Below, piece after piece: positions 1 to 64,000 of a stretch of 64,000 bases of DNA. The notes below the pieces were generated by a model. That model saw only the letters and a list, made by a program, of their open reading frames with translations, was not told the origin of the DNA and ran no database searches. Source of the DNA: Halorussus rarus (GTDB lineage: Archaea > Halobacteriota > Halobacteria > Halobacteriales > Haladaptataceae); assembly GCF_003369835.1 (NCBI RefSeq), contig NZ_QPMJ01000001.1, positions 1 to 64,000 on the forward strand, given 5' to 3'. The position numbers and the translations under genes are program-made. Position 1 is the stretch's first letter, and each line of letters begins with the position of its first letter.

Positions 1-364
1 CCACCGCCGCGTCGTCGCCCGACCCGCCGCCGGTCCGGGGCGGCCGGATCGAGAGCCGGTCGCGGCCGACCGCCCGCGAGAGCGCCTCGACCTTCTCGAC
101 GCTCGAGGCGTCGGCGGCCGGCGGGTCCCGGAGGTGGCGGTCGAGGTCGGCGTCGCCCACCAGGTCGTCGACCGCGCTCTCCAGCGTTTCGAGCCGCCGG
201 AGTATCGCGTCCGGGTCCTCGCGGGCGTCGAGTCGCCGGGCGATGCGGTCGAGGTCGCCGTCCCCGTCGTCGTCCCGACCGAACAGCCCGGCGACCCCGA
301 CCGCGGCCAGCGAGCACGCGACCCCGGCCGCGGCCAGCCCCCCGAAGGGAACGAGTACCTCCAT
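1..364 (-). CDS. Membrane-anchored protein of the tubulin-like operon (partial, C-terminus off the window)
   Basis: The frame is open from an ATG at 362-364 to the left edge, giving 121 visible residues without a stop. Residues 4-28 are hydrophobic and Gly/Ala/Val-rich (VPFGGLAAAGVACSLAAVGV) and look like one N-terminal membrane anchor. They are followed by an acidic stretch (GRDDDGDGDLD) and a charged helical region with regular Leu spacing (ILRRLETLESAVDDL), which may be a short coiled coil. The start lies 4 bp after the stop of the tubulin-like gene upstream, so the two are almost certainly co-transcribed. I do not recognise a family. Inference: a membrane partner of the tubulin-like GTPase. 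Confidence 0.7.
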   Translation of the reverse strand, partial: MEVLVPFGGLAAAGVACSLAAVGVAGLFGRDDDGDGDLDRIARRLDAREDPDAILRRLETLESAVDDLVGDADLDRHLRDPPAADASSVEKVEALSRAVGRDRLSIRPPRTGGGSGDDAAV

Positions 365-368
365 GGTT

Positions 369-1985
369 CTACGCCATGTTCTCCCGGCCGAGACACGAGA
401 ACAGCGGGTCGACCAGGTGCCAGACGTCCCGGAGGCTCTCGGCCTGGCGGCTGTTGCCCTCCTCCTTGAGCTGCTGGGCGTGGTCGTACATCGCCTCCAG
501 CGACGGCATCCGGGGGTTCCAGAGCGCGCCCCAGAGGTAGACGTCGTCGAGGTACGGGATGACCATCTGGCTGATGTGGATGTCGATGGACTCGGCGCCG
601 CTCGTGTCGTCGACGTTCAGGAACTCGTCGCCGCCGATGATTCGGCGGAGCGTGTTGTCGTTGACGTACGGCGAGACGTGCTCCATCTTCTCCTCGGGAC
701 CGTAGACCAGGAACGTGCCGCCCCACGCCGTGGTCGGGTCGAAGTCCGAGAGCTTGTTGTGGAACAGCGCGTTCCGGACCAGGATCTCGAGGCCCGACTC
801 GTCGAGCTGGGCGTCGCGCGACCGGCCGAGCACCGGCGCGAGCACGACCGCGGGGGTGTACTCCCGGTCGAGGTCGAGGGGGTACTTGTCCTCGACCGGC
901 CGGAAGCTGTCCGAGACGTCGAACACCTCGCCCTGGATCGACATGGTGGCGTCCTGGTCGACGATCTGGGGCGTCGAGGACATGGTGAACGCCTCGAGGT
1001 ACGCGACCAGCGGCTTGTTGAGCTCGGTGTACTGGGGCGGGTTGTACCGTTCGATGCCGTCGATCCGGGGCTTGACGTCGCCCTGGACGTCCTGGAGCCG
1101 CTCGTTGTTGAACGGGATGATGGCGTCTGCGGTCTGGGAGATGCGGGCCAGCCCGACCGCGCCGTTGGTCCGGGCCCGGCCGCCGAACTTGTCCTCGGCC
1201 GAGGGGATGACGACCGAGCTCAGCATCGCCTTGTCGATGACGTAGTCGTCCGACAGCACGTTCTCCCGTATCTGCTCGGCCAGCGCCGGGGTCGACCCGC
1301 ACCCGGTCCCCTTGGTCACGCTGTGGACGAACATGATGGCCTGGGCGTCGCCGATGTCCTGGGGGTCCATGTCCCACCGGTCGCGGAAGGGGTTGCCCTC
1401 CTCGAAGTCGGCCCGGACCACCTTCTCGCCGTTGTCCCAGCGCCGACCCATCCCCGAGTAGTCGTGCTTGCCGAATCCGATGATGGCGTTGGGTAGCAGG
1501 TCGTTGCGGCTGTACTCCTTGAGCTCCTGGGCGTAGTAGGTCTGCTCGAGCTCGGCGATGTTGGTGTTGAGCATCCCGTAGCCGGCGAGGCCGCCGCGCC
1601 ACACCAGCGCCCGGTCCTCGTTGTTGCGCTCGAGGGTGTCCTTCCGGAGCAGGATGGCGTCCATGATGTTGTTGCCCGCGCCGCCGACGCCGATCATGTA
1701 CCACTTCTTGCCGTACGCCGAGTCGAGCAGGTCGTCGTCGACCGAACTCCCGAACTGGTCGCCCGGACCGTCGTCCGGTTCGTCAGCATCGTCGGGCGCG
1801 ACGGGCTCCTCGCCGTTCCCGCCGACGTCGACGGGCTCGCCGTCCTCGAACAGCTGGTCGTACCGGTCGCTGTACACCGCCCGCACCGAGGTCTCGTCGC
1901 CCGCGTGCGCGCCGAGCAGGTGTTCGTCGAGGCTGTCCTCCGCCCATTCCGTCTCCGTCTGGAAGCAAATTCTGCACTTGGTCAT
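369..1985 (-). CDS. Divergent tubulin/FtsZ-like GTPase with N-terminal zinc-finger-like module
   Basis: The product is 538 aa. Seen: a phosphate-binding glycine motif IGVGGAGNN at about residues 98-106 (FtsZ T1 loop), LNTN near 139-142 (T2), IGFGKHDYSGMG near 169-180 (T3), the tubulin signature-like KGTGCGS near 225-231 (T4; FtsZ has GGGTGTG), and NNERL near 293-297 (T6; FtsZ PNDRL). The order matches the FtsZ GTPase core. Before it, C4, C7, H22 and H27 (C-x2-C-x14-H-x4-H) suggest a C2H2-like zinc site, then an acidic linker (about 47-88). The C-terminal part is longer than in FtsZ and not recognised. It is not CetZ (different N-terminus and length) and not canonical FtsZ1/2. Known: tubulin-superfamily proteins bind GTP and polymerise. 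Inference: a membrane-associated cytoskeletal GTPase acting with the two flanking membrane proteins. Confidence 0.8.
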   Translation of the reverse strand: MTKCRICFQTETEWAEDSLDEHLLGAHAGDETSVRAVYSDRYDQLFEDGEPVDVGGNGEEPVAPDDADEPDDGPGDQFGSSVDDDLLDSAYGKKWYMIGVGGAGNNIMDAILLRKDTLERNNEDRALVWRGGLAGYGMLNTNIAELEQTYYAQELKEYSRNDLLPNAIIGFGKHDYSGMGRRWDNGEKVVRADFEEGNPFRDRWDMDPQDIGDAQAIMFVHSVTKGTGCGSTPALAEQIRENVLSDDYVIDKAMLSSVVIPSAEDKFGGRARTNGAVGLARISQTADAIIPFNNERLQDVQGDVKPRIDGIERYNPPQYTELNKPLVAYLEAFTMSSTPQIVDQDATMSIQGEVFDVSDSFRPVEDKYPLDLDREYTPAVVLAPVLGRSRDAQLDESGLEILVRNALFHNKLSDFDPTTAWGGTFLVYGPEEKMEHVSPYVNDNTLRRIIGGDEFLNVDDTSGAESIDIHISQMVIPYLDDVYLWGALWNPRMPSLEAMYDHAQQLKEEGNSRQAESLRDVWHLVDPLFSCLGRENMA

Positions 1986-2019
1986 TGTTGTGTCTGCGTG
2001 ACTCCTGTCGTCGGTCGAC

Positions 2020-3909
2020 TTATCCGTACTGCTCCTGGTACCGCTCGTGGATCGCGTCGATCGCTCGGTCGGTCGAGGTGCCCTCCTTCGGCACCAGCTC
2101 GACGAACCCCGGCGGCGCGCCCTCCTGGACGTCGAGGCGTTCGACCACGTCGGTCTGGCGCCGGCCGAACCGCTCCAGCTGGGTCAGCACCGCGGGCGAG
2201 GCGACGCTCTCTGGCAGCCCGTCGGTCTGGAGCTCCGCTCGGTCGGCGTCGGTCTCCCGGCCGGCGTTCTTCAGCTCCCGGAGGACGAACAGCACCGAGT
2301 CGATGACCTCCTCCGGCCGCGCCCGGTCGCCCCGGTCGTCGTCGCCCTCGCGTCCGCTTTCGTCGCTCTCGGGCTCCGGGTCGGGGGCGGGGTCGGACGC
2401 GGCGCGCCCGGACTCCCCGCCGGCGACCGCCGCGGCGTCCGGGTAGGTGAGTCGGACCGCGCCGGCCTCGACCCGGAGCTCCACGTCGTGGTCGCGCTCG
2501 AACGCCGGCCGGAGCTCGGCGACGATCGCCCCGTCGACGCCGGCCGGGAGCGACACGCGCTCGCCGCCGTGGTCGACCGTGCCGACCACGCTCCAGACGA
2601 ACTCCGCGAGCGTGACGAGTTCGCCCGCGTCGGCCGCGGCCGACTCGGCCCGCCGCTCGGCGTCGTCGAACCGGCAGTCGTGGAGCGCGTCCTTCGCGGC
2701 GTCGAGGTCGCGCCGGACGGCCCGGACGCTCGGCAGGTCGTCGTGGCGCCCCTCGACGACGAGTTCGCGGAGCCGGTCGGCGATCCGGCCGTCGAACCGC
2801 TCGACCTTCTCCTCGACGGCGTCGAGGTCCGACTCGGCGGCCTCGGCGGTCTCGGCGAACGCGGCCTCGCGCTCGGCGAGGTGGGCTTCTACGCGCGCGA
2901 CGTGGTTGTCGACCTGCTCGACCCCCGCCGCGACGGTCTGGAGGTCGACGCCGCGGTCGAGCCGGTCGAGGAAGGCCTCGTCGACGCGGTCGACGTGGAC
3001 CGCCGCGTCGAACGCCGGGACGTCGACCTCGCGGAAGCGGCCGGGCAGGTTCACGAGCTCGTAGGCGCGGTCGTACCGCGACCAGCACTTGACGGTGCCG
3101 TAAGTAGTCCTGACGCCCGACGCGACCCGCTCGCGGAGCTCGTCGTCGATGCCGTCGACCGCGGCGTCGGGGTCGAGCGCGTCAACCCGACTCCGGAGCG
3201 ACGCGGCGTCGGCCCGGAGTTCGTCGGCCGAGCCCCGTTCGGCTGCGTCGATGTCGGCCGCGACGTCGTCGCACTCGTCGAGGAACTCCTGCCGTCCTTC
3301 ACGGGCGCGCTCGACGCCGGTCGGCGCCACGTCTGCGAGCGCGTCGAGGTCGCCGAGTCGCCGTCGGTACGCCTCCTCGAACGCCTCGCGCTTGCGGTCG
3401 AGTTCCGCCGCGGCGTCGGCGAGCTCGGCCGACTTCTCCTCGACGACCTCCTCGGCCCAGTCGTGGGTGAGCGCGGCGCCCAGCGCCGCGCCGGAGGCCA
3501 GCACCGGCACCGCGAAGAACGCGACCGCCTGCACCGCGGGCACGTCCATGCCGAAGATGGGGGAGTAGACGCCGAAGAAGAGCGCGAAGAACAGAACGGA
3601 CACGAGGCCGGCCGCCGCGAACGTCACGTCCCGGTTCCGGCGACCGAACTGGGCCACGCCCTGCGCGACCCAGGCACCCGCGATAAGGACGAACAGGCCG
3701 AACACGAGCGTCGGACTCTGCCACATGAGGACGGCGGCCGCGTCGAACACCGCGACCGACCGGATCGCGTCCTGCATCCCGCCCAGCCCGGCGGACCCGA
3801 GCGTCGTCTCCAGCATCGCCAGCGTCGTCTGTACCAGCGTCGCGAGAATCGGTACCCCTGCCAGCCCCCACGCCGCGAGCGTCGTTTTCGTTTGACGACC
3901 TGTAGCCAT
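2020..3909 (-). CDS. Multi-pass membrane protein with long coiled-coil domain (tubulin-like operon, first gene)
   Basis: The product is 629 aa from ATG 3907-3909; a GTG one codon upstream is an alternative. The first 150 residues hold about four hydrophobic segments (near 10-33, 65-88, 95-118 and 125-147). After these comes a long Glu/Arg/Ala/Leu-rich region (about 150-460) with heptad-like spacing, probably cytoplasmic coiled coil. Next is a small beta-rich stretch, an acidic Asp/Glu/Pro linker (about 505-545) and a folded C-terminal domain of about 85 residues. The stop is 34 bp before the start of the tubulin-like gene on the same strand. No family recognised. The layout suits a membrane scaffold or length-sensing partner, but that role is inference only. 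Confidence 0.75.
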   Translation of the reverse strand: MATGRQTKTTLAAWGLAGVPILATLVQTTLAMLETTLGSAGLGGMQDAIRSVAVFDAAAVLMWQSPTLVFGLFVLIAGAWVAQGVAQFGRRNRDVTFAAAGLVSVLFFALFFGVYSPIFGMDVPAVQAVAFFAVPVLASGAALGAALTHDWAEEVVEEKSAELADAAAELDRKREAFEEAYRRRLGDLDALADVAPTGVERAREGRQEFLDECDDVAADIDAAERGSADELRADAASLRSRVDALDPDAAVDGIDDELRERVASGVRTTYGTVKCWSRYDRAYELVNLPGRFREVDVPAFDAAVHVDRVDEAFLDRLDRGVDLQTVAAGVEQVDNHVARVEAHLAEREAAFAETAEAAESDLDAVEEKVERFDGRIADRLRELVVEGRHDDLPSVRAVRRDLDAAKDALHDCRFDDAERRAESAAADAGELVTLAEFVWSVVGTVDHGGERVSLPAGVDGAIVAELRPAFERDHDVELRVEAGAVRLTYPDAAAVAGGESGRAASDPAPDPEPESDESGREGDDDRGDRARPEEVIDSVLFVLRELKNAGRETDADRAELQTDGLPESVASPAVLTQLERFGRRQTDVVERLDVQEGAPPGFVELVPKEGTSTDRAIDAIHERYQEQYG

Positions 3910-4316
3910 CACCTACACATCTCTCAGGGGGGTTTCAAAAACGTTTGCCCTCGGTCCCGCGACCGAAACGCCGGGCTGGCGGCGGGATTTTCGGACATCG
4001 GGGTCGCGCGAACGCGCCGGCGTTTCGAATTATCGAGGGGTCAGTCCGGGGCTCGCACTCCGGCGAGCGACGGCTCCGGACGACTACGGAACCGCGGAAC
4101 TGCATTCGGTGACGAAGCGTCTCTCCTTACACTCGTAACCTTGAGAAAGCGCCCGAGGCGGGATTTGAACTCGAGCGGAGGCGGTCCGGGCGTGCGGCCC
4201 TGCGGGCCGTTCCGGGCGTGCGACTCCTTGTGTTCAAATCCCTTCTTCGCGTTTCGTTGCGACCGGACTCACTCGACACTGACGTGTCCCGTTCGTCGTT
4301 GGTCGCAACAGAAAGA
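3910..4316. other. Intergenic region between tubulin-like operon and tRNA-Asp
   Basis: I see no convincing gene here. The right half holds a tRNA-Asp 3'-end fragment (4145-4170), a GC-rich hairpin (arms 4195-4200 and 4204-4209) flanked by two copies of TCCGGGCGTGCG (4185-4196 and 4211-4222), and an inverted copy of the tRNA T-arm sequence (4232-4242). The left end should contain the promoter of the divergently placed membrane gene that starts at 3909. A T-rich patch near 3936-3948 (minus-strand TTTTTGAAA) is a possible TATA element. Confidence 0.5.
4145..4170 (-). repeat. tRNA-Asp 3'-end fragment (possible attachment-site scar)
   Basis: These 26 bases are identical to 4752-4777, the 3' end of the second tRNA-Asp plus five flanking bases, and nearly identical to the first tRNA-Asp (one extra base at 4316). 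The match stops inside the T-arm, so this is not a complete tRNA. Partial copies of tRNA 3' ends are what site-specific integration and later loss of an element leave behind. The same 11 bases GGGATTTGAAC recur inverted at 4232-4242. Confidence 0.6.
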
Positions 4317-4389
4317 CGCCCGAGGCGGGATTTGAACCCGCGTCACGACCGTGACAGGGTCGTATGATGGGCCACTACACCACCCGGGC
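4317..4389 (-). tRNA. tRNA-Asp (GTC), copy 1
   Basis: A 73-nt cloverleaf read on the minus strand. The acceptor 5' arm GCCCGGG pairs with CTCGGGC, followed by discriminator G. The anticodon loop CTGTCAC is closed by CGACC/GGTCG and gives anticodon GTC. The T-arm contains the GTTCAAATC consensus. No intron is visible. The gene is identical over its full length to the copy at 4757-4829. Confidence 0.95.
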
Positions 4390-4496
4390 TCTCGTACGCA
4401 CTTCTTCGTTCCCTCCGGGATTATTAATGGGTGTCGGTTTCGCCGGCCATTGTGAGCTACTGACGTACCCCGAGCGGAAAGAAACCGCACCCCGTC

Positions 4497-4754
4497 TTAC
4501 TCGAACCGCTCCGACATGCGATACTCGTCTGCCCAGTGTAACCGCGATTCGGGGGCCTTCGAGTGGGGTTCCTCGACTCGTAACCGCATCTCCCCGTTCC
4601 CGGTCTCTTCGATAGGGACCCAGTATACTGCGTCCGTCTCGGACGAATACACCGCATACGCGTCGATCTCCTCGGCGGTGTAGTCCGCTTCGACGCGGCC
4701 CTCAGCGTTCACCGTCGACGCGTAGAGATCGCTCCGAACGTGAGTTCCGAAGAA
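4497..4754 (-). pseudogene. C-terminal remnant of a PD-(D/E)XK-type intron-associated endonuclease-like gene
   Basis: An 85-codon frame is open from the edge of the tRNA-Asp copy 2 to a TAA at 4497-4499, with no good start near the tRNA (a GTG at 4710-4712 would give 71 aa). The peptide (EIDAYAVYSSETDAVYWVPI, then LRVEEP, then HWADEYRMSE) resembles the C-terminal half of the haloarchaeal endonuclease-like family annotated as group I intron-associated PD-(D/E)XK proteins. That family is about 150 aa, so the N-terminal catalytic part is missing and its place is taken by the tRNA. Family assignment is from memory of conserved C-terminal words and is moderate. Confidence 0.5.
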
Positions 4755-4756
4755 AG

Positions 4757-4829
4757 CGCCCGAGGCGGGATTTGAACCCGCGTCACGACCGTGACAGGGT
4801 CGTATGATGGGCCACTACACCACCCGGGC
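4757..4829 (-). tRNA. tRNA-Asp (GTC), copy 2
   Basis: Identical in all 73 nt to the copy at 4317-4389, including anticodon GTC and discriminator G. The two genes lie in the same orientation, 367 bp apart, with an endonuclease-like gene remnant between them. This suits duplication by integration of an element that carried a tRNA 3' end, or a simple tandem duplication. Confidence 0.95.
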
Positions 4830-4937
4830 TTCGGGACGCATTCCTGCGTTATCCCCGGTCGGACTTAAGGCTTCTCAAACGGACCCGCCGTAGTCCCCCA
4901 TCGACCGGTCGCCGTCGGGCGGGTGACCGCCCCAAAC

Positions 4938-5052
4938 GATTTATAGTTCCGGAAAGTCGGTGTCACCCGTGGGCACTCCGCCGCGGCCGCGGTTCGACCG
5001 GGGTGGGTCGAACAGTTAGCCGTGCGCGGCGCTACTTAGCAAGTCTTAAATG
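4938..5052 (+). promoter_or_regulatory. Candidate promoters for the rpo operon
   Basis: Two AT-rich TATA-like elements stand out in GC-rich DNA upstream of rpoH: ATTTATAG at about 4939-4946 and CTTAAA at about 5045-5050. The second would start a transcript with a leader of roughly 50 nt before the ATG at 5127. The first would give a leader of about 155 nt or serve an unseen small RNA. Assigned by eye only. Confidence 0.4.
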
Positions 5053-5126
5053 AGCGCCCTGTGTATTGCCCTGTAGTATCTCGTGATAGCCATTTCTCCC
5101 GTTCGCCAGACAGCCCATCGCCACAC

Positions 5127-5354
5127 ATGGTAGACGTAAGCCAACACGACATGGTTCCGGACCACAGCGTCGTCGACGACGACGAGCTAGACGACGTGAT
5201 GGAGGAGTACGACATCAAACCGACCGACTTGCCCAAGATCCAGCGCACCGACGCCGCAGTACCCGACGACGCGGAGGTCGGTGACGTCATCAAAATCGTG
5301 CGCGACTCCCGAACGACAGACACCGCGACAATTTACCGACTGGTCGTAGACTAA
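5127..5354 (+). CDS. rpoH: DNA-directed RNA polymerase subunit H (Rpo5)
   Basis: 75 aa, starting at the ATG that gives [13 protein letters not shown]. An upstream in-frame start would add 22 residues absent from the family, whose usual length is about 75. The motifs VPDH near the N-terminus and [12 protein letters not shown] followed by [10 protein letters not shown] are characteristic of archaeal RpoH, the counterpart of the C-terminal domain of eukaryotic RPB5, which sits at the polymerase jaw. It is the first gene of the rpo operon, and the next start follows 2 bp after the stop. Confidence 0.97.
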
Positions 5355-5356
5355 CA

Positions 5357-6922
5357 ATGAACAGAGAAGACAGACGCGCCATCTCCCGAGAGTACTTCTC
5401 GAAGGAACGGCTCGCCGAACACCACTACCGCTCGTTCAACAGCTTCCTGGGCCGCGGCATGCAGGAGGTCGTCGACGAGAAAGGGACGATAGACACGGAC
5501 ATCGGCGACAAGGAGGACGAGGAACCGGTCCACGTCGAACTCGGCGACGTGCGAATCGTAACACCGCGCGTGCGAGAGGCCGACGGCAGCGAGGAGCTCC
5601 TGTACCCCCAGGAGGCCCGGCTGCGCAACATCACCTACGCCGCGCCCGTGTTCATGGAGATGTCCATCGTGAAGGGCGAGGGCGAGGACGAGCGCGTCGT
5701 CGACGCCACCGAGACCAAGGTGGGCCGGATGCCCATCATGGTCGGCTCCGAGAAGTGCAACATCGCGGGCTTCTCCGACGACGAACTCGTCGAGATCGGC
5801 GAGGACCCCGCCGACCCCGGCGGCTACTTCATCGTCAACGGCTCGGAGCGCGTGCTAATGACCAGCGAGGACCTCGCGCCGAACAAGATCCTCGCGGAGT
5901 ACGACACCAAGTACGGCGACGAGATCCAGGTCGCCAAGACGTTCAGCCAGCGCCGGGGCTACCGCGCGCTGGTGCTGGTCGAGCGGACCCGCGACGGGCT
6001 GCTCGAGGTGTCGTTCCCCTCGGTCTCGGGGAGCGTCAACTTCGTGACGCTCGTCCGTGCGCTCGGGCTCGAATCCGACGAGGAGATCGTCCACCGGGTC
6101 TCGGATGACCCCGAGATCGTGAAGTTCATGCTGGAGAACCTGGAGGCCGCCGACGTCCAGACCGAGGAGGAGGCCATCGAGACGCTCGGCAAGCGCGTCG
6201 CCTCGGGCCAGGGGAAGAACTACCAGCTCAAGCGGGCCAACTACGTCATCGACCGCTACCTCCTGCCGCACCTCCACGAGGAGGGCGTCGAGGAGGAGGA
6301 CGTCCGGATCAACAAGGCGTACTACCTCTGCCGGATGGCCGAGGCGTGCTTCGAGCTCGCGCTCGACCGGCGCGAACCCGACGACAAGGACCACTACGCC
6401 AACAAGCGGCTGAAGGTCAGCGGCGACCTGATGAAGGACCTGTTCCGGACCGCGCTGAACAAGCTGGCCCGGGACGTGAAGTACCAGCTCGAGCGGGCCA
6501 ATATGCGGAACCGCCAGCTCTCGGTCAACACCGTGGTGCGGTCGGACGTGCTGACCGAGCGGCTCGAACACCCCATCGCGACGGGCAACTGGGTCGGCGG
6601 CCGCTCGGGCGTGAGCCAGCTGGTCGACCGGACCGACTTCATGGGGGTGCTCAGCCACCTCCGGCGGCTCCGCTCGCCGCTGTCGCGCAGCCAGCCCCAC
6701 TTCGAGGCGCGGGACCTCCACGCGACCCAGTGGGGTCGCATCTGTCCCTCCGAGACCCCGGAGGGACCGAACTGTGGGCTGGTGAAGAACTTCGCGCAGG
6801 CGATGGAGCTCTCCCAGAACATCGACGACGAACAGGGACTGAAGCGGGAGCTGGCCTCGATGGGCGTCGAGGGCATCCCGGGCATCGAGGGCGTCGAATC
6901 AACCGCGAGCGCGGACGACTAA
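5357..6922 (+). CDS. rpoB2: DNA-directed RNA polymerase subunit B'' (Rpo2 N-terminal part)
   Basis: 521 aa. It corresponds to the N-terminal half of the second-largest polymerase subunit, covering protrusion, lobe and fork regions. Seen: start [39 protein letters not shown] and near the C-terminus [20 protein letters not shown], the conserved fork-loop segment around which halophile and methanogen B subunits are split. It lies between rpoH (2-bp gap) and rpoB' (1-bp gap), the standard archaeal order, so translational coupling is likely. Confidence 0.97.
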
Positions 6923-6923
6923 C

Positions 6924-8750
6924 ATGAGTCAGGGACGAGAAGCGAAAGTATACGTGAACGGTAGTCTGGTCGGGACCCACCCCGACCCGGAACAGCTCGC
7001 CGAGCAGGTCCGCCACGCGCGCCGCCGGGGCGACGTGAGCGAGATGGTCAACGTCTCCATCAAGGAGCGGACCCGCGAGGTCATCATCAACGCCGACGCC
7101 GGCCGGGCGCGCCGTCCGCTGCTGGTCGTCGAGAACGGCGAACCCCTCGCGACCGAGGAGGAGGTCGAGGCGCTCAAGAACGGCGACCTCGACTTCGAGG
7201 ACCTCGTCGAGCGCGGGAAGGTCGAGTTCATCGACGCCGAGGAGGAGGAGGACATCTACGTCGCGGTCGACGAGGAGCACCTCACTGAGGACCACACCCA
7301 CCTCGAGGTCGACCCGCAGCTCATCTTCGGCATCGGCGCGGGCATGGTGCCGTACCCCGAGCACAACGCCTCACCCCGGATCACGATGGGGTCGGGGATG
7401 ATCAAGCAGTCGCTCGGGCTGCCGGCGGCCAACTACCGCATCCGGCCCGACACCCGCCAGCACCTGCTGCACTACCCCCAGCTCTCGATGGTCAAGACCC
7501 AGACCACCGAGCAGATCGGCTACGACGAGCGGCCCGCGGCCCAGAACTTCACGGTCGCCGTCATGTCCTACGAGGGGTTCAACATCGAGGACGCGCTGGT
7601 GCTCAACGGCGGCTCGGTCGACCGCGCGCTCGCCCGGTCGCACTTCTTCCGGACCTACGAGGGCGAGGAGCGCCGGTATCCGGGCGGCCAGGAGGACCGC
7701 TTCGAGATTCCGAGCGACGACGTGCGGGGCGCCCGCGGTGAGGACGCCTACACGCACCTCGACGAGGACGGTCTGGTCAACCCCGAGACCCGGGTCGACG
7801 AGAACTCCGTGCTGCTCGGGAAGACGAGCCCGCCCCGGTTCCTCGAGGAGCCCGACGATATGGGCGGCCTCTCCCCGCAGAAGCGGCGCGAAACCTCGGT
7901 CACGATGCGCTCGGGCGAATCGGGCGTCGTCGACACCGTCACCCTGATGGAGGGCGAGGACGGCTCGAAGCTCTCGAAGGTGTCGGTGCGCGACGAGCGC
8001 ATCCCCGAACTCGGCGACAAGTTCGCGTCCCGGCACGGCCAGAAGGGCGTCGTCGGCCACATCGCGCCCCAGGAGGACATGCCGTTCACCGAGGAGGGCG
8101 TCGTGCCCGACCTCATCATCAATCCCCACGCGCTGCCGTCCCGGATGACGGTCGGCCACGTGCTGGAGATGATCGGCGGCAAGGTCGGCGCGCTCGAAGG
8201 GCGGCGCGTCGACGGGACGCCGTTCACCGGCGAGGACGAGGAGGAACTCCGCGGCGGCCTCGAGGAGCAGGGCTTCAAGTCCTCGGGCAAGGAGATCATG
8301 TACTCCGGCGTCACCGGCGAGAAGATCGAGGCCGAAATCTTCATCGGGACCATCTTCTACCAGAAGCTCTACCACATGGTCTCGAACAAGCTCCACGCCC
8401 GCTCGCGCGGCCCGGTGCAGGTGCTCACCCGCCAGCCCACCGAGGGCCGGGCCCGCGAGGGCGGCCTCCGGGTCGGGGAGATGGAGCGCGACGTGCTCAT
8501 CGGGCACGGCGCGGCCCTGACCCTGAAGGAGCGACTGCTCGACGAGTCGGACCGCGAGTGGATCTACGTCTGCGCGAACTGCGGCATGAGCGCGGTCGAG
8601 AACGTCGAGCAGAACCGCGTCTACTGCCCGAACTGCGACGAGGAGACCGACATCCACGAGATCGAGATGTCCTACGCGTTCAAGCTCCTGCTCGACGAGA
8701 TGAAGGCGCTCGGCATCGCCCCGCGACTCGAACTGGAGGACGCAGTCTAA
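6924..8750 (+). CDS. rpoB1: DNA-directed RNA polymerase subunit B' (Rpo2 C-terminal part)
   Basis: 608 aa. It is the C-terminal half of the second-largest subunit (wall, hybrid-binding and anchor/clamp parts). Diagnostic segments are [15 protein letters not shown] in the hybrid-binding domain, [17 protein letters not shown], and a C-terminal zinc ribbon with CxxC pairs (CANC and CPNC). It starts 1 bp after the rpoB'' stop and ends 1 bp before rpoA'. Together with B'' it forms one functional subunit, split as in all haloarchaea. Confidence 0.97.
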
Positions 8751-8751
8751 C

Positions 8752-11679
8752 ATGTCAACAGGACAAACACCCAAGGAGATCGGCGAGATCAGCTTCGGGC
8801 TGATGGACCCCGAGGAGTACCGAGAGATGTCGGCGACCAAGATCATCACGGCCGACACCTACGACGACGACGGCTTCCCCATCGACATGGGGCTGATGGA
8901 CCCCCGGCTGGGCGTCATCGACCCCGGGCTGGAGTGCAAGACCTGCGGGAAGCACTCGGGGTCGTGTAACGGCCACTTCGGCCACATCGAACTCGCCGCG
9001 CCCGTCATCCACGTCGGGTTCACGAAGCTCATCCGGCGACTGCTCCGGGGCACCTGTCGGAACTGCTCGCGGCTCCTGCTGACCGACGACGAGAAGGCCA
9101 AGTACGAGTCGAACCTGACCCGGACGCGGGAACTGGGTAACGACATCAACGACGTCACCAAGGCCGCCATCCGGGAGGCCCGCAAGAAGGACCGGTGCCC
9201 GTTCTGCGGCGAGGTCCAGTACGACATCAACCACGAGAAGCCCACCACCTACTACGAGGTCCAGCAGGTCCTCACCAGCGAGTACTCCGAGCAGATCGCG
9301 GCCGCGATGCAGGGCCAGAGCGGAGACGAGGACGACGAGGAGGAGCGCGAACCCATCGCGCCCCAGGAGCTGGCCGAGCAGACCGGCATCGACCTCTCGC
9401 GCATCAACGAGATCATGTCGGGCGAGTTCCGGCCCCGGGAGTCCGACCGGAAGGCCCTCGAGAAGGCGCTCGACATCGACCTCACCGAGGAGGACATGAA
9501 CAAGCTGATGCCCAGCGACATCCGGGACTGGTTCGAGGACATCCCGGACGAGGACGTCGAGGTTCTGGGCATCAACTCGGAGCGCTCGCGGCCCGAGTGG
9601 ATGATCCTGACGGTGCTGCCCGTGCCGCCGGTGACGGCCCGCCCGTCCATCACGCTCGACAACGGCCAGCGCTCCGAGGACGACCTGACCCACAAGCTGG
9701 TCGACATCATCCGCATCAACCAGCGGTTCATGGAGAACCGCGAGGCGGGCGCGCCCCAGCTCATCATCGAGGACCTCTGGGAGCTGCTCCAGTACCACGT
9801 CACCACGTTCATGGACAACGAGATCTCGGGCACGCCGCCGGCCCGCCACCGCTCCGGTCGGCCGCTGAAGACGCTCAGCCAGCGGCTGAAGGGCAAGGAG
9901 GGCCGGTTCCGGGGGAGCCTCTCCGGGAAGCGCGTGAACTTCTCGGCCCGGACCGTCATCTCGCCGGACCCGACCCTCTCGCTCAACGAGGTCGGCGTCC
10001 CCGAGCGCGTCGCCCGCGAGATGACCCAGACGATGAACGTCACCGAGCGCAACAAGGAGGAAGCCCGGCGCTACGTCGCCAACGGTCCCGAGGGCCACCC
10101 CGGCGCGAACTACGTCAAGCGCCCCGACGGCCGCCGGCTCAAGGTGACCGAGAAGAACTGCGAGGAGCTCTCGACGAAGGTCGAGGCCGGCTGGGAGGTC
10201 AACCGCCACATGGTCGACGGCGACATCGTCATCTTCAACCGCCAGCCGTCGCTCCACCGGATGTCCATCATGGCCCACGAGGTCGTGGTGATGCCGTACA
10301 AGACGTTCCGGCTCAACACGGTCGTCTGCCCGCCGTACAACGCCGACTTCGACGGCGACGAGATGAACATGCACGCGCTCCAGAACGAGGAGGCCCGGGC
10401 GGAGGCCCGCGTCCTGATGCGCGTCCAGGAGCAGATCCTCTCGCCGCGGTTCGGCGAGAACATCATCGGAGCCATCCAGGACCACATCTCCGGGATGTAC
10501 CTGCTGACCAACCAGAACCCCCACTTCAACGAGACACAGGCGCTCGACCTGCTGCGGGCGACCCGGATCGACGAGCTCCCGGAGCCGTCGGGCCACGAGG
10601 ACGGCGAGCCCTACTGGACCGGGCGTGACATCTTCTCGGAGCTGCTGCCGAGCGACCTCAACATGGAGTTCACCGGCACGGTCGGAGACGACGTCCTCAT
10701 CGAGGACGGCACGCTGGTCGAGGGCACCATCGCCGAGGACGAGGTCGGCGAGTTCGGCGGCGAGATCGTCGACACCATCACGAAGGTGTACGGCAACACC
10801 CGCTCGCGCATCTTCATCAACGAGGTGGCGGCGCTCGCGATGCGCTCGATCATGCACTTCGGGTTCTCGATCGGTATCGACGACGAGTCGATTCCGCCGG
10901 AGGCTCAGGACCGCATCGACGAGGCCATCGACAACGCCTACGACCGGGTCGAGGAGCTCATCGAGACCTACGAGAACGGCGACCTCGAGTCGCTGCCCGG
11001 CCGCACCGTCGACGAGACCCTCGAGATGAAGATTATGCAGACGCTCGGCAAGGCCCGCGACTCCGCGGGTGACATCGCCGAGGACCACTTCGCCGACGAC
11101 AACCCCGCGGTGGTCATGGCCGAGTCCGGCGCGCGGGGGTCGATGCTCAACCTGACCCAGATGGCCGGGGCGGTCGGTCAGCAGGCGGTCCGGGGCGAGC
11201 GCATCAACCGCGGCTACGAGGACCGAACGCTGAGCCACTACAAGCCCGACGACCTCTCGGCGGAGGCCCACGGCTTCGTGGAGCACTCCTACACCGGCGG
11301 GCTCAACCCCCGGGAGTTCTTCTTCCACGCGATGGGCGGCCGCGAGGGCCTGGTCGACACGGCGGTCCGGACCTCGAAGTCCGGCTACCTCCAGCGCCGG
11401 CTCATCAACGCCCTCTCCGAGCTCGAGACCCAGTACGACGGGACGGTCCGGGACACCTCCGACACCATCGTCCAGTTCGAGTTCGGCGAGGACGGCACCA
11501 GCCCGGTGAAGGTCGCCTCCAACGAGGAGAGCGACATCGACGTCGACCAGATCGCCGACCGCATCCTCGAGGAGGAGTTCGGCAGCGAGGAGCGCAAGCA
11601 GGAGTTCCTCGGCGAGAAGCAGCCGCCGACGAACCTCTCGGAGCACGTCGACGCCCGGCAGGCCCGGAGCGACGACTGA
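8752..11679 (+). CDS. rpoA1: DNA-directed RNA polymerase subunit A' (Rpo1 N-terminal part)
   Basis: 975 aa. It carries the active-site motif NADFDGDEMNMH (three Asp ligands of catalytic magnesium), the clamp zinc sites (CKTC, then CNGHFGH, CRNC, CPFC) and the rudder/lid region (SGKRVNFSARTVISPDP). Residues about 195-245 form an acidic insertion followed by a stretch (ELAEQTGIDLSRINEIMSGE and on) resembling a Cro/CI-type helix-turn-helix, before the usual PSDIRDWFEDIPDEDVEVLG. The bridge-helix and funnel parts precede the A'/A'' split. The rpoA'' start follows 24 bp downstream. Confidence 0.97.
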   Translation: MSTGQTPKEIGEISFGLMDPEEYREMSATKIITADTYDDDGFPIDMGLMDPRLGVIDPGLECKTCGKHSGSCNGHFGHIELAAPVIHVGFTKLIRRLLRGTCRNCSRLLLTDDEKAKYESNLTRTRELGNDINDVTKAAIREARKKDRCPFCGEVQYDINHEKPTTYYEVQQVLTSEYSEQIAAAMQGQSGDEDDEEEREPIAPQELAEQTGIDLSRINEIMSGEFRPRESDRKALEKALDIDLTEEDMNKLMPSDIRDWFEDIPDEDVEVLGINSERSRPEWMILTVLPVPPVTARPSITLDNGQRSEDDLTHKLVDIIRINQRFMENREAGAPQLIIEDLWELLQYHVTTFMDNEISGTPPARHRSGRPLKTLSQRLKGKEGRFRGSLSGKRVNFSARTVISPDPTLSLNEVGVPERVAREMTQTMNVTERNKEEARRYVANGPEGHPGANYVKRPDGRRLKVTEKNCEELSTKVEAGWEVNRHMVDGDIVIFNRQPSLHRMSIMAHEVVVMPYKTFRLNTVVCPPYNADFDGDEMNMHALQNEEARAEARVLMRVQEQILSPRFGENIIGAIQDHISGMYLLTNQNPHFNETQALDLLRATRIDELPEPSGHEDGEPYWTGRDIFSELLPSDLNMEFTGTVGDDVLIEDGTLVEGTIAEDEVGEFGGEIVDTITKVYGNTRSRIFINEVAALAMRSIMHFGFSIGIDDESIPPEAQDRIDEAIDNAYDRVEELIETYENGDLESLPGRTVDETLEMKIMQTLGKARDSAGDIAEDHFADDNPAVVMAESGARGSMLNLTQMAGAVGQQAVRGERINRGYEDRTLSHYKPDDLSAEAHGFVEHSYTGGLNPREFFFHAMGGREGLVDTAVRTSKSGYLQRRLINALSELETQYDGTVRDTSDTIVQFEFGEDGTSPVKVASNEESDIDVDQIADRILEEEFGSEERKQEFLGEKQPPTNLSEHVDARQARSDD

Positions 11680-11703
11680 CGCCGTACCCAACCCATCCAC
11701 ATC

Positions 11704-12897
11704 ATGACCGACTACGACGTATCCGAAGACATCGAGGCCGTCGTCGAGGACACCGACCTCCCGCGACGGCTGAAGGACGAGGTGTACAGCACCGTGGAGC
11801 GCCGCGACGGCGTCACCGCCGAGCAGACCGACCAGATCACCCAGGCGGTCGAGAACCGGTACCTCGACACGCGGGTCGACCCGCTCGACCCCGTCGGGAC
11901 CGTCTCGGCCCAGTCCATCGGGGAGCCGGGCACCCAGATGACGATGAACACGTTCCACTACGCGGGCGTGGCCGAGATTGACGTGACCCAGGGGCTGCCC
12001 CGGCTCATCGAGCTGGTCGACGCCCGGAAGACCCCCGACACGCCGATGATGACGGTCCACCTCGAGGACGAGTACGCCACCGACCGCGAGAAGGCCCACG
12101 AGGTCGTCTGGCAGATCGAGGCGACCCGCATCCTGGCGCTGGGCGACATCTCGACCAACGTCGCCGACATGGTGGTCTCGATCGACCTCAACGAGGACAC
12201 CCTCACGGAGCGGATGATCACCCCCGAGGAGGTCGCCGAGATCATCGAGGACGAGCTCGGCGTCCAGACCACCCAGCAGGGCGCGGTCATCGAGTTCGGT
12301 CCCCAGGAGCCGAGCTATCGGGACCTGCTCCAGCTGGTCGAGCAGCTCCGCGACATCGTGTTCAAGGGCATCGAGGACATCTCCCGCGTGGTCATCCGGA
12401 AGGAGCAGCTCGACGAGGGCGAGGAGTTCGTCCTCTACACCGAGGGGTCGGCGTTCGGCGACGTCATGGAGATCGAGGGCGTCGACGCCTCCCGGACCAC
12501 CTCGAACAACATCCACGAGATCCACAAGAACCTCGGCATCGAGGCGGCCCGCGAGGCCATCATCGAGGAGACGATGAACACGCTCGAGGAGCAGGGTCTC
12601 GACGACGTGAACATCCGCCACCTGATGCTGGTCGCCGACATCATGACCAACCGCGGCGAGATCGAGTCCATCGGCCGCCACGGCATCTCGGGTAGCAAGG
12701 AGTCCGTCCTGGCCCGGGCGGCGTTCGAGGTCACGGTCAACCACCTGCTCGACGCCGCCATCCACGGCGAGGTCGACGACCTCAACGGCGTGACCGAGAA
12801 CGTCATCGTCGGCAAGCCCATCAAGCTCGGGACCGGCGACGTCGACCTCCGGATGGGGTCGTCGACGTCGGGCGGCGAGCCCGAGGCCTCCGACTGA
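11704..12897 (+). CDS. rpoA2: DNA-directed RNA polymerase subunit A'' (Rpo1 C-terminal part)
   Basis: 397 aa. It supplies the trigger loop, jaw and C-terminal clamp part of the largest subunit. Seen: [20 protein letters not shown] followed by [20 protein letters not shown] (trigger-loop region) and [20 protein letters not shown] and [18 protein letters not shown] near the C-terminus. It follows rpoA' and precedes nusA by 2 bp. No intein or other interruption is visible. Confidence 0.97.
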
Positions 12898-12899
12898 GC

Positions 12900-13337
12900 A
12901 TGGTCGTCACGCTCTCGGACACGGCCCGCCAGTTCATCGCCCTCTTCGAGGACGAGACGGGCGCGACCGCCCGCGACTGCGTCGTCTTCGAGGACGACGA
13001 GGGCGACGAGGAGCGCGTGGTGTTCCTGGTCAAGCCCGGCGACATGGCGAAGGCCATCGGCTCTGGCGGCGAGACCGTCCGGGAGATCGAGGATCAACTG
13101 GGCCGGTCGGTGGTGCTGGTCGAGGACGCCGACACGCCCGAGGCGTTCGTCGCCAACGCGCTGGCGCCGGCGGCGGTGTACAACGTCACCGTCAGCGAGG
13201 ACGACGAGATCGTCGCCTACGCCGAGGTCGACTCGGCCGACACCGGTATCGCCATCGGCGAGGACGGGCGCAACATCCGGGCCGCCGAGAAGCTCGCGAA
13301 GCGCCACTACGACATCGACGACATCCAGCTGACCTGA
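12900..13337 (+). CDS. nusA: NusA-like KH-domain transcription factor
   Basis: 145 aa, the usual size of archaeal NusA, which consists of two KH domains and lacks the bacterial N-terminal and S1 parts. The KH nucleic-acid loops are visible as KAIGSGGETVREIEDQLG and IAIGEDGRNIRAAEKLAKR. It binds RNA and is presumed to act in transcription elongation or termination. It starts 2 bp after rpoA'' and is the last gene of the rpo unit. In many archaea rps12 follows directly; here a PQQ dehydrogenase pair intervenes. Confidence 0.95.
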   Translation: MVVTLSDTARQFIALFEDETGATARDCVVFEDDEGDEERVVFLVKPGDMAKAIGSGGETVREIEDQLGRSVVLVEDADTPEAFVANALAPAAVYNVTVSEDDEIVAYAEVDSADTGIAIGEDGRNIRAAEKLAKRHYDIDDIQLT

Positions 13338-13370
13338 GCGGCTCGCGGGTCGTCTTCCGTTCGACTCGAC

Positions 13371-13390
13371 ACCTTCGTTTTCCGCCCGGT
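13371..13390 (+). terminator. Possible T-rich terminator after nusA
   Basis: A short T-tract (CCTTCGTTTTCC) in otherwise GC-rich DNA lies about 35 bp after the nusA stop. Archaeal termination commonly uses oligo-T, so this may end the rpo transcript. Weak evidence. Confidence 0.3.
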
Positions 13391-13542
13391 TTCGTCCGCT
13401 ACCGCACGGCACGGCTCCGGACCGGGTGTCCGCCGGCGACCGTTCCAAAGACTGGTCGCCTCCGGAAATTTTAGCGGCGCGACACCCGTTTCCGAGGGAA
13501 AAGTAAAACCTCGACACTGCCGACGTTACCGTGGGGATTCGA

Positions 13543-14475
13543 ATGGGGGAAACTGACACGATACTCGACGAGGTACCGGACGTTGACGAACGAGACAGGC
13601 GGAACTTCCTCAAGGTGCTGGGCGTGGCGGGGAGCGTCGGCGCGGCCGCGGAGTTCTCGCTGGGCGACCTCCGGGGCGCTGTCGGCGCGGAGGCGTCCGA
13701 GGAGATGGCGACGTACGGCGAGCAGATCCGGGCCGACCTCGCCGGCGGCCTCGACGCGGGTCGGCTGGCGTCGGCTCGGGACGGTATCGCCGCGAGCATC
13801 GCCGAACTGCCCGCGCTCCGGGAGGCGGGGTTCCCGGACGAACCGGGCGCGACCGCGTATCAGGAGATCGCCGCCCCGGCGTGGGAGGCCTACGACCACC
13901 TGGCCGATGTCGGCTTCTTCGCGTCGGCCGAGCGCCACCTGCCGGAGTTCACGCCCGAGCACGTCCGGGCGACCGCGACCGAGCTCGTCCGGGCCGAGCC
14001 GCTGACCGCGGCGCTGGCCGAGGCGGGGCTCGACGAGCGCGAGCGGACCGCGGCGGTGGTCGACGCGGTGAACGAGAACGACCGGCTCTCGCACTGGGTC
14101 TCGACCGCGGCGCTGCCGGCCGACCCGGAGGAGTTCGACCCGGCGAACGTCGCGCCGCTCCACCAGCGGGCGCTCGGCGGCGCGCTGCTGTGGATCGACG
14201 AGCTCGACCAGCAGCTTTGGCAGCGCGAGATGCTACTGACCGAGGAGATGCTGGCGGACGGCGTCTGGGACGTCAAGCAGATGCTCGGGGGCATCCACCT
14301 GTTCGTCTCGGCCGCCCGCGACCTCGCCGGCCCCGAGGAACTGTCCGACAGCCAGCTCGCCGCCGGGCTCGCCGGGGGCTCGGCGGTCGCGATCCGCGGT
14401 CAGGAGCGGATCGAGGCCGACCTGTTCAGGATCGGCGACGACCAGCGCGCGCCGATCGGAGGTGATTCGCGATGA
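13543..14475 (+). CDS. Tat-signal protein, probable partner of the PQQ dehydrogenase
   Basis: 310 aa from ATG 13543; an in-frame GTG at 13531 is an alternative. Near residues 18-50 the sequence DRRNFLKVLGVAGSVGAAAE followed by a further neutral stretch is a twin-arginine signal (RRxFLK plus a moderately hydrophobic segment). The remainder is Ala/Glu/Leu-rich and helical with no family I recognise, and no cysteine or heme motif stands out. Its stop overlaps the start of the PQQ dehydrogenase by 4 bp (ATGA), so the two are translationally coupled. Inference: it is exported folded by Tat, possibly carrying the signal-less dehydrogenase with it. Confidence 0.75.
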   Translation: MGETDTILDEVPDVDERDRRNFLKVLGVAGSVGAAAEFSLGDLRGAVGAEASEEMATYGEQIRADLAGGLDAGRLASARDGIAASIAELPALREAGFPDEPGATAYQEIAAPAWEAYDHLADVGFFASAERHLPEFTPEHVRATATELVRAEPLTAALAEAGLDERERTAAVVDAVNENDRLSHWVSTAALPADPEEFDPANVAPLHQRALGGALLWIDELDQQLWQREMLLTEEMLADGVWDVKQMLGGIHLFVSAARDLAGPEELSDSQLAAGLAGGSAVAIRGQERIEADLFRIGDDQRAPIGGDSR

Positions 14476-16184
14476 GCATCGACGAACCGCACGCCGACGT
14501 TCGGCGCACGGAGGAGGGAGTGACGGTCGAGTACCTCGCGGACGGACCCGAGACGATCCGGCAGGACGGCCAGCAGATCCCGCGGCTCAGGGTCACCCGC
14601 CAGATGCTGATGGACTCGGGCGACGACCCCGAGAGCTGGCTGATGTACGGCGGCGGCTACCGCCAGCAGCGGTTCACGACCGCCGACGTCATCACGCCGG
14701 AGAACGTCGGGAGCCTCGACCTGGAGTACACCATCGAGGTCGAGAACCAGGTCGAGCGCGGGAAGCTCGAGGGGACGCCGGTCGTCGTCCCGTCGGACCC
14801 GCCCATCATGTACCAGACCAACGGCCCCGACGTGGTCCGGGCGGTCAACGCCCGGTCGGGCGAGGTCATCTGGACCTACCGGTACGCGCCCGGCGAGGAC
14901 GGCCCCGACAAGCGGGCGGCGCTGCTGTGCTGCGGGTCGAACAACCGCGGGGTCGCGGTCCGCGGCAACCGACTCTTCATGACGACGCTCGACGCCAACC
15001 TCGTCGCCATCAACCGGTACACCGGCGAGCAGGAGTGGCTGTACGACTCCGCGCCCACCGGCCAGGGCTACTCGGCGACGTGGGCGCCGGTCGTCTACGA
15101 GGGGAGCGTCCTCAACGGGAGCGCGGGCGGCGAGTACGGCGTCCAGGGCTTCATCGAGTCCGTCAACGCTCGGACGGGCGAGCGCGAGTGGCGCACCTCG
15201 ATGCTGCCCGAGGAGCAGTGGGTCGGCGACGCCTGGCAGAACGGGGCGGCGACCAACTGGATGACCATCACGGTCGACCCCGACACCGACACCCTGTACG
15301 CCAGCGTCGGCAACCCCGGCCCGGACGTCAACGGCATCGTCCGGCCGGGCCCGAACCCGTACTCCGACGCGATCGTCGCGCTCGACACCCAGTCGGGCGA
15401 CGTCCAGTGGTACTTCCAGGAGGTCCAGCACGACTGGTGGGACTGGGACGCGTCCCAGCCGCCGGTGCTGTTCGAGACCGAGGTCGACGGCGAGAACCGC
15501 AAGATGGTCAGCCACGCCGGGAAGACCGGGTGGAACTACCTGCTGGGCGCCCGGGACGGCAAGCTCTACGAGCGGAGCAGGGAGTTCTGCCAGCACCTCA
15601 ACATGTGGCACCTCCCGCAGGACAACCTCGAGGACACGCCGTGGATCATGCCCTCGGCCGACGGCGGCGGTGAGTGGAACCCGGCGTCGTACAGCCGCGA
15701 GACCGGGAACGTCCACGTCAAGGCGATGAACTACCCGAGCAAGTTCCAGTGGGACGAGGTCGGCGAGTGGGAGTACCCCTCGACGTACCTCGGCGGGAGC
15801 TTCACCGTCTACCCGGCGATGGACGACCCCGGACCGGCGCCCGAGGAGTGGAGCGGCAACAGGGCCATCTTCTCGGCGGTGGACCCGGTGAGCGGCGAGG
15901 TCGCCTGGCAGCACGAGTGGCAGGAGTTCTCGATGGGCGGCTCGATGAGCACGACGACCGGGCTCACCTTCGTCGGCAACGGCGACGGGGAGTTCATGGC
16001 TCTGGACTCCGAGTCGGGCGAGCGGCTCTGGCAGTACCAGTTCGACGCGTCGGTCAACGCCTCGCCGATGAGCTGGTACGACCCCGAGGTCGGCAAGCAG
16101 TACGTCGCGGTCCAGGCCGGCGGCGGCGGCCTCCGGTCGGCCCGGGACGGCCGGACGGTCGGCGTGTTCTCGCTCGAGGAGTAG
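14472..16184 (+). CDS. PQQ-dependent alcohol/methanol-type dehydrogenase (eight-bladed propeller)
   Basis: 570 aa. Seen: adjacent cysteines in LLCCGSNNRGVAVRG, the vicinal-disulfide region of PQQ dehydrogenases; repeated tryptophan-docking-like words (ARSGEVIWTY, YTGEQEWLYD, ARTGEREWRT, SESGERLWQY); QHDWWDWDA, matching the family HDxWDxD segment with the catalytic Asp; and a C-terminal VAVQAGGGG. Known: these enzymes oxidise alcohols at a PQQ-metal centre outside the cell membrane. No heme-c CxxCH is visible, so electrons must go to another carrier. It has no signal peptide of its own, and the upstream gene is a Tat substrate. PQQ synthesis genes are not in the window. Substrate unknown. Confidence 0.85.
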   Translation: MSIDEPHADVRRTEEGVTVEYLADGPETIRQDGQQIPRLRVTRQMLMDSGDDPESWLMYGGGYRQQRFTTADVITPENVGSLDLEYTIEVENQVERGKLEGTPVVVPSDPPIMYQTNGPDVVRAVNARSGEVIWTYRYAPGEDGPDKRAALLCCGSNNRGVAVRGNRLFMTTLDANLVAINRYTGEQEWLYDSAPTGQGYSATWAPVVYEGSVLNGSAGGEYGVQGFIESVNARTGEREWRTSMLPEEQWVGDAWQNGAATNWMTITVDPDTDTLYASVGNPGPDVNGIVRPGPNPYSDAIVALDTQSGDVQWYFQEVQHDWWDWDASQPPVLFETEVDGENRKMVSHAGKTGWNYLLGARDGKLYERSREFCQHLNMWHLPQDNLEDTPWIMPSADGGGEWNPASYSRETGNVHVKAMNYPSKFQWDEVGEWEYPSTYLGGSFTVYPAMDDPGPAPEEWSGNRAIFSAVDPVSGEVAWQHEWQEFSMGGSMSTTTGLTFVGNGDGEFMALDSESGERLWQYQFDASVNASPMSWYDPEVGKQYVAVQAGGGGLRSARDGRTVGVFSLEE

Positions 16185-16337
16185 GACCCGCGACCCCATT
16201 TTTCGGACGCGAGCGACTCTGCTGACCGAACCGGAGCTAAGCGGCGCGCAGAACTGTTCTCCGAGACCGGCTCAGACGGCGTAATCGGCCCCGCTTGAGC
16301 GATCTGCGGCCGTTTCGGCCGCCTCGAAAGAGGGAGG

Positions 16338-16345
16338 CTTAAGTA
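16338..16345 (+). promoter_or_regulatory. TATA-like element of rps12-rps7
   Basis: CTTAAGTA is centred about 29 bp upstream of the rps12 ATG. That spacing would place transcription start within a few bases of the ATG, so the transcript is probably leaderless or nearly so, as is common in haloarchaea. It also shows that rps12-rps7 can be transcribed independently of the rpo genes. Confidence 0.5.
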
Positions 16346-16369
16346 GCTCGGACGGATAGCACACGCCAT

Positions 16370-16798
16370 ATGGCGAACGGCAAGTACGCAGCGCGGAAGC
16401 TCAGGAAGGACCGCCAGAACCATCGGTGGTCCGACTCCGACTACGCCCGACGCGAGCGCGGCCTCGGGGAGAAGTCCGACCCCCTCGAGGGCGCGCCCCA
16501 GGGACGCGGCATCGTTCTGGAGAAGGTGGGCATCGAGGCCAAGCAGCCCAACTCCGCGATCCGGAAGTGCGTCCGGGTCCAGCTCATCAAGAACGGCAAG
16601 CAGGTCACCGCCTTCTGCCCCGGCGACGGCGCCATCTCGTTCATCGACGAGCACGACGAGGTGACCATCGCGGGCATCGGCGGCGCGAAGGGCCGCGCGA
16701 TGGGCGACCTCTCGGGCGTCAACTACAAGGTCGAGAAGGTCAACGGCGTGAGCCTCGAGGAACTCGTCCGCGGGAACGCGGAGAAACCGGTGCGATAA
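16370..16798 (+). CDS. rps12: 30S ribosomal protein S12
   Basis: 142 aa, the normal archaeal length (S23e/S12p). Seen: [20 protein letters not shown], the conserved decoding-centre loop, and [20 protein letters not shown]. It acts in decoding fidelity at the small-subunit A site. The rps7 start lies 2 bp after its stop, so the two are coupled. Confidence 0.98.
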
Positions 16799-16800
16799 CC

Positions 16801-17418
16801 ATGGCGGCAGAAGACCAGCCCGAGCCCGACAAGCCCGCGGGCACCGACGAGGAGGGCACCGCCGCCGCGCAGCTGTTCGGCGAGTGGGACGTCACCAACG
16901 TCGAGTACGGCGACCCCTCGACCGAGCGCTACATCACCGTCACGCCGGTCGCCCACACGATGGGCCGCCACGCCTCCAAGCAGTTCCAGAAGAGCGAGGT
17001 CTCCATCGTCGAGCGGCTCATCAACCGCCTGATGCAGACCGAGGAGAACACCGGCAAGAAGCAGAAGGCGATGCAGATCACCCGCGACGCGTTCGAGACC
17101 ATCAACGACCGGACCGACGAGAACCCGGTCCAGGTGCTCGTCACCGCGGTCGAGAACGCGGCCCCGCGCGAGGAGACCGTCCGCCTGAAGTACGGCGGCA
17201 TCTCGGTCCCGAAGGCCGTCGACGTGGCGCCCCAGCGCCGGGTCGACCAGGCCCTGAAGTTCATCGCCGAGGGCGTCCAGAGCTCGTCGTTCAAGACGTC
17301 GACCGACGCCTCGGAGGCGCTGGCCGAGCAGCTCATCGGCGCGGCCGACTACGACGTCCAGACCTACGCCATCAACCAGAAGGAAGAGAAAGAGCGCGTC
17401 GCGGCCGCGGCCCGCTGA
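16801..17418 (+). CDS. rps7: 30S ribosomal protein S7
   Basis: 205 aa from ATG 16801. Seen: GRHASKQFQKSEVSIVERLI, NPVQVLVTAVENAAPREE and a C-terminal helix ending EEKERVAAAAR. The acidic N-terminal extension is a haloarchaeal trait. It initiates folding of the 16S 3' domain. It follows rps12 by 2 bp. EF-2, usually next in archaeal str clusters, is 2.2 kb further on. Confidence 0.97.
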   Translation: MAAEDQPEPDKPAGTDEEGTAAAQLFGEWDVTNVEYGDPSTERYITVTPVAHTMGRHASKQFQKSEVSIVERLINRLMQTEENTGKKQKAMQITRDAFETINDRTDENPVQVLVTAVENAAPREETVRLKYGGISVPKAVDVAPQRRVDQALKFIAEGVQSSSFKTSTDASEALAEQLIGAADYDVQTYAINQKEEKERVAAAAR

Positions 17419-17527
17419 GACTCTCCTCCTCTCTTTCGTTCTCGCGAACCGGGTAGCGACTGCCCCGTTCCTCGCCGTCCTCGAGTTCCCTCCCGGCTCG
17501 TCGACTCTGCTCCTCGCCGCCGTCGAT

Positions 17528-17857
17528 CTACTCCCCGCCGGAGGCGCCGACCAGCACGAACGTGCTCTCGGTGTCGCCGTTGTGGATCTGGCGGGTCGCG
17601 TCGGCCGGAATCCGAAGCGCCTCGCGCGCGGACAGTTCGACGTCCTCGCCCTCGACCGTGACGGTGGCCTCGCCCTCGAGCAGGACGTACACCTCCTCCT
17701 GGCCGTCCTCGGCGTGGTCGTGCTCCTTGCCGGTCCAGCCGGGGTCTGCGTCGAGGACGGAGACGCCCAGCTTCTCGCAGTCGAGGGGGTCGCGGAGGAA
17801 CCGCAGCCCTTCGCCGATCGGTTCGACGTCGCGGGAGTCGACTTTCGTGTAGGACAT
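17528..17857 (-). CDS. Small cupin-domain protein
   Basis: 109 aa from ATG 17857. The sequence fits a single cupin barrel: first motif region GKEHDHAEDGQEEVYVLLEG (His and Glu metal-ligand pattern) and second region AREALRIPADATRQIHNGD. Cupins of this kind bind a metal and often a small metabolite; no substrate can be deduced. The gene is convergent with rps7. An in-frame extension upstream of this ATG has no cupin features and was not used. Confidence 0.85.
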   Translation of the reverse strand: MSYTKVDSRDVEPIGEGLRFLRDPLDCEKLGVSVLDADPGWTGKEHDHAEDGQEEVYVLLEGEATVTVEGEDVELSAREALRIPADATRQIHNGDTESTFVLVGASGGE

Positions 17858-18002
17858 CGTCGGCGCTACGACGGGCGGACTGTTCAGTGTGGTGATGACG
17901 GCACTCGACTCCGGGAGTTGGAAGGTTGGCGAGGTAGATACAGCAGCACGTGGAAGTGCGGTTTGTTGTCGTTCACGACCGACGGGGCGGTAGCCGGCGG
18001 GG

Positions 18003-18209
18003 TCAGCGGGCCCACCGGTCCTCGTCGAGGAGCCGGAAGTCGTCGTCGAGTTCCGCCCAGACGTCCGCGATGTCCTGTTCGGAGTCGGCCTGTTGGATAC
18101 GGTGGCGAAGCGCGTCCGCCTCCGCTGGCGATAGCTCTGTCCGGATTTCGGCGCTGTCGACGAGTTCCCGGAGGAGGTCGGTCTGGTACCGCACCGCCTG
18201 GTCGGGCAT
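18003..18209 (-). CDS. Small acidic hypothetical protein
   Basis: 68 aa from ATG 18209 (an upstream ATG would add eight residues). Predicted helical and acidic (LRELVDSAEIRTELSPAEAD and VWAELDDDFRLLDEDRW), with no cysteines or membrane segment. Codon use is like the neighbours and a stop is well defined, but no family is recognised. It lies between the cupin gene and a small membrane-protein gene. Confidence 0.5.
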   Translation of the reverse strand: MPDQAVRYQTDLLRELVDSAEIRTELSPAEADALRHRIQQADSEQDIADVWAELDDDFRLLDEDRWAR

Positions 18210-18358
18210 ACCGTCTGGGTACGCTCTCGGCACGGAAAGTCTCGGCCATGTTCACGTCGAACTGAGTTTGATGATCGAGTGAACGAGCTCGAATCGCGCT
18301 CGACGCGCCGAACGCTCCCCACCTTACAAGTGGCTGGCGTCGCCACGCCCCGGATGCC

Positions 18359-18583
18359 ATGGACGAAGCGCTCGAAGTCGTCGACGTGCTGGCGGATTCG
18401 GGGCTCGAAGGCGTCGTGACGTGGCTCCTGCGACTGGTCGGACTGGTCGCCGTGCTCGCTGGCGTCGGCCTGTGGCTGTTCACCGAAATGGGCCTGCTCG
18501 TCGTCCCGGCGCTGCTGATCGTCGGCGGCCTCGCGCTGCTTGTCGTTCCGGGGCTGCTGTTCGCGCTGGCCGAACTGGCGTAG
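18359..18583 (+). CDS. Small two-helix membrane protein
   Basis: 74 aa. After a short acidic N-terminus (MDEALEVVDVLADSGLEG) the sequence consists of two hydrophobic segments at about residues 22-42 and 45-72 with a short turn between them. This fits a small integral membrane hairpin. No function is recognised. The ATG at 18359 follows a GC-rich spacer. Confidence 0.6.
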   Translation: MDEALEVVDVLADSGLEGVVTWLLRLVGLVAVLAGVGLWLFTEMGLLVVPALLIVGGLALLVVPGLLFALAELA

Positions 18584-18589
18584 CGCCGA

Positions 18590-19360
18590 CTAGTCGGCCG
18601 CCTTCTCGCCGCCGCCGACCGCGTACGCCCGTGTCGCGTCGACCAGCGCGCGGCGGTACTCGCTCTCGTCGGGGTCGGGGCCGAGCGACGAGAAGCGGTG
18701 TTTGAACTCCGCGAGGCTGACCTCGGCCGCGTCGTTGGCGGCCGCGTGCGCGAGGTCGTAGAGCCGGTGGTCCGGTCCGACGAGGTCGTGGCGCTCGACC
18801 AGCGCCAGGGCGAAGGCGGCGTTGACCGCGGTCATCTCCGGGTCGGCGGTGCCGGTGAGCCGAAGGCCGTCGCGCTTCCGGGACGGACCGTCGCGGCCGG
18901 GGGTCGGTCGGTCGGCGACCGCGGCCGCGAGCTCGGACTCGAGGAAGGAGACGAGCTTGTCGGTCGGGCCGACTCGGAGCGTGATGTCGTCGGCGTAGAT
19001 GTCCTTCATGTGGTTGGCGATCTGGTAGCAGTGGGCCACCCGGCTGCGCTCGACCGACTTGCCCGACAGCGCGAGGAACAGCACCTCCTCGGTCGACTGG
19101 GTGTGCGAGGGGTGGTCCTGCTCGTGGCGGGCCATGTGGGCGAACTCGTGGAGCGCGAGCTCGCGGGCCATCGCGCTGGTCGCGGCCTGCCGGGAGATGT
19201 TCAGGACGTGGTCGTCCGGGTGGGCGGTCCAGGTCCGCTCGTCGGGGTTCTCCCGGACGCGGACGCGGACGGGGAAGTCGAGGTCGTGCTCGGTCTCGAA
19301 GAGGTCGCGGGCGCGGAGAAACGGCGCGGCCGGACCGGGACCGTGGACGTGAACCTCCAT
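18590..19360 (-). CDS. Probable zinc metalloprotease-like protein (HExxH)
   Basis: 256 aa. The motif LALHEFAHMARHEQDHPSHT contains HEFAH, an HExxH zinc site with further His/Glu residues nearby; the C-terminal half is helical. No signal peptide or membrane segment is visible, so it is likely cytoplasmic. It belongs to a conserved haloarchaeal family often found beside EF-2 (I recall it as DUF5781; this number is from memory). Peptidase activity is inferred from HExxH alone. It diverges from EF-2 across a 270-bp spacer with no gene visible. Confidence 0.75.
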   Translation of the reverse strand: MEVHVHGPGPAAPFLRARDLFETEHDLDFPVRVRVRENPDERTWTAHPDDHVLNISRQAATSAMARELALHEFAHMARHEQDHPSHTQSTEEVLFLALSGKSVERSRVAHCYQIANHMKDIYADDITLRVGPTDKLVSFLESELAAAVADRPTPGRDGPSRKRDGLRLTGTADPEMTAVNAAFALALVERHDLVGPDHRLYDLAHAAANDAAEVSLAEFKHRFSSLGPDPDESEYRRALVDATRAYAVGGGEKAAD

Positions 19361-19630
19361 GCGTATCTGTCACAGGGGTTCGTCGGACAAGACTCTTGCG
19401 CCGGAAGGCGGCGATTGACCGCGTTCCGGCGGTACGTACGCCGCTTCAGACCCGGCAACATTCTCCGCTACTACAGGCCGAACGGAGTCGGCACGACGCC
19501 GCTCTCGGCGCGGCGCTCGGCTCGGTAACGATGGGGTCTGGGCGACCGCGAACTACCCCGACAATAGCCCACACGCTCACTCGCGGCGAAACACTACGCT
19601 TTTCAACTTCCTGCAGGTAGAAGACCCATA

Positions 19631-21817
19631 ATGGGAAGACGAAAGAAGATCGTCGAACAGTGCGAGCGACTGATGGACGAGCCGGAGCAGATCCGGAACA
19701 TCGCTATCGCTGCGCACGTCGACCACGGGAAGACCACGCTGACCGACAACCTCCTCGCCGGTGCGGGCATGATCGCCGACCAGGGTGAGGCGACCCAGCT
19801 GATGATGGACACCGAGGAGGACGAGCAGGAGCGGGGCATCACCATCGACGCCGCGAACGTCTCGATGACCCACGAGTACGAGGACACCGAGCACCTCATC
19901 AACCTCATCGACACGCCGGGCCACGTCGACTTCGGTGGGGACGTGACCCGCGCGATGCGCGCCGTCGACGGCGCGCTCGTGGTGGTCGACGCGGTCGAGG
20001 GCGCGATGCCCCAGACCGAGACCGTGCTCCGACAGGCGCTCCGCGAGGGCGTCAAGCCCGCGCTGTTCATCAACAAGGTCGACCGACTCATCTCCGAGCT
20101 CCAGGAGGGGCCCGAGGAGATGCAGCGCCGGCTGCTCAACGTCATCGACGACGTCAACGAGCTCATCCGGGGCATGACCGAGGACATGGACGACGTCGAG
20201 GACTGGACGGTCTCCGTCGAGGAGGGGACCGTCGGCTTCGGGTCGGCGCTCTACAAGTGGGGCGTCTCGATGCCCTCGATGCAGCGCACCGGGATGGACT
20301 TCGGGGACATCATGGACCTCGAACGCGCCGACAAGCGCCAGGAGCTCCACGAGCGCACGCCGCTGTCGGACGTCGTGCTCGACATGGTCTGTGAGCACTT
20401 CCCCGACCCCATCGACGCCCAGCCCCGTCGTATCCCGCGCATCTGGCGCGGCGACGCCGACTCCGAACTCGCCGACACGATGCGGCTGGTCGACCCCGAG
20501 GGCGAGGTCGTCCTGATGGTCACCGACATCGGCATCGACCCCCACGCCGGCGAGATCGCGGCGGGCCGCGTGTTCTCCGGCACGCTCGAGAAGGGCCAGG
20601 AGCTGTACGTCTCCGGGACTGCCGGCAAGAACCGGGTCCAGAGCGTCGGCATCTACATGGGCGGCGAGCGCGAGGAGGTCGAGCGCGTCCCCGCGGGTAA
20701 CATCGCGGCGGTCACCGGCCTGAAGGACGCCATCGCCGGCTCAACGGTGTCCAGCGTCGAGATGACGCCGTTCGAGTCCATCGAGCACATCTCCGAGCCG
20801 GTCATCACGAAGTCCGTCGAGGCGAAGAACATGGACGACCTGCCGAAGCTCATCGAGACGCTCCGGCAGGTCTCGAAGGAGGACCCGACCATCCAGGTCG
20901 AGATCAACGAGGACACCGGCGAGCACCTCATCTCCGGGCAGGGCGAACTCCACCTCGAGGTCATCACCCAGCGCATCGAGCGCAACCAGGGCATCCCGGT
21001 CAACACCGGCGAACCCATCGTCGTCTTCCGCGAGATGATCCAGGAGCCGACCGACGTCATCGAGGGCATCTCGCCGAACCGCCACAACCGGTTCTACATC
21101 CAGGCCCAGCCGCTGACCGAGGAGATCGTCGAGAAGATCAAGCTCGGCGACGTCTCGATGGACATGCCCGAGCAGGAGCGCCGCGAGGCGCTCCAGGAGG
21201 CGGGCATGGACAAGGACTCGTCCCAGAACGTCGAGCACATCCACGGGACCAACATCCTCATCGACGACACGAAGGGTATCCAGCACCTCAACGAGACGAT
21301 GGAGCTCGTCATCGAGGGCCTCGAGGAGGCACTCGACGACGGTCCGCTGGCCGGCGAACCCGTCCAGGGGACGCTGCTGCGGCTCAACGACGCCAGGCTC
21401 CACGAGGACACCATCCACCGCGGTCCCGCGCAGGTCATCCCCGCGGTCCGCAACGCGGTCCACAACGCTCTCGTCCAGGGCAAGATCAGGCTGCTCGAGC
21501 CGATGCAGGACGTCCGCATCGACGTGCCCAACGAGCACATGGGCGCGGCGTCCGGCGAGATCCAGGGTCGCCGCGGCCGGGTCGACGACATGTACCAGGA
21601 GGGCGACCTCATGGTCGTCGAGGGCATCGCGCCGGTCGACGAGATGATCGGCTTCTCCAGCGACATCCGGAGCGCAACCGAGGGCCGCGCGTCGTGGAAC
21701 ACCGAGAACGCCGGCTTCGAGGTCATGGCCGACAACCTCCAGCGCGAGACCATCATGGAGATCCGCGAGCGCAAGGGCATGAAGCAGGAGCTGCCCGAGC
21801 CCGTCGACTACTTCTGA
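19631..21817 (+). CDS. fusA: Translation elongation factor EF-2
   Basis: 728 aa, normal for archaeal EF-2. GTPase motifs: [10 protein letters not shown] (G1), ERGITI (G2), DTPGHVDF (G3), NKVD (G4). Near residues 590-610 the segment [19 protein letters not shown] contains the diphthamide loop histidine, the target of diphtheria-type ADP-ribosylation in archaea and eukaryotes. It catalyses ribosome translocation. A T-rich patch (CGCTTTTCAAC, near 19598-19608) about 30 bp before the ATG may be the promoter, suggesting a short or absent leader. Confidence 0.98.
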
Positions 21818-21854
21818 CCGGCCCGCGCCGCGGTCGATCCCGGCCGCCGCTCCC

Positions 21855-21873
21855 GATTCTCGTTTTCTCTCTC
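21855..21873 (+). terminator. Possible T-rich terminator after EF-2
   Basis: TTCTCGTTTTCTCTCTC lies about 40 bp after the EF-2 stop, a pyrimidine/T-rich tract in GC-rich DNA that fits archaeal termination. Weak evidence. Confidence 0.3.
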
Positions 21874-22003
21874 GCACTGCCGTCGCGTACCGCGAACGCC
21901 CGTCGATTCAGACCTTCCCTGTCACGTATTACCACCCGTTCGCATCCGGCGTAGGTGGTGTATAACCAAGTCGCGCGGCGCCGTTCGTTTCGACTCCCCA
22001 GTC

Positions 22004-22141
22004 ATGGACCCCGTCGTCACACTGCTGTGGGTCGGCCTCGTCGTCTTCCTCTGGGTCGGCGTCGTCGCGGGCATCTGGGCGATGCTGTCCGCGGGCGCGG
22101 AGTACCCGTCCGAGGTCTCGAAGGCACCCACCAACGAGTAG
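22004..22141 (+). CDS. 45-residue single-span membrane protein
   Basis: Too short for ordinary gene calling. ATG 22004, TAG 22139-22141. The product MDPVVTLLWVGLVVFLWVGV continues as one hydrophobic helix to about residue 28, followed by a short polar tail (AEYPSEVSKAPTNE). Trp and Val spacing and the clean polar tail look like a genuine micro-membrane protein. Function unknown; no partner gene is adjacent. Confidence 0.55.
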   Translation: MDPVVTLLWVGLVVFLWVGVVAGIWAMLSAGAEYPSEVSKAPTNE

Positions 22142-22319
22142 GCCGCGCCGGGCCCGCCTGGCCCCGGCCAGCGACCGCCGCGGCTCGGAGCCTCCCGGCG
22201 ACGCACCTCGATCGCCCACCTGTCCTCTCCTCCACCGCTCCCCATCTCTACGGTCTGACCCGCCCGCACTCGCTCTACTCGGTCCGTCGCTCGACTGGCG
22301 TTCCTGACTGCGTCCTCTC

Positions 22320-22466
22320 TCAGCGCGCGCCTCGCAGGACGACGGTGGCCTCGCACGACGGACAGGTCGTCCGCTCGTCCGCGTCGAACGTCTCGCCGCA
22401 GAACACGCAGACGTGGTCGTCCGAGTCGGTACGTCGTCGGTCGGTCGAGTGGTCGTACGTCGCCAT
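22320..22466 (-). CDS. 48-residue double-CxxC zinc-ribbon protein
   Basis: ATG at 22464-22466, TGA at 22320-22322. Residues about 20-41 contain CVFCGETFDADERTTCPSCE, two CxxC knuckles 12 residues apart, the layout of a rubredoxin-like zinc ribbon. Haloarchaea encode many such one-domain zinc-finger microproteins. No function can be assigned beyond probable zinc binding and nucleic-acid or protein contact. Confidence 0.65.
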   Translation of the reverse strand: MATYDHSTDRRRTDSDDHVCVFCGETFDADERTTCPSCEATVVLRGAR

Positions 22467-22707
22467 GTTCCAGCCGTCGGCGTCCCGGGATTTGAGTATG
22501 TGCTAACTAGTGCCACGGTATTCGATGACTTGGGTGGGCCTGTCTCCGCCTACGATCTCCGTTCGGACGGTTTCGGTCGTTTCGATGGTGCCCCTTCCCC
22601 CCGAGAAACCGCTCGACTGGCTACGGTCGGCCGACCGTCACCGCAGTTCGGCCAGTTTTGCGACCGCCTGAAGCCTTATGCTCGCCCGCGCGTGATGGAA
22701 GGGCAAG

Positions 22708-23250
22708 ATGAGTGACGACGCGAGCGCCACCGACCCGCGGGCGTACACCGTCCGGCTCGAACTGGTAGACGAACCCGGCGAACTCCTGGGCGCCCTCGAA
22801 CCCATCGCGGCCAACGGGGGCAACCTGCTGTCGGTGTTCCACGAGCGCGGGTCGGTCACACCGCGGGGGCGCATCCCGGTCGAGGTGGACCTGGAGTGTC
22901 CGCCCGACCGGTTCGACGCGCTCGTCGCCGACCTCCGGGACGCGGGCGTCAACGTCATCCAGGCGGGCGCCGAGCGCTACGGCGAGGAGGTGTCGGTGCT
23001 GCTGGTCGGCGACGTCGTCGAGACCGACCTCTCCGAGACCCTCTCGTCCATCGAGTCCAACGCCGACGCCTCGGTCACCGACGTGTCGCTCTCGGCGCCG
23101 GGCGGGACCAGCGACGTCGCCAGCGCCCGGCTCCGGCTCGCGGCCGAGGCCGGCGCGACCGGCCAGGCCATCGCGGCGGTCTGCGAGGTCGCCGAGCGCA
23201 AGGACCTGCGCGTGGTCGAACCCCTGACGGAACTGGAGGGGTCGGCGTGA
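22708..23250 (+). CDS. ACT-domain amino-acid-sensing protein upstream of homoserine dehydrogenase
   Basis: 180 aa. Residues about 13-80 (YTVRLELVDEPGELLGALEP and following) have the ACT pattern of a beta-strand, the DEPGEL ligand-binding turn and a helix. The C-terminal half may be a second, more divergent domain. Known: ACT domains bind amino acids and control biosynthetic enzymes. It precedes hom by 97 bp on the same strand, so a role as a separate regulatory subunit sensing threonine or methionine is a reasonable inference. The intervening spacer contains a repeated CGCTCGCTC motif. Confidence 0.8.
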   Translation: MSDDASATDPRAYTVRLELVDEPGELLGALEPIAANGGNLLSVFHERGSVTPRGRIPVEVDLECPPDRFDALVADLRDAGVNVIQAGAERYGEEVSVLLVGDVVETDLSETLSSIESNADASVTDVSLSAPGGTSDVASARLRLAAEAGATGQAIAAVCEVAERKDLRVVEPLTELEGSA

Positions 23251-23347
23251 ACACCGGAAGACGTTCCCGCTCGGTCGCTCGCTCGCGCTCGCTCACCTCG
23301 CGAGCGTGCGACTTCCGAGATCACGCTCGCCACCGGGGGTGGCTCGC

Positions 23348-24292
23348 GTGAAGCTGGCGGTTCTGGGCGCCGGCGCGGTCGGCCGGTCGGTCGCCGAACT
23401 CGCCGGCGAGTACGGCCACCGTGTCACCGCGCTCGCCGACTCGTCGGGTGCCGCGGTGGACGACGAGGGAATCGACGTGGCCGCGGCGCTCGCCGAGAAG
23501 GACGAGTCCGGGCGAGTCGGGCCGGCCGACCCCGACGCCGCGCTCGACGCCGAGTACGACGTCCTGGTCGAGGCGACGCCGACGACGCTGGGCGACGCCG
23601 AACCCGGGTTCGGCCACGTCCGCGCGGCGCTCGAACGCGACCGTCACGTCGTGCTGGCGAACAAGGGGCCGGTCGCCGAGCGGTACGCCGACCTCCGCGA
23701 ACTCGAGCGCGACAGCGAGGGGTCGGTCCGGTTCGAGGCGACGGTCGGCGGGGCGATCCCGGTGCTCTCGACCATCGAGAGCTACGACCCCGACACCATC
23801 TCGGCCGCCCGCGGCGTCCTCAACGGCACCGCGAACTTCATCCTGACCCGGATGGCCGGCGAGGGCCTGGGCTACGAGCACGTCCTCGCGGAGGCCCAGG
23901 ACCTCGGCGTCGCGGAGGCCGACCCCTCCTTCGACGTGAACGGGACCGACGCCGCGCTCAAGTGCGTCATCCTCGCGAACGTGCTGGGCGACGAGGAGTA
24001 CACGCTCGACGACGCCGAGGTCGAGGGCATCGCGGAGCTGCCGGGCAACGCGCTCGAACTCGCGGCCGAGGACGGCCGGACCATCCGGCTCATCGGCGAG
24101 GCCGCGCCCGACGGCGTCCGGGTCGGCCCCCGGCTCGTCCCGGAGAACGGCGTCCTCGCGGTCTCGGGGACGCGGAACATCGTCCAGCTCGAGACCGAGC
24201 ACGCCGGCCGGCTCAACCTGAGCGGCCGCGGGGCGGGCGGTCCGGAGACCGCGACCGCGGTCCTCGCGGACGTGAACCGTCTCGACGACTGA
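23348..24292 (+). CDS. hom: Homoserine dehydrogenase
   Basis: 314 aa from GTG 23348, which gives VKLAVLGAGAVGRSVAELAG, a Rossmann NAD(P)-binding motif right at the N-terminus; the frame continues upstream but with non-family sequence. Catalytic-domain words: LANKGPVA, GGAIPVLSTIESY, LNGTANFILTRM, EAQDLGVAEADPSFDVNGTD (conserved Lys/Asp region). It reduces aspartate semialdehyde to homoserine in threonine and methionine synthesis. There is no C-terminal ACT domain; the separate ACT protein upstream may replace it. Confidence 0.93.
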   Translation: MKLAVLGAGAVGRSVAELAGEYGHRVTALADSSGAAVDDEGIDVAAALAEKDESGRVGPADPDAALDAEYDVLVEATPTTLGDAEPGFGHVRAALERDRHVVLANKGPVAERYADLRELERDSEGSVRFEATVGGAIPVLSTIESYDPDTISAARGVLNGTANFILTRMAGEGLGYEHVLAEAQDLGVAEADPSFDVNGTDAALKCVILANVLGDEEYTLDDAEVEGIAELPGNALELAAEDGRTIRLIGEAAPDGVRVGPRLVPENGVLAVSGTRNIVQLETEHAGRLNLSGRGAGGPETATAVLADVNRLDD

Positions 24293-24457
24293 TTGGTCGG
24301 TAAGTCGACTGGTCGGGTTCGGCCGAGTCGACCGGCGGCCGGCGCGGGCCCGCCGACGGGTCGCCGTCCGATTCCTCTCACCGAGGAGACAATCGTGCGA
24401 TGGTCTAGCAATAACCGCAAGACGGCGACGGGGTGGCCAGCATACCGTATCGAAATG

Positions 24458-24465
24458 GTTTTAAC
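24458..24465 (+). promoter_or_regulatory. TATA-like element of tuf-rps10
   Basis: GTTTTAAC, the most AT-rich word in the 222-bp spacer, lies about 50 bp before the EF-1A ATG, predicting a leader of about 25 nt. Assigned by eye. Confidence 0.4.
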
Positions 24466-24513
24466 TGCTTCTGCCAAAAGATACCGACAGAGCGCGTCTG
24501 CGCGTGAGATACA

Positions 24514-25782
24514 ATGAGCGAAGACAAACCGCACCAGAATCTGGCCATCATCGGCCACGTTGACCACGGGAAGAGTACGCTGGTCGGGCGACTCCTCTAC
24601 GAGACGGGGAGCGTACCCGAGCACGTCATCGAACAGCACAAGGAAGAGGCCGAGGAGAAGGGCAAGGGCGGCTTCGAGTTCGCCTACGTCATGGACAACC
24701 TCGCCGAGGAGCGCGAGCGCGGTGTCACCATCGACATCGCCCACCAGGAGTTCGACACCGACGAGTACTACTTCACCATCGTCGACTGTCCGGGCCACCG
24801 CGACTTCGTGAAGAACATGATCACGGGCGCCTCCCAGGCAGACAACGCGGTGCTCGTGGTCGCGGCCGACGACGGCGTCGCGCCCCAGACCCAGGAGCAC
24901 GTCTTCCTGGCCCGCACGCTCGGCATCAACGAGCTCATCGTCGGCGTCAACAAGATGGACGTCGTCGACTACCAGGAGTCCACCTACAAGGAGGTCGTCT
25001 CCGAGGTCAAGGACCTGCTCAACCAGGTCCAGTTCGACACCGAGGACGCGAGCTTCATCCCGATCTCGGCGTTCGAGGGCGACAACATCGCCGAGCGCTC
25101 GGAGAACACCGACTGGTACGACGGCAAGATCCTCCTCGAGGCCCTCAACAGCCTCCAGGCGCCCGAGCCGCCGACGGACGCCGATCTCCGGCTCCCGATC
25201 CAGGACGTCTACACCATCTCGGGCATCGGTACGGTTCCGGTCGGCCGCGTCGAGACTGGCATGCTGAACACGGGCGACAACGTCAGCTTCCAGCCCAGCG
25301 ACGTGGGCGGCGAGGTCAAGACCATCGAGATGCACCACGAGGAGGTCCCGCAGGCCGAGCCCGGTGACAACGTCGGGTTCAACGTCCGCGGTATCGGCAA
25401 GGACGACATCCGCCGCGGCGACGTCTGTGGCCCGGCCGACGACCCGCCGAGCGTCGCCGAGACGTTCCAGGCTCAGATCGTCGTGATGCAGCACCCGAGC
25501 GTCATCACCGACGGCTACACGCCGGTCTTCCACGCCCACACGGCGCAGGTCGCGTGTACCATCGAGTCCATCGACGCGAAGATCGACCCCTCGTCCGGCG
25601 AGGTCGCCGAGGAGAACCCCGACTTCATCCAGTCGGGCGACGCCGCGAAGGTGACCGTCCGACCGCAAAAGCCGCTCAGCATCGAGCCGGCTTCGGAGAT
25701 TCCGGAACTCGGCAGCTTCGCCATCCGCGACATGGGCCAGACCATCGCGGCCGGTCAGGTCCTCAGCGTCAACGAGCCATAA
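24514..25782 (+). CDS. tuf: Translation elongation factor EF-1A
   Basis: 422 aa, normal for archaea. GTPase motifs: [10 protein letters not shown] (G1), RGVTIDI (G2), DCPGHRDF (G3), NKMD (G4). The C-terminal two beta-barrels contain [20 protein letters not shown]. It delivers aminoacyl-tRNA to the ribosome. rps10 starts 3 bp after its stop, the usual archaeal tuf-rps10 pair. Confidence 0.98.
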
Positions 25783-25785
25783 CGC

Positions 25786-26094
25786 ATGCAGCAAGCACGC
25801 GTCCGACTGGCGGGAACCAGTCCCGAAGACCTCGACGACATCTGCGACGACGTCCGCGAGATCGCCAACAAGACCGGCGTCTCGCTGTCGGGGCCCATCC
25901 CGCTTCCGACCAAGACGCTGGAGATACCCACCCGCAAGTCCCCCGACGGCGAGGGGACGGCGACGTGGGAGCACTGGGAGATGCGCGTCCACAAGCGTCT
26001 CATCGACATCGACGCCGACGAACGCGCGCTCCGCCAGCTCATGCGGATCCAGGTCCCGAACGACGTCTCCATCGAGATCGTCCTCGAGGACTGA
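25786..26094 (+). CDS. rps10: 30S ribosomal protein S10
   Basis: 102 aa. It starts [20 protein letters not shown] and contains [20 protein letters not shown] and [17 protein letters not shown], the conserved S10 segments. It follows tuf by 3 bp. The 270 bp downstream up to the rhomboid gene show no gene, only a T-tract (CTTTTTGACC near 26253-26262). Confidence 0.98.
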
Positions 26095-26364
26095 GCGAAC
26101 TCGACGAGTTCGCGAGGGTCGAGGGACCTCGTCCCTCGGAACTGAGCCGGCCGTCACCGCTGACGGGTCCCCGGTCCCGGACCCGCCGCTCGACCGGCGA
26201 AATTTCTCCGTTTATTCGATTCGGATAGCTGCGCAGGCGCGACCCTCCCCGGTCTTTTTGACCGCGCCGGCCGTACCGCCGCACGTGCGACCTCCGACGC
26301 GAGTGGTCCGGCGCAGTGGTCCAGTACCGGCTACCGACCGGTCTCTCACCGGAGGGAGCGACCC

Positions 26365-26997
26365 GTGAGCCACCGGTACGACGAGGTCGAGGCACCGAAA
26401 CGCGAGTCGACGAGCGGGCTCGCCGGCAGTCCGACCGTCCAGACGCTGGTCGCGTTCCTGGTCGTCTTCGCGGTCCAGTCGCTCGTGGGGCTGGTCTCCC
26501 GGGGCCTCTCGCTCGGGCTGTTCGCGCTCGCGCCGCCGATCTCGGTCCGGCCGTGGACCCTGCTCGTCAGCGTCTACGCCCACGCCGGCGTCGGCCACCT
26601 CGTCTCGAACGCGGTCGTCCTCTTGCTGGTCGGGTTCGCGGTCGAGCGCGCGACGACGACGTGGCGGTTCCACGTCTTCTTCGCCGGCGTCGGGATGGTC
26701 GCGGGCGTCGCGCAGGTGGTCGTGACCGGCGCGCTATCGCCGGGTCCGGTTCCTGCAGTGCTGGGCGCCAGCGGCGCGGTCTTCGGCCTGCTGGGCTACC
26801 TGCTCGCGGGCAACCGCCTGACCGACGCGGTGCTCGGCTGGCTCCCGGTCCGTGGCCGAACCCGCGTCGCGCTCCTGCTCGCCGTCGCCGCGGCCGCGAC
26901 CCTGCTCACCGCCCGGCCGGGCGTGGCGCTGATCGCCCACTTCACGGGCTTCGCTCTCGGCCTGCTGGCCGGCCGGGTCCGGCTCCTCCGGCCGTGA
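26365..26997 (+). CDS. Rhomboid-family intramembrane serine protease
   Basis: 210 aa from GTG 26365. Six hydrophobic segments are visible from residue about 28 on. The catalytic serine lies in GASGAVFGLLGYLLAG (GxSG motif in helix 4), the catalytic His in HFTGFALGLLAG (helix 6), and HAGVGHLVSN carries the conserved His/Asn of helix 2. Known: rhomboids cleave single-span membrane proteins within the bilayer. Substrates are unknown. An AT-rich element (GAAATTTCTCCGTTTATTC near 26199-26217) is a possible promoter. Confidence 0.92.
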   Translation: MSHRYDEVEAPKRESTSGLAGSPTVQTLVAFLVVFAVQSLVGLVSRGLSLGLFALAPPISVRPWTLLVSVYAHAGVGHLVSNAVVLLLVGFAVERATTTWRFHVFFAGVGMVAGVAQVVVTGALSPGPVPAVLGASGAVFGLLGYLLAGNRLTDAVLGWLPVRGRTRVALLLAVAAAATLLTARPGVALIAHFTGFALGLLAGRVRLLRP

Positions 26998-27051
26998 CCG
27001 ATGTTCCCCGCCGTGAGTCTCACCGCCACGCCGCCCCCGAAACATAAGGTT

Positions 27052-27059
27052 CTAATAAG
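27052..27059 (+). promoter_or_regulatory. TATA-like element of tRNA-Ala
   Basis: CTAATAAG is about 30 bp upstream of the mature 5' end of tRNA-Ala, the expected promoter position for an archaeal tRNA gene. Confidence 0.5.
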
Positions 27060-27087
27060 TGGGTGCGCTACGAATTACTGCGTTCGC

Positions 27088-27159
27088 GGGCTCGTAGATC
27101 AGCGGTAGATCGCTTCCTTCGCAAGGAAGAGGCCCTGGGTTCAAATCCCAGCGAGTCCA
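27088..27159 (+). tRNA. tRNA-Ala (CGC), element integration target
   Basis: A 72-nt cloverleaf: acceptor GGGCTCG pairs with CGAGTCC, discriminator A. The anticodon stem CTTCC/GGAAG encloses TTCGCAA with anticodon CGC. The T-arm GGGTTCAAATCCC is intact. Its last 23 bases are repeated at 31994-32016, so the gene is the attachment site of the integrated element and remains complete after integration. Confidence 0.95.
27137..27159 (+). repeat. attL (23-bp direct repeat, tRNA side)
   Basis: GGGTTCAAATCCCAGCGAGT followed by CCA; it forms the T-arm and acceptor end of tRNA-Ala and is identical to 31994-32016. Confidence 0.85.
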
Positions 27160-27646
27160 TGCGGCTGACGCCGCAACCGCAATTACCACACGGCGTCGGC
27201 ATCCACGCTTTTGTTTAAGTCATACACGGTGCAAATCAGGAACGAACCTGCAAGGCTTGCTGTTCCCAATTGCACCCGTGTTGGTAGCGGCACCGTCACC
27301 GTCTGTTGGTGGCTACAATTACTGTCGGAATCTCGTGACTTAGGTGTTCCGGCGATAGTAGCGCATGACCAACGCGGAGAACACCGGGAAGCCCGGGGGT
27401 TCCGGTTAGAACATCAATCGATTCGCTATTCCACACACAACCGTTACTTCGACAGAGAATTTTGATGAAATTCGCCTATACTAAGGTGACAAAATACAAA
27501 CAAAAATTTTAACCGTTTCAATTGTGTCTACTCTTGTGACTAAGTTCTCCGGTGGGTCATCCCTCTGAGCGGTGCGTGCAGGCTCGGTTCTCGAACAGAA
27601 GTTTCAGCCGAGATGTCGTCCACTTGGAGAACTTCAAAATCAAACA
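27160..27646. other. Left non-coding part of the element
   Basis: 487 bp with no convincing gene. An 84-codon frame at 27211-27465 uses a TTG start and looks like random composition. An AT-rich element at about 27502-27513 (AAAAATTTTAAC) is a probable promoter for the gene at 27647. The region is a sensible place to look for an origin or small RNA, but I see no repeats in it. Confidence 0.4.
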
Positions 27647-28246
27647 ATGAGTACCATAGCAAGCAATAGCGGCGGCTCTCGTTTGGAATCGACTCCCTTT
27701 GTTGAATGGTCGAAATACAATGAGAACCGCTGGCGATATGAGGGTGACCCAAAGCCAGCATCAGAATCGGACATCTATAATCCTGATGCACAGAATGCAA
27801 CCACGATTCGGTACGACATTGACTGTAAGCATGACCCAGAACAACGAAGAAAGTACAAACGGCTCTCAGAATACAACAGTGGGTTGAGGAACGGGCGGAA
27901 ATGGACCAATGATAGATACAACACTAATCTTCTGAATCGGCATTTGATTCAGGCAATCGCTTCACAGGTCGGACTGAACCCATGTTACAAGCGAGAAGCC
28001 GAGAGGCTATTCCTTGGGTTTAACCTCCGGAAATTCGGGACAGATGCGGGTACCGTGGCATTCTGTACGTGCATCGCTGTAGTTGAGAACTCAGAGGAAA
28101 ACGAGAGGAAATGCCATCCCTGTGTGCCAGACGAAAAGATGGACCTTGAGTTCAAGCGAGTTGCACGTGCTGAAGGTTACCAGAAGGGGGAACTCATTAG
28201 CCTGTACAACAAGGTCACTCAAGCCAAGGACAAGTACCGGGGGTGA
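27647..28246 (+). CDS. Element-borne protein of unknown function, possible cyclin-box fold
   Basis: 199 aa from ATG 27647; an in-frame GTG at 27572 would add 25 residues. The first 90 residues are polar and rich in Asn/Tyr/Arg. Residues about 90-199 are helical: LLNRHLIQAIASQVGLNPCY, then REAERLFLGFNLRKFGTDAG and CTCIAVVENSE. This sequence of helices, with GL...R and a cysteine-bearing helix, loosely recalls a TFB/cyclin box. Not recognised with certainty. Candidates: a transcription factor or replication accessory protein of the element. Its base composition matches the element, not the chromosome. Confidence 0.65.
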   Translation: MSTIASNSGGSRLESTPFVEWSKYNENRWRYEGDPKPASESDIYNPDAQNATTIRYDIDCKHDPEQRRKYKRLSEYNSGLRNGRKWTNDRYNTNLLNRHLIQAIASQVGLNPCYKREAERLFLGFNLRKFGTDAGTVAFCTCIAVVENSEENERKCHPCVPDEKMDLEFKRVARAEGYQKGELISLYNKVTQAKDKYRG

Positions 28247-28655
28247 CCCCCCCTATATAAACCCTCTACCATTCTACCCCAACGGAGGGGCGGCGGAGGA
28301 GGGCAACGGTCACTTTCCCACTGACGGTATACAAAGCGGTTACCGTCGAGAACGGCGGCCACCGTCCGAGCCGAAGGCGAGGGGTGGCCGGATACAAGTT
28401 CAGTGACCTTTGACCCCGACAGCCCGCTCCGGTCTCTTCGCTCCCTCCGCGTCGGGCTTCCCGATGTTCCCCGCTAAACGGTTTCCGTCAGTGGTCACCC
28501 TGTATTGGTGGACCGGAACCGATAGTATGGAAGACGTTCAGAATGCACGGTTTTCCAGATTTCCACTCAACAGACAGTGACATAGAATCTTTTCATATAT
28601 CGATTGGGGAAATATGCGTCAGTTTATTAATAACTGACGTTGTTCACACAACTGG
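28247..28655. other. Non-coding region in the element
   Basis: 409 bp between two element genes. It begins with CCCCTATATAAACCC (a TATA-like word at about 28251-28259), then turns GC-rich to about 28500, and becomes AT-rich again before the next gene, where TTTATTAATAAC (28623-28634) is a likely promoter. A 107-codon frame at 28083-28406 overlaps the preceding gene and is not convincing. A small RNA or origin is possible but unproven. Confidence 0.35.
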
Positions 28656-29105
28656 ATGTCATCGAACAACAAAACCCATCCGTTGTACGTGGCAATGATA
28701 AGCCTGTTTTTCACAGGCCTTTGGACCGATTTCGGATTTAACCCCGTTATCCGAGTGTCCGAACTTACCATCCGTACCGCCGCAGAAGCAACCGCTTACA
28801 GCCAGAATAATGCTTTCGGTGGTCAGTTTCCCGGTCCGGGTGAACTCATTGGTGTACTTCATACTGCCGCCCTATTGATAACGATTGGAGCAGTTCTCGC
28901 CTGTCTTCTTCATGGTCAACTTCTGGGACTGGCCGGAGGAGGAGTTACCTATCTTGCAGGAATCGCCATTCTTGATGCCCCTCAACTGGGTACCTTCCTG
29001 CTAATTGCAGGTTTCTTCCTCGGGACAGTAGGGTTGCTACTGAACGACTCAAATGGAGGGAGAGGTCGTGGCGGTCGTCCCGTTGCCGGTCGAGGAATGA
29101 GATAA
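28656..29105 (+). CDS. Element-borne small integral membrane protein
   Basis: 149 aa. Hydrophobic segments at about residues 8-25, 65-87, 88-108 and 111-128 suggest three or four membrane spans. The C-terminus is a Gly/Arg-rich basic tail (NGGRGRGGRPVAGRG). There are no cysteines outside the membrane part and no recognised family. Small membrane proteins with such topology occur in pleomorphic haloarchaeal viruses and plasmids, but this is only a resemblance in layout. Confidence 0.7.
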   Translation: MSSNNKTHPLYVAMISLFFTGLWTDFGFNPVIRVSELTIRTAAEATAYSQNNAFGGQFPGPGELIGVLHTAALLITIGAVLACLLHGQLLGLAGGGVTYLAGIAILDAPQLGTFLLIAGFFLGTVGLLLNDSNGGRGRGGRPVAGRGMR

Positions 29106-29177
29106 GAGTATGTGGAACCCCGCCTGCTGAAGAAGACAGGTTACCGCTTCAATTCACCATGGGTTGATACCATTCTC

Positions 29178-29492
29178 TCTTATTGTACTGTCTCACCGTA
29201 TCGCTTCAACACATCTGAGCTTAGCACGTCTTATTGTACTGTCTCACCGTATCGCTTCAACACATCTGAGCTTAGCACGTCTTATTGTACTGTCTCACCG
29301 TATCTCTTATTGTACTGTCTCACCGTATCGCTTCAACACATCTGAGCTTAGCACGTCTTATTGTACTGTCTCACCGTATCGCTTCAACACATCTGAGCTT
29401 AGCACGTCTTATTGTACTGTCTCACCGTATCGCTTCAACACATCTGAGCTTAGCACGTCTTATTGTACTGTCTCACCGTATCGCTTCAACAC
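29178..29492 (+). repeat. Array of 51-bp direct repeats (five full, two partial units)
   Basis: Full units start at 29178, 29229, 29305, 29356 and 29407 and are identical to each other by eye. A truncated unit of 25 bp fills 29280-29304, and a last partial unit runs 29458-29492. Each full unit contains TCTTATTGTACTGTCTCACC followed by GTATCGCTTCAACACATC and TGAGCTTAGCACG. Units are contiguous with no spacers, so this is not a CRISPR. As 51 is divisible by three, all units keep open frames by chance; I do not call a gene. The array lies between the membrane-protein gene and fic, and suits iterons or a multi-site operator. Confidence 0.9.
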
Positions 29493-29551
29493 CGGTTCTA
29501 CAGCACCACTTATCACACGACACTTCTCTTTTCTGCTATTGAACTGTAGCG

Positions 29552-29561
29552 GCGATACGGT
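29552..29561 (-). promoter_or_regulatory. Inverted copy of the repeat core upstream of fic
   Basis: GCGATACGGT is the exact reverse complement of ACCGTATCGC, present in every unit of the 51-bp array that extends past its first 25 bases. It is preceded by TATTGAACTGT, which differs by one base from the forward repeat word TATTGTACTGT. A further ATACGGTAT lies at about 29629-29637, just before the fic ATG. These fit extra binding sites for the protein that recognises the array. Confidence 0.45.
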
Positions 29562-29610
29562 ATAATATGGAGTCGCTCTACCCCTCTGTATTGTACCTAT
29601 ATCCGAAATG

Positions 29611-29619
29611 GTTTAATAT
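29611..29619 (+). promoter_or_regulatory. TATA-like element of fic
   Basis: GTTTAATAT lies about 30 bp upstream of the fic ATG, predicting a leaderless or near-leaderless transcript. ATACGGTAT between it and the ATG could overlap the start site. Confidence 0.45.
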
Positions 29620-29643
29620 GCGCTTCTCATACGGTATGTATAC

Positions 29644-30804
29644 ATGGACGTTGACCGGTTCCAATCTGGCGGAATGCCCGGAGAGCTCGTAAACTCGGGG
29701 GGTGATATTGCCTTCAAACCTGACCCCCTTCCTCCTGAGCTTGAGATGGATGAGGAATTATTGGACGTGTTCGCAGAAGCGACTAACAACGTAGGTCAAT
29801 TAAGCGGTGTTGGGAGACGTGTTGAGAACCCCAGTATGCTAATCAGCCCGTTTATCTACAAGGAGGCAGTCGTTTCGTCCGAAATTGAGGGTACACGAGT
29901 AACTCTTTCAGATGTTTATGAATACGAAGCAGGTCGAGAAAACAGTTCCTCTGGAGCCAGCCGTAATGAACTGAGGGAAGTTCACAATTACGTCAAGGCT
30001 GTCTTTCAAGGTATTGATGAGATGGAGGGCGGTATTAATCTTGACCTCATCCAAACCTTGCATAACACCTTAATGAGTGGCGTCAGAGGAGGAGACAAAC
30101 AGCCGGGAGAGTTTCGAGATACACAGGTGTATCTCGGGAACCGAGGGGGGGACGCAAGATTCGTCCCGCCGCCACCTTCTGTAGTGCCATATGCAATGCA
30201 GAATTTAGAGACGTACATTCAAACTGGAGGGAAATATCAGCCTCTGATAGATATTGGTTTAGTACATTATCAGCTTGAGACTATTCATCCTTTTCGAGAT
30301 GGAAATGGGAGAATGGGACGACTCTTAATCATGCTAATGATGTGTAATGACGAACTCTTGCCAGAACCATATCTGTATCCTAGTTCCTATTTCAATCGTA
30401 ATCGTGAGGAATACACAGACAGACTACTCGCCGTAAGTCGAGATGACGCTTGGCAAGAGTGGTTGGTTTTCTTTTTGAAGGGTATCTCTCAGCAGGCAGA
30501 GGAGGCATTTAGTAGAGCTTCAGAACTACTCGATTTACGAGACGAATACCGAGACAGGTATCAGGACGAAGCGAACTCTGTCTCGCGTCTCTCAGTGGAG
30601 ATATTCACGAAACCCTATCTGAAAGTTAACGAGGCAAAGGAAATGCTAGATATGACGTACAGAACGGCGAACAACGCGGTAAGCCGGTTGGAGGACGACG
30701 GAGTATTGGAGGAAATCACGGGACAAAATAGAAACCGAGTCTTCCGTGCGAAGGAGGTGTTCGAGATAATTCAGAAACCTGCAGACGAACTACACTATCG
30801 ATAA
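29644..30804 (+). CDS. fic: Fic-domain AMPylase with C-terminal winged helix
   Basis: 386 aa. The catalytic Fic motif is HPFRDGNGRMGR at about residues 217-228, complete with catalytic His, acidic metal ligand and the two arginines. Near residue 77, SSEIEGTR is the S/TxxxE(G/N) inhibitory motif that places its glutamate in the nucleotide site, marking class II (N-terminal inhibition). Residues about 310-386 (YLKVNEAKEMLDMTYRTANN, VSRLEDDGVLEEITG) look like a winged helix. Known: Fic enzymes transfer AMP to Ser/Thr/Tyr of target proteins, and relatives with this layout often act in stress or toxin-like regulation. Targets here are unknown. Leaderless promoter predicted. Confidence 0.93.
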   Translation: MDVDRFQSGGMPGELVNSGGDIAFKPDPLPPELEMDEELLDVFAEATNNVGQLSGVGRRVENPSMLISPFIYKEAVVSSEIEGTRVTLSDVYEYEAGRENSSSGASRNELREVHNYVKAVFQGIDEMEGGINLDLIQTLHNTLMSGVRGGDKQPGEFRDTQVYLGNRGGDARFVPPPPSVVPYAMQNLETYIQTGGKYQPLIDIGLVHYQLETIHPFRDGNGRMGRLLIMLMMCNDELLPEPYLYPSSYFNRNREEYTDRLLAVSRDDAWQEWLVFFLKGISQQAEEAFSRASELLDLRDEYRDRYQDEANSVSRLSVEIFTKPYLKVNEAKEMLDMTYRTANNAVSRLEDDGVLEEITGQNRNRVFRAKEVFEIIQKPADELHYR

Positions 30805-30880
30805 AGGAAGACAGTTAGCAATTCACGGAACGACTTCACACCAAATTGGGTTGGCTCATTGACGATGTCGGAATACTGAC

Positions 30881-31888
30881 CTACAAATCGTCAAGGTATT
30901 TCCGCCGGGTTTCCATCTGCTCGTCCTTCGACTGCTTGTTATAGTGCTTGTCAAGTACCTCCCTGCTTACGTCCATACGGTCGCTAATTACGTCCTTCGG
31001 CGTTTCCTCATTGAGCGAGTAGGTGATTGCTCCTTTCCGAAGCGGATGCGGTGAGAGCGACGTCGGGCACTTACAGGCGAGGTTGTAGGAGTTGGCTTCG
31101 CAAGTGTCCGGCTCTCGGTCGTGCGGGCACTCCTTCCCGATGTGACACGGACGGGTGGCCGTGTAGATTACCCGCTGAACGGTGGTGCGAGAGACGCGTG
31201 TATTCCTCGTTGCGAACAGTGGGCGGCGTCCGTGTTCGTCAAGCACGTCGGCGCGGTTCTCGCTGATGAAGTCTTTGATGACCGTCACCAGTTCGTCCTT
31301 GATGAACACGTTGCGTTCACCCTTCTCCTTGTTCTTCAGCGCGGTACCCGTTGTTGGGCGATGCCGGATACATAGTTTGTTTTCCTCCGGGTGGAAGTCC
31401 TTGAGGTCAAGTGCGAGAAGCGAACTGCTCCGCATCCCTGTATGCCACAGTGTGAAGAACACAGTGTGCCGTAGCGAAGCGTACTCGAACCGTTCGAGGT
31501 AATCGAGGATATCCTCGGCGTCGCTCGCTCGGATGAACGAATCGTTCACCTCCTCAGCGTCGGTCGTCTCGGGGATGACCACCTTCTCGCTGGCCCCCTC
31601 GGCAACGGCATCCACCTGCTCACAGAAGCGGATGAACTTCTTGATGGTCCAAAGATTGTGCTTCAGGGTGATTTGCTTCACCTGCTCGCTCCGCCACGTT
31701 CGGAAGTCGGCTAACGCCCGTCCGGTCGCGTCGTTCATGTTGGTAACGTCGCGCTCGTCACACCACTGCTTGAACACCTTGAGGTCGGACTTGATGTTCT
31801 GGAGTGACTTCTTTGTCACTTCGTCTTCGCGGCTGGTTAGATACATCTCAACGGCCTTCTCCGGTCGGAGTGGTTCGAGGTTCGTCAT
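30881..31888 (-). CDS. Tyrosine recombinase/integrase of the tRNA-Ala element
   Basis: 335 aa. An N-terminal SAM-like core-binding domain (about 1-105) precedes the catalytic domain. Catalytic residues: Arg in HTGMRSSSLLALD, Lys in the KNKEKGERNVF region, HPLRKG (HxxR), and Tyr in LDKHYNK. Between the Lys region and HxxR lies a cysteine-rich insert (CHIGKECPHDREPDTC then ACKC) that probably binds zinc; such inserts are typical of haloarchaeal integrases. The gene lies about 105 bp from the right repeat and reads away from it. Confidence 0.95.
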   Translation of the reverse strand: MTNLEPLRPEKAVEMYLTSREDEVTKKSLQNIKSDLKVFKQWCDERDVTNMNDATGRALADFRTWRSEQVKQITLKHNLWTIKKFIRFCEQVDAVAEGASEKVVIPETTDAEEVNDSFIRASDAEDILDYLERFEYASLRHTVFFTLWHTGMRSSSLLALDLKDFHPEENKLCIRHRPTTGTALKNKEKGERNVFIKDELVTVIKDFISENRADVLDEHGRRPLFATRNTRVSRTTVQRVIYTATRPCHIGKECPHDREPDTCEANSYNLACKCPTSLSPHPLRKGAITYSLNEETPKDVISDRMDVSREVLDKHYNKQSKDEQMETRRKYLDDL

Positions 31889-31993
31889 GGTTGGCTGTCG
31901 TAGGTGACCACCAACCAGACGGGACGGTTACCGCGTGTGGCTCCGGGCAATGGTATCGCCCGTCCTTCCGCTTGCGGTGCGGTGAGGCCCGTC

Positions 31994-32016
31994 GGGTTCA
32001 AATCCCAGCGAGTCCA
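31994..32016 (+). repeat. attR (23-bp direct repeat)
   Basis: Identical to the last 23 bases of tRNA-Ala (27137-27159), with different flanking bases on the left (CGTC here, CCCT in the tRNA), so the repeat length is exactly 23 bp. A shorter match (TCCCAGCGAGTC, 12 bp) occurs again at about 32086-32097. Confidence 0.85.
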
Positions 32017-32227
32017 CTTCCGTCCTCGTTTCACTCGACCGGTCAGCGGACTCGCTGACCGTCGCGAACGACCGCGTTCGCTCGGTCCCAGCGAGTCTCC
32101 TACATTCTGTGCGAGCTACCGGCGAACACACGTAGTACTCGCCGCTTCAGGCGAGGCAAACTCGTTACGACGAGTGTATCGGACCCTCGGAAGTCGGACG
32201 CCCGCAGGGCGACCCGAACTGTAGCGA

Positions 32228-32926
32228 CTACTCCTTCGGAATCGCCCGCGTAGCGGTCGCCTTGAAGGTGACGACGACCTCGTCGCCCGGCTCGAGGCCG
32301 AGCCGTTCGACGCTGTCCTGGGTCACCCGGGCGTGCAGCGGGACGTCGGCGCCCGCGTCGACGGCGACGAGAGCGACGGTCTCGCCGCGGTCGACGTCGA
32401 GCACGTCGCCGGCGAAGCGGTTCCGGGCGCTGGTGGCGTCGGGTTCCGGCGCGTCGTCGGGCGCGTTGAGCGTGACCGCGTCGGCGCGGAGCCACACCTC
32501 CACTGCGGCGCCGGGGGTGACTCCCTCGGGGACGAGCACCTGGAGCGCCCCGGCGGACGTCTCGACCGCGGCGAACTCGCCGTCGCGCTCGCGGACCGTC
32601 CCGGGGAGGGCGGTGCGCGCGACGTCGACGACGCCCGACAGCTCCGCCTGGAGGCCGTCGAACCGGACGAGCAGCTCCTCGGCGGTCTCGGTGAGCCGAC
32701 TGCCTCCGCCGCCCGAGCCGCCGCGCTCGCGCTCGACCAGCGGCCCGAACCGGTCCTCGAGTTCGACCAGGCGTCGCTGGGCGTGGGAGTACGACCGCCC
32801 GAGCCGGTCCGTCGCCTGGTTGAGCGACCCCGTCTCGTCGATGGTCCGGAGCAGCGTCGCGTCGCGCGAGTCGAAGGCGAGGTCGCCCGCGCCGATCTGG
32901 ACCTCGAAGCCGGCCTTCCTCTCCAT
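32228..32926 (-). CDS. ModE-like transcriptional regulator with TOBE domain
   Basis: 232 aa from ATG 32926; an upstream start at 32959 adds 11 residues unlike the family. Residues about 15-95 are a ModE/LysR-type winged helix (ATLLRTIDETGSLNQATDRL, then SHAQRRLVELEDRFG). A Gly-rich loop and SRLTETAEELL follow. The C-terminal half contains a TOBE-like region (FAGDVLDVDRGETVALVAVD) and ends EPGDEVVVTFKATATRAIPK. Known: such proteins bind molybdate or tungstate and repress transporter genes. No transporter gene is adjacent. Confidence 0.88.
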   Translation of the reverse strand: MERKAGFEVQIGAGDLAFDSRDATLLRTIDETGSLNQATDRLGRSYSHAQRRLVELEDRFGPLVERERGGSGGGGSRLTETAEELLVRFDGLQAELSGVVDVARTALPGTVRERDGEFAAVETSAGALQVLVPEGVTPGAAVEVWLRADAVTLNAPDDAPEPDATSARNRFAGDVLDVDRGETVALVAVDAGADVPLHARVTQDSVERLGLEPGDEVVVTFKATATRAIPKE

Positions 32927-33049
32927 ACGGCCGGGTACGACGACCGTCGGGAAAACCATTCCGAGGTGCTGGTCGACGGGCCGCTGCCGTCGCTCGGCGT
33001 GCCGACTCGTCGGGCGCTGCGCAGTCCTCCTCGACTCGCCTGCTCGCCC

Positions 33050-33370
33050 TCAGTCGCGGTCGACCGGCGGTTCGATCTCGACCGCGCCGTCCCAGTAGGC
33101 GGTCACCAGGCAGCCGTTGTACGAGAAGGTGAGACGGCCTCCGCCGGGCCGCACGTGCGCGTTCGGCGTCGGCGCGTAGAGCCTGTTGAGCGCGTCGGGG
33201 TCGATGACCTCGTACAGCGGCGAGAGGTCGGTGGGGTCGGTCTCCAGCACCGACGCCACGGCGCTGACGATGGTCTCGCTCAGCTCGTCGTCGCTCGCCC
33301 AGTCGTGTTCGACGCGGTGCGTCGCTGCGCCGTCGGTCGCGCCCGTTTCATTTTCAAATGTGCTCCCCAT
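33050..33370 (-). CDS. HalOD1-domain protein
   Basis: 106 aa. The segment SETIVSAVASVLETDPTDLS, then PLYEVIDPDALNRLY and RLTFSYNGCLVTAYWDGAVE, is the pattern of haloarchaeal output domain 1, a small alpha-beta domain common in signalling proteins and as a stand-alone protein. Function is unknown at the molecular level. An AT-rich word just upstream (near 33370-33380) may be its promoter. Confidence 0.85.
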   Translation of the reverse strand: MGSTFENETGATDGAATHRVEHDWASDDELSETIVSAVASVLETDPTDLSPLYEVIDPDALNRLYAPTPNAHVRPGGGRLTFSYNGCLVTAYWDGAVEIEPPVDRD

Positions 33371-33864
33371 AATTAATACCGTACTCGGGGCATTCTTCGC
33401 TCCAGGTAGTTCAATGTATCGGCCGAACCCCAGGAACTGACGACGTCGGGACGGGTCGTAGCGGTATCACGTCGCGACACCCGACCTCTCGGGGCGCCGG
33501 ACCTACCAGTTCCGGTCAGCAGAAAGCCTATAGACCGCCCGCAACAGCCACCGAGTGGAGACAGTCGCCACCGCCGATCAGCCTACCTTCGCGCTACCTT
33601 CGCGCTGTCCGCCCGGGCTGGCACCCCGAACCACTACCCAACTGGACCCCGCAGCTTCGTTCCTCCGGCACCGCTCCCGCTCCCGCTCCGCCGAGCCGTC
33701 ACTCCGCGCCGGGTCGGGACCGCGTCGCCCGGGCGGCGACCGTTCCTCTCCGACTCCTTCCCCCGTCGGTTCACGCCCGACCCTCCTCCCGCTCTGTCGC
33801 CGTCAGACGCCCGTCGTACGCCGAAACACAGGGTTTACCACAGATGAACGTAAGGGTCAGCACA
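33371..33864. other. Intergenic region without visible gene
   Basis: 494 bp, GC-rich, between the divergent HalOD1 and zinc-ribbon protein genes. I see only an 11-bp tandem duplication (CTACCTTCGCG at 33583-33593 and 33594-33604) and a pyrimidine-rich stretch around 33655-33690. Frames crossing it lack protein-like composition. Confidence 0.4.
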
Positions 33865-34899
33865 ATGAGTCTCAGGTGTTCGCTGCTGGGTCACAGCTAC
33901 GGGGACGCGGAGATCGAGCGAGAGCGCGAAGAGCAGGGGAGCGAGGTCGTGGTCACCGTCCGGGAGTTCGAGGAGTGCGAGCGGTGCGGCGACCGGCGGG
34001 TCGTCACCGAGAACAAGGAGGTCACCGCCATCGAGACGCCCGCACCGAGCGGGGAGTCCGCCGAAGGGGACGCGGCCGCGGGGGCGTCGAACGTCGATGG
34101 CGCGAACGGGAGTTCGAGCGCCGGCCCGGACGCGAGCACCGGCCCGGACGCGACCCCCGATCCCGACTCGCCGTCCGGCCCCGACGCGGGCGTCGGCCGG
34201 ACCGGGGGCGGCCACGACGCCGAGATCATCACCGACTCGCCGAGCTCCGGGGACCCGTCGGCGCCGGACTCGGACGGATCGCCTTCGTCGGACGCCGGCG
34301 CGGCGGCGGACGCTTCCGGCGGCGACGGCGCCGACGCTACCGCCGACCCGGAGGGCGCCGACGCGGACGTCGACGCCGGACCGTCGGCGGCCGAGGACGA
34401 CGGCGTGATCCTCGACGACGACGGCGGTGCGGACTCGGGCGACGACGCACGGACGGCCGGCGAGTGGCCCGAGGCCGACACCACCCACCCGGCCGAGACC
34501 GACGAGAGCGGGGCGACCGAGTGGCCCGACGTCGGCCGCGAGGACGAGGGGTACGACGCCGAACCCGACGACGGCGAGCGCACGGACGTGGAGTTCGGCG
34601 GCGGCCTCACCCCGGAGTCGGCCGGCCCGGCCGACGGGGAAGACGAGGAGGTCGAGTTCGTCAACGCCGAGGGCGACACGTTGCAGGCTCGCGACGCCGG
34701 CGGAAGCGGGCCCGAGCTCTCGTCGGGCATCTCGGCCGGCGCGGAGGCGCCGAGCCTGTCGGGGCCGGCCGACGACCCCGACCTCGACGCCGAGTTCGTC
34801 TGTCCCGAGTGCGACTACCGCGCGAGCGTCTCGGGGTCGTCGCTCCGGGCCGGCGACATCTGCCCGGAGTGCGCCCGGGGCTACCTCGCCCAGGAGTGA
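33865..34899 (+). CDS. Haloarchaeal acidic-linker protein with terminal zinc ribbons
   Basis: 344 aa from ATG 33865 (MSLRCSLLGHSYGD); an ATG at 33844 would add seven residues. The N-terminal 55 residues form a conserved module with cysteine pairs (C near residue 5, CERCGDRR near 42-49). A long low-complexity Asp/Gly/Ser/Ala-rich region (about 60-300) follows, and the C-terminal 45 residues are a zinc ribbon (FVCPECDYRA, then DICPECARGYL). I recall the family as a haloarchaeal protein of unknown function. The two ribbons flanking a disordered acidic linker suggest a bridging role, which is inference. Confidence 0.8.
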   Translation: MSLRCSLLGHSYGDAEIEREREEQGSEVVVTVREFEECERCGDRRVVTENKEVTAIETPAPSGESAEGDAAAGASNVDGANGSSSAGPDASTGPDATPDPDSPSGPDAGVGRTGGGHDAEIITDSPSSGDPSAPDSDGSPSSDAGAAADASGGDGADATADPEGADADVDAGPSAAEDDGVILDDDGGADSGDDARTAGEWPEADTTHPAETDESGATEWPDVGREDEGYDAEPDDGERTDVEFGGGLTPESAGPADGEDEEVEFVNAEGDTLQARDAGGSGPELSSGISAGAEAPSLSGPADDPDLDAEFVCPECDYRASVSGSSLRAGDICPECARGYLAQE

Positions 34900-35008
34900 C
34901 GAATTCACCGACGAGTAACGGGTCGGTTTCAGGCGACGGAAGCGTCGGATTCAAGAAGGAGAACGACGCGAAAAGGGTTTACACCACCCTGTCCAATGGG
35001 CGATTACC

Positions 35009-35404
35009 ATGAAAGAGTACAAGATGCGACGCGGCGAACACCTGGACGACCGCGTCCCCGACATGAAGGCGAAGATCGAGGAGTTCTTCGGCGAGGTCAC
35101 CGGGACCGAGGAGCACAACGGCCACGAGCTCTACGTGGTCGAGGACCCCGACAACCCGGTCTTCGACAAGATACTGGCCGGCGCGGCCGAGTACAGCGGC
35201 AAGAAGGACAAGCTCGCGGTCCACTTCGAGGAGCGCGACGCCGAGGACGTCATCGCCGAGGGCAACGCCGACGCGGCGGCCGACGCCGTCGACAAGAAGA
35301 ACACCTTCCTGCTGGAGGCCACCGGCCGGGACGCCAAGGCCCGCCGCGACTCCATGAAGCGGCAGGTCGAGGACGACGCCGAGAAGCCCGACGGCGTCTC
35401 GTAG
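35009..35404 (+). CDS. Haloarchaeal conserved protein (DUF5611-like)
   Basis: 131 aa. It starts MKEYKMRRGEHLDDRVPDMK, an alpha-beta protein with FFGEVTGTEEHNGHELYVVE and a helical C-terminus rich in Lys/Asp. No cysteine, signal or membrane segment. It resembles the conserved archaeal family I recall as DUF5611, function unknown. The ATG at 35009 has a sensible spacing to an upstream AT-rich word (GGGTTTACACC near 34976-34986). Confidence 0.75.
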   Translation: MKEYKMRRGEHLDDRVPDMKAKIEEFFGEVTGTEEHNGHELYVVEDPDNPVFDKILAGAAEYSGKKDKLAVHFEERDAEDVIAEGNADAAADAVDKKNTFLLEATGRDAKARRDSMKRQVEDDAEKPDGVS

Positions 35405-35482
35405 TCCCGTTCGCGAAACCGCCTTCTCTCTATTCGACGGCGTTCCGACGGAGCGACGGGTATCCGCGCTCGAAAACAGAAC

Positions 35483-35845
35483 TCAGAAGTGGTCGCTATC
35501 GGGCGACCCCTCGCCCCGGCCGCCGCGGCCGCCCTCGTTGCGGTCGATGCCCATCACGCTCTCGGGCTGGTCGATGTCCCAGTCGCCGGTGCCGTCGTCG
35601 GCGACACGGACCGTCACGTCGTCGACCTCCTCGAAGTCCTTCGCGAGGTCGAGCTTGATGTTCTGGGCGGTCCGCGGGCTGATGGCGCAGCCCGAGCAGG
35701 CGCCCCCGAGCTCGACGACGACCTCGCCGCTGTCGGGGTCGGCCTTCTGGACGGCGCTCTCGCCGCCGTGCATGCTGATGATGGGCATCTGGCCGGTGAG
35801 CCAGCGCTCGACCCGGGTCTGCAGGGAGTCGTCGTCCTCGGTCAT
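35483..35845 (-). CDS. NifU C-terminal-domain protein (Fe-S scaffold-like)
   Basis: 120 aa. GGACSGCAISPRT carries the CxxC cluster-binding pair of the NifU C-terminal domain within VVVELGGACSGCAI, with IKLDLAKDFEEVDDVTV following. Known: Nfu-type proteins carry and transfer iron-sulfur clusters. The last 25 residues are a disordered Gly/Asp-rich tail. It stands alone, with no suf genes adjacent. Confidence 0.92.
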   Translation of the reverse strand: MTEDDDSLQTRVERWLTGQMPIISMHGGESAVQKADPDSGEVVVELGGACSGCAISPRTAQNIKLDLAKDFEEVDDVTVRVADDGTGDWDIDQPESVMGIDRNEGGRGGRGEGSPDSDHF

Positions 35846-35884
35846 TGAGAGTGGGTAGGAGCTACGGGGATTAGGACTTTGGGT

Positions 35885-37336
35885 TTATCCGCGGAATCGC
35901 CGCCACGCGCCCGCGCCGAGCAGCCCCGCGAGCGCCGCTCCGACGCCGAAGCCGGGGACGCTGCCCCCGGCCGCGCCGGACCCGGGTTCCGATTCGGACC
36001 CGTCGGTCGCGGTTCCGTCGGTCGTGGTGTCGTCCGCGAACGCCGCCTGCCCGCTCGTGGTCCGATTGGCGGTCTCGGCGGCCTCGGTCGTCAGCGACGG
36101 GGGATCTCGCTGCTGGTCCTCCTCTATCGGGAAGGTGTAGAGCCCGCCCATCCCGTTCTCGTCCCGGCCCATGCTGCTGGCGACGTAGAACCCCTTGGTC
36201 GCGCGCTTGGCGGTCCAGAACGACGCCTCCTCGGGCCGGCGCCACCACGCCAGCTGCCGGGGGTTCGCCGGGTCCGAGATGTCGTGGATCTTCACGCCGC
36301 CCTGGTACCACGAGGTGAACAGCCGGTCGCCGACGATGTCGAAGTTGTGGGCGGTCGTCCACGTGCCGTAGAACGAACCGGGCGAGCGCGGCGCGTCGAT
36401 GGTCGAGAGCCGGGTCGGGTTCGTCGCGTCCGAGACGTCCCACAGCTCGACGCCGCCCGGCCCGCCCTCGCCGTCGACCTGCCACGCCTCCTCGTTGACG
36501 CCGAGCAGATTGCCGTCGTCGCTGGTCATCGCGTAGTGGTCGTTGCCCGGCAGTCGGAGGACCTGCCGCGCCTGCTCGGGGAGTTCCCGGAGCTCCGCCG
36601 GCGACCGTCCGCCGATCTTCGCGACGAACGACGGGTCCGACGGGTCGCTCACGTCCGCGATGTAGGTCCCGGCGTCCCAGTGGGCGAGGTACGCCCGGTC
36701 GTTCCGGACCCACACGTCGTGGACGGTCCAGAGGCTGGCGGGAACCTCGCTCCACGCCGCGTTCCGATCGGTGATCGACCACCGGCCCACCTCCTCGGGC
36801 GTCCCGCCGCTCACGTCGACCATCACGAGCGCGTTGGTGTCCTCCATGTTGGCCGTGAGGTAGACGACGCCGTCTCGGATGAAGCAGTTGTGGATGGGGA
36901 ACCGGGTCTCGTGGAAGGCGACCCGCTCGGGGTCGGCGGGGTCGCTCACGTCGTAGAGGACGAACCCTTGAAGCACGTCCCCGCGGAGCGGGTCGGCCGG
37001 CCCGGCCGCAATCAGGCGGTCGCCCTCGACCTTCACGTCCTGGACCAGCCGGAGCGGCCCCGTCTCCCGACCGGACAACAGATTCTGGGCTCGGAAGACG
37101 ACTCGCGGGTCGCTGGGGACCTGGACGTCGACCGTCGCGAACCCGTCGGCGGTGGCGACGTACGCGAAGTCGCCGCTCGGGTCGGGGACCGCCTCGCGGG
37201 CGTTGGTGACGGAGACGCTGCCCAGCGGCCGGTACGGACCGGGGTGGGCCGTGGTCGTCTCGACCGCGCCGGCCGGCCCGACCGTCGCGAGTGCCATCGC
37301 GCCGCCGAGCCCTCGCAGAAACGAACGCCTGTCCAT
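35885..37336 (-). CDS. Exported LVIVD-type beta-propeller protein with PGF-CTERM tail
   Basis: 483 aa from ATG 37336, giving MDRRSFLRGLGGAMALATVG, a twin-arginine signal. The body consists of repeated blades with words such as DVSDPADPERVAFHET, DVSGGTPEEVGRW, DVSDPSDPSFVAKIGG and DVSDATNPTRLSTID, the LVIVD/surface-propeller pattern. The C-terminus has a Thr/Asp/Ser-rich linker, then VPGFGVGAALAGLLGAGAWR followed by basic residues: a PGF-CTERM sorting signal. Known: such tails are cut by archaeosortase A and replaced by a lipid anchor. Likely a cell-surface protein; ligand unknown. A Met at 37363 is a less likely start. Confidence 0.88.
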   Translation of the reverse strand: MDRRSFLRGLGGAMALATVGPAGAVETTTAHPGPYRPLGSVSVTNAREAVPDPSGDFAYVATADGFATVDVQVPSDPRVVFRAQNLLSGRETGPLRLVQDVKVEGDRLIAAGPADPLRGDVLQGFVLYDVSDPADPERVAFHETRFPIHNCFIRDGVVYLTANMEDTNALVMVDVSGGTPEEVGRWSITDRNAAWSEVPASLWTVHDVWVRNDRAYLAHWDAGTYIADVSDPSDPSFVAKIGGRSPAELRELPEQARQVLRLPGNDHYAMTSDDGNLLGVNEEAWQVDGEGGPGGVELWDVSDATNPTRLSTIDAPRSPGSFYGTWTTAHNFDIVGDRLFTSWYQGGVKIHDISDPANPRQLAWWRRPEEASFWTAKRATKGFYVASSMGRDENGMGGLYTFPIEEDQQRDPPSLTTEAAETANRTTSGQAAFADDTTTDGTATDGSESEPGSGAAGGSVPGFGVGAALAGLLGAGAWRRFRG

Positions 37337-37408
37337 GCCGGAATTCACGGGACGGAGCCGCATAAATGGGCGGGCGCCGGGAAGCGGGGGTTTCGTAACG
37401 CTTCGGGC

Positions 37409-38386
37409 TCAGACCGCCAGGCTCGTCCGGTCGCCCGTGCCGCCGGTCAGGGCGCTGGCGATGGCCCCCTTCAGCACCACGTCGTCGCCGAGGTTGGTCA
37501 GCTGGACGTCGGGGACGTTGTTGAACACGAGGTCGTCGAGCCGCTCCCGGATGGGGTCGACCACGAGCGCCTCGTTCTTCAGCGCCACCGCGCCGCCGAC
37601 GTAGATCACCAGCGGGGCGTACGCCTGGGCGATGTTGGTCACGCCCAGCGCGTTCCAGTGGGCGACCTGCTCGACCACGTGGTCGGCGAACTCGTCGTCG
37701 CCCGCCCGCTCGAACACGTCCGCCGCGGAGAAGTCCGGGTCGTCGAGCGGCAGGTCGGTGTCGAGTCGGCCGGCGTCCTCGGCGAGGAGTCCGGCGTACT
37801 CGGGGATGTTCTCGCCCGAGCAGTACGCCTCCCAGTGGCCCTCCCGGCCGCACCCGCAGGTGCGCCGGCCCCGCGGGTCGACGACCATGTGGCCGACCTC
37901 GCCCGCGTTGCCGTCCCAGCCCGCGAGCACCTGGCCGTCGACGCAGACGCCCGCGCCGATGCCCGAGGAGATGGTGAGGTACACCATGTCGTCGGGGTTG
38001 CGGTCGCTGTAGAACCGCTCGCCGATGACGCCCGCGACGGTGTCGTTGTGGAGGTACACCGCGTCGCTGTCGATGAGCTGGCCGACCGGCCCCGTCAGCG
38101 GGATGCGGTCGATGGTGTCCGGGAGGTTCGCCGGGTTCTCGACCGCGCCCTCCGCGAGGTCCAGCGGGCCGATCGAGCCGATGCCCGCGGCCGCGATCTG
38201 GGTCGGGTCGACGTCGGCGGCCGCGCACGCCTCGCGGAGACACTCCAGGACGGCCTCCGTGATCGCGATGCCGGTCGGGCCGTTGGGCGTGTCCGCGCGG
38301 TGGACGCTCACCACGTCACCCTCGTCGTCGGCGACTGCCGCCCTGACGTTCGTCGCACCGAGGTCGACGCCCGCGTAGTACGCCAT
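37409..38386 (-). CDS. ROK-family sugar kinase (glucokinase-like)
   Basis: 325 aa. N-terminal ATP-binding segment YAGVDLGATNVRAAV; substrate region LHNDTVAGVIGE; ROK signature GNAGEVGHMVVDPRGRRCxxx, seen here as RRTCGCGREGHWEAYCSG, with the His and cysteines that bind zinc in this family. Known members phosphorylate glucose or related hexoses. The neighbours are unrelated, so substrate is inferred only as a hexose. Confidence 0.9.
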   Translation of the reverse strand: MAYYAGVDLGATNVRAAVADDEGDVVSVHRADTPNGPTGIAITEAVLECLREACAAADVDPTQIAAAGIGSIGPLDLAEGAVENPANLPDTIDRIPLTGPVGQLIDSDAVYLHNDTVAGVIGERFYSDRNPDDMVYLTISSGIGAGVCVDGQVLAGWDGNAGEVGHMVVDPRGRRTCGCGREGHWEAYCSGENIPEYAGLLAEDAGRLDTDLPLDDPDFSAADVFERAGDDEFADHVVEQVAHWNALGVTNIAQAYAPLVIYVGGAVALKNEALVVDPIRERLDDLVFNNVPDVQLTNLGDDVVLKGAIASALTGGTGDRTSLAV

Positions 38387-38517
38387 TCACCCCGGTTTGA
38401 CGGCCCGGTCGCACTTAACTACAAGCATTTACTCGACGGCGAGTATGGCACTCCGTGGCGCGGTTCGGGCCGCTCGCCTGCGACACCGTTATAGGAGGGT
38501 ATGAGTTAACAATTAAC

Positions 38518-38922
38518 ATGCGAACCGGAACCGACGACGCGGCGGACGACGACCTCTCGGACGCGGAGGTCGAGGCGCTCCACGAGGTCGAACTCGGGGT
38601 CGAGTGGCTCCACCGGGCGCACGGCCACCTCGTCGAGTTCCACCACGCGACCGGCCACGCGATGGACCACCTCGCCGCGGCCGAGGACGACCTGCGCGCG
38701 GCCGGGTACGACGACCTCGCCGACCGCCTGCGCGACGATTTGCTCCCCCGCGGCGTGGTCGGCGACACGTGGTCGTACGGCGTACTGGAGGCGTTCCAGG
38801 ACGGGCCGCTCGCCGACGCCGGGTCGTTCGGCGCCGACGCCCGGGAGTCGGTCGCCGGCGGCCGTCGCCACGTCGCCGAGCGCCGGCAGGAGCGCGAGTG
38901 GAAGGGCCGGGCCGAGGAGTAG
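38518..38922 (+). CDS. Haloarchaeal His-rich helical protein, unknown function
   Basis: 134 aa from ATG 38518 (MRTGTDDAADD); the frame extends upstream without family-like sequence. A helix at about residues 20-60 carries many histidines (WLHRAHGHLVEFHHATGHAM then DHL), spaced three or four apart, so they may line one face and bind metal. The C-terminal half (LPRGVVGDTWSYGVLEAFQD) is less regular. No family is recognised. Confidence 0.65.
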   Translation: MRTGTDDAADDDLSDAEVEALHEVELGVEWLHRAHGHLVEFHHATGHAMDHLAAAEDDLRAAGYDDLADRLRDDLLPRGVVGDTWSYGVLEAFQDGPLADAGSFGADARESVAGGRRHVAERRQEREWKGRAEE

Positions 38923-39021
38923 GGCGCGGCTACCGCCGAGTCCCCGGTCGAACGGTCGCCATGCAGACGCGCGACCACTCCCCGCTACGAAGTCGTCCCA
39001 GCTACGGAGTCGTTCGAGGCG

Positions 39022-39471
39022 TCACTCACCCCGCACGAACGTCACCGGGCAGGGCGCGTTGAGCATCACCTCCTGGGCCGTGCTGCCGAAGACGGCCTTG
39101 CCCGCCGGCGAGCGCTTCCGGCCGCCGACCACGACGCGGTCGGCCTCGACCTCCTTCGCCAGGTCCACGATGGTCTCGCCGTGCTCGCCGACCCGGCCCC
39201 GGACCGCGTACTCGACGCCGGCGTCGTCGAAGGCGTCGGTGAGCCGCCGGACGGTGGCGTGACGCTCGGCCACCTCGTCGGGGTCGATCTCGCCCGCGGG
39301 GTCGTAGTCGAGGTTGCTCACCACGCCGTCGAACTCCTCGTCGGTGAACACGTGGGCCAGCACGACCCGCGCGTCCGTCGGTTCCGCGACCTCGACGACT
39401 GTCCGCGCCAGTTCCTCCGTGCGGTCGGCGTCGCCCGGCCCGACCGCGAGCAGGATGGTCTCCAGTGCCAT
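39022..39471 (-). CDS. Universal stress protein (UspA family)
   Basis: 149 aa. It starts METILLAVGPGD-like (MALETILLAVGPGDADRTEE) and ends with the nucleotide-binding signature VVGGRKRSPAGKAVFGSTAQ, which matches the G-2x-G-9x-G-S/T pattern of ATP-binding Usp proteins, then EVMLNAPCPVTFVR. Cytoplasmic, probably dimeric. Role in stress response is by family only. Confidence 0.92.
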   Translation of the reverse strand: MALETILLAVGPGDADRTEELARTVVEVAEPTDARVVLAHVFTDEEFDGVVSNLDYDPAGEIDPDEVAERHATVRRLTDAFDDAGVEYAVRGRVGEHGETIVDLAKEVEADRVVVGGRKRSPAGKAVFGSTAQEVMLNAPCPVTFVRGE

Positions 39472-39673
39472 ACCCGAACGACTACCTTCCTGATATTAAG
39501 GGTGCGTGGCCGCGACGAGTCTCGCGCGCTCGCGTCCGTGGCTCCGGCGCGCGGCCGTTCGCGCTCGCGCCGCCGCCCGAACGTGTCGTATCGCTGACTC
39601 ACTCCTTATCGCGGAACCGCGAGGCTCCGCCCAAGCCTCAACGCAGAAATACGACGACCCCGAATCCCCCGAC

Positions 39674-40414
39674 ATGATCCGACCCGACTTGGACGGCCGC
39701 GTCGCGCTCGTGACCGGGAGCGCGACGGGCGTCGGCAGGGAACTGCTGCTCGAGCTGGCCGACAGCGGGGCGTCGACCGCGGTCCACTACCGCTCCAGCG
39801 CCGACGACGCCGCGGACGTGGCGGACGCGGCCCGCGACCGCGGCGCGCCGGCCGCGACGACGGTGCAGGGCGACGTGACCGACCCCGACGACGTGGACGC
39901 GATGTTCGACGCGGTCGAGGACGATCTCGGCGCAGTGGACGTGCTGGTCAACAACGTCGGCCCGTTCGCGCCCCGCCACTGGGAGGAGATCTCCTTCGAG
40001 CAGTGGAACACCGTCCTCCAGGCCAACGTCAACGGCACCTACCTCTGCTGCAGGCGCGCCCTGCCGGCGATGCGCGAGGAGTCGTGGGGCCGCATCGTCA
40101 ACGTCGGCTACGCGAGCTCCGGGAAGGGCCTCGTCAGCCCGAAGAACGCGCCGTACTTCATCGCCAAGCAAGGCGTCCTGATGTTCACCCGGATGCTCGC
40201 CAACGACACCCAGCACGACGGCATCACCGTCAACGCGGTCTCGCCGTACGTCGTCGAGAACTCCGACGAGTTCCCCGAGGAACTGCCCCGGGACCGGCCC
40301 GCGGACTTCGCGGACGTGACCCAGGCGATGCTGTTCTTCCTGGACGAGGACAGCGACTACATCAGCGGCGAGAACGTCGAGGTCGACGGCGGGTGGCTGC
40401 CCGAGACGGTGTGA
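39674..40414 (+). CDS. Short-chain dehydrogenase/reductase
   Basis: 246 aa from ATG 39674; an upstream in-frame extension lacks family sequence. Cofactor motif VTGSATGVGRE (TGxxxGxG), NNVG, and in the catalytic area IVNVGYASS...APYFIAKQG, i.e. Ser, Tyr and Lys of the SDR triad (YxxxK). The C-terminus ends ISGENVEVDGGWLPE, typical of 3-oxoacyl-ACP-reductase-type SDRs. Acidic/arginine pattern (HYRSSADD) favours NADP(H). Substrate unknown. Confidence 0.92.
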   Translation: MIRPDLDGRVALVTGSATGVGRELLLELADSGASTAVHYRSSADDAADVADAARDRGAPAATTVQGDVTDPDDVDAMFDAVEDDLGAVDVLVNNVGPFAPRHWEEISFEQWNTVLQANVNGTYLCCRRALPAMREESWGRIVNVGYASSGKGLVSPKNAPYFIAKQGVLMFTRMLANDTQHDGITVNAVSPYVVENSDEFPEELPRDRPADFADVTQAMLFFLDEDSDYISGENVEVDGGWLPETV

Positions 40415-40448
40415 CGTCGCCGGCCAGGGTTCGCGGATTGACGCGGCC

Positions 40449-40808
40449 TCAGACGATAGCAACGCGCACGTAGTACCACGTCCCGTCGTACCGCACTGCC
40501 CGCGGACGGTCGTCGTCGTGGAACGAGAACGGGTTCGACTCGTCCGGCGCGACCTCCACCGACCCGCCCGAGAGGGCCTTCTCGAACACCTGCTGCCGGG
40601 ACTCCGAGAGGTCCTCGAAGACGACCGTCTGGCGGTCCGGCCACTGGGCGTGGCGACTCCGGTTCTCGTAGCGGTCGACCGAGACGAACTGGGTGCCCGT
40701 CGGGGGCGCGTCCTCTGCCGACGCGCCATCGTCGCCGGGTAGTCCGCCGGCGCAGCCCGCGAGGACGAGGAGGCCGGCGAGCGCCAGGGGACCGAGTCGG
40801 GCGTCCAT
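40449..40808 (-). CDS. Small lipoprotein, unknown function
   Basis: 119 aa from ATG 40808. A hydrophobic N-terminus LGPLALAGLLVLAGCAGGLP ends in a lipobox (LAGC), so the protein is probably lipid-anchored outside the membrane. The mature part is a small alpha-beta domain with RYDGTWYYVRVAIV at the C-terminus, a pattern shared by several haloarchaeal lipoproteins of unknown role. The gene is convergent with the SDR gene, 34 bp apart. Confidence 0.75.
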   Translation of the reverse strand: MDARLGPLALAGLLVLAGCAGGLPGDDGASAEDAPPTGTQFVSVDRYENRSRHAQWPDRQTVVFEDLSESRQQVFEKALSGGSVEVAPDESNPFSFHDDDRPRAVRYDGTWYYVRVAIV

Positions 40809-40897
40809 GCCGGCCAACTTCCCGGCCGGCGAGCAAGTGCTTTGTGCCGATTCCGGGACGTGACTCGATGGCTACCGGTCGCACGCCCCGCCGCGCA

Positions 40898-41350
40898 TCA
40901 CGGGTCCCCGGCGTCCCATCGCTTCCGCTCGGGCGACCAGCCCTCCCGGCCCTCGCTCACCCGGTGGGCCTCGTCGAGGAGCGCCTCCTGATTGCGCACC
41001 ACGTCGGTCGTCGTGAGGATGCCGACCAGTTCCATCGACTCGACCACGGGGAGCTTCTTCACGTCGCGGTCGCGCATCGTCTCGACCGCCTTCCGGAGGG
41101 TCGTCCCGGGCGCGATAGTCGCCAGCGACCCGGTGGCCGCCTTCGCCACCGGAATCTCGGCGAACGGACGCTCCGCTAGGTAGCCGGCCTTCAGCGCGTC
41201 GGTCTCGGTCAGGATGCCGGCGGGCGTCCCGTCGCGCGTGACGACGACGCTGCCGACGCCCTCCCGGAGCATCCGCTCGACCGCCTCCCGGAGCGAGGCG
41301 CCGGCGTCGACGGTCACCACCTCGTCGGACATGGCCTCTCGAACGAGCAT
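40898..41350 (-). CDS. Two-CBS-domain protein
   Basis: 150 aa. Two CBS repeats: MLVREAMSDEVVTVDAGASL...VVVTRDGTPAGILTETD (about 1-55) and IAPGTTLRKAVETMRDRDVK...LVGILTTTDVV (about 75-125). Paired CBS domains bind adenine nucleotides and act as energy or ligand sensors. Stand-alone, so target unknown. The last 20 residues are polar. It lies 43 bp after the start-side neighbour's stop on the same strand, so co-transcription with the flavoprotein upstream is possible. Confidence 0.9.
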   Translation of the reverse strand: MLVREAMSDEVVTVDAGASLREAVERMLREGVGSVVVTRDGTPAGILTETDALKAGYLAERPFAEIPVAKAATGSLATIAPGTTLRKAVETMRDRDVKKLPVVESMELVGILTTTDVVRNQEALLDEAHRVSEGREGWSPERKRWDAGDP

Positions 41351-41393
41351 ACCGGGAGGTGTCGCGGGGGGTACGTGGTTGTTTGGGTCGTCG

Positions 41394-42485
41394 TTACGAC
41401 CCCGACAGCAGCTTCCTGAGGTGCTCCTTCGAGAAGAAGGAGGTGGGCTTGTCCATGTGGACGCCGATTTCGCCCGAGAACGCAGACAGCCCGGCGTGCT
41501 GGACCGACTCCGGTAGCGAGTAGGCCCGGCGTATCCAGTGGCCGAGCTTGATCTCGGTGCTCAGGTCGTCGCGCCACGCGTCCTCGTAGTCCCGCAGCGT
41601 CGCCGGGCGCTCGGGGTCGATCTCGCGGGCGGCGTGGTCGGCGGCGGTCATGCCGTAGAGGATGCCGCCGCCGGTGAACGGCTTGGTCTGTGCCGCCGCG
41701 TCGCCGACGAGGAACCCGCGTCTGCCGGTCACGGTCTCGGCCGGCCCGACCGGAATCATGCCGGCGCAGAAGTCGACGGTTTCGACGTCGTAATCCGCGG
41801 TGAACTCCCCGAACAGGTCGTTTGCCGAGGGCTCGGAGCCCGGCGGCGCGGCCAGCCCGTACTCGACGCCGGCCTCGCCGCGGGGGATGCGCCAGGCGAA
41901 GAAGCTCGGGGCGGTGAGGTGGACGTCGACGTAGTCGCCCGGGTCGTCCTCCTCCGAGAAGGCGAGCACGCCCTGGAGCTTCTCGCCGGGGTCGGGCAGG
42001 CCGAGCTCGCTCCGGACCCGCGACACCGGACCGTCGCAGCCCGCGACCATCCGGGCCTCGAACGTCTCGGTGCCGTCGGGCCCGTTCGCGGTCACCTCGA
42101 CGCGGTCGGGCTTCTCCTCGACCGACGAGACGCTGTGGTCCTCCCGGAGGTCCGCGCCGGCCTCTCGGGCGGCCTCGGCGAGCCGGCGGTCGAGCCCCAC
42201 GCGGTCGATGACGTTCGAGACGGCCTCGCGCTTGTAGAACGGGTAGTCGTCGCTTCCGGGGCCGCCGACGTGGAAACGCGCGCCGTACACCTCGTTCTGG
42301 AGGAGTTCCTCGCGGGCGCCGTCGGGCGCGTACTCCCAGATGTCGGTGCTGACGTGGCCCGAGCACGCCAGCGGCTCGCCGACCGTGCCCCGCTCGAGCG
42401 TCAGCACGTCGTACCCCCGTTCGGCCGCCCGTCGGGAGAATCGCGACCCGGCCGGACCTGCCCCCACGACTACGAAGTCGTACAT
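41394..42485 (-). CDS. Geranylgeranyl-reductase-family FAD-dependent oxidoreductase
   Basis: 363 aa. FAD-binding GxGxxG near the N-terminus (DFVVVGAGPAGSRFSRRAAE), then PLACSGHVS, VAGCDGPVSRVR, and GRRGFLVGDAAAQTKPFTGG (the GDAA segment that contacts FAD). The layout matches the geranylgeranyl reductase family; in archaea, members saturate isoprenoid chains of ether lipids, and haloarchaea have several paralogues. It may also act on menaquinone or another isoprenoid; specificity cannot be decided. Confidence 0.88.
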   Translation of the reverse strand: MYDFVVVGAGPAGSRFSRRAAERGYDVLTLERGTVGEPLACSGHVSTDIWEYAPDGAREELLQNEVYGARFHVGGPGSDDYPFYKREAVSNVIDRVGLDRRLAEAAREAGADLREDHSVSSVEEKPDRVEVTANGPDGTETFEARMVAGCDGPVSRVRSELGLPDPGEKLQGVLAFSEEDDPGDYVDVHLTAPSFFAWRIPRGEAGVEYGLAAPPGSEPSANDLFGEFTADYDVETVDFCAGMIPVGPAETVTGRRGFLVGDAAAQTKPFTGGGILYGMTAADHAAREIDPERPATLRDYEDAWRDDLSTEIKLGHWIRRAYSLPESVQHAGLSAFSGEIGVHMDKPTSFFSKEHLRKLLSGS

Positions 42486-42567
42486 CGCTCGAGCGTACTA
42501 CTCGTTCGCCCAAGTAATCACCGTTCTGGCCTCCCGCGGCCGCGGTCACTGCTCGACGGACCGCGGA

Positions 42568-43122
42568 CTACTGTTCGACGTTCGGCGGCGCCTCCTGTTG
42601 GGCGAGCTGTCGCCGACGAAAGTAGTGGGTCGCCGCCGAGAGCGCGAACGCCGCCACGATGAGAATCCCCCAGACCTCGTCCGGAATCGCGTCGAACGGC
42701 GGGACGCCGAACAGGTCGCCGACGACCAGGACCGCGCTCACGACCGCGAGCGCGAGGTAGTAGCGGATCCACGGGAACTCGTCCTGGGGCCGGAGGTACC
42801 CCTCCAGCTGGGCCGCGTTGTCGGACAGCTCCACGACCCCCCGGTTCTGGTTGTAGTCCACGATGCCGGCGTCGGCCAGCTTCGGGAGGTGGGTCTGGTA
42901 CAGCGAGGTGTAGACGGACTTGCGCTCGTTCGCCGACAGCCCCTCGATGGTCGTGTCGTTCTCCCAGGCCGCGACCTGTTCGGCGAGTTCGCTCAGCTCG
43001 ACCGGCCGGTCCTGCTGCTTCAAGTAATGCAGCGTGTATCGCCGTCGCCGGTTCTTCAACACGTCGAAGATGAGATCTTCGGACAGTGTCTCCCGTTCCG
43101 GTGAATTGTCAGCCGAACTCAT
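42568..43122 (-). CDS. Membrane-bound winged-helix regulator (DUF7344-like)
   Basis: 184 aa from ATG 43122 (MSSADNSPERETL); a TTG six codons upstream is less likely. Residues about 15-110 form a winged helix typical of a haloarchaeal family: LIFDVLKNRRRRYTLHYLKQ, ELAEQVAAWEND, HLPKLADAGIVDYNQNRGVV. Two hydrophobic segments (about 123-143 and 150-168) follow. Known: many haloarchaea encode such membrane-tethered DNA-binding-like proteins; targets are unknown. Confidence 0.87.
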   Translation of the reverse strand: MSSADNSPERETLSEDLIFDVLKNRRRRYTLHYLKQQDRPVELSELAEQVAAWENDTTIEGLSANERKSVYTSLYQTHLPKLADAGIVDYNQNRGVVELSDNAAQLEGYLRPQDEFPWIRYYLALAVVSAVLVVGDLFGVPPFDAIPDEVWGILIVAAFALSAATHYFRRRQLAQQEAPPNVEQ

Positions 43123-43331
43123 ACTACCGAAGTCGCTCAATCGCTTGTTGCGCCGGTGCCACCGCCACCCATCCCATCACGGTAGCCCAGTTTCACTCGG
43201 GCCACACTTTGTTATCCAGTACTTAGCTCGCATCCACTATCAATTCGATTACCTTTGTTGGCAGTAATAGCGCAATTCCCGGAGTTAATGTGACGATACG
43301 TAGCTCTCGACCCGAGAACGGGAACGGAACG

Positions 43332-46298
43332 TTAATCGTCGGTCGCCGGCGCGGCCCGCCGGTCGGTCCGCGGGCCGTCCAGTTCCACGTCGGGGAGCAG
43401 GTCCCGGAGGTAGCGTCCGGTGTGCGACTCCTCGTCGCGCGCCACCGCCTCGGGGGTGCCTGCCGCGACGACCTCTCCGCCGTTCTCGCCGCCCTCGGGG
43501 CCGAGGTCGACGACGTGGTCGGCGTTCTTCACCAGGTCGAGCTCGTGCTCGATGACCACGACCGAGTTGCCCTGGTCGGTGAGCCGCTGGAGCACCTCGA
43601 TGAGCTTGCGCTCGTCGGCCTTGTGGAGCCCGGTGGTGGGCTCGTCGAGCAGGTAGAGCGTGTCGCCGGTGTCCTTCTTGCCCAGCTCCTCGGCGAGTTT
43701 GACCCGCTGGGCCTCCCCGCCCGAGAGGGTGGTCGAGGGCTGGCCGAGGTTCATGTAGTCGAGGCCGACGTCCTTCAGCAGGCCGAGCCGCCGGGCGATG
43801 CGCTGGTCGTGCTCGAAGAATTCGTAGGCCTCCTCGACCGACATCTCGAGCACGTCCGCGATGGTCTTGTCCTTGTAAGTCACGTCGAGGGTCTCGTCGT
43901 TGTACCGGGCGCCGTCGCACTCCTCGCAGGGGACGTACACGTCCGAGAGGAAGTTCATCTCGATCTTGACCGTGCCCTGGCCGCCGCACTCCTCGCACCG
44001 GCCGCCCTTGACGTTGAACGAGAACCGGCCCTTCTCGTAGCCGCGCTGCTTGGCCAGCTTCGTCTCGGCGAACAGCTCCCGGATGTAGTCGAACACGCCG
44101 GTGTAGGTCGCGGGGTTCGACCGCGGGGTCCGGCCGATGGGCGACTGGTCGATGAGCCGGACCTTCTCGACGTTGTCGATGCCCTCGATGGCGTCGTGGT
44201 CGCCGGGGTCGACGCTGGTGTTGTTGTTCATCTCTCGGGCCAGTCCCTTGTAGAGGATGTCGTGCATCAGGGTCGACTTCCCCGAGCCCGAGACGCCCGT
44301 GATGGCCGTGAACTGCCCGACCGGGATGTCGACGTCGAGGTCCTTGAGGTTGTGCTGGCGCGCCCCCTCGACCGTGATGCTCGCGTCGGAGTTGCGGCGG
44401 TCGTCGGGCACGGGTATCTCCTTGCGCCCCGCGAGGTAGTCGCCGGTGATCGACTCCTCGCACGCCTCGATCTCCTCGGTGGTGCCCTGGGCGACGACCT
44501 CGCCGCCGCGCTTGCCCGGGCCGGGCCCCATGTCGATGACGTTGTCGGCCTGCCGCATCGTCTCCTCGTCGTGTTCGACGACGAGCAGGGTGTTGCCCAG
44601 GTCGCGGAGCTCCTTGAGCGTGTTGAGCAGCCGGTCGTTGTCGCGCTGGTGGAGCCCGATGGAGGGCTCGTCGAGCACGTAGAGCACGCCGACGAGCCCG
44701 GAGCCGATCTGGGTCGCCAGCCGGATGCGCTGGCTCTCGCCGCCAGAGAGCGTCGAGGCCTCCCGGTCCAGCGTCAGGTACTCCAGCCCGACCTCCTCCA
44801 TGAAGCCCAGGCGGGCCCGGATCTCCTTCAAGATCTCCTCGGCGATCTTGGTCTCGCGCTCGTCGAGCTTCGCCTCCAGCCCCTCGAAGTGCTCCAGGGC
44901 GTCGCCGATGGACAGCTCGTTGACCGCGGTGATCGAGGTGCCGTCGACGTACACCGACCGGCTCTGCTCGTTGAGCCGGGTCCCCTCGCACTCGGGGCAC
45001 TCGGTGACCGCCATGTACTCCTCGATGTGGTCGCGGGTGCTGTCGGAGTCGGTCTCGACGTACCGGCGCTCGAGGTTGGGGACGACCCCCTCGAAGCGCT
45101 CGTCCTTCTCGCGGGTACCGTTCTTCGTGGTCCACTCGAAGTGGACCGTCTCGTCGGTCCCCCAGACGAAGGCGTCCTGCACGTCCTCGGGTAAGTCCTC
45201 GAACGGGGTGTCGAGGCTCACGCCGAAGTGCTCGGCCACGTTGTCGAGCTGGCGCCGGTAGTAGGTCCGGTTGTAGCTCCAGGGCTCGAACACGTGCTTG
45301 AGCGGCTTCTCGGGGTCCTGGACCACGAGGTCCTCGTCGACCTCCTTGGTCTCGCCGATGCCTTCACACTCCGGGCACGCGCCGTGCGGGCTGTTGAACG
45401 AGAAGCTCCGGGTCTCGATCTCCCGGAAGTCGATGCCGCAGTGGGTGCAGGCGAGGTCCTCGGAGAACTCGACGACGAGGCGGTCGTCCGCGTCTTCGCT
45501 CTCGCCGTCGTCGGCGAGGTCGCCCGTGGAGCGGGCGGTGGCGCCGCCGAGGTCCGCGGCGGCCCCCTCCGGCGGGTCGGGCAGGATGACCTTCAGCACC
45601 CCGTCGGCCTCCTCCAGGGCCGTCTCGACGCTGTCGGTGATTCGGCTTCGGGCCTCGGGGGAGACTTTCACCCGGTCGACGATCACGTCGACGTCGTGGT
45701 CGTAGTTCTTGTCGAGGTCGGGCCGATTCGTGGTGAGGTCAAACTCCTCGCCGTCGACCTCGACCCGGCCGTACCCCTCCGAGACCAGGTCGTCGAACAG
45801 GTCCTCGAACGCGCCCTTCTGGTCGCGGACCACGGGCGCCGCGACCTTCGCCCGGGTGCCCTCGGGGAGTTCGAGCACGCGCCGGACCATGTTCTGGGCG
45901 CTCTGCTCGCCCACCTCGCGACCGCACTCGGGGCAGTGGGGGGTGCCGATGCGGGCGTACAGCAGCCGGAAGTAGTCGTGGAGCTCCGTGACGGTCCCGA
46001 CCGTCGACCGGGGGTTGTTGGCGGCGTTCTTCTGGTCGATGGAGATGGCCGGCGAGAGCCCCTCCACGTTCTCGACCTGGGGCTTGTCCATCTGGCCCAG
46101 GAAGTTGCGGGCGTACGCCGACAGGCTCTCGATGTACCGGCGCTGGCCCTCGGCGTACACCGTCTCGAACGCCAGCGACGACTTCCCCGACCCCGACAGC
46201 CCCGTCACCACGTTGAACTGCTCGCGCGGGATGGAGATGTCGAGGTCCTTGAGGTTGTGTTCCTCCGCCCCCTTGACGTCGATGTACTCCTTGCTCAT
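43332..46298 (-). CDS. uvrA: UvrABC excision nuclease subunit A
   Basis: 988 aa. Two ABC ATPase modules: Walker A GLSGSGKSSLAFETV near residue 33 and GVSGSGKSTLMHDIL in the second half, with signature motifs LSGGESQRIRLA and LSGGEAQRVKLAEEL. Zinc modules are visible as CPECGREVGE, CTHC...CPEC (first half) and CEECGGQG...CEECDGARYN (second half). It recognises bulky DNA lesions with UvrB. Haloarchaea acquired uvrABC from bacteria; uvrB and uvrC are not in this window. The gene ends with an acidic, disordered tail. Confidence 0.97.
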   Translation of the reverse strand: MSKEYIDVKGAEEHNLKDLDISIPREQFNVVTGLSGSGKSSLAFETVYAEGQRRYIESLSAYARNFLGQMDKPQVENVEGLSPAISIDQKNAANNPRSTVGTVTELHDYFRLLYARIGTPHCPECGREVGEQSAQNMVRRVLELPEGTRAKVAAPVVRDQKGAFEDLFDDLVSEGYGRVEVDGEEFDLTTNRPDLDKNYDHDVDVIVDRVKVSPEARSRITDSVETALEEADGVLKVILPDPPEGAAADLGGATARSTGDLADDGESEDADDRLVVEFSEDLACTHCGIDFREIETRSFSFNSPHGACPECEGIGETKEVDEDLVVQDPEKPLKHVFEPWSYNRTYYRRQLDNVAEHFGVSLDTPFEDLPEDVQDAFVWGTDETVHFEWTTKNGTREKDERFEGVVPNLERRYVETDSDSTRDHIEEYMAVTECPECEGTRLNEQSRSVYVDGTSITAVNELSIGDALEHFEGLEAKLDERETKIAEEILKEIRARLGFMEEVGLEYLTLDREASTLSGGESQRIRLATQIGSGLVGVLYVLDEPSIGLHQRDNDRLLNTLKELRDLGNTLLVVEHDEETMRQADNVIDMGPGPGKRGGEVVAQGTTEEIEACEESITGDYLAGRKEIPVPDDRRNSDASITVEGARQHNLKDLDVDIPVGQFTAITGVSGSGKSTLMHDILYKGLAREMNNNTSVDPGDHDAIEGIDNVEKVRLIDQSPIGRTPRSNPATYTGVFDYIRELFAETKLAKQRGYEKGRFSFNVKGGRCEECGGQGTVKIEMNFLSDVYVPCEECDGARYNDETLDVTYKDKTIADVLEMSVEEAYEFFEHDQRIARRLGLLKDVGLDYMNLGQPSTTLSGGEAQRVKLAEELGKKDTGDTLYLLDEPTTGLHKADERKLIEVLQRLTDQGNSVVVIEHELDLVKNADHVVDLGPEGGENGGEVVAAGTPEAVARDEESHTGRYLRDLLPDVELDGPRTDRRAAPATDD

Positions 46299-46462
46299 CG
46301 TTTCCGTGTGCGAAGAGAATGCTCGTCAGCGTACTGTGCCGTCTCGTTCATCAAGAGGAGACAGGGATTCAGGCCACTTAACGCAACTGAATGGCCGGCC
46401 GGGGCGGCAGCGGGCGTCGGCCTGCGACCCCGACTCCGGCGGTGTTCTCGCGGTCGAATCCC

Positions 46463-46681
46463 TCAGTCGTCCTCGCTCTCGTCGAGGCGGACGGTGCGCT
46501 TCCGCACGGCGTCGCACGACGGACACGCGTGCGTGTAGACGACCTCCGCGCCGCTGGTCCGAGCCTCCCACTCGCCCGCCTCGTCCTCGTGGCCGCACTC
46601 GGGGCAGACGAGGTCCTCGTGGTCCATGTGGGAGGTCATCGTGTCGAAGGGGGTCGACCCCACGTCGTCCAGGTCGGACAT
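46463..46681 (-). CDS. HVO_0649-family zinc-ribbon protein
   Basis: 72 aa from ATG 46681. It begins MSDLDDVGSTPFDTMTSHMD and contains LVCPECGHEDEAGEWEA and HACPSCDAVRKRTVRL, two CxxC knuckles about 25 residues apart that should bind one zinc. It matches my recollection of the haloarchaeal HVO_0649 family of small zinc-finger proteins. Role unknown. An in-frame extension upstream of this ATG is not family-like. Confidence 0.8.
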   Translation of the reverse strand: MSDLDDVGSTPFDTMTSHMDHEDLVCPECGHEDEAGEWEARTSGAEVVYTHACPSCDAVRKRTVRLDESEDD

Positions 46682-46860
46682 ACGACGACCGATGCGCCCC
46701 GATCTGATAAAAGCTCCGACAAACGCTTTCGATACAGAAGTAAAAAAGCATCTCGTTTTCGGAAACTGAATACCGTGGGTTCGGAGCACGGTCATCCCCG
46801 CCAAATCCGAGACCGACCGCAAAGGCCGGGCTTTTATCGCCGCCACGTGTAGACGCGCGC

Positions 46861-47613
46861 ATGAGCTACCGCGTCGACGAGATCGACAAGCGCATCCTCT
46901 ACCATCTGGCCGCCGACGCCCGGAACACGACGGCGCCGACCATCGCCGAGGAGGTCGACGTGACGCCGGCCACCATCCGCCACCGCATCCGCCAGCTCGA
47001 GGACGAGGGCATCATCGAGGGGTACCACGCCGACGTCGACTACGAGCGGACCGACGGCCGCATCGTCAACCAGTTCACGTGCACCGTCCCGGTCGGGGAC
47101 CGCCAGCGGCTGGCCCAGGAGGCGCTCGGGGTCTCGGGCGTCGTCAACGTCCGGAAGCTGATGGCCGGCCGGGAGAACCTGGTGGTCACGGGGGTCGGAA
47201 CCGACACCGACGACATCAGCCGCATCGCCCGGGAGCTCTCGAATCTGGGCCTCGAACTCGAACGAGAGGACATCGTCCAGGACGAAATCTTCCACCCGTA
47301 CCACCCCTTCAGCCCGGACGACGACCCCGGCCGGCAGTCGCTCGCCGACGTCCAGAGCCTGACCGGCGGCGCGGAGGTCATCGAGTTCACCGTCCCCGCC
47401 GACGCCGAGATAACCGGCCTGACCCTGGAGGACGCCAACGAGTCGGGCATCATCGACGACGAGTCGCTCGTCGTCAGCATCGAGCGCGGCGACGCGGTGC
47501 TCTCCCCGAAGGGCGACACCGTCGTCGAGGCCGGCGACGTGGTCACGCTGTTCGCCCCCGAGTCGGTCCCCGACGAGACGGTCGCGGCGTTCGAGGCCCG
47601 GTCGACCGAGTGA
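46861..47613 (+). CDS. Lrp/AsnC-type regulator fused to TrkA C-terminal (RCK_C) domain
   Basis: 250 aa. Residues 1-60 are the Lrp winged helix (VDEIDKRILYHLAADARNTT, VTPATIRHRIRQLEDEGII), 65-145 the RAM-like alpha-beta domain (VVNVRKLMAGRENLVVTGVG), and 165-245 an RCK_C domain (IEFTVPADAEITGLTLEDAN, SIERGDAVLSPKGDTVVEAG, DVVTLFAPESV). Known: Lrp-RCK_C fusions occur in haloarchaea, and RCK_C domains in potassium channels bind nucleotides such as c-di-AMP. Inference: a regulator responding to potassium or a nucleotide signal. A transporter-like membrane gene follows 121 bp downstream. Confidence 0.9.
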   Translation: MSYRVDEIDKRILYHLAADARNTTAPTIAEEVDVTPATIRHRIRQLEDEGIIEGYHADVDYERTDGRIVNQFTCTVPVGDRQRLAQEALGVSGVVNVRKLMAGRENLVVTGVGTDTDDISRIARELSNLGLELEREDIVQDEIFHPYHPFSPDDDPGRQSLADVQSLTGGAEVIEFTVPADAEITGLTLEDANESGIIDDESLVVSIERGDAVLSPKGDTVVEAGDVVTLFAPESVPDETVAAFEARSTE

Positions 47614-47734
47614 CCGGCGTCGGGGTCGCTCACGGTCGAGTGGACGTCCTCGGCGCCGCTGCCGGCCGACAAGCCGCCTTTACGCCGCAGACCGTCACGT
47701 GATTTTTTCATCGGGGTCGGCGTAGCGGTCGGGC

Positions 47735-48709
47735 ATGGACGCCGAGAAGTCGTTCGCGCTCGCCCTGCTCGTCGTCGCCGTCTACGTCTCGCTGCTGGTC
47801 GTCCGGCCCTTCTTCACCTACGTCGCGCTCGCGGTCCTGCTGGCCTACGCGCTGTTCCCCCTCCAGCGGCGCCTCGCGCCCAGGATCGGCCCGCGCAAGT
47901 CGGCGGTCGTCCTCATGGTCGGAGCGACCGTCCTGTTCGTCCTGCCGTTCGTCCTGATGCTTCGAGTCGTCGTCCAGCAGGCGCTCACGGTGGTCGAGCA
48001 GGTCCAGTCGGGCGAGATAGACGTGGGGTTCCTGGAGGAGTTCGTCGCGAGCGACCTCGGGCGGGACCTGGCGAGCGCGGTTCGGTCGGGTGCCGGCCGG
48101 GTGCTCTCGGAGTCGGTCAACGTGGTCGGCGGGGCCTCGACCGCCGCGGTCGGGCTCACCATCCTCGGCTTCGCGCTCTACTACCTGCTGGTCGGCGGCG
48201 ACGACGTCGTGAGCTGGTTCCGCGACGTGACGCCGCTCCCGGCCGACGTGCAGGACGTACTCCTCGCGGACCTCGACCGGCTCACCTACGCGGTGCTCAT
48301 CACGCAGGGGGTCATCGCGGTCGTCCAGGCGGTGTTGACCGGCGCCGCCCTCCTGGTCCTGGGATTCTCGAACGTGCTGTTCTGGACGGTGTTCGCGGTC
48401 GTGCTCGGCCTGCTCCCGTTCGTCGGCTCGATGTTCATCTGGATTCCGGCGGCGGTCTACCTGCTTGCCGTCGGCAGCCCGTTCCGAGGCGTCGGCCTGC
48501 TGGTCTACGGCTTCGGCGTGGTCAACCTGACCGACAACTACCTCCGGCCGGTGCTGGGCGGCCGGAGCGCCGACCTCAACCCCGCCATCCTCGTCGTCGG
48601 CATCTTCGGCGGCCTGGCGGTGTTCGGCTTCACGGGCATCTTCGTCGGCCCCATCGTCCTCGGGTTCACGAAGACCATCGTCGGCGTCGTCGCCCGGGAG
48701 TACGCCTGA
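47735..48709 (+). CDS. AI-2E family transporter (PerM-like)
   Basis: 324 aa with about seven or eight hydrophobic segments: two at the N-terminus (about 5-45), one near 57-78, then the larger group from about 130 to 310. The C-terminal words LPFVGSMFIWIPAAVYLLAV and VVNLTDNYLRPVLGGRSADL are typical of the AI-2E/PerM family. Some members export signalling molecules or exchange ions (Na+/H+); substrate cannot be inferred here. A T-tract (GATTTTTTC at 47700-47708) just upstream may terminate the regulator gene before it. Confidence 0.88.
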   Translation: MDAEKSFALALLVVAVYVSLLVVRPFFTYVALAVLLAYALFPLQRRLAPRIGPRKSAVVLMVGATVLFVLPFVLMLRVVVQQALTVVEQVQSGEIDVGFLEEFVASDLGRDLASAVRSGAGRVLSESVNVVGGASTAAVGLTILGFALYYLLVGGDDVVSWFRDVTPLPADVQDVLLADLDRLTYAVLITQGVIAVVQAVLTGAALLVLGFSNVLFWTVFAVVLGLLPFVGSMFIWIPAAVYLLAVGSPFRGVGLLVYGFGVVNLTDNYLRPVLGGRSADLNPAILVVGIFGGLAVFGFTGIFVGPIVLGFTKTIVGVVAREYA

Positions 48710-48804
48710 CCCGCCGGTCACTCCGGGGCGGCGACCCGTCCGCCGTGGCGTTCGTCTCGCGGGATGCCAGGAGGTATTTAACCGCCGGCGCGGAAATCGG
48801 TGCC

Positions 48805-49374
48805 ATGGTCTCCGACATCGCCGGTCTCGACCTGACTGACAGCGAGTACACGGTGGTCCAGTCGCCCATCCGCAACAAGTACAAGGCCTACGACGCCGCC
48901 GGCGACCTCGTCCTCCGGGGCAAGCAGAAGCTGTTCAAGCTCAAGGAGGAGTTCCCGTTCGTCGACGCGGACGGGAACCCGGCGTTCACCGTGAAGGCCG
49001 GCGGCGTCTTCGACTTCGCGGGCGACTACGCGCTGGTCGACGACCGGACCGGCGAGACCGTGGTCGTGCTCGACCGCGAGTTCACCTTCGTGGTGGACAA
49101 GTGGACCCTGCGAGACCCGGACACCGGGGACCCCGTCGCCGAGATCACCTCCAAGAGCAGACTGGTCTCGCTGCTGCGCCACCTCAGCGAGATCTTCGGG
49201 CTCATCCCCCACGAGTACGAGATCACCGCCCCGGACGGCCGCCACGTCGGAACCATCGATGGCCGGTTCTCGCTCAAGGACACGTACGACGTGACCATCG
49301 ACGACGACGGCGGCATCCCCAAGGAAGCAGTGGTCGCGGCCGCGATGGTGGTCGACGCCATCGAGGGGAACTGA
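48805..49374 (+). CDS. LURP-one/tubby-C-like (scramblase-related) protein
   Basis: 189 aa from ATG 48805 (MVSDIAGLDLTDSEY); the frame extends upstream to 48745 but the extension is not family-like. The body alternates beta-strand words (YTVVQSPIRNKYKAYDAAGD, LVLRGKQKLFKLKEEFPFVD, EITSKSRLVSLLRHLSEIFG) as in the LURP-one/phospholipid-scramblase-like barrel with a central helix. Lipid binding is a family-level guess. An AT-rich word (GGTATTTAACC, near 48773-48783) about 25 bp before the ATG suggests a leaderless transcript and supports this start. Confidence 0.78.
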   Translation: MVSDIAGLDLTDSEYTVVQSPIRNKYKAYDAAGDLVLRGKQKLFKLKEEFPFVDADGNPAFTVKAGGVFDFAGDYALVDDRTGETVVVLDREFTFVVDKWTLRDPDTGDPVAEITSKSRLVSLLRHLSEIFGLIPHEYEITAPDGRHVGTIDGRFSLKDTYDVTIDDDGGIPKEAVVAAAMVVDAIEGN

Positions 49375-49520
49375 GTCGAACGCAGTGAGACGAAGGTCGG
49401 AGGACGCGGTTTGTCCACCGGAACCGAGCCGAGTCCTCCGTCCCGAGAAACCGCGGCAATTCTGGAGACTCTCCCGTCCCTTTGCGGTGAATTAAGTGGA
49501 GGGCATCGTAACGACGCGGT

Positions 49521-50642
49521 ATGCGTAGTTACACCATCACCGAGGTCTGGGACATCCCGATTCGGATCAACACGTCGCTGCTGATTTTTCTCCCGATTCT
49601 CGCCTGGCTGATCGGTAGCGGCCAGCAGATCGAACTCTACGCCGGACTCATCGAAGGGCTAACCGGCGTCGGTTTCGACCTCGAGCGCCTCCGGGCCGGC
49701 TTCACGCCGTGGCTCATCGGCGTCGCCGCGGCGCTCGGCCTGTTCGCGAGCGTGACGCTGCACGAGCTGGGACACTCCTGGGCCGCGCTCAGGTACGGCA
49801 TCGAGATCGATTCGATCACGCTCTGGATTCTGGGCGGCATCGCGTCGCTGAAGACCCTTCCGAAGGAGTGGGACCGCGAGTTCTGGATCGCCATCGCCGG
49901 ACCGGCGTCGAGCGTCCTCGTCGCGGCGGTCTGCTGGACGGGAACCCTACTCCTTCCGGGTTCGCTTCAGGTGTCCCGGTTCGTCGTCGGCTGGCTCGCC
50001 ATCACGAACCTCACGCTGGCCGCGTTCAATCTGCTCCCGGCGTTCCCGATGGACGGCGGCCGGGTCCTCCGCGCGCTGCTCGCTCGCTCGCGGCCGTACG
50101 GCACCGCCACCCGGATCGCCGCCCGCGTCGGCGTCCTGTTCGCGTTCCTGTTCGCCATCGTCGGGGTGCTCAACTTCCAGATCATCATGCTGCTGCTCGC
50201 GCTGTTCATCTACGGGGCCGCGACCACCGAGTCCCGGACCGTGCTCCTCGACGAACTGCTCGAAGGGTTCACCGTCGGGGACGTCATGACGCGGGATCCG
50301 GCGACGGTTCCGGGGACGACCACCATCGACGAGTTCGGCGACCTGATGCTCCGCGACCGCCAGACAGCCCACCTGGTCACGGACGACGACGGCGCCGTCG
50401 TGGGCGTCGTGACGCTCGCCGACCTGCGGACTGTCGGACGCGAGGAGTGGGATACGGCGCGAATCGGGGACATCGTCCAGGAGGTCCCGCGCGTCGAATC
50501 GACCGCCGACGCCTTCGACACGCTGGCGATGCTAACCCAGTCCGGCTCCTCGACCGCGCTGGTCGAGTCGAACGGCGATACCGTCGGGGTCCTCTCGGAG
50601 TCCGACTACGCCCACGCCCTGACGATCCGGCGCGGGTACTGA
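49521..50642 (+). CDS. Site-2-protease-like M50 metalloprotease with two CBS domains
   Basis: 373 aa. Six hydrophobic segments fill the first 230 residues. Zinc motif TLHELGHSWAAL (HExxH) near residue 80 and the second motif LLPAFPMDGGRVLRALLA (NxxPxxPxDGG) near residue 175 identify an S2P/SpoIVFB-type protease. Residues about 250-370 hold two CBS repeats (DVMTRDPATVPGTTTIDEFG and VESTADAFDTLAMLTQSGSS), which in relatives sense nucleotides. Known: these enzymes cleave membrane-bound regulators within the bilayer. Substrate unknown. Confidence 0.94.
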   Translation: MRSYTITEVWDIPIRINTSLLIFLPILAWLIGSGQQIELYAGLIEGLTGVGFDLERLRAGFTPWLIGVAAALGLFASVTLHELGHSWAALRYGIEIDSITLWILGGIASLKTLPKEWDREFWIAIAGPASSVLVAAVCWTGTLLLPGSLQVSRFVVGWLAITNLTLAAFNLLPAFPMDGGRVLRALLARSRPYGTATRIAARVGVLFAFLFAIVGVLNFQIIMLLLALFIYGAATTESRTVLLDELLEGFTVGDVMTRDPATVPGTTTIDEFGDLMLRDRQTAHLVTDDDGAVVGVVTLADLRTVGREEWDTARIGDIVQEVPRVESTADAFDTLAMLTQSGSSTALVESNGDTVGVLSESDYAHALTIRRGY

Positions 50643-50666
50643 CGAGTCCGTAAACGGGGCCGACGG

Positions 50667-51791
50667 TCAGTACTTCGGAATCCGGGCCGACCGGTCGCTC
50701 CCCTCCACGAACGGCAGGTCGGCGAGCTCCGCGGGAACCTCCTCGCCGCCGACTCGGACCGACAGGTCGGCGTCCGGGTCCTCGCCGACGTCGAAGTCCA
50801 CCGCGGCGAAGGCGATGGGCGCCTCCACGCTCGGGCTCTCCGCGGCGCGAGTCACCTCGCCGACCGCCTCGTCGCCCCGGAACACGGCGGCGCCCGCGTC
50901 GGGCACCGCCTCGGGCCGGAGCCCGACGAGTCGCTGGCTCGGCTGGCCGCGGTTCTCCACGCGGGAGACCACCTCCTGGCCCACGAAACACCCCTTGTCG
51001 AAGTCCACCGCGTTCCGGAGGCCGACGACGTTCGGGATCCGCCCCGCCAGCTCGGTCTCGAACAGCGGCGTCCCCGCCTCGAGGGTCAGCGACTCCCAGG
51101 TCCGGCGGCCGAACGGCGCGGCGTTCAGCCCCTGCGTGAGCAGCGTGTCGAAGACGAGCTCGGCGTTCGCCCGCTCCTCGCCGGTCTCGTTGACCGTCGT
51201 GCCGGTGGCGCAGACCACCTCGTACCCCTCCTCGCCGGTCGGCGCGTCGGTCCGGACCACCGTGACGCCGACCTCCGCCATCCGACCGCGGACGAACGAG
51301 AGGTGGCCCTCCGGCGAGGACGCGCCGTTGAGCACGCTGGCGATCTTCTCGGTCGCCTTCGGGCCGTGGACGCCGAACACCGCGAAGTCGTCGCTCGCGA
51401 CGTCGATCTCGACGTCCTGGATGAACACCTTCTCGCGCCACTCCTCGGCCAGCGGCGCGGCCTCGCCCGGCGGGACGAACAGCAGGAGCTGCTCGCCCGC
51501 GTTGTAGACGTACATGTCGAGCTCCACGCCGCCCTGGGGGTCGAGCAGCAGCGCGTACACTCCCTCTCCGTCCTCGCCGGGGACGTCGTTCGAGACCACG
51601 TTGTCGACGTACTCGACCCGGTCGTCGCCCCGGACGACCACCACCCCGTACGGCATCTCGGTCACGCCGACCACCCGCCGGACCGCCCCGTGGGCGCGCC
51701 CCGGCCGGCCGTAGTCGGCGGGGACGCGCCGGTCGCCTACCTCCGTCCACTCCGCCCCGAGGTCGGTCTGCTGGCCCTCGATGACAGTCAT
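50667..51791 (-). CDS. YgfZ/GcvT-type folate-binding protein
   Basis: 374 aa. The GcvT-like fold is visible from VEYVDNVVSNDV through FAVFGVHGPKATEK, and the YgfZ signature DKGCFVGQEVVSRVENRGQP (K-G-C-F/Y-x-G-Q-E) is near residue 265. The signature cysteine distinguishes YgfZ/IBA57-like proteins, which help [4Fe-4S] assembly with folate, from aminomethyltransferase proper. No other glycine-cleavage genes are adjacent, in line with the YgfZ reading. Confidence 0.85.
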   Translation of the reverse strand: MTVIEGQQTDLGAEWTEVGDRRVPADYGRPGRAHGAVRRVVGVTEMPYGVVVVRGDDRVEYVDNVVSNDVPGEDGEGVYALLLDPQGGVELDMYVYNAGEQLLLFVPPGEAAPLAEEWREKVFIQDVEIDVASDDFAVFGVHGPKATEKIASVLNGASSPEGHLSFVRGRMAEVGVTVVRTDAPTGEEGYEVVCATGTTVNETGEERANAELVFDTLLTQGLNAAPFGRRTWESLTLEAGTPLFETELAGRIPNVVGLRNAVDFDKGCFVGQEVVSRVENRGQPSQRLVGLRPEAVPDAGAAVFRGDEAVGEVTRAAESPSVEAPIAFAAVDFDVGEDPDADLSVRVGGEEVPAELADLPFVEGSDRSARIPKY

Positions 51792-51937
51792 TACTACGGA
51801 CTTGGGCCCGGGCCGGGATTAAACGGTCGGAATCGGCGAGGCGGGCGGCGGCGCTCGGGGTTCCGAGCGGTCGTCCGGCGGTTTCGGCGGTTTCGACGCC
51901 CCCCGGCGCGCGGGCGGCGGCCGCCGAGGTCCGCGAC

Positions 51938-52234
51938 TTACAGCGGCAGACGGTCGATGACCTTGTCCACGAACGACTGCTCGTCGACCTCCTCGTCCGG
52001 GTCCGGAATCACCCGGTCGTCGGGGCGGATCAGCGTCCGTCGGTCGCGCTTCTCGGCGGCGATGAGGTCGTCCTCCTTGAGGTTGGCCAGGGCGGTCTCC
52101 AGCTCGTCGATGTCGCTGTCGACGTGGGAGCGAATCTCGAAGACGGTCATGCCCTCGTCGTTCCGGTCGACGAGGGCGTCGAGCACCGCGACTTCGACCG
52201 CGTCCCGGTCGCGGTACTCCCGCTTTGCCTTCAT
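51938..52234 (-). CDS. Haloarchaeal winged-helix-like protein (DUF6432-like)
   Basis: 98 aa from ATG 52234 (MKAKREYRDRDAVEVAVLDA). Predicted helices followed by ELETALANLKEDDLIAAEKR and RTLIRPDDRV fit a small winged helix. The C-terminus is acidic. Conserved in haloarchaea as I recall (DUF6432); targets unknown. It diverges from the PUA-domain gene with a 97-bp spacer that has AT-rich words (ACCTTTATCTGAAAATGG near 52262-52279) serving one or both promoters. Confidence 0.78.
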   Translation of the reverse strand: MKAKREYRDRDAVEVAVLDALVDRNDEGMTVFEIRSHVDSDIDELETALANLKEDDLIAAEKRDRRTLIRPDDRVIPDPDEEVDEQSFVDKVIDRLPL

Positions 52235-52331
52235 AGGTGGCAGTAACACCGGCGGGCTTTTACCTTTATCTGAAAATGGAATCGGGCCGAAAGCCGAGGG
52301 TATAAAGCCGCGAAACGCCACACGCTACTGT

Positions 52332-52811
52332 ATGGAAGTCAAGTCCCGCCACCACCTCCGGAGCGACGAGGTGGGCGACATCGAGGACCGGCTCGCCGAC
52401 CGGCTCGGGGTCGAACTCGACGCCGACGCCTACGAGCTCGTGGAACTGGAGGACTCGGCGTTCGACCTCGTGCTGGTCGACGGCGACCCCGCGGTGCTCT
52501 ACTACGAGGACGAGCCGTTCCTCACGGTCCGCGGCGCGAACCAGTACCCGCCCCAGAACCGCGTCGTCACCGTCGACGCCGGCGCGGTGTCGTTCGTCAG
52601 CGACGGCGCGGACGTGATGCGGCCCGGCATCGTCGAGGCCGACGCCGACATCGGGGCGGGCGACCTGGTGGCCATCGCCGAGGAGTCCCACGGCAAAGTG
52701 CTGGCGGTCGGCCGGGCGAAGACCGACGGCGACGACATGGTCGGCTCCGAGGGGAAGGTCGTCGAGTCGGTCCACCACGTCGGCGACGACCTCTACGAGT
52801 TCAATATTTAA
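52332..52811 (+). CDS. PUA-domain RNA-binding protein
   Basis: 159 aa from ATG 52332. N-terminal 75 residues (KSRHHLRSDEVGDIEDRLAD, YELVELEDSAFDLVLVDGDP) form a pre-PUA-like domain, and the C-terminal half contains the PUA pattern (VVTVDAGAVSFVSDGADVMR, PGIVEADADIGAGDLVAIAE, GKVLAVGRA). Known relatives (MCT1-like) act in translation initiation or RNA modification. Function here is at family level only. Confidence 0.88.
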   Translation: MEVKSRHHLRSDEVGDIEDRLADRLGVELDADAYELVELEDSAFDLVLVDGDPAVLYYEDEPFLTVRGANQYPPQNRVVTVDAGAVSFVSDGADVMRPGIVEADADIGAGDLVAIAEESHGKVLAVGRAKTDGDDMVGSEGKVVESVHHVGDDLYEFNI

Positions 52812-52885
52812 CAACGACCTTTTCCAGCGGGCGCGCCGGAAAACAAACCGCGTCTTCCGAGCCTTGGCTCGCTTTGCTCCTGATG

Positions 52886-53458
52886 CTACCCGCTCCGCCA
52901 CACCCACCAGCCGAGCGCGGCGATACCGGCGCCCAGCAGCACGCCCGGGCCGACCGGAACCACCGCCTCGTCCGGGACGACGCCTCCGACCGCCAGCGAC
53001 AGCGAGGCGAACAGGCCGGCCGGAAGCGCGAACGCCAGCAGCGCCGCCCCCGCGCGGGGCGGGACCTCGTCCCAGAGCAGCCCCGCACCGAACCCGACCG
53101 CGCCGACGAGCGCGAGGAAGTACGACCACACCGAGATGGTCCACCCGATGAGGAACCCCCCGCCGACGTAGGCCGTCGACCCCGCGAGCGTACCGAGCAG
53201 CCCCGCGAAGAACGCGACGAACCCCGCGGTCGTCCCGGCGCCCCACGACGCCTGGGTCCGGGCGTAGTGGCCCGCGACCCCGACCGCCGCCAGCGCGAGC
53301 GCGAGGGGCAGGACGGCGTCGAGGGCGCCGTAGCCGAGCACCGACGCCCCGCGGTCGGCCGCGAACGTCAGCACCGCTCGCGCCGCCCACGCGAGTCCGC
53401 CCGCGACGCCAGCGACCCCGGTCGCGCGGAGGCGCCGCCCCGGCTCGCCCGGCGACAT
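52886..53458 (-). CDS. Multi-pass membrane protein, unknown function
   Basis: 190 aa with about six hydrophobic segments (near 13-33, 42-62, 74-96, 98-120, 134-157 and 165-187) and few charges. Gly/Ala-rich helices; no catalytic motif. Its ATG lies 4 bp after the stop of the DUF1028 gene on the same strand, so the two are probably one operon. Conserved haloarchaeal family of unknown role. Confidence 0.75.
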   Translation of the reverse strand: MSPGEPGRRLRATGVAGVAGGLAWAARAVLTFAADRGASVLGYGALDAVLPLALALAAVGVAGHYARTQASWGAGTTAGFVAFFAGLLGTLAGSTAYVGGGFLIGWTISVWSYFLALVGAVGFGAGLLWDEVPPRAGAALLAFALPAGLFASLSLAVGGVVPDEAVVPVGPGVLLGAGIAALGWWVWRSG

Positions 53459-53462
53459 GGCG

Positions 53463-54296
53463 CTACTCGCCGGTCGCGCCGGCGGTCTCGTCCTCGCCGC
53501 TGTCCGAACTCCCCGTCCCGTCCCCGTCGTCGGCCGCGTCCAGTTCGTCGTCCTCGTAGGCCTCCTCGTAGCGCTCGACCGCCGCCTCGAACCCCTCCCG
53601 GGCGAGTTCGTAGGTCTCGCGCAGGTCCGCGACCGGGGTCTCGGTCGCGTCGACCCGGAGGTCGTCGTAGTACGGCTCCATCTCCCGGTCCTCGGTCCGC
53701 TCCACGAGGAGCGCCGCGCTCTGGACCCTGAGGTCCTCGCGCTTGTCGCCGCCTTCGGCGTGGCCGGCTTCGAGGGCGTCGATGAGTCGCTCGGCGAGCG
53801 GCGCGTCGGCTTCGTCGTCCGGGCCGGGCGCGCGCTCCTCGTAGGCGTCGGCGGTCGCCTCGACCACGGACTCGCCGGTCAGCAGGTTGCCGGCGACGGT
53901 GAAGTTCCCGCGCTCGACGTGGCCGTACCAGCCCTTGCACTCCGCGCCCGAGAAGGCGAAGGTGCCGTCGGCGTCGACCCCGTGGAGCTGGCGCTGGGTC
54001 GCCCCGTCGTCGGCGTTGAGCAGCGCCTCCAGGGCGTCATCGACCGCCAGTCCGTCGTCGAGGTACTCGACGCCCTTCCGGCCGAGGTCGACGTTGACCA
54101 GGCTCTGCGTGGCCACCGCGCCGTTCTCGCTGGCGAACGGGCAGAGCGTGCCGACCGCCGGCAGCCGGGTCGTGACCGCGACGCCGAACCGGGTCTGCTC
54201 GTCGCCGTCTCGCGGCTCCGCCGCTCGACTGTCCGAGGCGGCCGCCTCGCTTCCTTCGTCGACGTACTCCTCGCGGACGCAGATGCTGAATGTCAC
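53463..54296 (-). CDS. DUF1028 (Ntn-hydrolase-like) family protein
   Basis: 277 aa from GTG 54296. The mature start VTFSICVREEY matches the family, which begins TFSI(V/A)A(R/Y)D. Further family words: FGVAVTTRLPAVGTLCPFAS, GAVATQSLVNVDLGRKGVEY, TQRQLHGVDADGTFAFSGAE, YEERAPGPDDEADAPLAERL. The threonine after the initiator may act as N-terminal nucleophile, as in Ntn hydrolases (inference). Compared with relatives it has an Asp/Ser/Glu insertion near residues 15-35 and an acidic disordered C-terminus (last 40 residues). Confidence 0.85.
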   Translation of the reverse strand: MTFSICVREEYVDEGSEAAASDSRAAEPRDGDEQTRFGVAVTTRLPAVGTLCPFASENGAVATQSLVNVDLGRKGVEYLDDGLAVDDALEALLNADDGATQRQLHGVDADGTFAFSGAECKGWYGHVERGNFTVAGNLLTGESVVEATADAYEERAPGPDDEADAPLAERLIDALEAGHAEGGDKREDLRVQSAALLVERTEDREMEPYYDDLRVDATETPVADLRETYELAREGFEAAVERYEEAYEDDELDAADDGDGTGSSDSGEDETAGATGE

Positions 54297-54476
54297 GACT
54301 CGAACGACGACCCCGCGGGCCAAAAAACTCGGTCTGCCGGCAGGTCGCCGGCGGTAATCCGTGGCCCCGGCGGCCGTCGCGAGCCCCCTCGGGCGACCCG
54401 CAGGTCCGCCGCGGTCGGGAACCTTGCACGGCCGTCTGACGTAAGAACTATACCGTCTCGACCGGCCCATGTGCCT

Positions 54477-54833
54477 ATGGGCTTCATGAGCAAGATCCTC
54501 GGGGACCGGGACGCACACACGGCCGAGGACTACGTGGAACTCAACCTCGACGACTTCGACACGGCGTCGGGCGACGCCGCGATGCAGGTCCACATCGCCG
54601 AGATTCAGGGCCAGCAGGACGTCATCGCCATCAAGGACGCCATCTACGACGGCGACCTCGTGGTCGCGGACATCACCCGGCTCCGGACCGAGGACACCAC
54701 GGTCGAGCGCATCACCAACGAACTCCAGCAGGTCGCCCGCGAGGTCGACGGCGACATCGTCCAGAAGGGCGACGACCAGATCCTGGTCACCCCGACCGGC
54801 GTGAAGGTCAGCCGCGAGAAGCTCTCGCGCTGA
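54477..54833 (+). CDS. sepF: Cell-division protein SepF (archaeal)
   Basis: 118 aa from ATG 54477. The N-terminus MGFMSKILGD is the short amphipathic membrane-targeting helix, and the globular part (AMQVHIAEIQGQQDVIAIKD, LVVADITRLRTEDTTVERIT, DGDIVQKGDDQILVTPTGVK) is the SepF fold. Known: in Haloferax SepF anchors FtsZ to the membrane and is essential for division. An AT-rich word (AGAACTATACC near 54444-54454) about 25 bp upstream suggests a leaderless transcript. Confidence 0.93.
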   Translation: MGFMSKILGDRDAHTAEDYVELNLDDFDTASGDAAMQVHIAEIQGQQDVIAIKDAIYDGDLVVADITRLRTEDTTVERITNELQQVAREVDGDIVQKGDDQILVTPTGVKVSREKLSR

Positions 54834-54847
54834 CCCCGACTTCTCCT

Positions 54848-56356
54848 CTATCTCAGCGCGCGCTCGACGCTGCTCGCCACGCTCCTCGCTCGCTCGGCGA
54901 GGTCGGGCGCGACGTCTCCGGTTTCCACGGCGTCGTCGAGTTCGTCGTCGTCGACGCGCTCGACCCCGCCGTCCGGGAACTTCACCACGTCGACGTGGAG
55001 GTCGACGTACCGGGCGGCGCCGGGGAACAGCTCGACCGGCGTGCAGACGTTGACGTAGGTCCCCTTGCTCGCGCCGTCCTCGCTCCGGTAGACCGTGGGG
55101 TACCACCACCGGCCCTCCCGGAACTTCGTGACTGCGACGTCGCCGCGCTCGCGGTCGGTCCCGAGCGCGTCGTAGGTGCCCCGCCCCGACATCTCGCGGC
55201 GGACCGTCACCTTCCCCGATTCGGGGTCGCACTCGGTGACCTCCCCGCGGCCGAGCGAGAAGCACCGGCCGTCGGGCTTGCCGTGGGCGATCTCGACGCG
55301 GTCGCCCTCGCTCGGCCCGAACTGCCGGAGCGCCGCCCCGGTGGGGAAGTCGTCGTCCGCAGTACCGAGCCCTTCAGTTTCCGCCCACAGGTCCTCGACG
55401 AAGTCCACCGCCGCGCTGGCCGACTCCCGGGCGGCCTTCACGCGGTGGTGGCCCGGCATCGTCGTCGTGACGGTCCGGCGGTCGGCGTCCAGTCCGAACC
55501 GCGACTCCCGGCCGAACCAGCACCACGTCGTCGCCTCGGGCGCGACCAGTCGACGGGGCAGGTCGCCCCGGTCGGCGTCCGCGGGGGAGCCGGGCGCCTC
55601 CGCGAGCGCGTCGTCGACCGCCTCGGCACGGTCGCCCGCCCGGCCGAGCGCGTCGTCCATCGCGTCCATGCTCGCGTCCTCGGCGGCGTACTCCCAGCGG
55701 ACGCCCCAGCCGTCGGGCACCTCGGTCGGGAGCATCTCGGTCGTCCGGGCGAGCTCTGTCCGGGTCGCCTCGTCGCCCGCCGCGACCACCCGGTCGACGC
55801 CGGTCGAGAGGCTGGCGACCCCGCCGAACACCTGCACCTCGGTGCCGAGGACCGGCCGGTGGTCGGCCCACGGCGGAGCGGGGTCGTGGACCTGGACCCG
55901 GACGCGGTCGCCCTCGTCGACGCGGCGGTCGACCCTCCCGAACGAGAGGTACCCCTCGCGGACGCCGAGGTCGACGACCGCGCCGCCGCCGAGGGTGTCG
56001 GTCACCGCCGCGTCGAAGACCGCGCCGCGCGGGGCCGGGTCCGGCCACCGGAATGCGTCGACGCCGACCGCGGCGAGGTCGTCGGCGACGGCCTCCACGG
56101 CGTCGGGGGTCCCCGAGACGCCGTCGGACTCGCTTCGCTCGCCCGACGAGCCTCCGGTCGCACCGCTCCCGGAGACGCCGACGCCCTGCCGGTCGTCGGT
56201 GGTCTCGACCGTGACGTCGTACTCGACGGCGTCGAAGTCGGCGTCGAACCGCCGCCGGATGGGCGGCGAGGCCTGGACGACGTCGAAGTCTTCGCGGAGG
56301 CGCTCGGTCAGTGCGGTCGTGTAGATGCCGCGAACGCGAACACGGGCGCGGCTCAT
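54848..56356 (-). CDS. fau-1: RNase FAU-1 (RNase E/G-like, AU-1 family)
   Basis: 502 aa from ATG 56356 (MSRARVRVRGIYTTALTERL). The middle (GGGAVVDLGVREGYLSFGRV, RVRVQVHDPAPPWADHRPVL) carries the S1-like part, and the C-terminal third (GRGTYDALGTDRERGDVAVT, YVDLHVDVVKFPDGGVERVD) the DUF402-type domain. Known: FAU-1 binds AU-rich RNA and has RNase E/G-type activity. Residues about 58-82 are a low-complexity insert containing GGSSGERSESDG, absent from the expected fold. The start overlaps the stop of the gene upstream by 4 bp (ATGA), indicating coupling. Confidence 0.9.
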   Translation of the reverse strand: MSRARVRVRGIYTTALTERLREDFDVVQASPPIRRRFDADFDAVEYDVTVETTDDRQGVGVSGSGATGGSSGERSESDGVSGTPDAVEAVADDLAAVGVDAFRWPDPAPRGAVFDAAVTDTLGGGAVVDLGVREGYLSFGRVDRRVDEGDRVRVQVHDPAPPWADHRPVLGTEVQVFGGVASLSTGVDRVVAAGDEATRTELARTTEMLPTEVPDGWGVRWEYAAEDASMDAMDDALGRAGDRAEAVDDALAEAPGSPADADRGDLPRRLVAPEATTWCWFGRESRFGLDADRRTVTTTMPGHHRVKAARESASAAVDFVEDLWAETEGLGTADDDFPTGAALRQFGPSEGDRVEIAHGKPDGRCFSLGRGEVTECDPESGKVTVRREMSGRGTYDALGTDRERGDVAVTKFREGRWWYPTVYRSEDGASKGTYVNVCTPVELFPGAARYVDLHVDVVKFPDGGVERVDDDELDDAVETGDVAPDLAERARSVASSVERALR

Positions 56357-56727
56357 AGCTCCTCGTGGTCGGCGGCGAACCGAACCCGGTCGTGGATTGT
56401 CGGGCCGAGCGTCAGTTCGACCACCTCGTCGCTCAGCACCCGGCCGCCCTCGACGTAGACGCCCCACGAGTCGAACCGGAGCCAGCCCCGGACGTCCTCG
56501 CTGTGGGTGAACAGGTCGGCGTACTCGACGGCGTGCTCGGGGTACTCGTCGGCGCTGTGGGTCAGGTCCATGTCGGAGTACACCGTCTCGCGGTCCTCGA
56601 AGAACGATTCCAGTTCGTCGGCCGCGCGCTCCGCGTCGGCGGCCGCGGCGTCCGCGGCCTCCCGGAGCGTCTCCTCGGGGACGCCCGCCTCGCGGAGCGC
56701 CCGGCGGATGCGGGGGTCGAGGCTCAT
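56353..56727 (-). CDS. Haloarchaeal conserved protein coupled to FAU-1
   Basis: 124 aa. Helical N-terminus (RIRRALREAGVPEETLREAA then ADAAAADAERAADELESFFE) and a beta-rich C-terminal part (GWLRFDSWGVYVEGGRVLSD, VELTLGPTIHDRVRFA). No known motif. It overlaps FAU-1 by 4 bp and is probably first gene of the pair, so a link to RNA processing is possible. I recall it as a haloarchaeal family of unknown function. Confidence 0.75.
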   Translation of the reverse strand: MSLDPRIRRALREAGVPEETLREAADAAAADAERAADELESFFEDRETVYSDMDLTHSADEYPEHAVEYADLFTHSEDVRGWLRFDSWGVYVEGGRVLSDEVVELTLGPTIHDRVRFAADHEEL

Positions 56728-56802
56728 ACCGGACGGTCGGGCGGCGTTCCCTTCGGTGTAGCGGTTCGGGCGAGAAGAGACGTGGTCGTCGATTGGTACC
56801 GG

Positions 56803-56843
56803 GGGTCGTCGGATGACGGGGTCGTCGGATGACGGGGTCGTCG
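56803..56843. repeat. Short 16-bp tandem repeat
   Basis: GGGTCGTCGGATGACG occurs twice in direct succession and a third, diverged time (GGGTCGTCGGGCGACG). It lies in the 165-bp spacer between two minus-strand genes. Probably replication slippage; no function seen. Confidence 0.6.
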
Positions 56844-56892
56844 GGCGACGGGCGTCCGTCGGTCAGTTCCAGGTCGTGCGGCGTTCGGTCGC

Positions 56893-57075
56893 TCAGTCGT
56901 CGGCCGGCACGGTACCGGTCCAGTTGGCGTCAGTGGCGGCGCTGGTCGGCCCCAGGTCGGGCGTCCCGCGCTCCTCGTCCGCGGTCTCCTCGGCTCGCTC
57001 GTCCTCCGCGTTCTCGTCCCCGCTCGGCGGGGCTGTGTACATGAGTCCTCGGCTCTCGCTGCGGTACGTCGTCAT
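56893..57075 (-). CDS. Small acidic hypothetical protein
   Basis: 60 aa from ATG 57075. The N-terminus MTTYRSESRGLMYTAPPSG is followed by a Glu/Asp/Ala-rich disordered stretch and a C-terminal LGPTSAATDANWTGTVPADD. No cysteines and no membrane segment. Composition is haloarchaeal, but without comparison this could still be a chance frame. It diverges from the PrsW gene. Confidence 0.45.
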   Translation of the reverse strand: MTTYRSESRGLMYTAPPSGDENAEDERAEETADEERGTPDLGPTSAATDANWTGTVPADD

Positions 57076-57205
57076 ACCGAAAGCTGAGTCCCGTTCTCCA
57101 TGATAAGCGTTCCCCTGTCCATCCTAATGGTGTATTATCACAACTAAGGGCTCTTAGGTCCGTCGGGAGCCAGATAATTGGTACTGGGATTCCTACCCCC
57201 GGTCG

Positions 57206-58321
57206 ATGGCACGTGACCGCGACCCGATAGAAGAAGGCGCGACCGACTCGGCGGACCTCTACGACGTCGCGACCTGGGAGCCCCGGAGCTGGCTCGACCG
57301 ACTGTCAGGCGGCGTCTACCGCGGCACGCGGCGGCTGGGCCACGCCGTCGTGATCCTCCTCGCGCTGGCCATCCTCGTCGCGCAGTTCGCGCTGACCGGC
57401 CTGGCGGCCGTCAGCGATCCGGTCATCGGCGCGTTCGTCCTGCTGTCGGTCGTGCCCGCGTTCGGGCTCGCGGCGTACATCTGGTACGCCGACGTGACCA
57501 CGTCCGAACCGCTCGTGCTGCTCGTCGGGACCTTCCTGCTCGGCGTCCTGTTCGCCGGCTTCGCCGCCATCATCAACACCGTCGCGGCGGCGGTCACGCT
57601 CGTCCCGGTCGTGGGGATGGCGCTGTTCTTCTACGTCGTGGTCGCGCCGGTCGAAGAGACCGTGAAGTGGCTCGCGATCCGGCTCTACGCCTTCCGGAGC
57701 GACCGGTTCGACGCGGTCATCGACGGCGCGGTGTACGGCGCGATGGCGGGCCTGGGCTTCGCCACCATCGAGAACGCCATCTACATCACCCAGGGCATCG
57801 CCGACGTCGGCACCGTCGGCCAGCAGCAGATCGCGTCGGCGGGTCAGACCGCCGCGGTCCGACTGCTCGCCGGCCCGGGTCACGTCATCTACTCGGCGTT
57901 CGCGGGCTACTACCTCGGTCTCGCCAAGTTCAACCGCGAGAACGCCGGCCCCATCGTGGTCAAGGGGCTGCTCATCGCGGCGTTCATCCACGCGACCTAC
58001 AACACGCTGGTCACCTATCTCGACCCGATCCTGTCGCTGCTGGGGGTCGCGGTCGCGCCGGGCGTGGCGTTCATCGGCTTCGTGCTGGTGTACGACGGGG
58101 TCTTCGGCTACCTGCTCTACCGGAAGATCGCCCGCTACCGCGACGCCTACCGCCAGGTCAACATGAACGAGAGCGTCTCCTTCGAGGAGAGTCGCGTCGG
58201 CCGCGACCGCGCCGACTTCGAGGAGTCGACCGACGGCATCGGCGACTACGAGTCAGCCGAGTCGTCCGCCGAGCGCCGACGCGCCGAGGGTCCCTACGCC
58301 GACGACGACCGGTCCGAGTAA
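57206..58321 (+). CDS. prsW: PrsW-family intramembrane metalloprotease
   Basis: 371 aa with about eight hydrophobic segments between residues 45 and 315. Motifs of the PrsW/CPBP superfamily: VVAPVEETVKWLAIRLYAFR (EExxxR/K type), GPGHVIYSAFAGYYLG and FIHATYNTL (two His ligands). GLGFATIENAIYI supplies the conserved FxxxEN segment. Known: PrsW in Bacillus cleaves an anti-sigma factor; archaeal substrates are unknown. The last 60 residues are charged and disordered. An AT-rich stretch at 57122-57143 is a likely promoter. Confidence 0.92.
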   Translation: MARDRDPIEEGATDSADLYDVATWEPRSWLDRLSGGVYRGTRRLGHAVVILLALAILVAQFALTGLAAVSDPVIGAFVLLSVVPAFGLAAYIWYADVTTSEPLVLLVGTFLLGVLFAGFAAIINTVAAAVTLVPVVGMALFFYVVVAPVEETVKWLAIRLYAFRSDRFDAVIDGAVYGAMAGLGFATIENAIYITQGIADVGTVGQQQIASAGQTAAVRLLAGPGHVIYSAFAGYYLGLAKFNRENAGPIVVKGLLIAAFIHATYNTLVTYLDPILSLLGVAVAPGVAFIGFVLVYDGVFGYLLYRKIARYRDAYRQVNMNESVSFEESRVGRDRADFEESTDGIGDYESAESSAERRRAEGPYADDDRSE

Positions 58322-58345
58322 CACCGACGGGTCGCGTCCGAATTC

Positions 58346-58963
58346 TCACGCCAGCGGGTCGCCACCGGCGACCCGGTCGGCCAGCCACCACCCGACCGCG
58401 CCCGAGAGCCCGCCGAACGCGCCGAACGACACGGGCAGGACGACGCCGACGCCGGCCACCGCCGCGTCGAACGCGGCGACCGCGACGACCCGCTGGACGT
58501 CGTAGGCCGCCAGCGTGACGCACAGCGCGCCGCCGAGCCCGCAGGCCAGCGCGCCGTGGCGGAGCCCGTCGAGCAGGCCGTCGGCCGTTCGATAGCCGAC
58601 CGTCACGCCGATGGTCGCGACCGCGAGCGCGGTCAGCGCCGCGCCGTCGACCCGGAGCGGGTCGGCGACGAGGTGGACCAGGCCGAACCGGACGAACACC
58701 GCGGCCGATCCGAGCGCGACCGCGAGCCGGTCGGCGTTCGAGAGGCCGGTCTCGCACCCGCGCCAGCGACCGAACGGCGCGGCCGTCCGCCGGCGCTCGA
58801 CCGCCCGGTCGAAGGCGACGACGACCAGGCCCACCAGCCCGGTGCCGAGCAGCCCCGCGCCGGCCGTCGTCGGCGTCGGCTGGGCGCCGGGGGCGAGCGC
58901 CGCGGCGCCGACGGCGACGCCGCCGGCGACGACCAGTCCGACGAGGAGTCCCGCGATTCGCAT
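58346..58963 (-). CDS. Gly/Ala-rich multi-pass membrane protein, unknown function
   Basis: 205 aa with about six hydrophobic segments (near 3-24, 36-52, 78-97, 107-122, 129-150 and 158-180). No charged residues within helices that would suggest transport chemistry and no recognised motif. Convergent with prsW. Likely a haloarchaeal membrane protein of unknown role. Confidence 0.7.
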   Translation of the reverse strand: MRIAGLLVGLVVAGGVAVGAAALAPGAQPTPTTAGAGLLGTGLVGLVVVAFDRAVERRRTAAPFGRWRGCETGLSNADRLAVALGSAAVFVRFGLVHLVADPLRVDGAALTALAVATIGVTVGYRTADGLLDGLRHGALACGLGGALCVTLAAYDVQRVVAVAAFDAAVAGVGVVLPVSFGAFGGLSGAVGWWLADRVAGGDPLA

Positions 58964-59044
58964 CGGGTTCCGGTTTCGATGCTTCGGTAAAAAAGGCTCG
59001 TCAGACTCGTTTCGGAAATCGGAGGGGTCGGCGGGTTCCGGCCG

Positions 59045-59749
59045 TCACCGTTCGGGCGCTTCCAGAACCTCCGCCGTCGTCGCGTCGTCGGACTCGACCC
59101 CCGCGTCGTCGAGCAGTCGCTCGGCGTACTTCGCGATGACGTCGACCTCGAGGTGGACCGGGTCGCCGACCGACTTCACCGAGAGGTTGGTCACCGCCCT
59201 GGTCTCGGGGATGATGGCGACCGTGAAGGTGTCCTCGCCGCGCTCGGCCACCGTGAGGCTGATGCCGTCGACCGCGACCGACCCCTTGTCGACGACGTAC
59301 TTGCCGTACCCCTCGGGGATCGCGAACTCGTACTCCCAGCCGCCTCGCGGCTCGCTTCGCTCACCGCTCGGCTCCTCCGAGGCGGCGCGCGCCTCGCCAT
59401 CCTCTCCTACTTCGCGCACGTCCGCGACCTCTGCGGTGGCGTCGACGTGGCCCTGCACGACGTGGCCGTCGAACCGGCCGTCGGCGGGCATGGCGCGCTC
59501 GAGGTTCACCGGGTCGCCCGGTTCGACGTCGCCGAGGTAGGTCTTCGCGACCGTCTCGCTCGCGAGGAACACCTCGAACCAGTCGGGTCCGTGGTCCTCG
59601 ACCGTGAGACAGACGCCGCTGACGCTGACGCTCTGGCCGCGGTCGAGGTCGCCCGTCACCTCGTCGCCCGCCACGCGGAGCCGCCGCCCGTCGTCTGCCG
59701 CGGTGACGTCGGCGACTTCGCCGGCCTCCTCAACGATTCCGGTAAACAT
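59045..59749 (-). CDS. ribE: Riboflavin synthase (alpha-subunit type)
   Basis: 234 aa. The N-terminus MFTGIVEEAGEV is diagnostic. Two lumazine-synthase-product-binding repeats follow: VSVSGVCLTVEDHG in the first and VVQGHVDATAEV then VDGISLTVAERGEDTFTVAI in the second. It dismutates two dimethylribityllumazines to riboflavin. Usual length is about 200; an insert at about residues 117-137 containing EEPSGERSEPRGG explains the excess. Haloarchaea use this bacterial-type enzyme rather than the archaeal RibC. Ends with an acidic tail. Confidence 0.93.
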   Translation of the reverse strand: MFTGIVEEAGEVADVTAADDGRRLRVAGDEVTGDLDRGQSVSVSGVCLTVEDHGPDWFEVFLASETVAKTYLGDVEPGDPVNLERAMPADGRFDGHVVQGHVDATAEVADVREVGEDGEARAASEEPSGERSEPRGGWEYEFAIPEGYGKYVVDKGSVAVDGISLTVAERGEDTFTVAIIPETRAVTNLSVKSVGDPVHLEVDVIAKYAERLLDDAGVESDDATTAEVLEAPER

Positions 59750-59910
59750 ACCAGATTTGTGGTGACGGTCGAGTGAAAAGGGTTGCGGAGTCGACCGTCG
59801 GCGGGCGAGCGTCCGTTCGGACGCGGGAGCGTTTTCGCTCCTCTCGTCGCGTCGGTCCGCTCGGGACGTACCCGCGAGGTTTTTGCCCGCTCGCTCGGAA
59901 CCGACGGGTG

Positions 59911-60150
59911 ATGAAGGGCATCATCGGCACGCTCCAGCTGGCGGCGACGCTGGTCTTCGCGCTCCCGCTCGGCCTGCTCGGCGTCCGGCTCCTGCTCGAC
60001 GGCCAGCGCCTGCTGGGCGGCCTCTTCGTGGCCGTGGCGGTCGCGATGGTCGCGCTGGAGGAGTACCTGACCACGCCGACCGACGTTCCGGCCGCCGTCG
60101 CCGAGAAGACGGTGAGCAAGGTCGTCGAGACGCCCGACGACGAGGAGTGA
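59911..60150 (+). CDS. Small membrane protein, unknown function
   Basis: 79 aa from ATG 59911 (a GTG immediately upstream is possible). Two hydrophobic segments (about 4-25 and 33-50: LLGGLFVAVAVAMVALEEYL) and a charged C-terminus (TVSKVVETPDDEE). Conserved type in haloarchaea as I recall; function unknown. The upstream frame to 59773 is not protein-like. Confidence 0.65.
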   Translation: MKGIIGTLQLAATLVFALPLGLLGVRLLLDGQRLLGGLFVAVAVAMVALEEYLTTPTDVPAAVAEKTVSKVVETPDDEE

Positions 60151-60177
60151 TCTCGCGGTCCGACCGGCCTCTCGACA

Positions 60178-60723
60178 CTAACCGTCCGGGCGCTCCCGGA
60201 CCTGGATCCGCGGGCTCGGCCCCTGGGACGCGAACTCCTCGATCTCGCCGTCGTCGCGGAGCCGCTTGATGCGGTCCCGGACCTCCTGTTCGTCCAGGTC
60301 CGCGACTATCTTGGCCACTCGGGCGACCTTCTGTTCCGGGACGCCCTCGTCGGTGACCGCCTCCTGCACCTGGCCCTCGGGCTCGGTGACGTCCGTCTGG
60401 AGTGTCTCGATGATGTCTTTGACGTCGTCGGTCCCCCCGAGGCGCTCGTGCCACTCCGGCGGGTAGTTGCTGATGCGGCCGTCCCCGACCTCGTAGAGGC
60501 GCTTGCCGGATTCCCAGTCGTCGCTGTCGGTGAGCCGGTCGTCGAGCGCGGATTCGTCCACGTCGAAGTACGCCGCGTCGGCGTACGCCGCGATGGTCTC
60601 CCGGTCGACGCCCGGGACGCCGGGCTCGTGGTAGGTCTCGATGAGCCGGACGAACTCGTCTAACCGGAGCGTCTCCTGATGTTCCTCGAGCTCCGCGACG
60701 ACCTCCTCTTTCAGTTCGGTCAT
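60178..60723 (-). CDS. Cytoplasmic helical protein with winged-helix-like C-terminus
   Basis: 181 aa from ATG 60723 (MTELKEEVVAELEEHQETLR). Rich in Glu/Asp; the middle contains GDGRISNYPPEWHERLGG, and the C-terminal 70 residues (VPEQKVARVAKIVADLDEQE, VRDRIKRLRDDGEIEEFASQ) resemble a small winged helix. No family recognised. It lies 67 bp downstream of the chemoreceptor stop, on the same strand. Confidence 0.65.
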   Translation of the reverse strand: MTELKEEVVAELEEHQETLRLDEFVRLIETYHEPGVPGVDRETIAAYADAAYFDVDESALDDRLTDSDDWESGKRLYEVGDGRISNYPPEWHERLGGTDDVKDIIETLQTDVTEPEGQVQEAVTDEGVPEQKVARVAKIVADLDEQEVRDRIKRLRDDGEIEEFASQGPSPRIQVRERPDG

Positions 60724-60790
60724 GCGCGGCACTAGCGGACAGGGCGCAAAAAGGCGACTGGCTGCACCACCGGCGAGGGGCGGGGACGGG

Positions 60791-63700
60791 CTACGCGTCG
60801 GGGTCGGTCGCGTCCGCGGCGCCGCCGTCGGTCGCCGCGGGCTTGGGCTCGAACTCGGTGGCGTCGAAGCCGGTCCCGACTTCGTCGTCGTAGTCGCCGA
60901 CCTCGAACTGGTCGACAAGCGACTGGAGGTTCCGGGCCGACTCCGAGACCTCCTGGACGTTGCGCGAGACGTCGTTTATCGCGGCGGTCTGCTCCTCGGT
61001 CGCCGACGACACGCTCGACGCCTCGGCCGCGGTCTCCTCGCTCACGCTCGACACCTCGTCGACCATCGAGACGACCTCCTCGGTCGAGACCGCCTGGTCC
61101 TCGGTCGCGGCCGAGATCTCCTCGACGCCGTGCTCGGCGTCCTCGATGACGTCGGCGATGTCGTCGAACTGCTCGATGGCGCCCTCGATGGTCTCCGAGC
61201 CGGTCTCGACCCGCTCCTGCATCGACTGCATGTCCCCGACCGTGTCGCCGACGTGGTCCTGGATGTCGTCGATGAGCTCCTCGACCTCGTCGGTGGCGTC
61301 GCCCGCCTCGCTCGCCAGGGTCTTGATCTCGTCGGCGACCACCGCGAACCCCTCGCCGGCCTCGCCTGCGCGGGCCGCCTCGATGGAGGCGTTCAGGGCG
61401 AGCAGGTTGGTCTGCTCGGCGATGTCGGTGATGAGCCCGACGATCTCGTTGATGGCCTCGATGCGGTCGCCCAGGTCCTCGACCTGCTCGACCGCGGTGT
61501 CGGCCTCCGACTCGATGGCGCCGATCTCCTCGATGGCGTCGCCGGCGCGGTCCCGGCCGCGGTCGGCCATCTCGGCCGCCTCGTTGGCGGTCTGGACCAC
61601 GCCGTCGGCCGACGAGGCGATCTCCTCGACGGTCGCCGAGAGGTCGTTCATCTCGCTGGCGGCCTCCTGGAGCTGCTCGGTCTGGCGCTCGGCGCCGTGG
61701 GCGATCTCCTCGACCGACTCGGCGGTCGCCTGGCTCGCGGCCTCGATCTCCTCGGCGCTGGTGGCGGTCTCGTCGCTCACCTCGGCGAACCGGTCGGCCA
61801 GTCCCTTGACCTCCGCGAGGCTCCGCTCGACCTCGCTCAGCCCGGCGTCGAGGTCGGCCATCACCGCGCCGTACTGGCCGGGCAGGTCGGTCTCGACGTC
61901 CTGGTCTAAGTTCCCCTCGCGGAGCTGTTCGCTGGCGTCCCGAATCTGGTCGAAGCTGGCGCCGAGCTGCTCGACGCCCGACTCGAGATCCGCGAGCACC
62001 GCCCCGTACTCGCCGGGGAGGTCGGTGTCGACGTCCTGGTCGAGTTCGCCCCGCTTGATCTGTTGGCTGGTCTGGCGTATCTCGCCGAACCCGGTCCGGA
62101 GCCGCGCCATGCCGTCGTCGATGTCGGTCATGATGGCGCCGAACTCGCCGGGGAGGTCGGTGTCGACGTCCCGGTCCAGGTTCCCCTCGCCGAGGTTCTC
62201 GCTGACGCTCCGGAGCTCGGCGACCTGCCGCCGGAGGTTCGCCTGCATCTCGGCGAACGCGTCGGCGAGCTCGTTTATCTCGTCGTTGGGCGAGGAGACG
62301 TCGACCTCCTCGTCGAACCGGCCCTCGGCCAGCGCGGTCGCCCGGTCGCGGACCTGCTCGATGGGCCGTGAGAAGTACTGGGCCAGCTTGTACCCCAGCC
62401 CCACGACGACCACCACGACGAGCCCGACCAGCCCGAGGACGAGGTTGCGCGCCGACGTCGTGCGCTCGCTCACCTCGCTCCCCAGCGCGGCCGCCGGCCC
62501 GGTCACGTCCTGCTCGGGCACCGTGGCCAGCAGCGCGAACCGCTGGTCGCCGAACCGGAGCGGCGCGTACCCCACGTAGTAGCGGTGCTCGGCGCCGCCT
62601 TCGGTCCGCGCGTACGTGTCGAGACCGGACTTGCCCGCGAGGATGCGATCCCGGGCGATGCCGGCCAGCGACCCCCACGTCGCCTCGTTCGCGATGTTGG
62701 CCTCGGCGTCGACGAGCGACCGGTTCGGGTGGCTGAGTATCCGACCGTCCCCGTCCACGACCGACAGGTGGCCGCTGTCACCGACCGTGACGTCGTTGGT
62801 CAGCCGCGAGAGGATGGAGAAGTTGAACCGGAGCGCGACTGTGCCCGCGTACGCCCCGTCGTGGTACACCGGGGTCGAGACGTACATCCGCAGCGCGCCG
62901 TCGACCTCCCGGACGTCGCTGACGTGGACCCAGCCCCGCTCGAGCGTGTCTGTCGCCCGGTACCACTCGGTGTCGGCGTACGAGGTGCCCTCGACCGACT
63001 CGGTGACGACCTGCTCGCCGTCGGTCCGCGACGCGTGCAGGACGCCCTGCCCGCTGTCGTCGGTCAGGATGATCTCGTCGTAGGCCGGCCGGTCGACGCC
63101 GTCGACCGTGATGGCGCGGTTCTTCATGTAGCTCCGGAACGACTCGTTGATTCCCTCCCGGGCGTTCGCCACCGCGGCGGTCTGGAGCTCGTAGTAGTAG
63201 ACGCTGGGCGCCAGCACCCAGTCGAACCGCTCGTAGTAGGTGTACGCGATGAACTTCTGTTCGAGCGGGTTGCCCTCCTGGGTGGTGTCCTCCCACTCGT
63301 AGGTGGCGATGCCCCAGTCAGAGCCGTTCCTGATGGCCGCCTCGGACTCGACGTTCGACTCGATCTCGTCGAACACGGTCAGCGAGGCGTCCTCCTTCAG
63401 GTTGAACCCGTCAGCGAGGCTGTGGTGCGAGACGATGTTCGAGTCCCTGTCGGTGATGTACGCGTAGCCGGTGTCCCCGATGTACCCCGGCTGGAACATC
63501 TCCGAGACGGTGCCGTCGGACTCGGTCCCGTTGCCGGCCGTCCCGACGAGGATGCGCTCGACCCGGCGCTCGACCTGCTCGCGTTCGGTCGCCGAGAGCT
63601 CATTCCAGCTCCGGCCGTCGTAGCGCTCCTCGAGCACCGTCCGCGTGGTCGTCTCGATGGTGTCGTGCATCTGGAGCGCCGTGTGGCCGACCCGGCGCTC

Positions 63701-64000
63701 GCTCTGCTCGCGGAACAGCTCCATCTGGCCCGCGCTCGCCGCCTCGTAGTTCTGGACCGGCCTGGAGTCGGCGAGCGACCGCGCGTCGATGCGCCGCACG
63801 TTGAGCAGGTTCTGGAACTCCTCCTGCCTGGCCGCGACGCTGTTGTTGAGTTCGCCCGTGACCTGGCGCTCCATGTGCTCGGTGCTCTTGTCCTGGGCGT
63901 ACGACCCGACGGACTCCATGTTCTGCAGGCCCGCCATTCCGACCGCCGCGACGGGCACCAGCGAGATTATCAGGAACACCACGATGAGGTTCGTCCGTAT
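60791..64000 (-). CDS. Methyl-accepting transducer with Cache sensor and poly-HAMP (N-terminus off the window)
   Basis: 1069 residues visible; the frame is open to the right edge (IRTNLI before the first internal GTG), so a few N-terminal residues are missing. Order: first membrane span, a large extracellular double-Cache-like region ([40 protein letters not shown]), second span ([20 protein letters not shown]), HAMP ([20 protein letters not shown]), then three 45-residue repeats with LDxDVxTDLPGxxGA, and the signalling domain with tip [20 protein letters not shown] followed by [20 protein letters not shown]. Known: such transducers signal through CheA/CheW to the archaellum. Glu/Gln pairs in the helices are likely methylation sites. 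Ligand unknown. Confidence 0.95.

Follow-up and report, generated by a model that had tools for sequence, protein, structure and literature searches.

The genes at the edge of the window, the whole stretch of 64,000 nucleotides of Halorussus rarus DNA that was analysed, are the first three of a haloarchaeal cluster of about 16 genes. In this cluster an 11-gene operon that encodes three tubulin-superfamily proteins (A, B, and C) is followed by a convergent five-gene module containing an AAA ATPase. It is moderately probable that operon and module act as a single system for membrane remodelling, a version of the Halo_adaptin ESCRT system (Makarova et al., 2024; PMC10936438) with three tubulins. 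Tubulin-type and ESCRT-type polymers have mostly been studied as separate machines; if the proposal is true, three tubulins and a predicted ESCRT-like module would act jointly outside eukaryotes and Asgard archaea. A plasmid of the cultured Halobacterium salinarum R1 carries the cluster in full, which makes direct tests feasible.

Gene content of the operon and the facing module

Three co-directional open reading frames, UP, A, and D1, lie on the minus strand of the window with gaps of 34 and 4 bp (Table 1). Base 1 of the window is also base 1 of its contig (C1), so that the end of the assembled contig truncates both D1 and the operon. The assembly breaks within D1 and again within the propeller/Ig gene, and the operon is thus spread over contigs C1, C3, and C6: the remainder of D1 (L072:1-1158) and the missing part of the operon are on C6, and the facing module is at the end of C3. 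Searches confined to one contig would therefore miss it. In relatives, the operon has the order UP-A-D1-B-smallTM-c5-c3-C-c6-c7-c8, and this order, with tight gaps (often -4 or -8), is conserved in 17 loci. Gene boundaries were taken from a codon-usage ORF caller built for this analysis, and start codons are consequently approximate.

Table 1. Features of the operon, with positions in the window for those that it contains
Feature	Position	Strand	Remarks
UP	3909 (ATG)-2020	minus	629 aa; first gene of the operon
A, tubulin-superfamily GTPase with putative zinc module	1985-369	minus	538 aa
C-x2-C-x14-H-x4-H module of A	1905-1976	minus	residues 4-27 of A
T1 loop IGVGGAGNN of A	1668-1694	minus	glycines invariant in the A family and across the A, B, C alignment
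T4 loop KGTGCGS of A	1293-1313	minus	conserved in the A family; K replaces the first G of GGGTG
T6 NNERL of A	1095-1109	minus	from the A-family alignment
T7-like loop G352-x3-D356-x2-D359 of A	909-932	minus	invariant in 18/18 A proteins; absent from the motifs listed in the earlier note
D1, N-terminal part	364-2	minus	at least 121 aa; runs off the window
smallTM	after B		small membrane protein
c5	operon		signal peptide, 2 hydrophobic segments
c3	operon		2 hydrophobic segments, coiled coil, predicted beta domain
c6	operon		signal peptide, membrane segment, carboxypeptidase-regulatory-like domains
c7, c8	operon end		secreted, Ig-like, weak

The UP protein has four to five hydrophobic segments within its first 150 residues, as judged by hydropathy, and a coiled-coil-like region over residues 150-500 approximately, where heptad periodicity exceeds that of shuffled sequences (z up to 4.0). 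D1 is a membrane-anchored coiled-coil protein with a hydrophobic segment at residues 10-28. An UP orthologue is found upstream of A at all 18 A loci studied, and D1 orthologues occur downstream of A in relatives. The earlier note had described three reading frames with these gaps, a list of FtsZ-type motifs in the middle one, and membrane proteins on either side, all of which are present in the sequence, and the survey of genome context that it proposed shows the neighbours to be conserved. Its three-gene operon with a single tubulin, however, is actually the start of the 11-gene operon, which encodes three tubulins and is linked to a five-gene ESCRT-like module.

In relatives, this module follows c8 on the opposite strand and comprises a propeller/Ig protein, the AAA ATPase, c15, a coiled-coil protein, and c11; by position, c15 corresponds to a small protein and c11 to a putative winged-helix protein, both of them helical. 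The ATPase is of the Vps4/Cdc48 type (PF00004, E 1e-30; best PDB matches VCP/Cdc48), and the propeller/Ig protein combines PQQ_2 (E 2e-9) and CARDB (8e-6) matches in a single polypeptide. The N-terminal region of the ATPase, of about 210 residues, had no match in the PDB, and a VAT-N-like identity was not reproduced. Pfam and PDB sequence searches gave no PspA or Snf7 match for the coiled-coil protein upstream of the ATPase, and the putative winged-helix proteins at the expected position had no winged-helix Pfam match. The PspA-like, winged-helix, and VAT-N assignments rest on the description in the main text of Makarova et al. (2024; PMC10936438).

Identity of the three tubulins

Protein A matches the Pfam Tubulin family (PF00091, cut-off 33) at 46.9 bits (E 5e-12), and B and C also exceed this cut-off, with 39.9 and 33.7 bits, respectively. 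In the PDB, profile matches of A include BtubA, gamma-tubulin, and CetZ, and CetZ is the best match of B; profiles are required, as a single-sequence phmmer search of A against the PDB gave no significant match. Against the FtsZ equivalog TIGR00065, A scored 31.3 bits, the cut-off being 295.2, and is thus outside that family. FtsZl1/Tubulin_2 membership was rejected, because A had no match to PF13809 in the Pfam search, B reached 21 bits with a cut-off of 27, and the proteins form clades separate from FtsZl1. Neither was a viral origin of A or C retained: no relative of A was found in IMG/VR by the search used, and no relative of C in phage records.

The T1, T4, T6, and T7 residues are invariant columns in the A/B/C alignment, including both aspartates of the T7-like loop. 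When the A core was modelled with B and C rows, pTM was 0.65 with a pLDDT of only 55, and a Foldseek search of this model gave CetZ as the best match (E 5e-14, TM 0.43-0.57), at low local confidence. The model has the two-domain fold of tubulins, with the same low local pLDDT; a full-length prediction with six orthologues gave a poor core (mean pLDDT 36.5).

The N-terminus of A is a C2H2-type module and a putative zinc binder, as judged from sequence pattern and model. The CxxC...H-x4-H signature is kept in all 18 A relatives, two of which have a shorter spacer (CxxC-(11-14)-H-x4-H overall), and residues 1-50 are modelled at a pLDDT of about 80, with a histidine-bearing helix at residues 19-27. 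Pfam zinc-finger families gave no match to A.

In the phylogenetic tree, A, B, and C each constitute one fully supported clade outside FtsZ+CetZ and FtsZl1. The joining of the three clades is uncertain (84/57), and long branches are present. CetZ proteins form one clade (support 100/99) that contains none of the three, so that a placement within CetZ is not borne out; in profile comparisons A links to B, and both B and C link to CetZ. The genome of the window additionally encodes two FtsZ and four CetZ-type genes. The earlier note had assigned the middle gene to the tubulin superfamily, as distinct from FtsZ1, FtsZ2, and CetZ, and both points are supported, the former by the profile search that it had suggested, the latter by the tree and by the genome's own FtsZ and CetZ-type genes. 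The zinc-type module that it recognized is conserved, and structure prediction of the first 50 residues gave fair confidence and the helix mentioned above. It had left undecided whether A belongs to a non-canonical FtsZ-like family; according to Pfam, profiles, and tree, A is not FtsZl1/Tubulin_2.

Distribution, variants, and surroundings

Among 195 genomes, strong matches to A occurred in 15, and the ATPase and c11 were found in the same 15 plus one genome that is 59% complete. In a 303-genome Halobacteriales sample, in which the 195 appear to be included, strong matches to A and to the ATPase were present in the same 28 genomes, and A occurred in 13 of the 13 newly sampled genomes with the ATPase. 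The exceptions are the 59%-complete genome, where the ATPase is matched in part and at a contig end, and G006 and G513, each of which has a distant A-like gene and no ATPase; full-length A relatives amount to 30 of the 303. Fisher p values were 5e-36 for the 303 genomes and 7e-16 for the 108 added ones, both uncorrected for shared ancestry. No matches to c11 were detected outside Halobacteriales among 393 genomes of the phylum.

From match coordinates, A and the ATPase are convergent and about 17-21 kb apart in 24 genomes; in the genome of the window they are separated by contig ends, and G076, G153, and G533, all of one genus, have them at least 69 kb apart or on separate contigs. Co-occurrence in 25 of the 28 genomes may reflect just the inheritance of one gene cluster. 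The clustering has been kept over some 13 genera, however, and this, together with the genus in which the genes are unlinked, argues for a functional tie between A and the ATPase.

Two genomes (G132 and G138) possess the genes from B to c8 and a propeller protein without UP-A-D1 and without the ATPase. Such an arrangement, like the proximity of B and C to CetZ in profiles and of B to CetZ in the PDB, would fit a stand-alone, CetZ-like cytoskeleton for cell shape or surface architecture, with the ATPase module as a passenger or serving filament turnover only; we consider this unlikely, given that A and the ATPase share the same 28 of 303 genomes even where they are unlinked. In another variant, that of G006 (L041, L055), UP-A-D1 is accompanied by an Ig-kinase fusion; a MoxR ATPase follows farther on, together with very large proteins of the HEAT/adaptin-N-like and HEAT/PQQ types. 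These variants, including that of G513, indicate exchangeable modules that can separate, UP-A-D1 being one of them. A Tubulin_2 (FtsZl1) gene adjoins the B-to-c8 operon in G132 and G138 (L117:7989-11408; G132:C1:1884753), which suggests module exchange between two tubulin-like systems.

Protein A was found on five plasmids, one of them PHS2 of H. salinarum R1. PHS2 carries the complete 16-gene layout, with A and B annotated as cell division protein FtsZ, and Halobaculum roseum has the same layout in the part examined; no literature on the FtsZ genes of PHS2 was found. That the cluster, which is patchy, often megaplasmid-borne, and endowed with an AAA ATPase and a beta-propeller, is a defence or conflict system akin to the MoxR-vWA-propeller ternary systems is very improbable. 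The patchy presence within the genus Halorussus, the plasmid copies, and the likeness of the AAA domain to IetA/TRIP13 models would suit it, but PADLOC, run with 10 proteins, returned generic AAA matches and one marginal coiled-coil match only, and the cluster has many secreted and membrane proteins and no nuclease, toxin, or sensor. Least credible, in spite of the five plasmid copies, is a TubZ-type partition or replication system of megaplasmids, as the Halorussus operon is next to rpoH-rpoB in a large contig, membrane and Ig proteins are lacking from the small TubZ systems, and PHS2 carries its own ParA.

Between the operon and rpoH are two tRNA-Asp(gtc) genes (window 4317-4389 and 4756-4829), and a scan of five other Halorussus loci showed one or two copies at the same place; the region is a possible integration site. 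A segment not called as tRNA (window 4148-4246) matches the 3' portion of the tRNA-Asp gene at 4317 over about 20 bp and is possibly a tRNA remnant. In some Halorussus strains, a PD-(D/E)XK endonuclease gene (L043:7429-7851, PF11645 E 2e-46) is located just upstream of the operon, and near 4497-4712 the window may retain a shorter ORF related to it.

Probable function and relation to known systems

From the genes alone, membrane remodelling is the best-supported function that we infer for the three-tubulin Halo_adaptin variant, and the probable membrane role put forward in the earlier note is upheld to this extent. A, B, and C would form GTP-dependent filaments at the cytoplasmic face of the membrane; mixed filaments are possible, since a nucleotide pocket is retained in each protein, as are the T7 acids, which would complete the pocket of the neighbour. 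UP, D1, and c3 may tether the tubulins to the membrane through their coiled coils, c5-c8 may connect them to the cell exterior, and the putative zinc module of A could be a docking site for a partner. The ATPase would disassemble a coiled-coil polymer resembling ESCRT-III, and cargo for budding, vesicles, or the sorting of surface proteins would be selected by the propeller/Ig protein. Vesicle formation in Haloferax volcanii is driven by ArvA, not by CetZ or ESCRT (PMC10927574), and this counts against the preferred explanation. More tentative, and rather doubtful at present, is the narrower proposal that the three tubulins, the zinc-adaptor A with B and C, have co-evolved and together build a single mixed filament, tethered to the membrane, and that assembly of this filament is coupled to a module of the ESCRT-III/Vps4 type, both kinds of polymer then serving a dedicated membrane machine of haloarchaea.

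By profile and by fold, B and the A core match CetZ best, and the domain order is identical, but A, B, and C form separate clades outside CetZ. FtsZl1/Tubulin_2, for which membrane remodelling has been proposed (Makarova and Koonin, 2010; PMC2875224), is likewise a tubulin-superfamily GTPase encoded amid membrane-protein genes; A, B, and C differ in retaining T6/T7 and the C-terminal domain, and their standard operon is without vWA or kinase genes. Halo.Tub (Santana-Molina et al., 2023; PMC9871819) comprises divergent haloarchaeal tubulin-like proteins, noted in tandem copies and quasi-tandem among coiled-coil genes, with neither a zinc module nor an ESCRT link in the main text of that report; compared by description only, it is likely identical with A, B, or C.

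The five-gene module matches the Halo_adaptin ESCRT system as described in the main text of Makarova et al. (2024; PMC10936438): the cluster studied here and the published system both occur in Halobacteriales and include an AAA ATPase whose N-terminal region is not of the MIT type, a coiled-coil protein and a putative winged-helix gene upstream of it, a propeller plus Ig protein, more Ig-type proteins, a membrane protein, and a tubulin-superfamily protein. That text gives one CetZ-related protein and two propeller/Ig genes, whereas the cluster studied here has three tubulins of three clades, one bearing the zinc-type module, a single propeller/Ig gene, and the extra coiled-coil membrane proteins UP, D1, and c3. 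Two adjacent CetZ-clade genes are located near the unlinked ATPase module, on the opposite strand, in G153 and G076 (L111:4360-6747; L112:3160-5481), and are candidates for the CetZ-related component that the published loci contain. Relative to the main texts on Halo_adaptin and Halo.Tub (PMC10936438, PMC9871819), the three-tubulin composition, the zinc-type module, and the membrane proteins with coiled coils are new.
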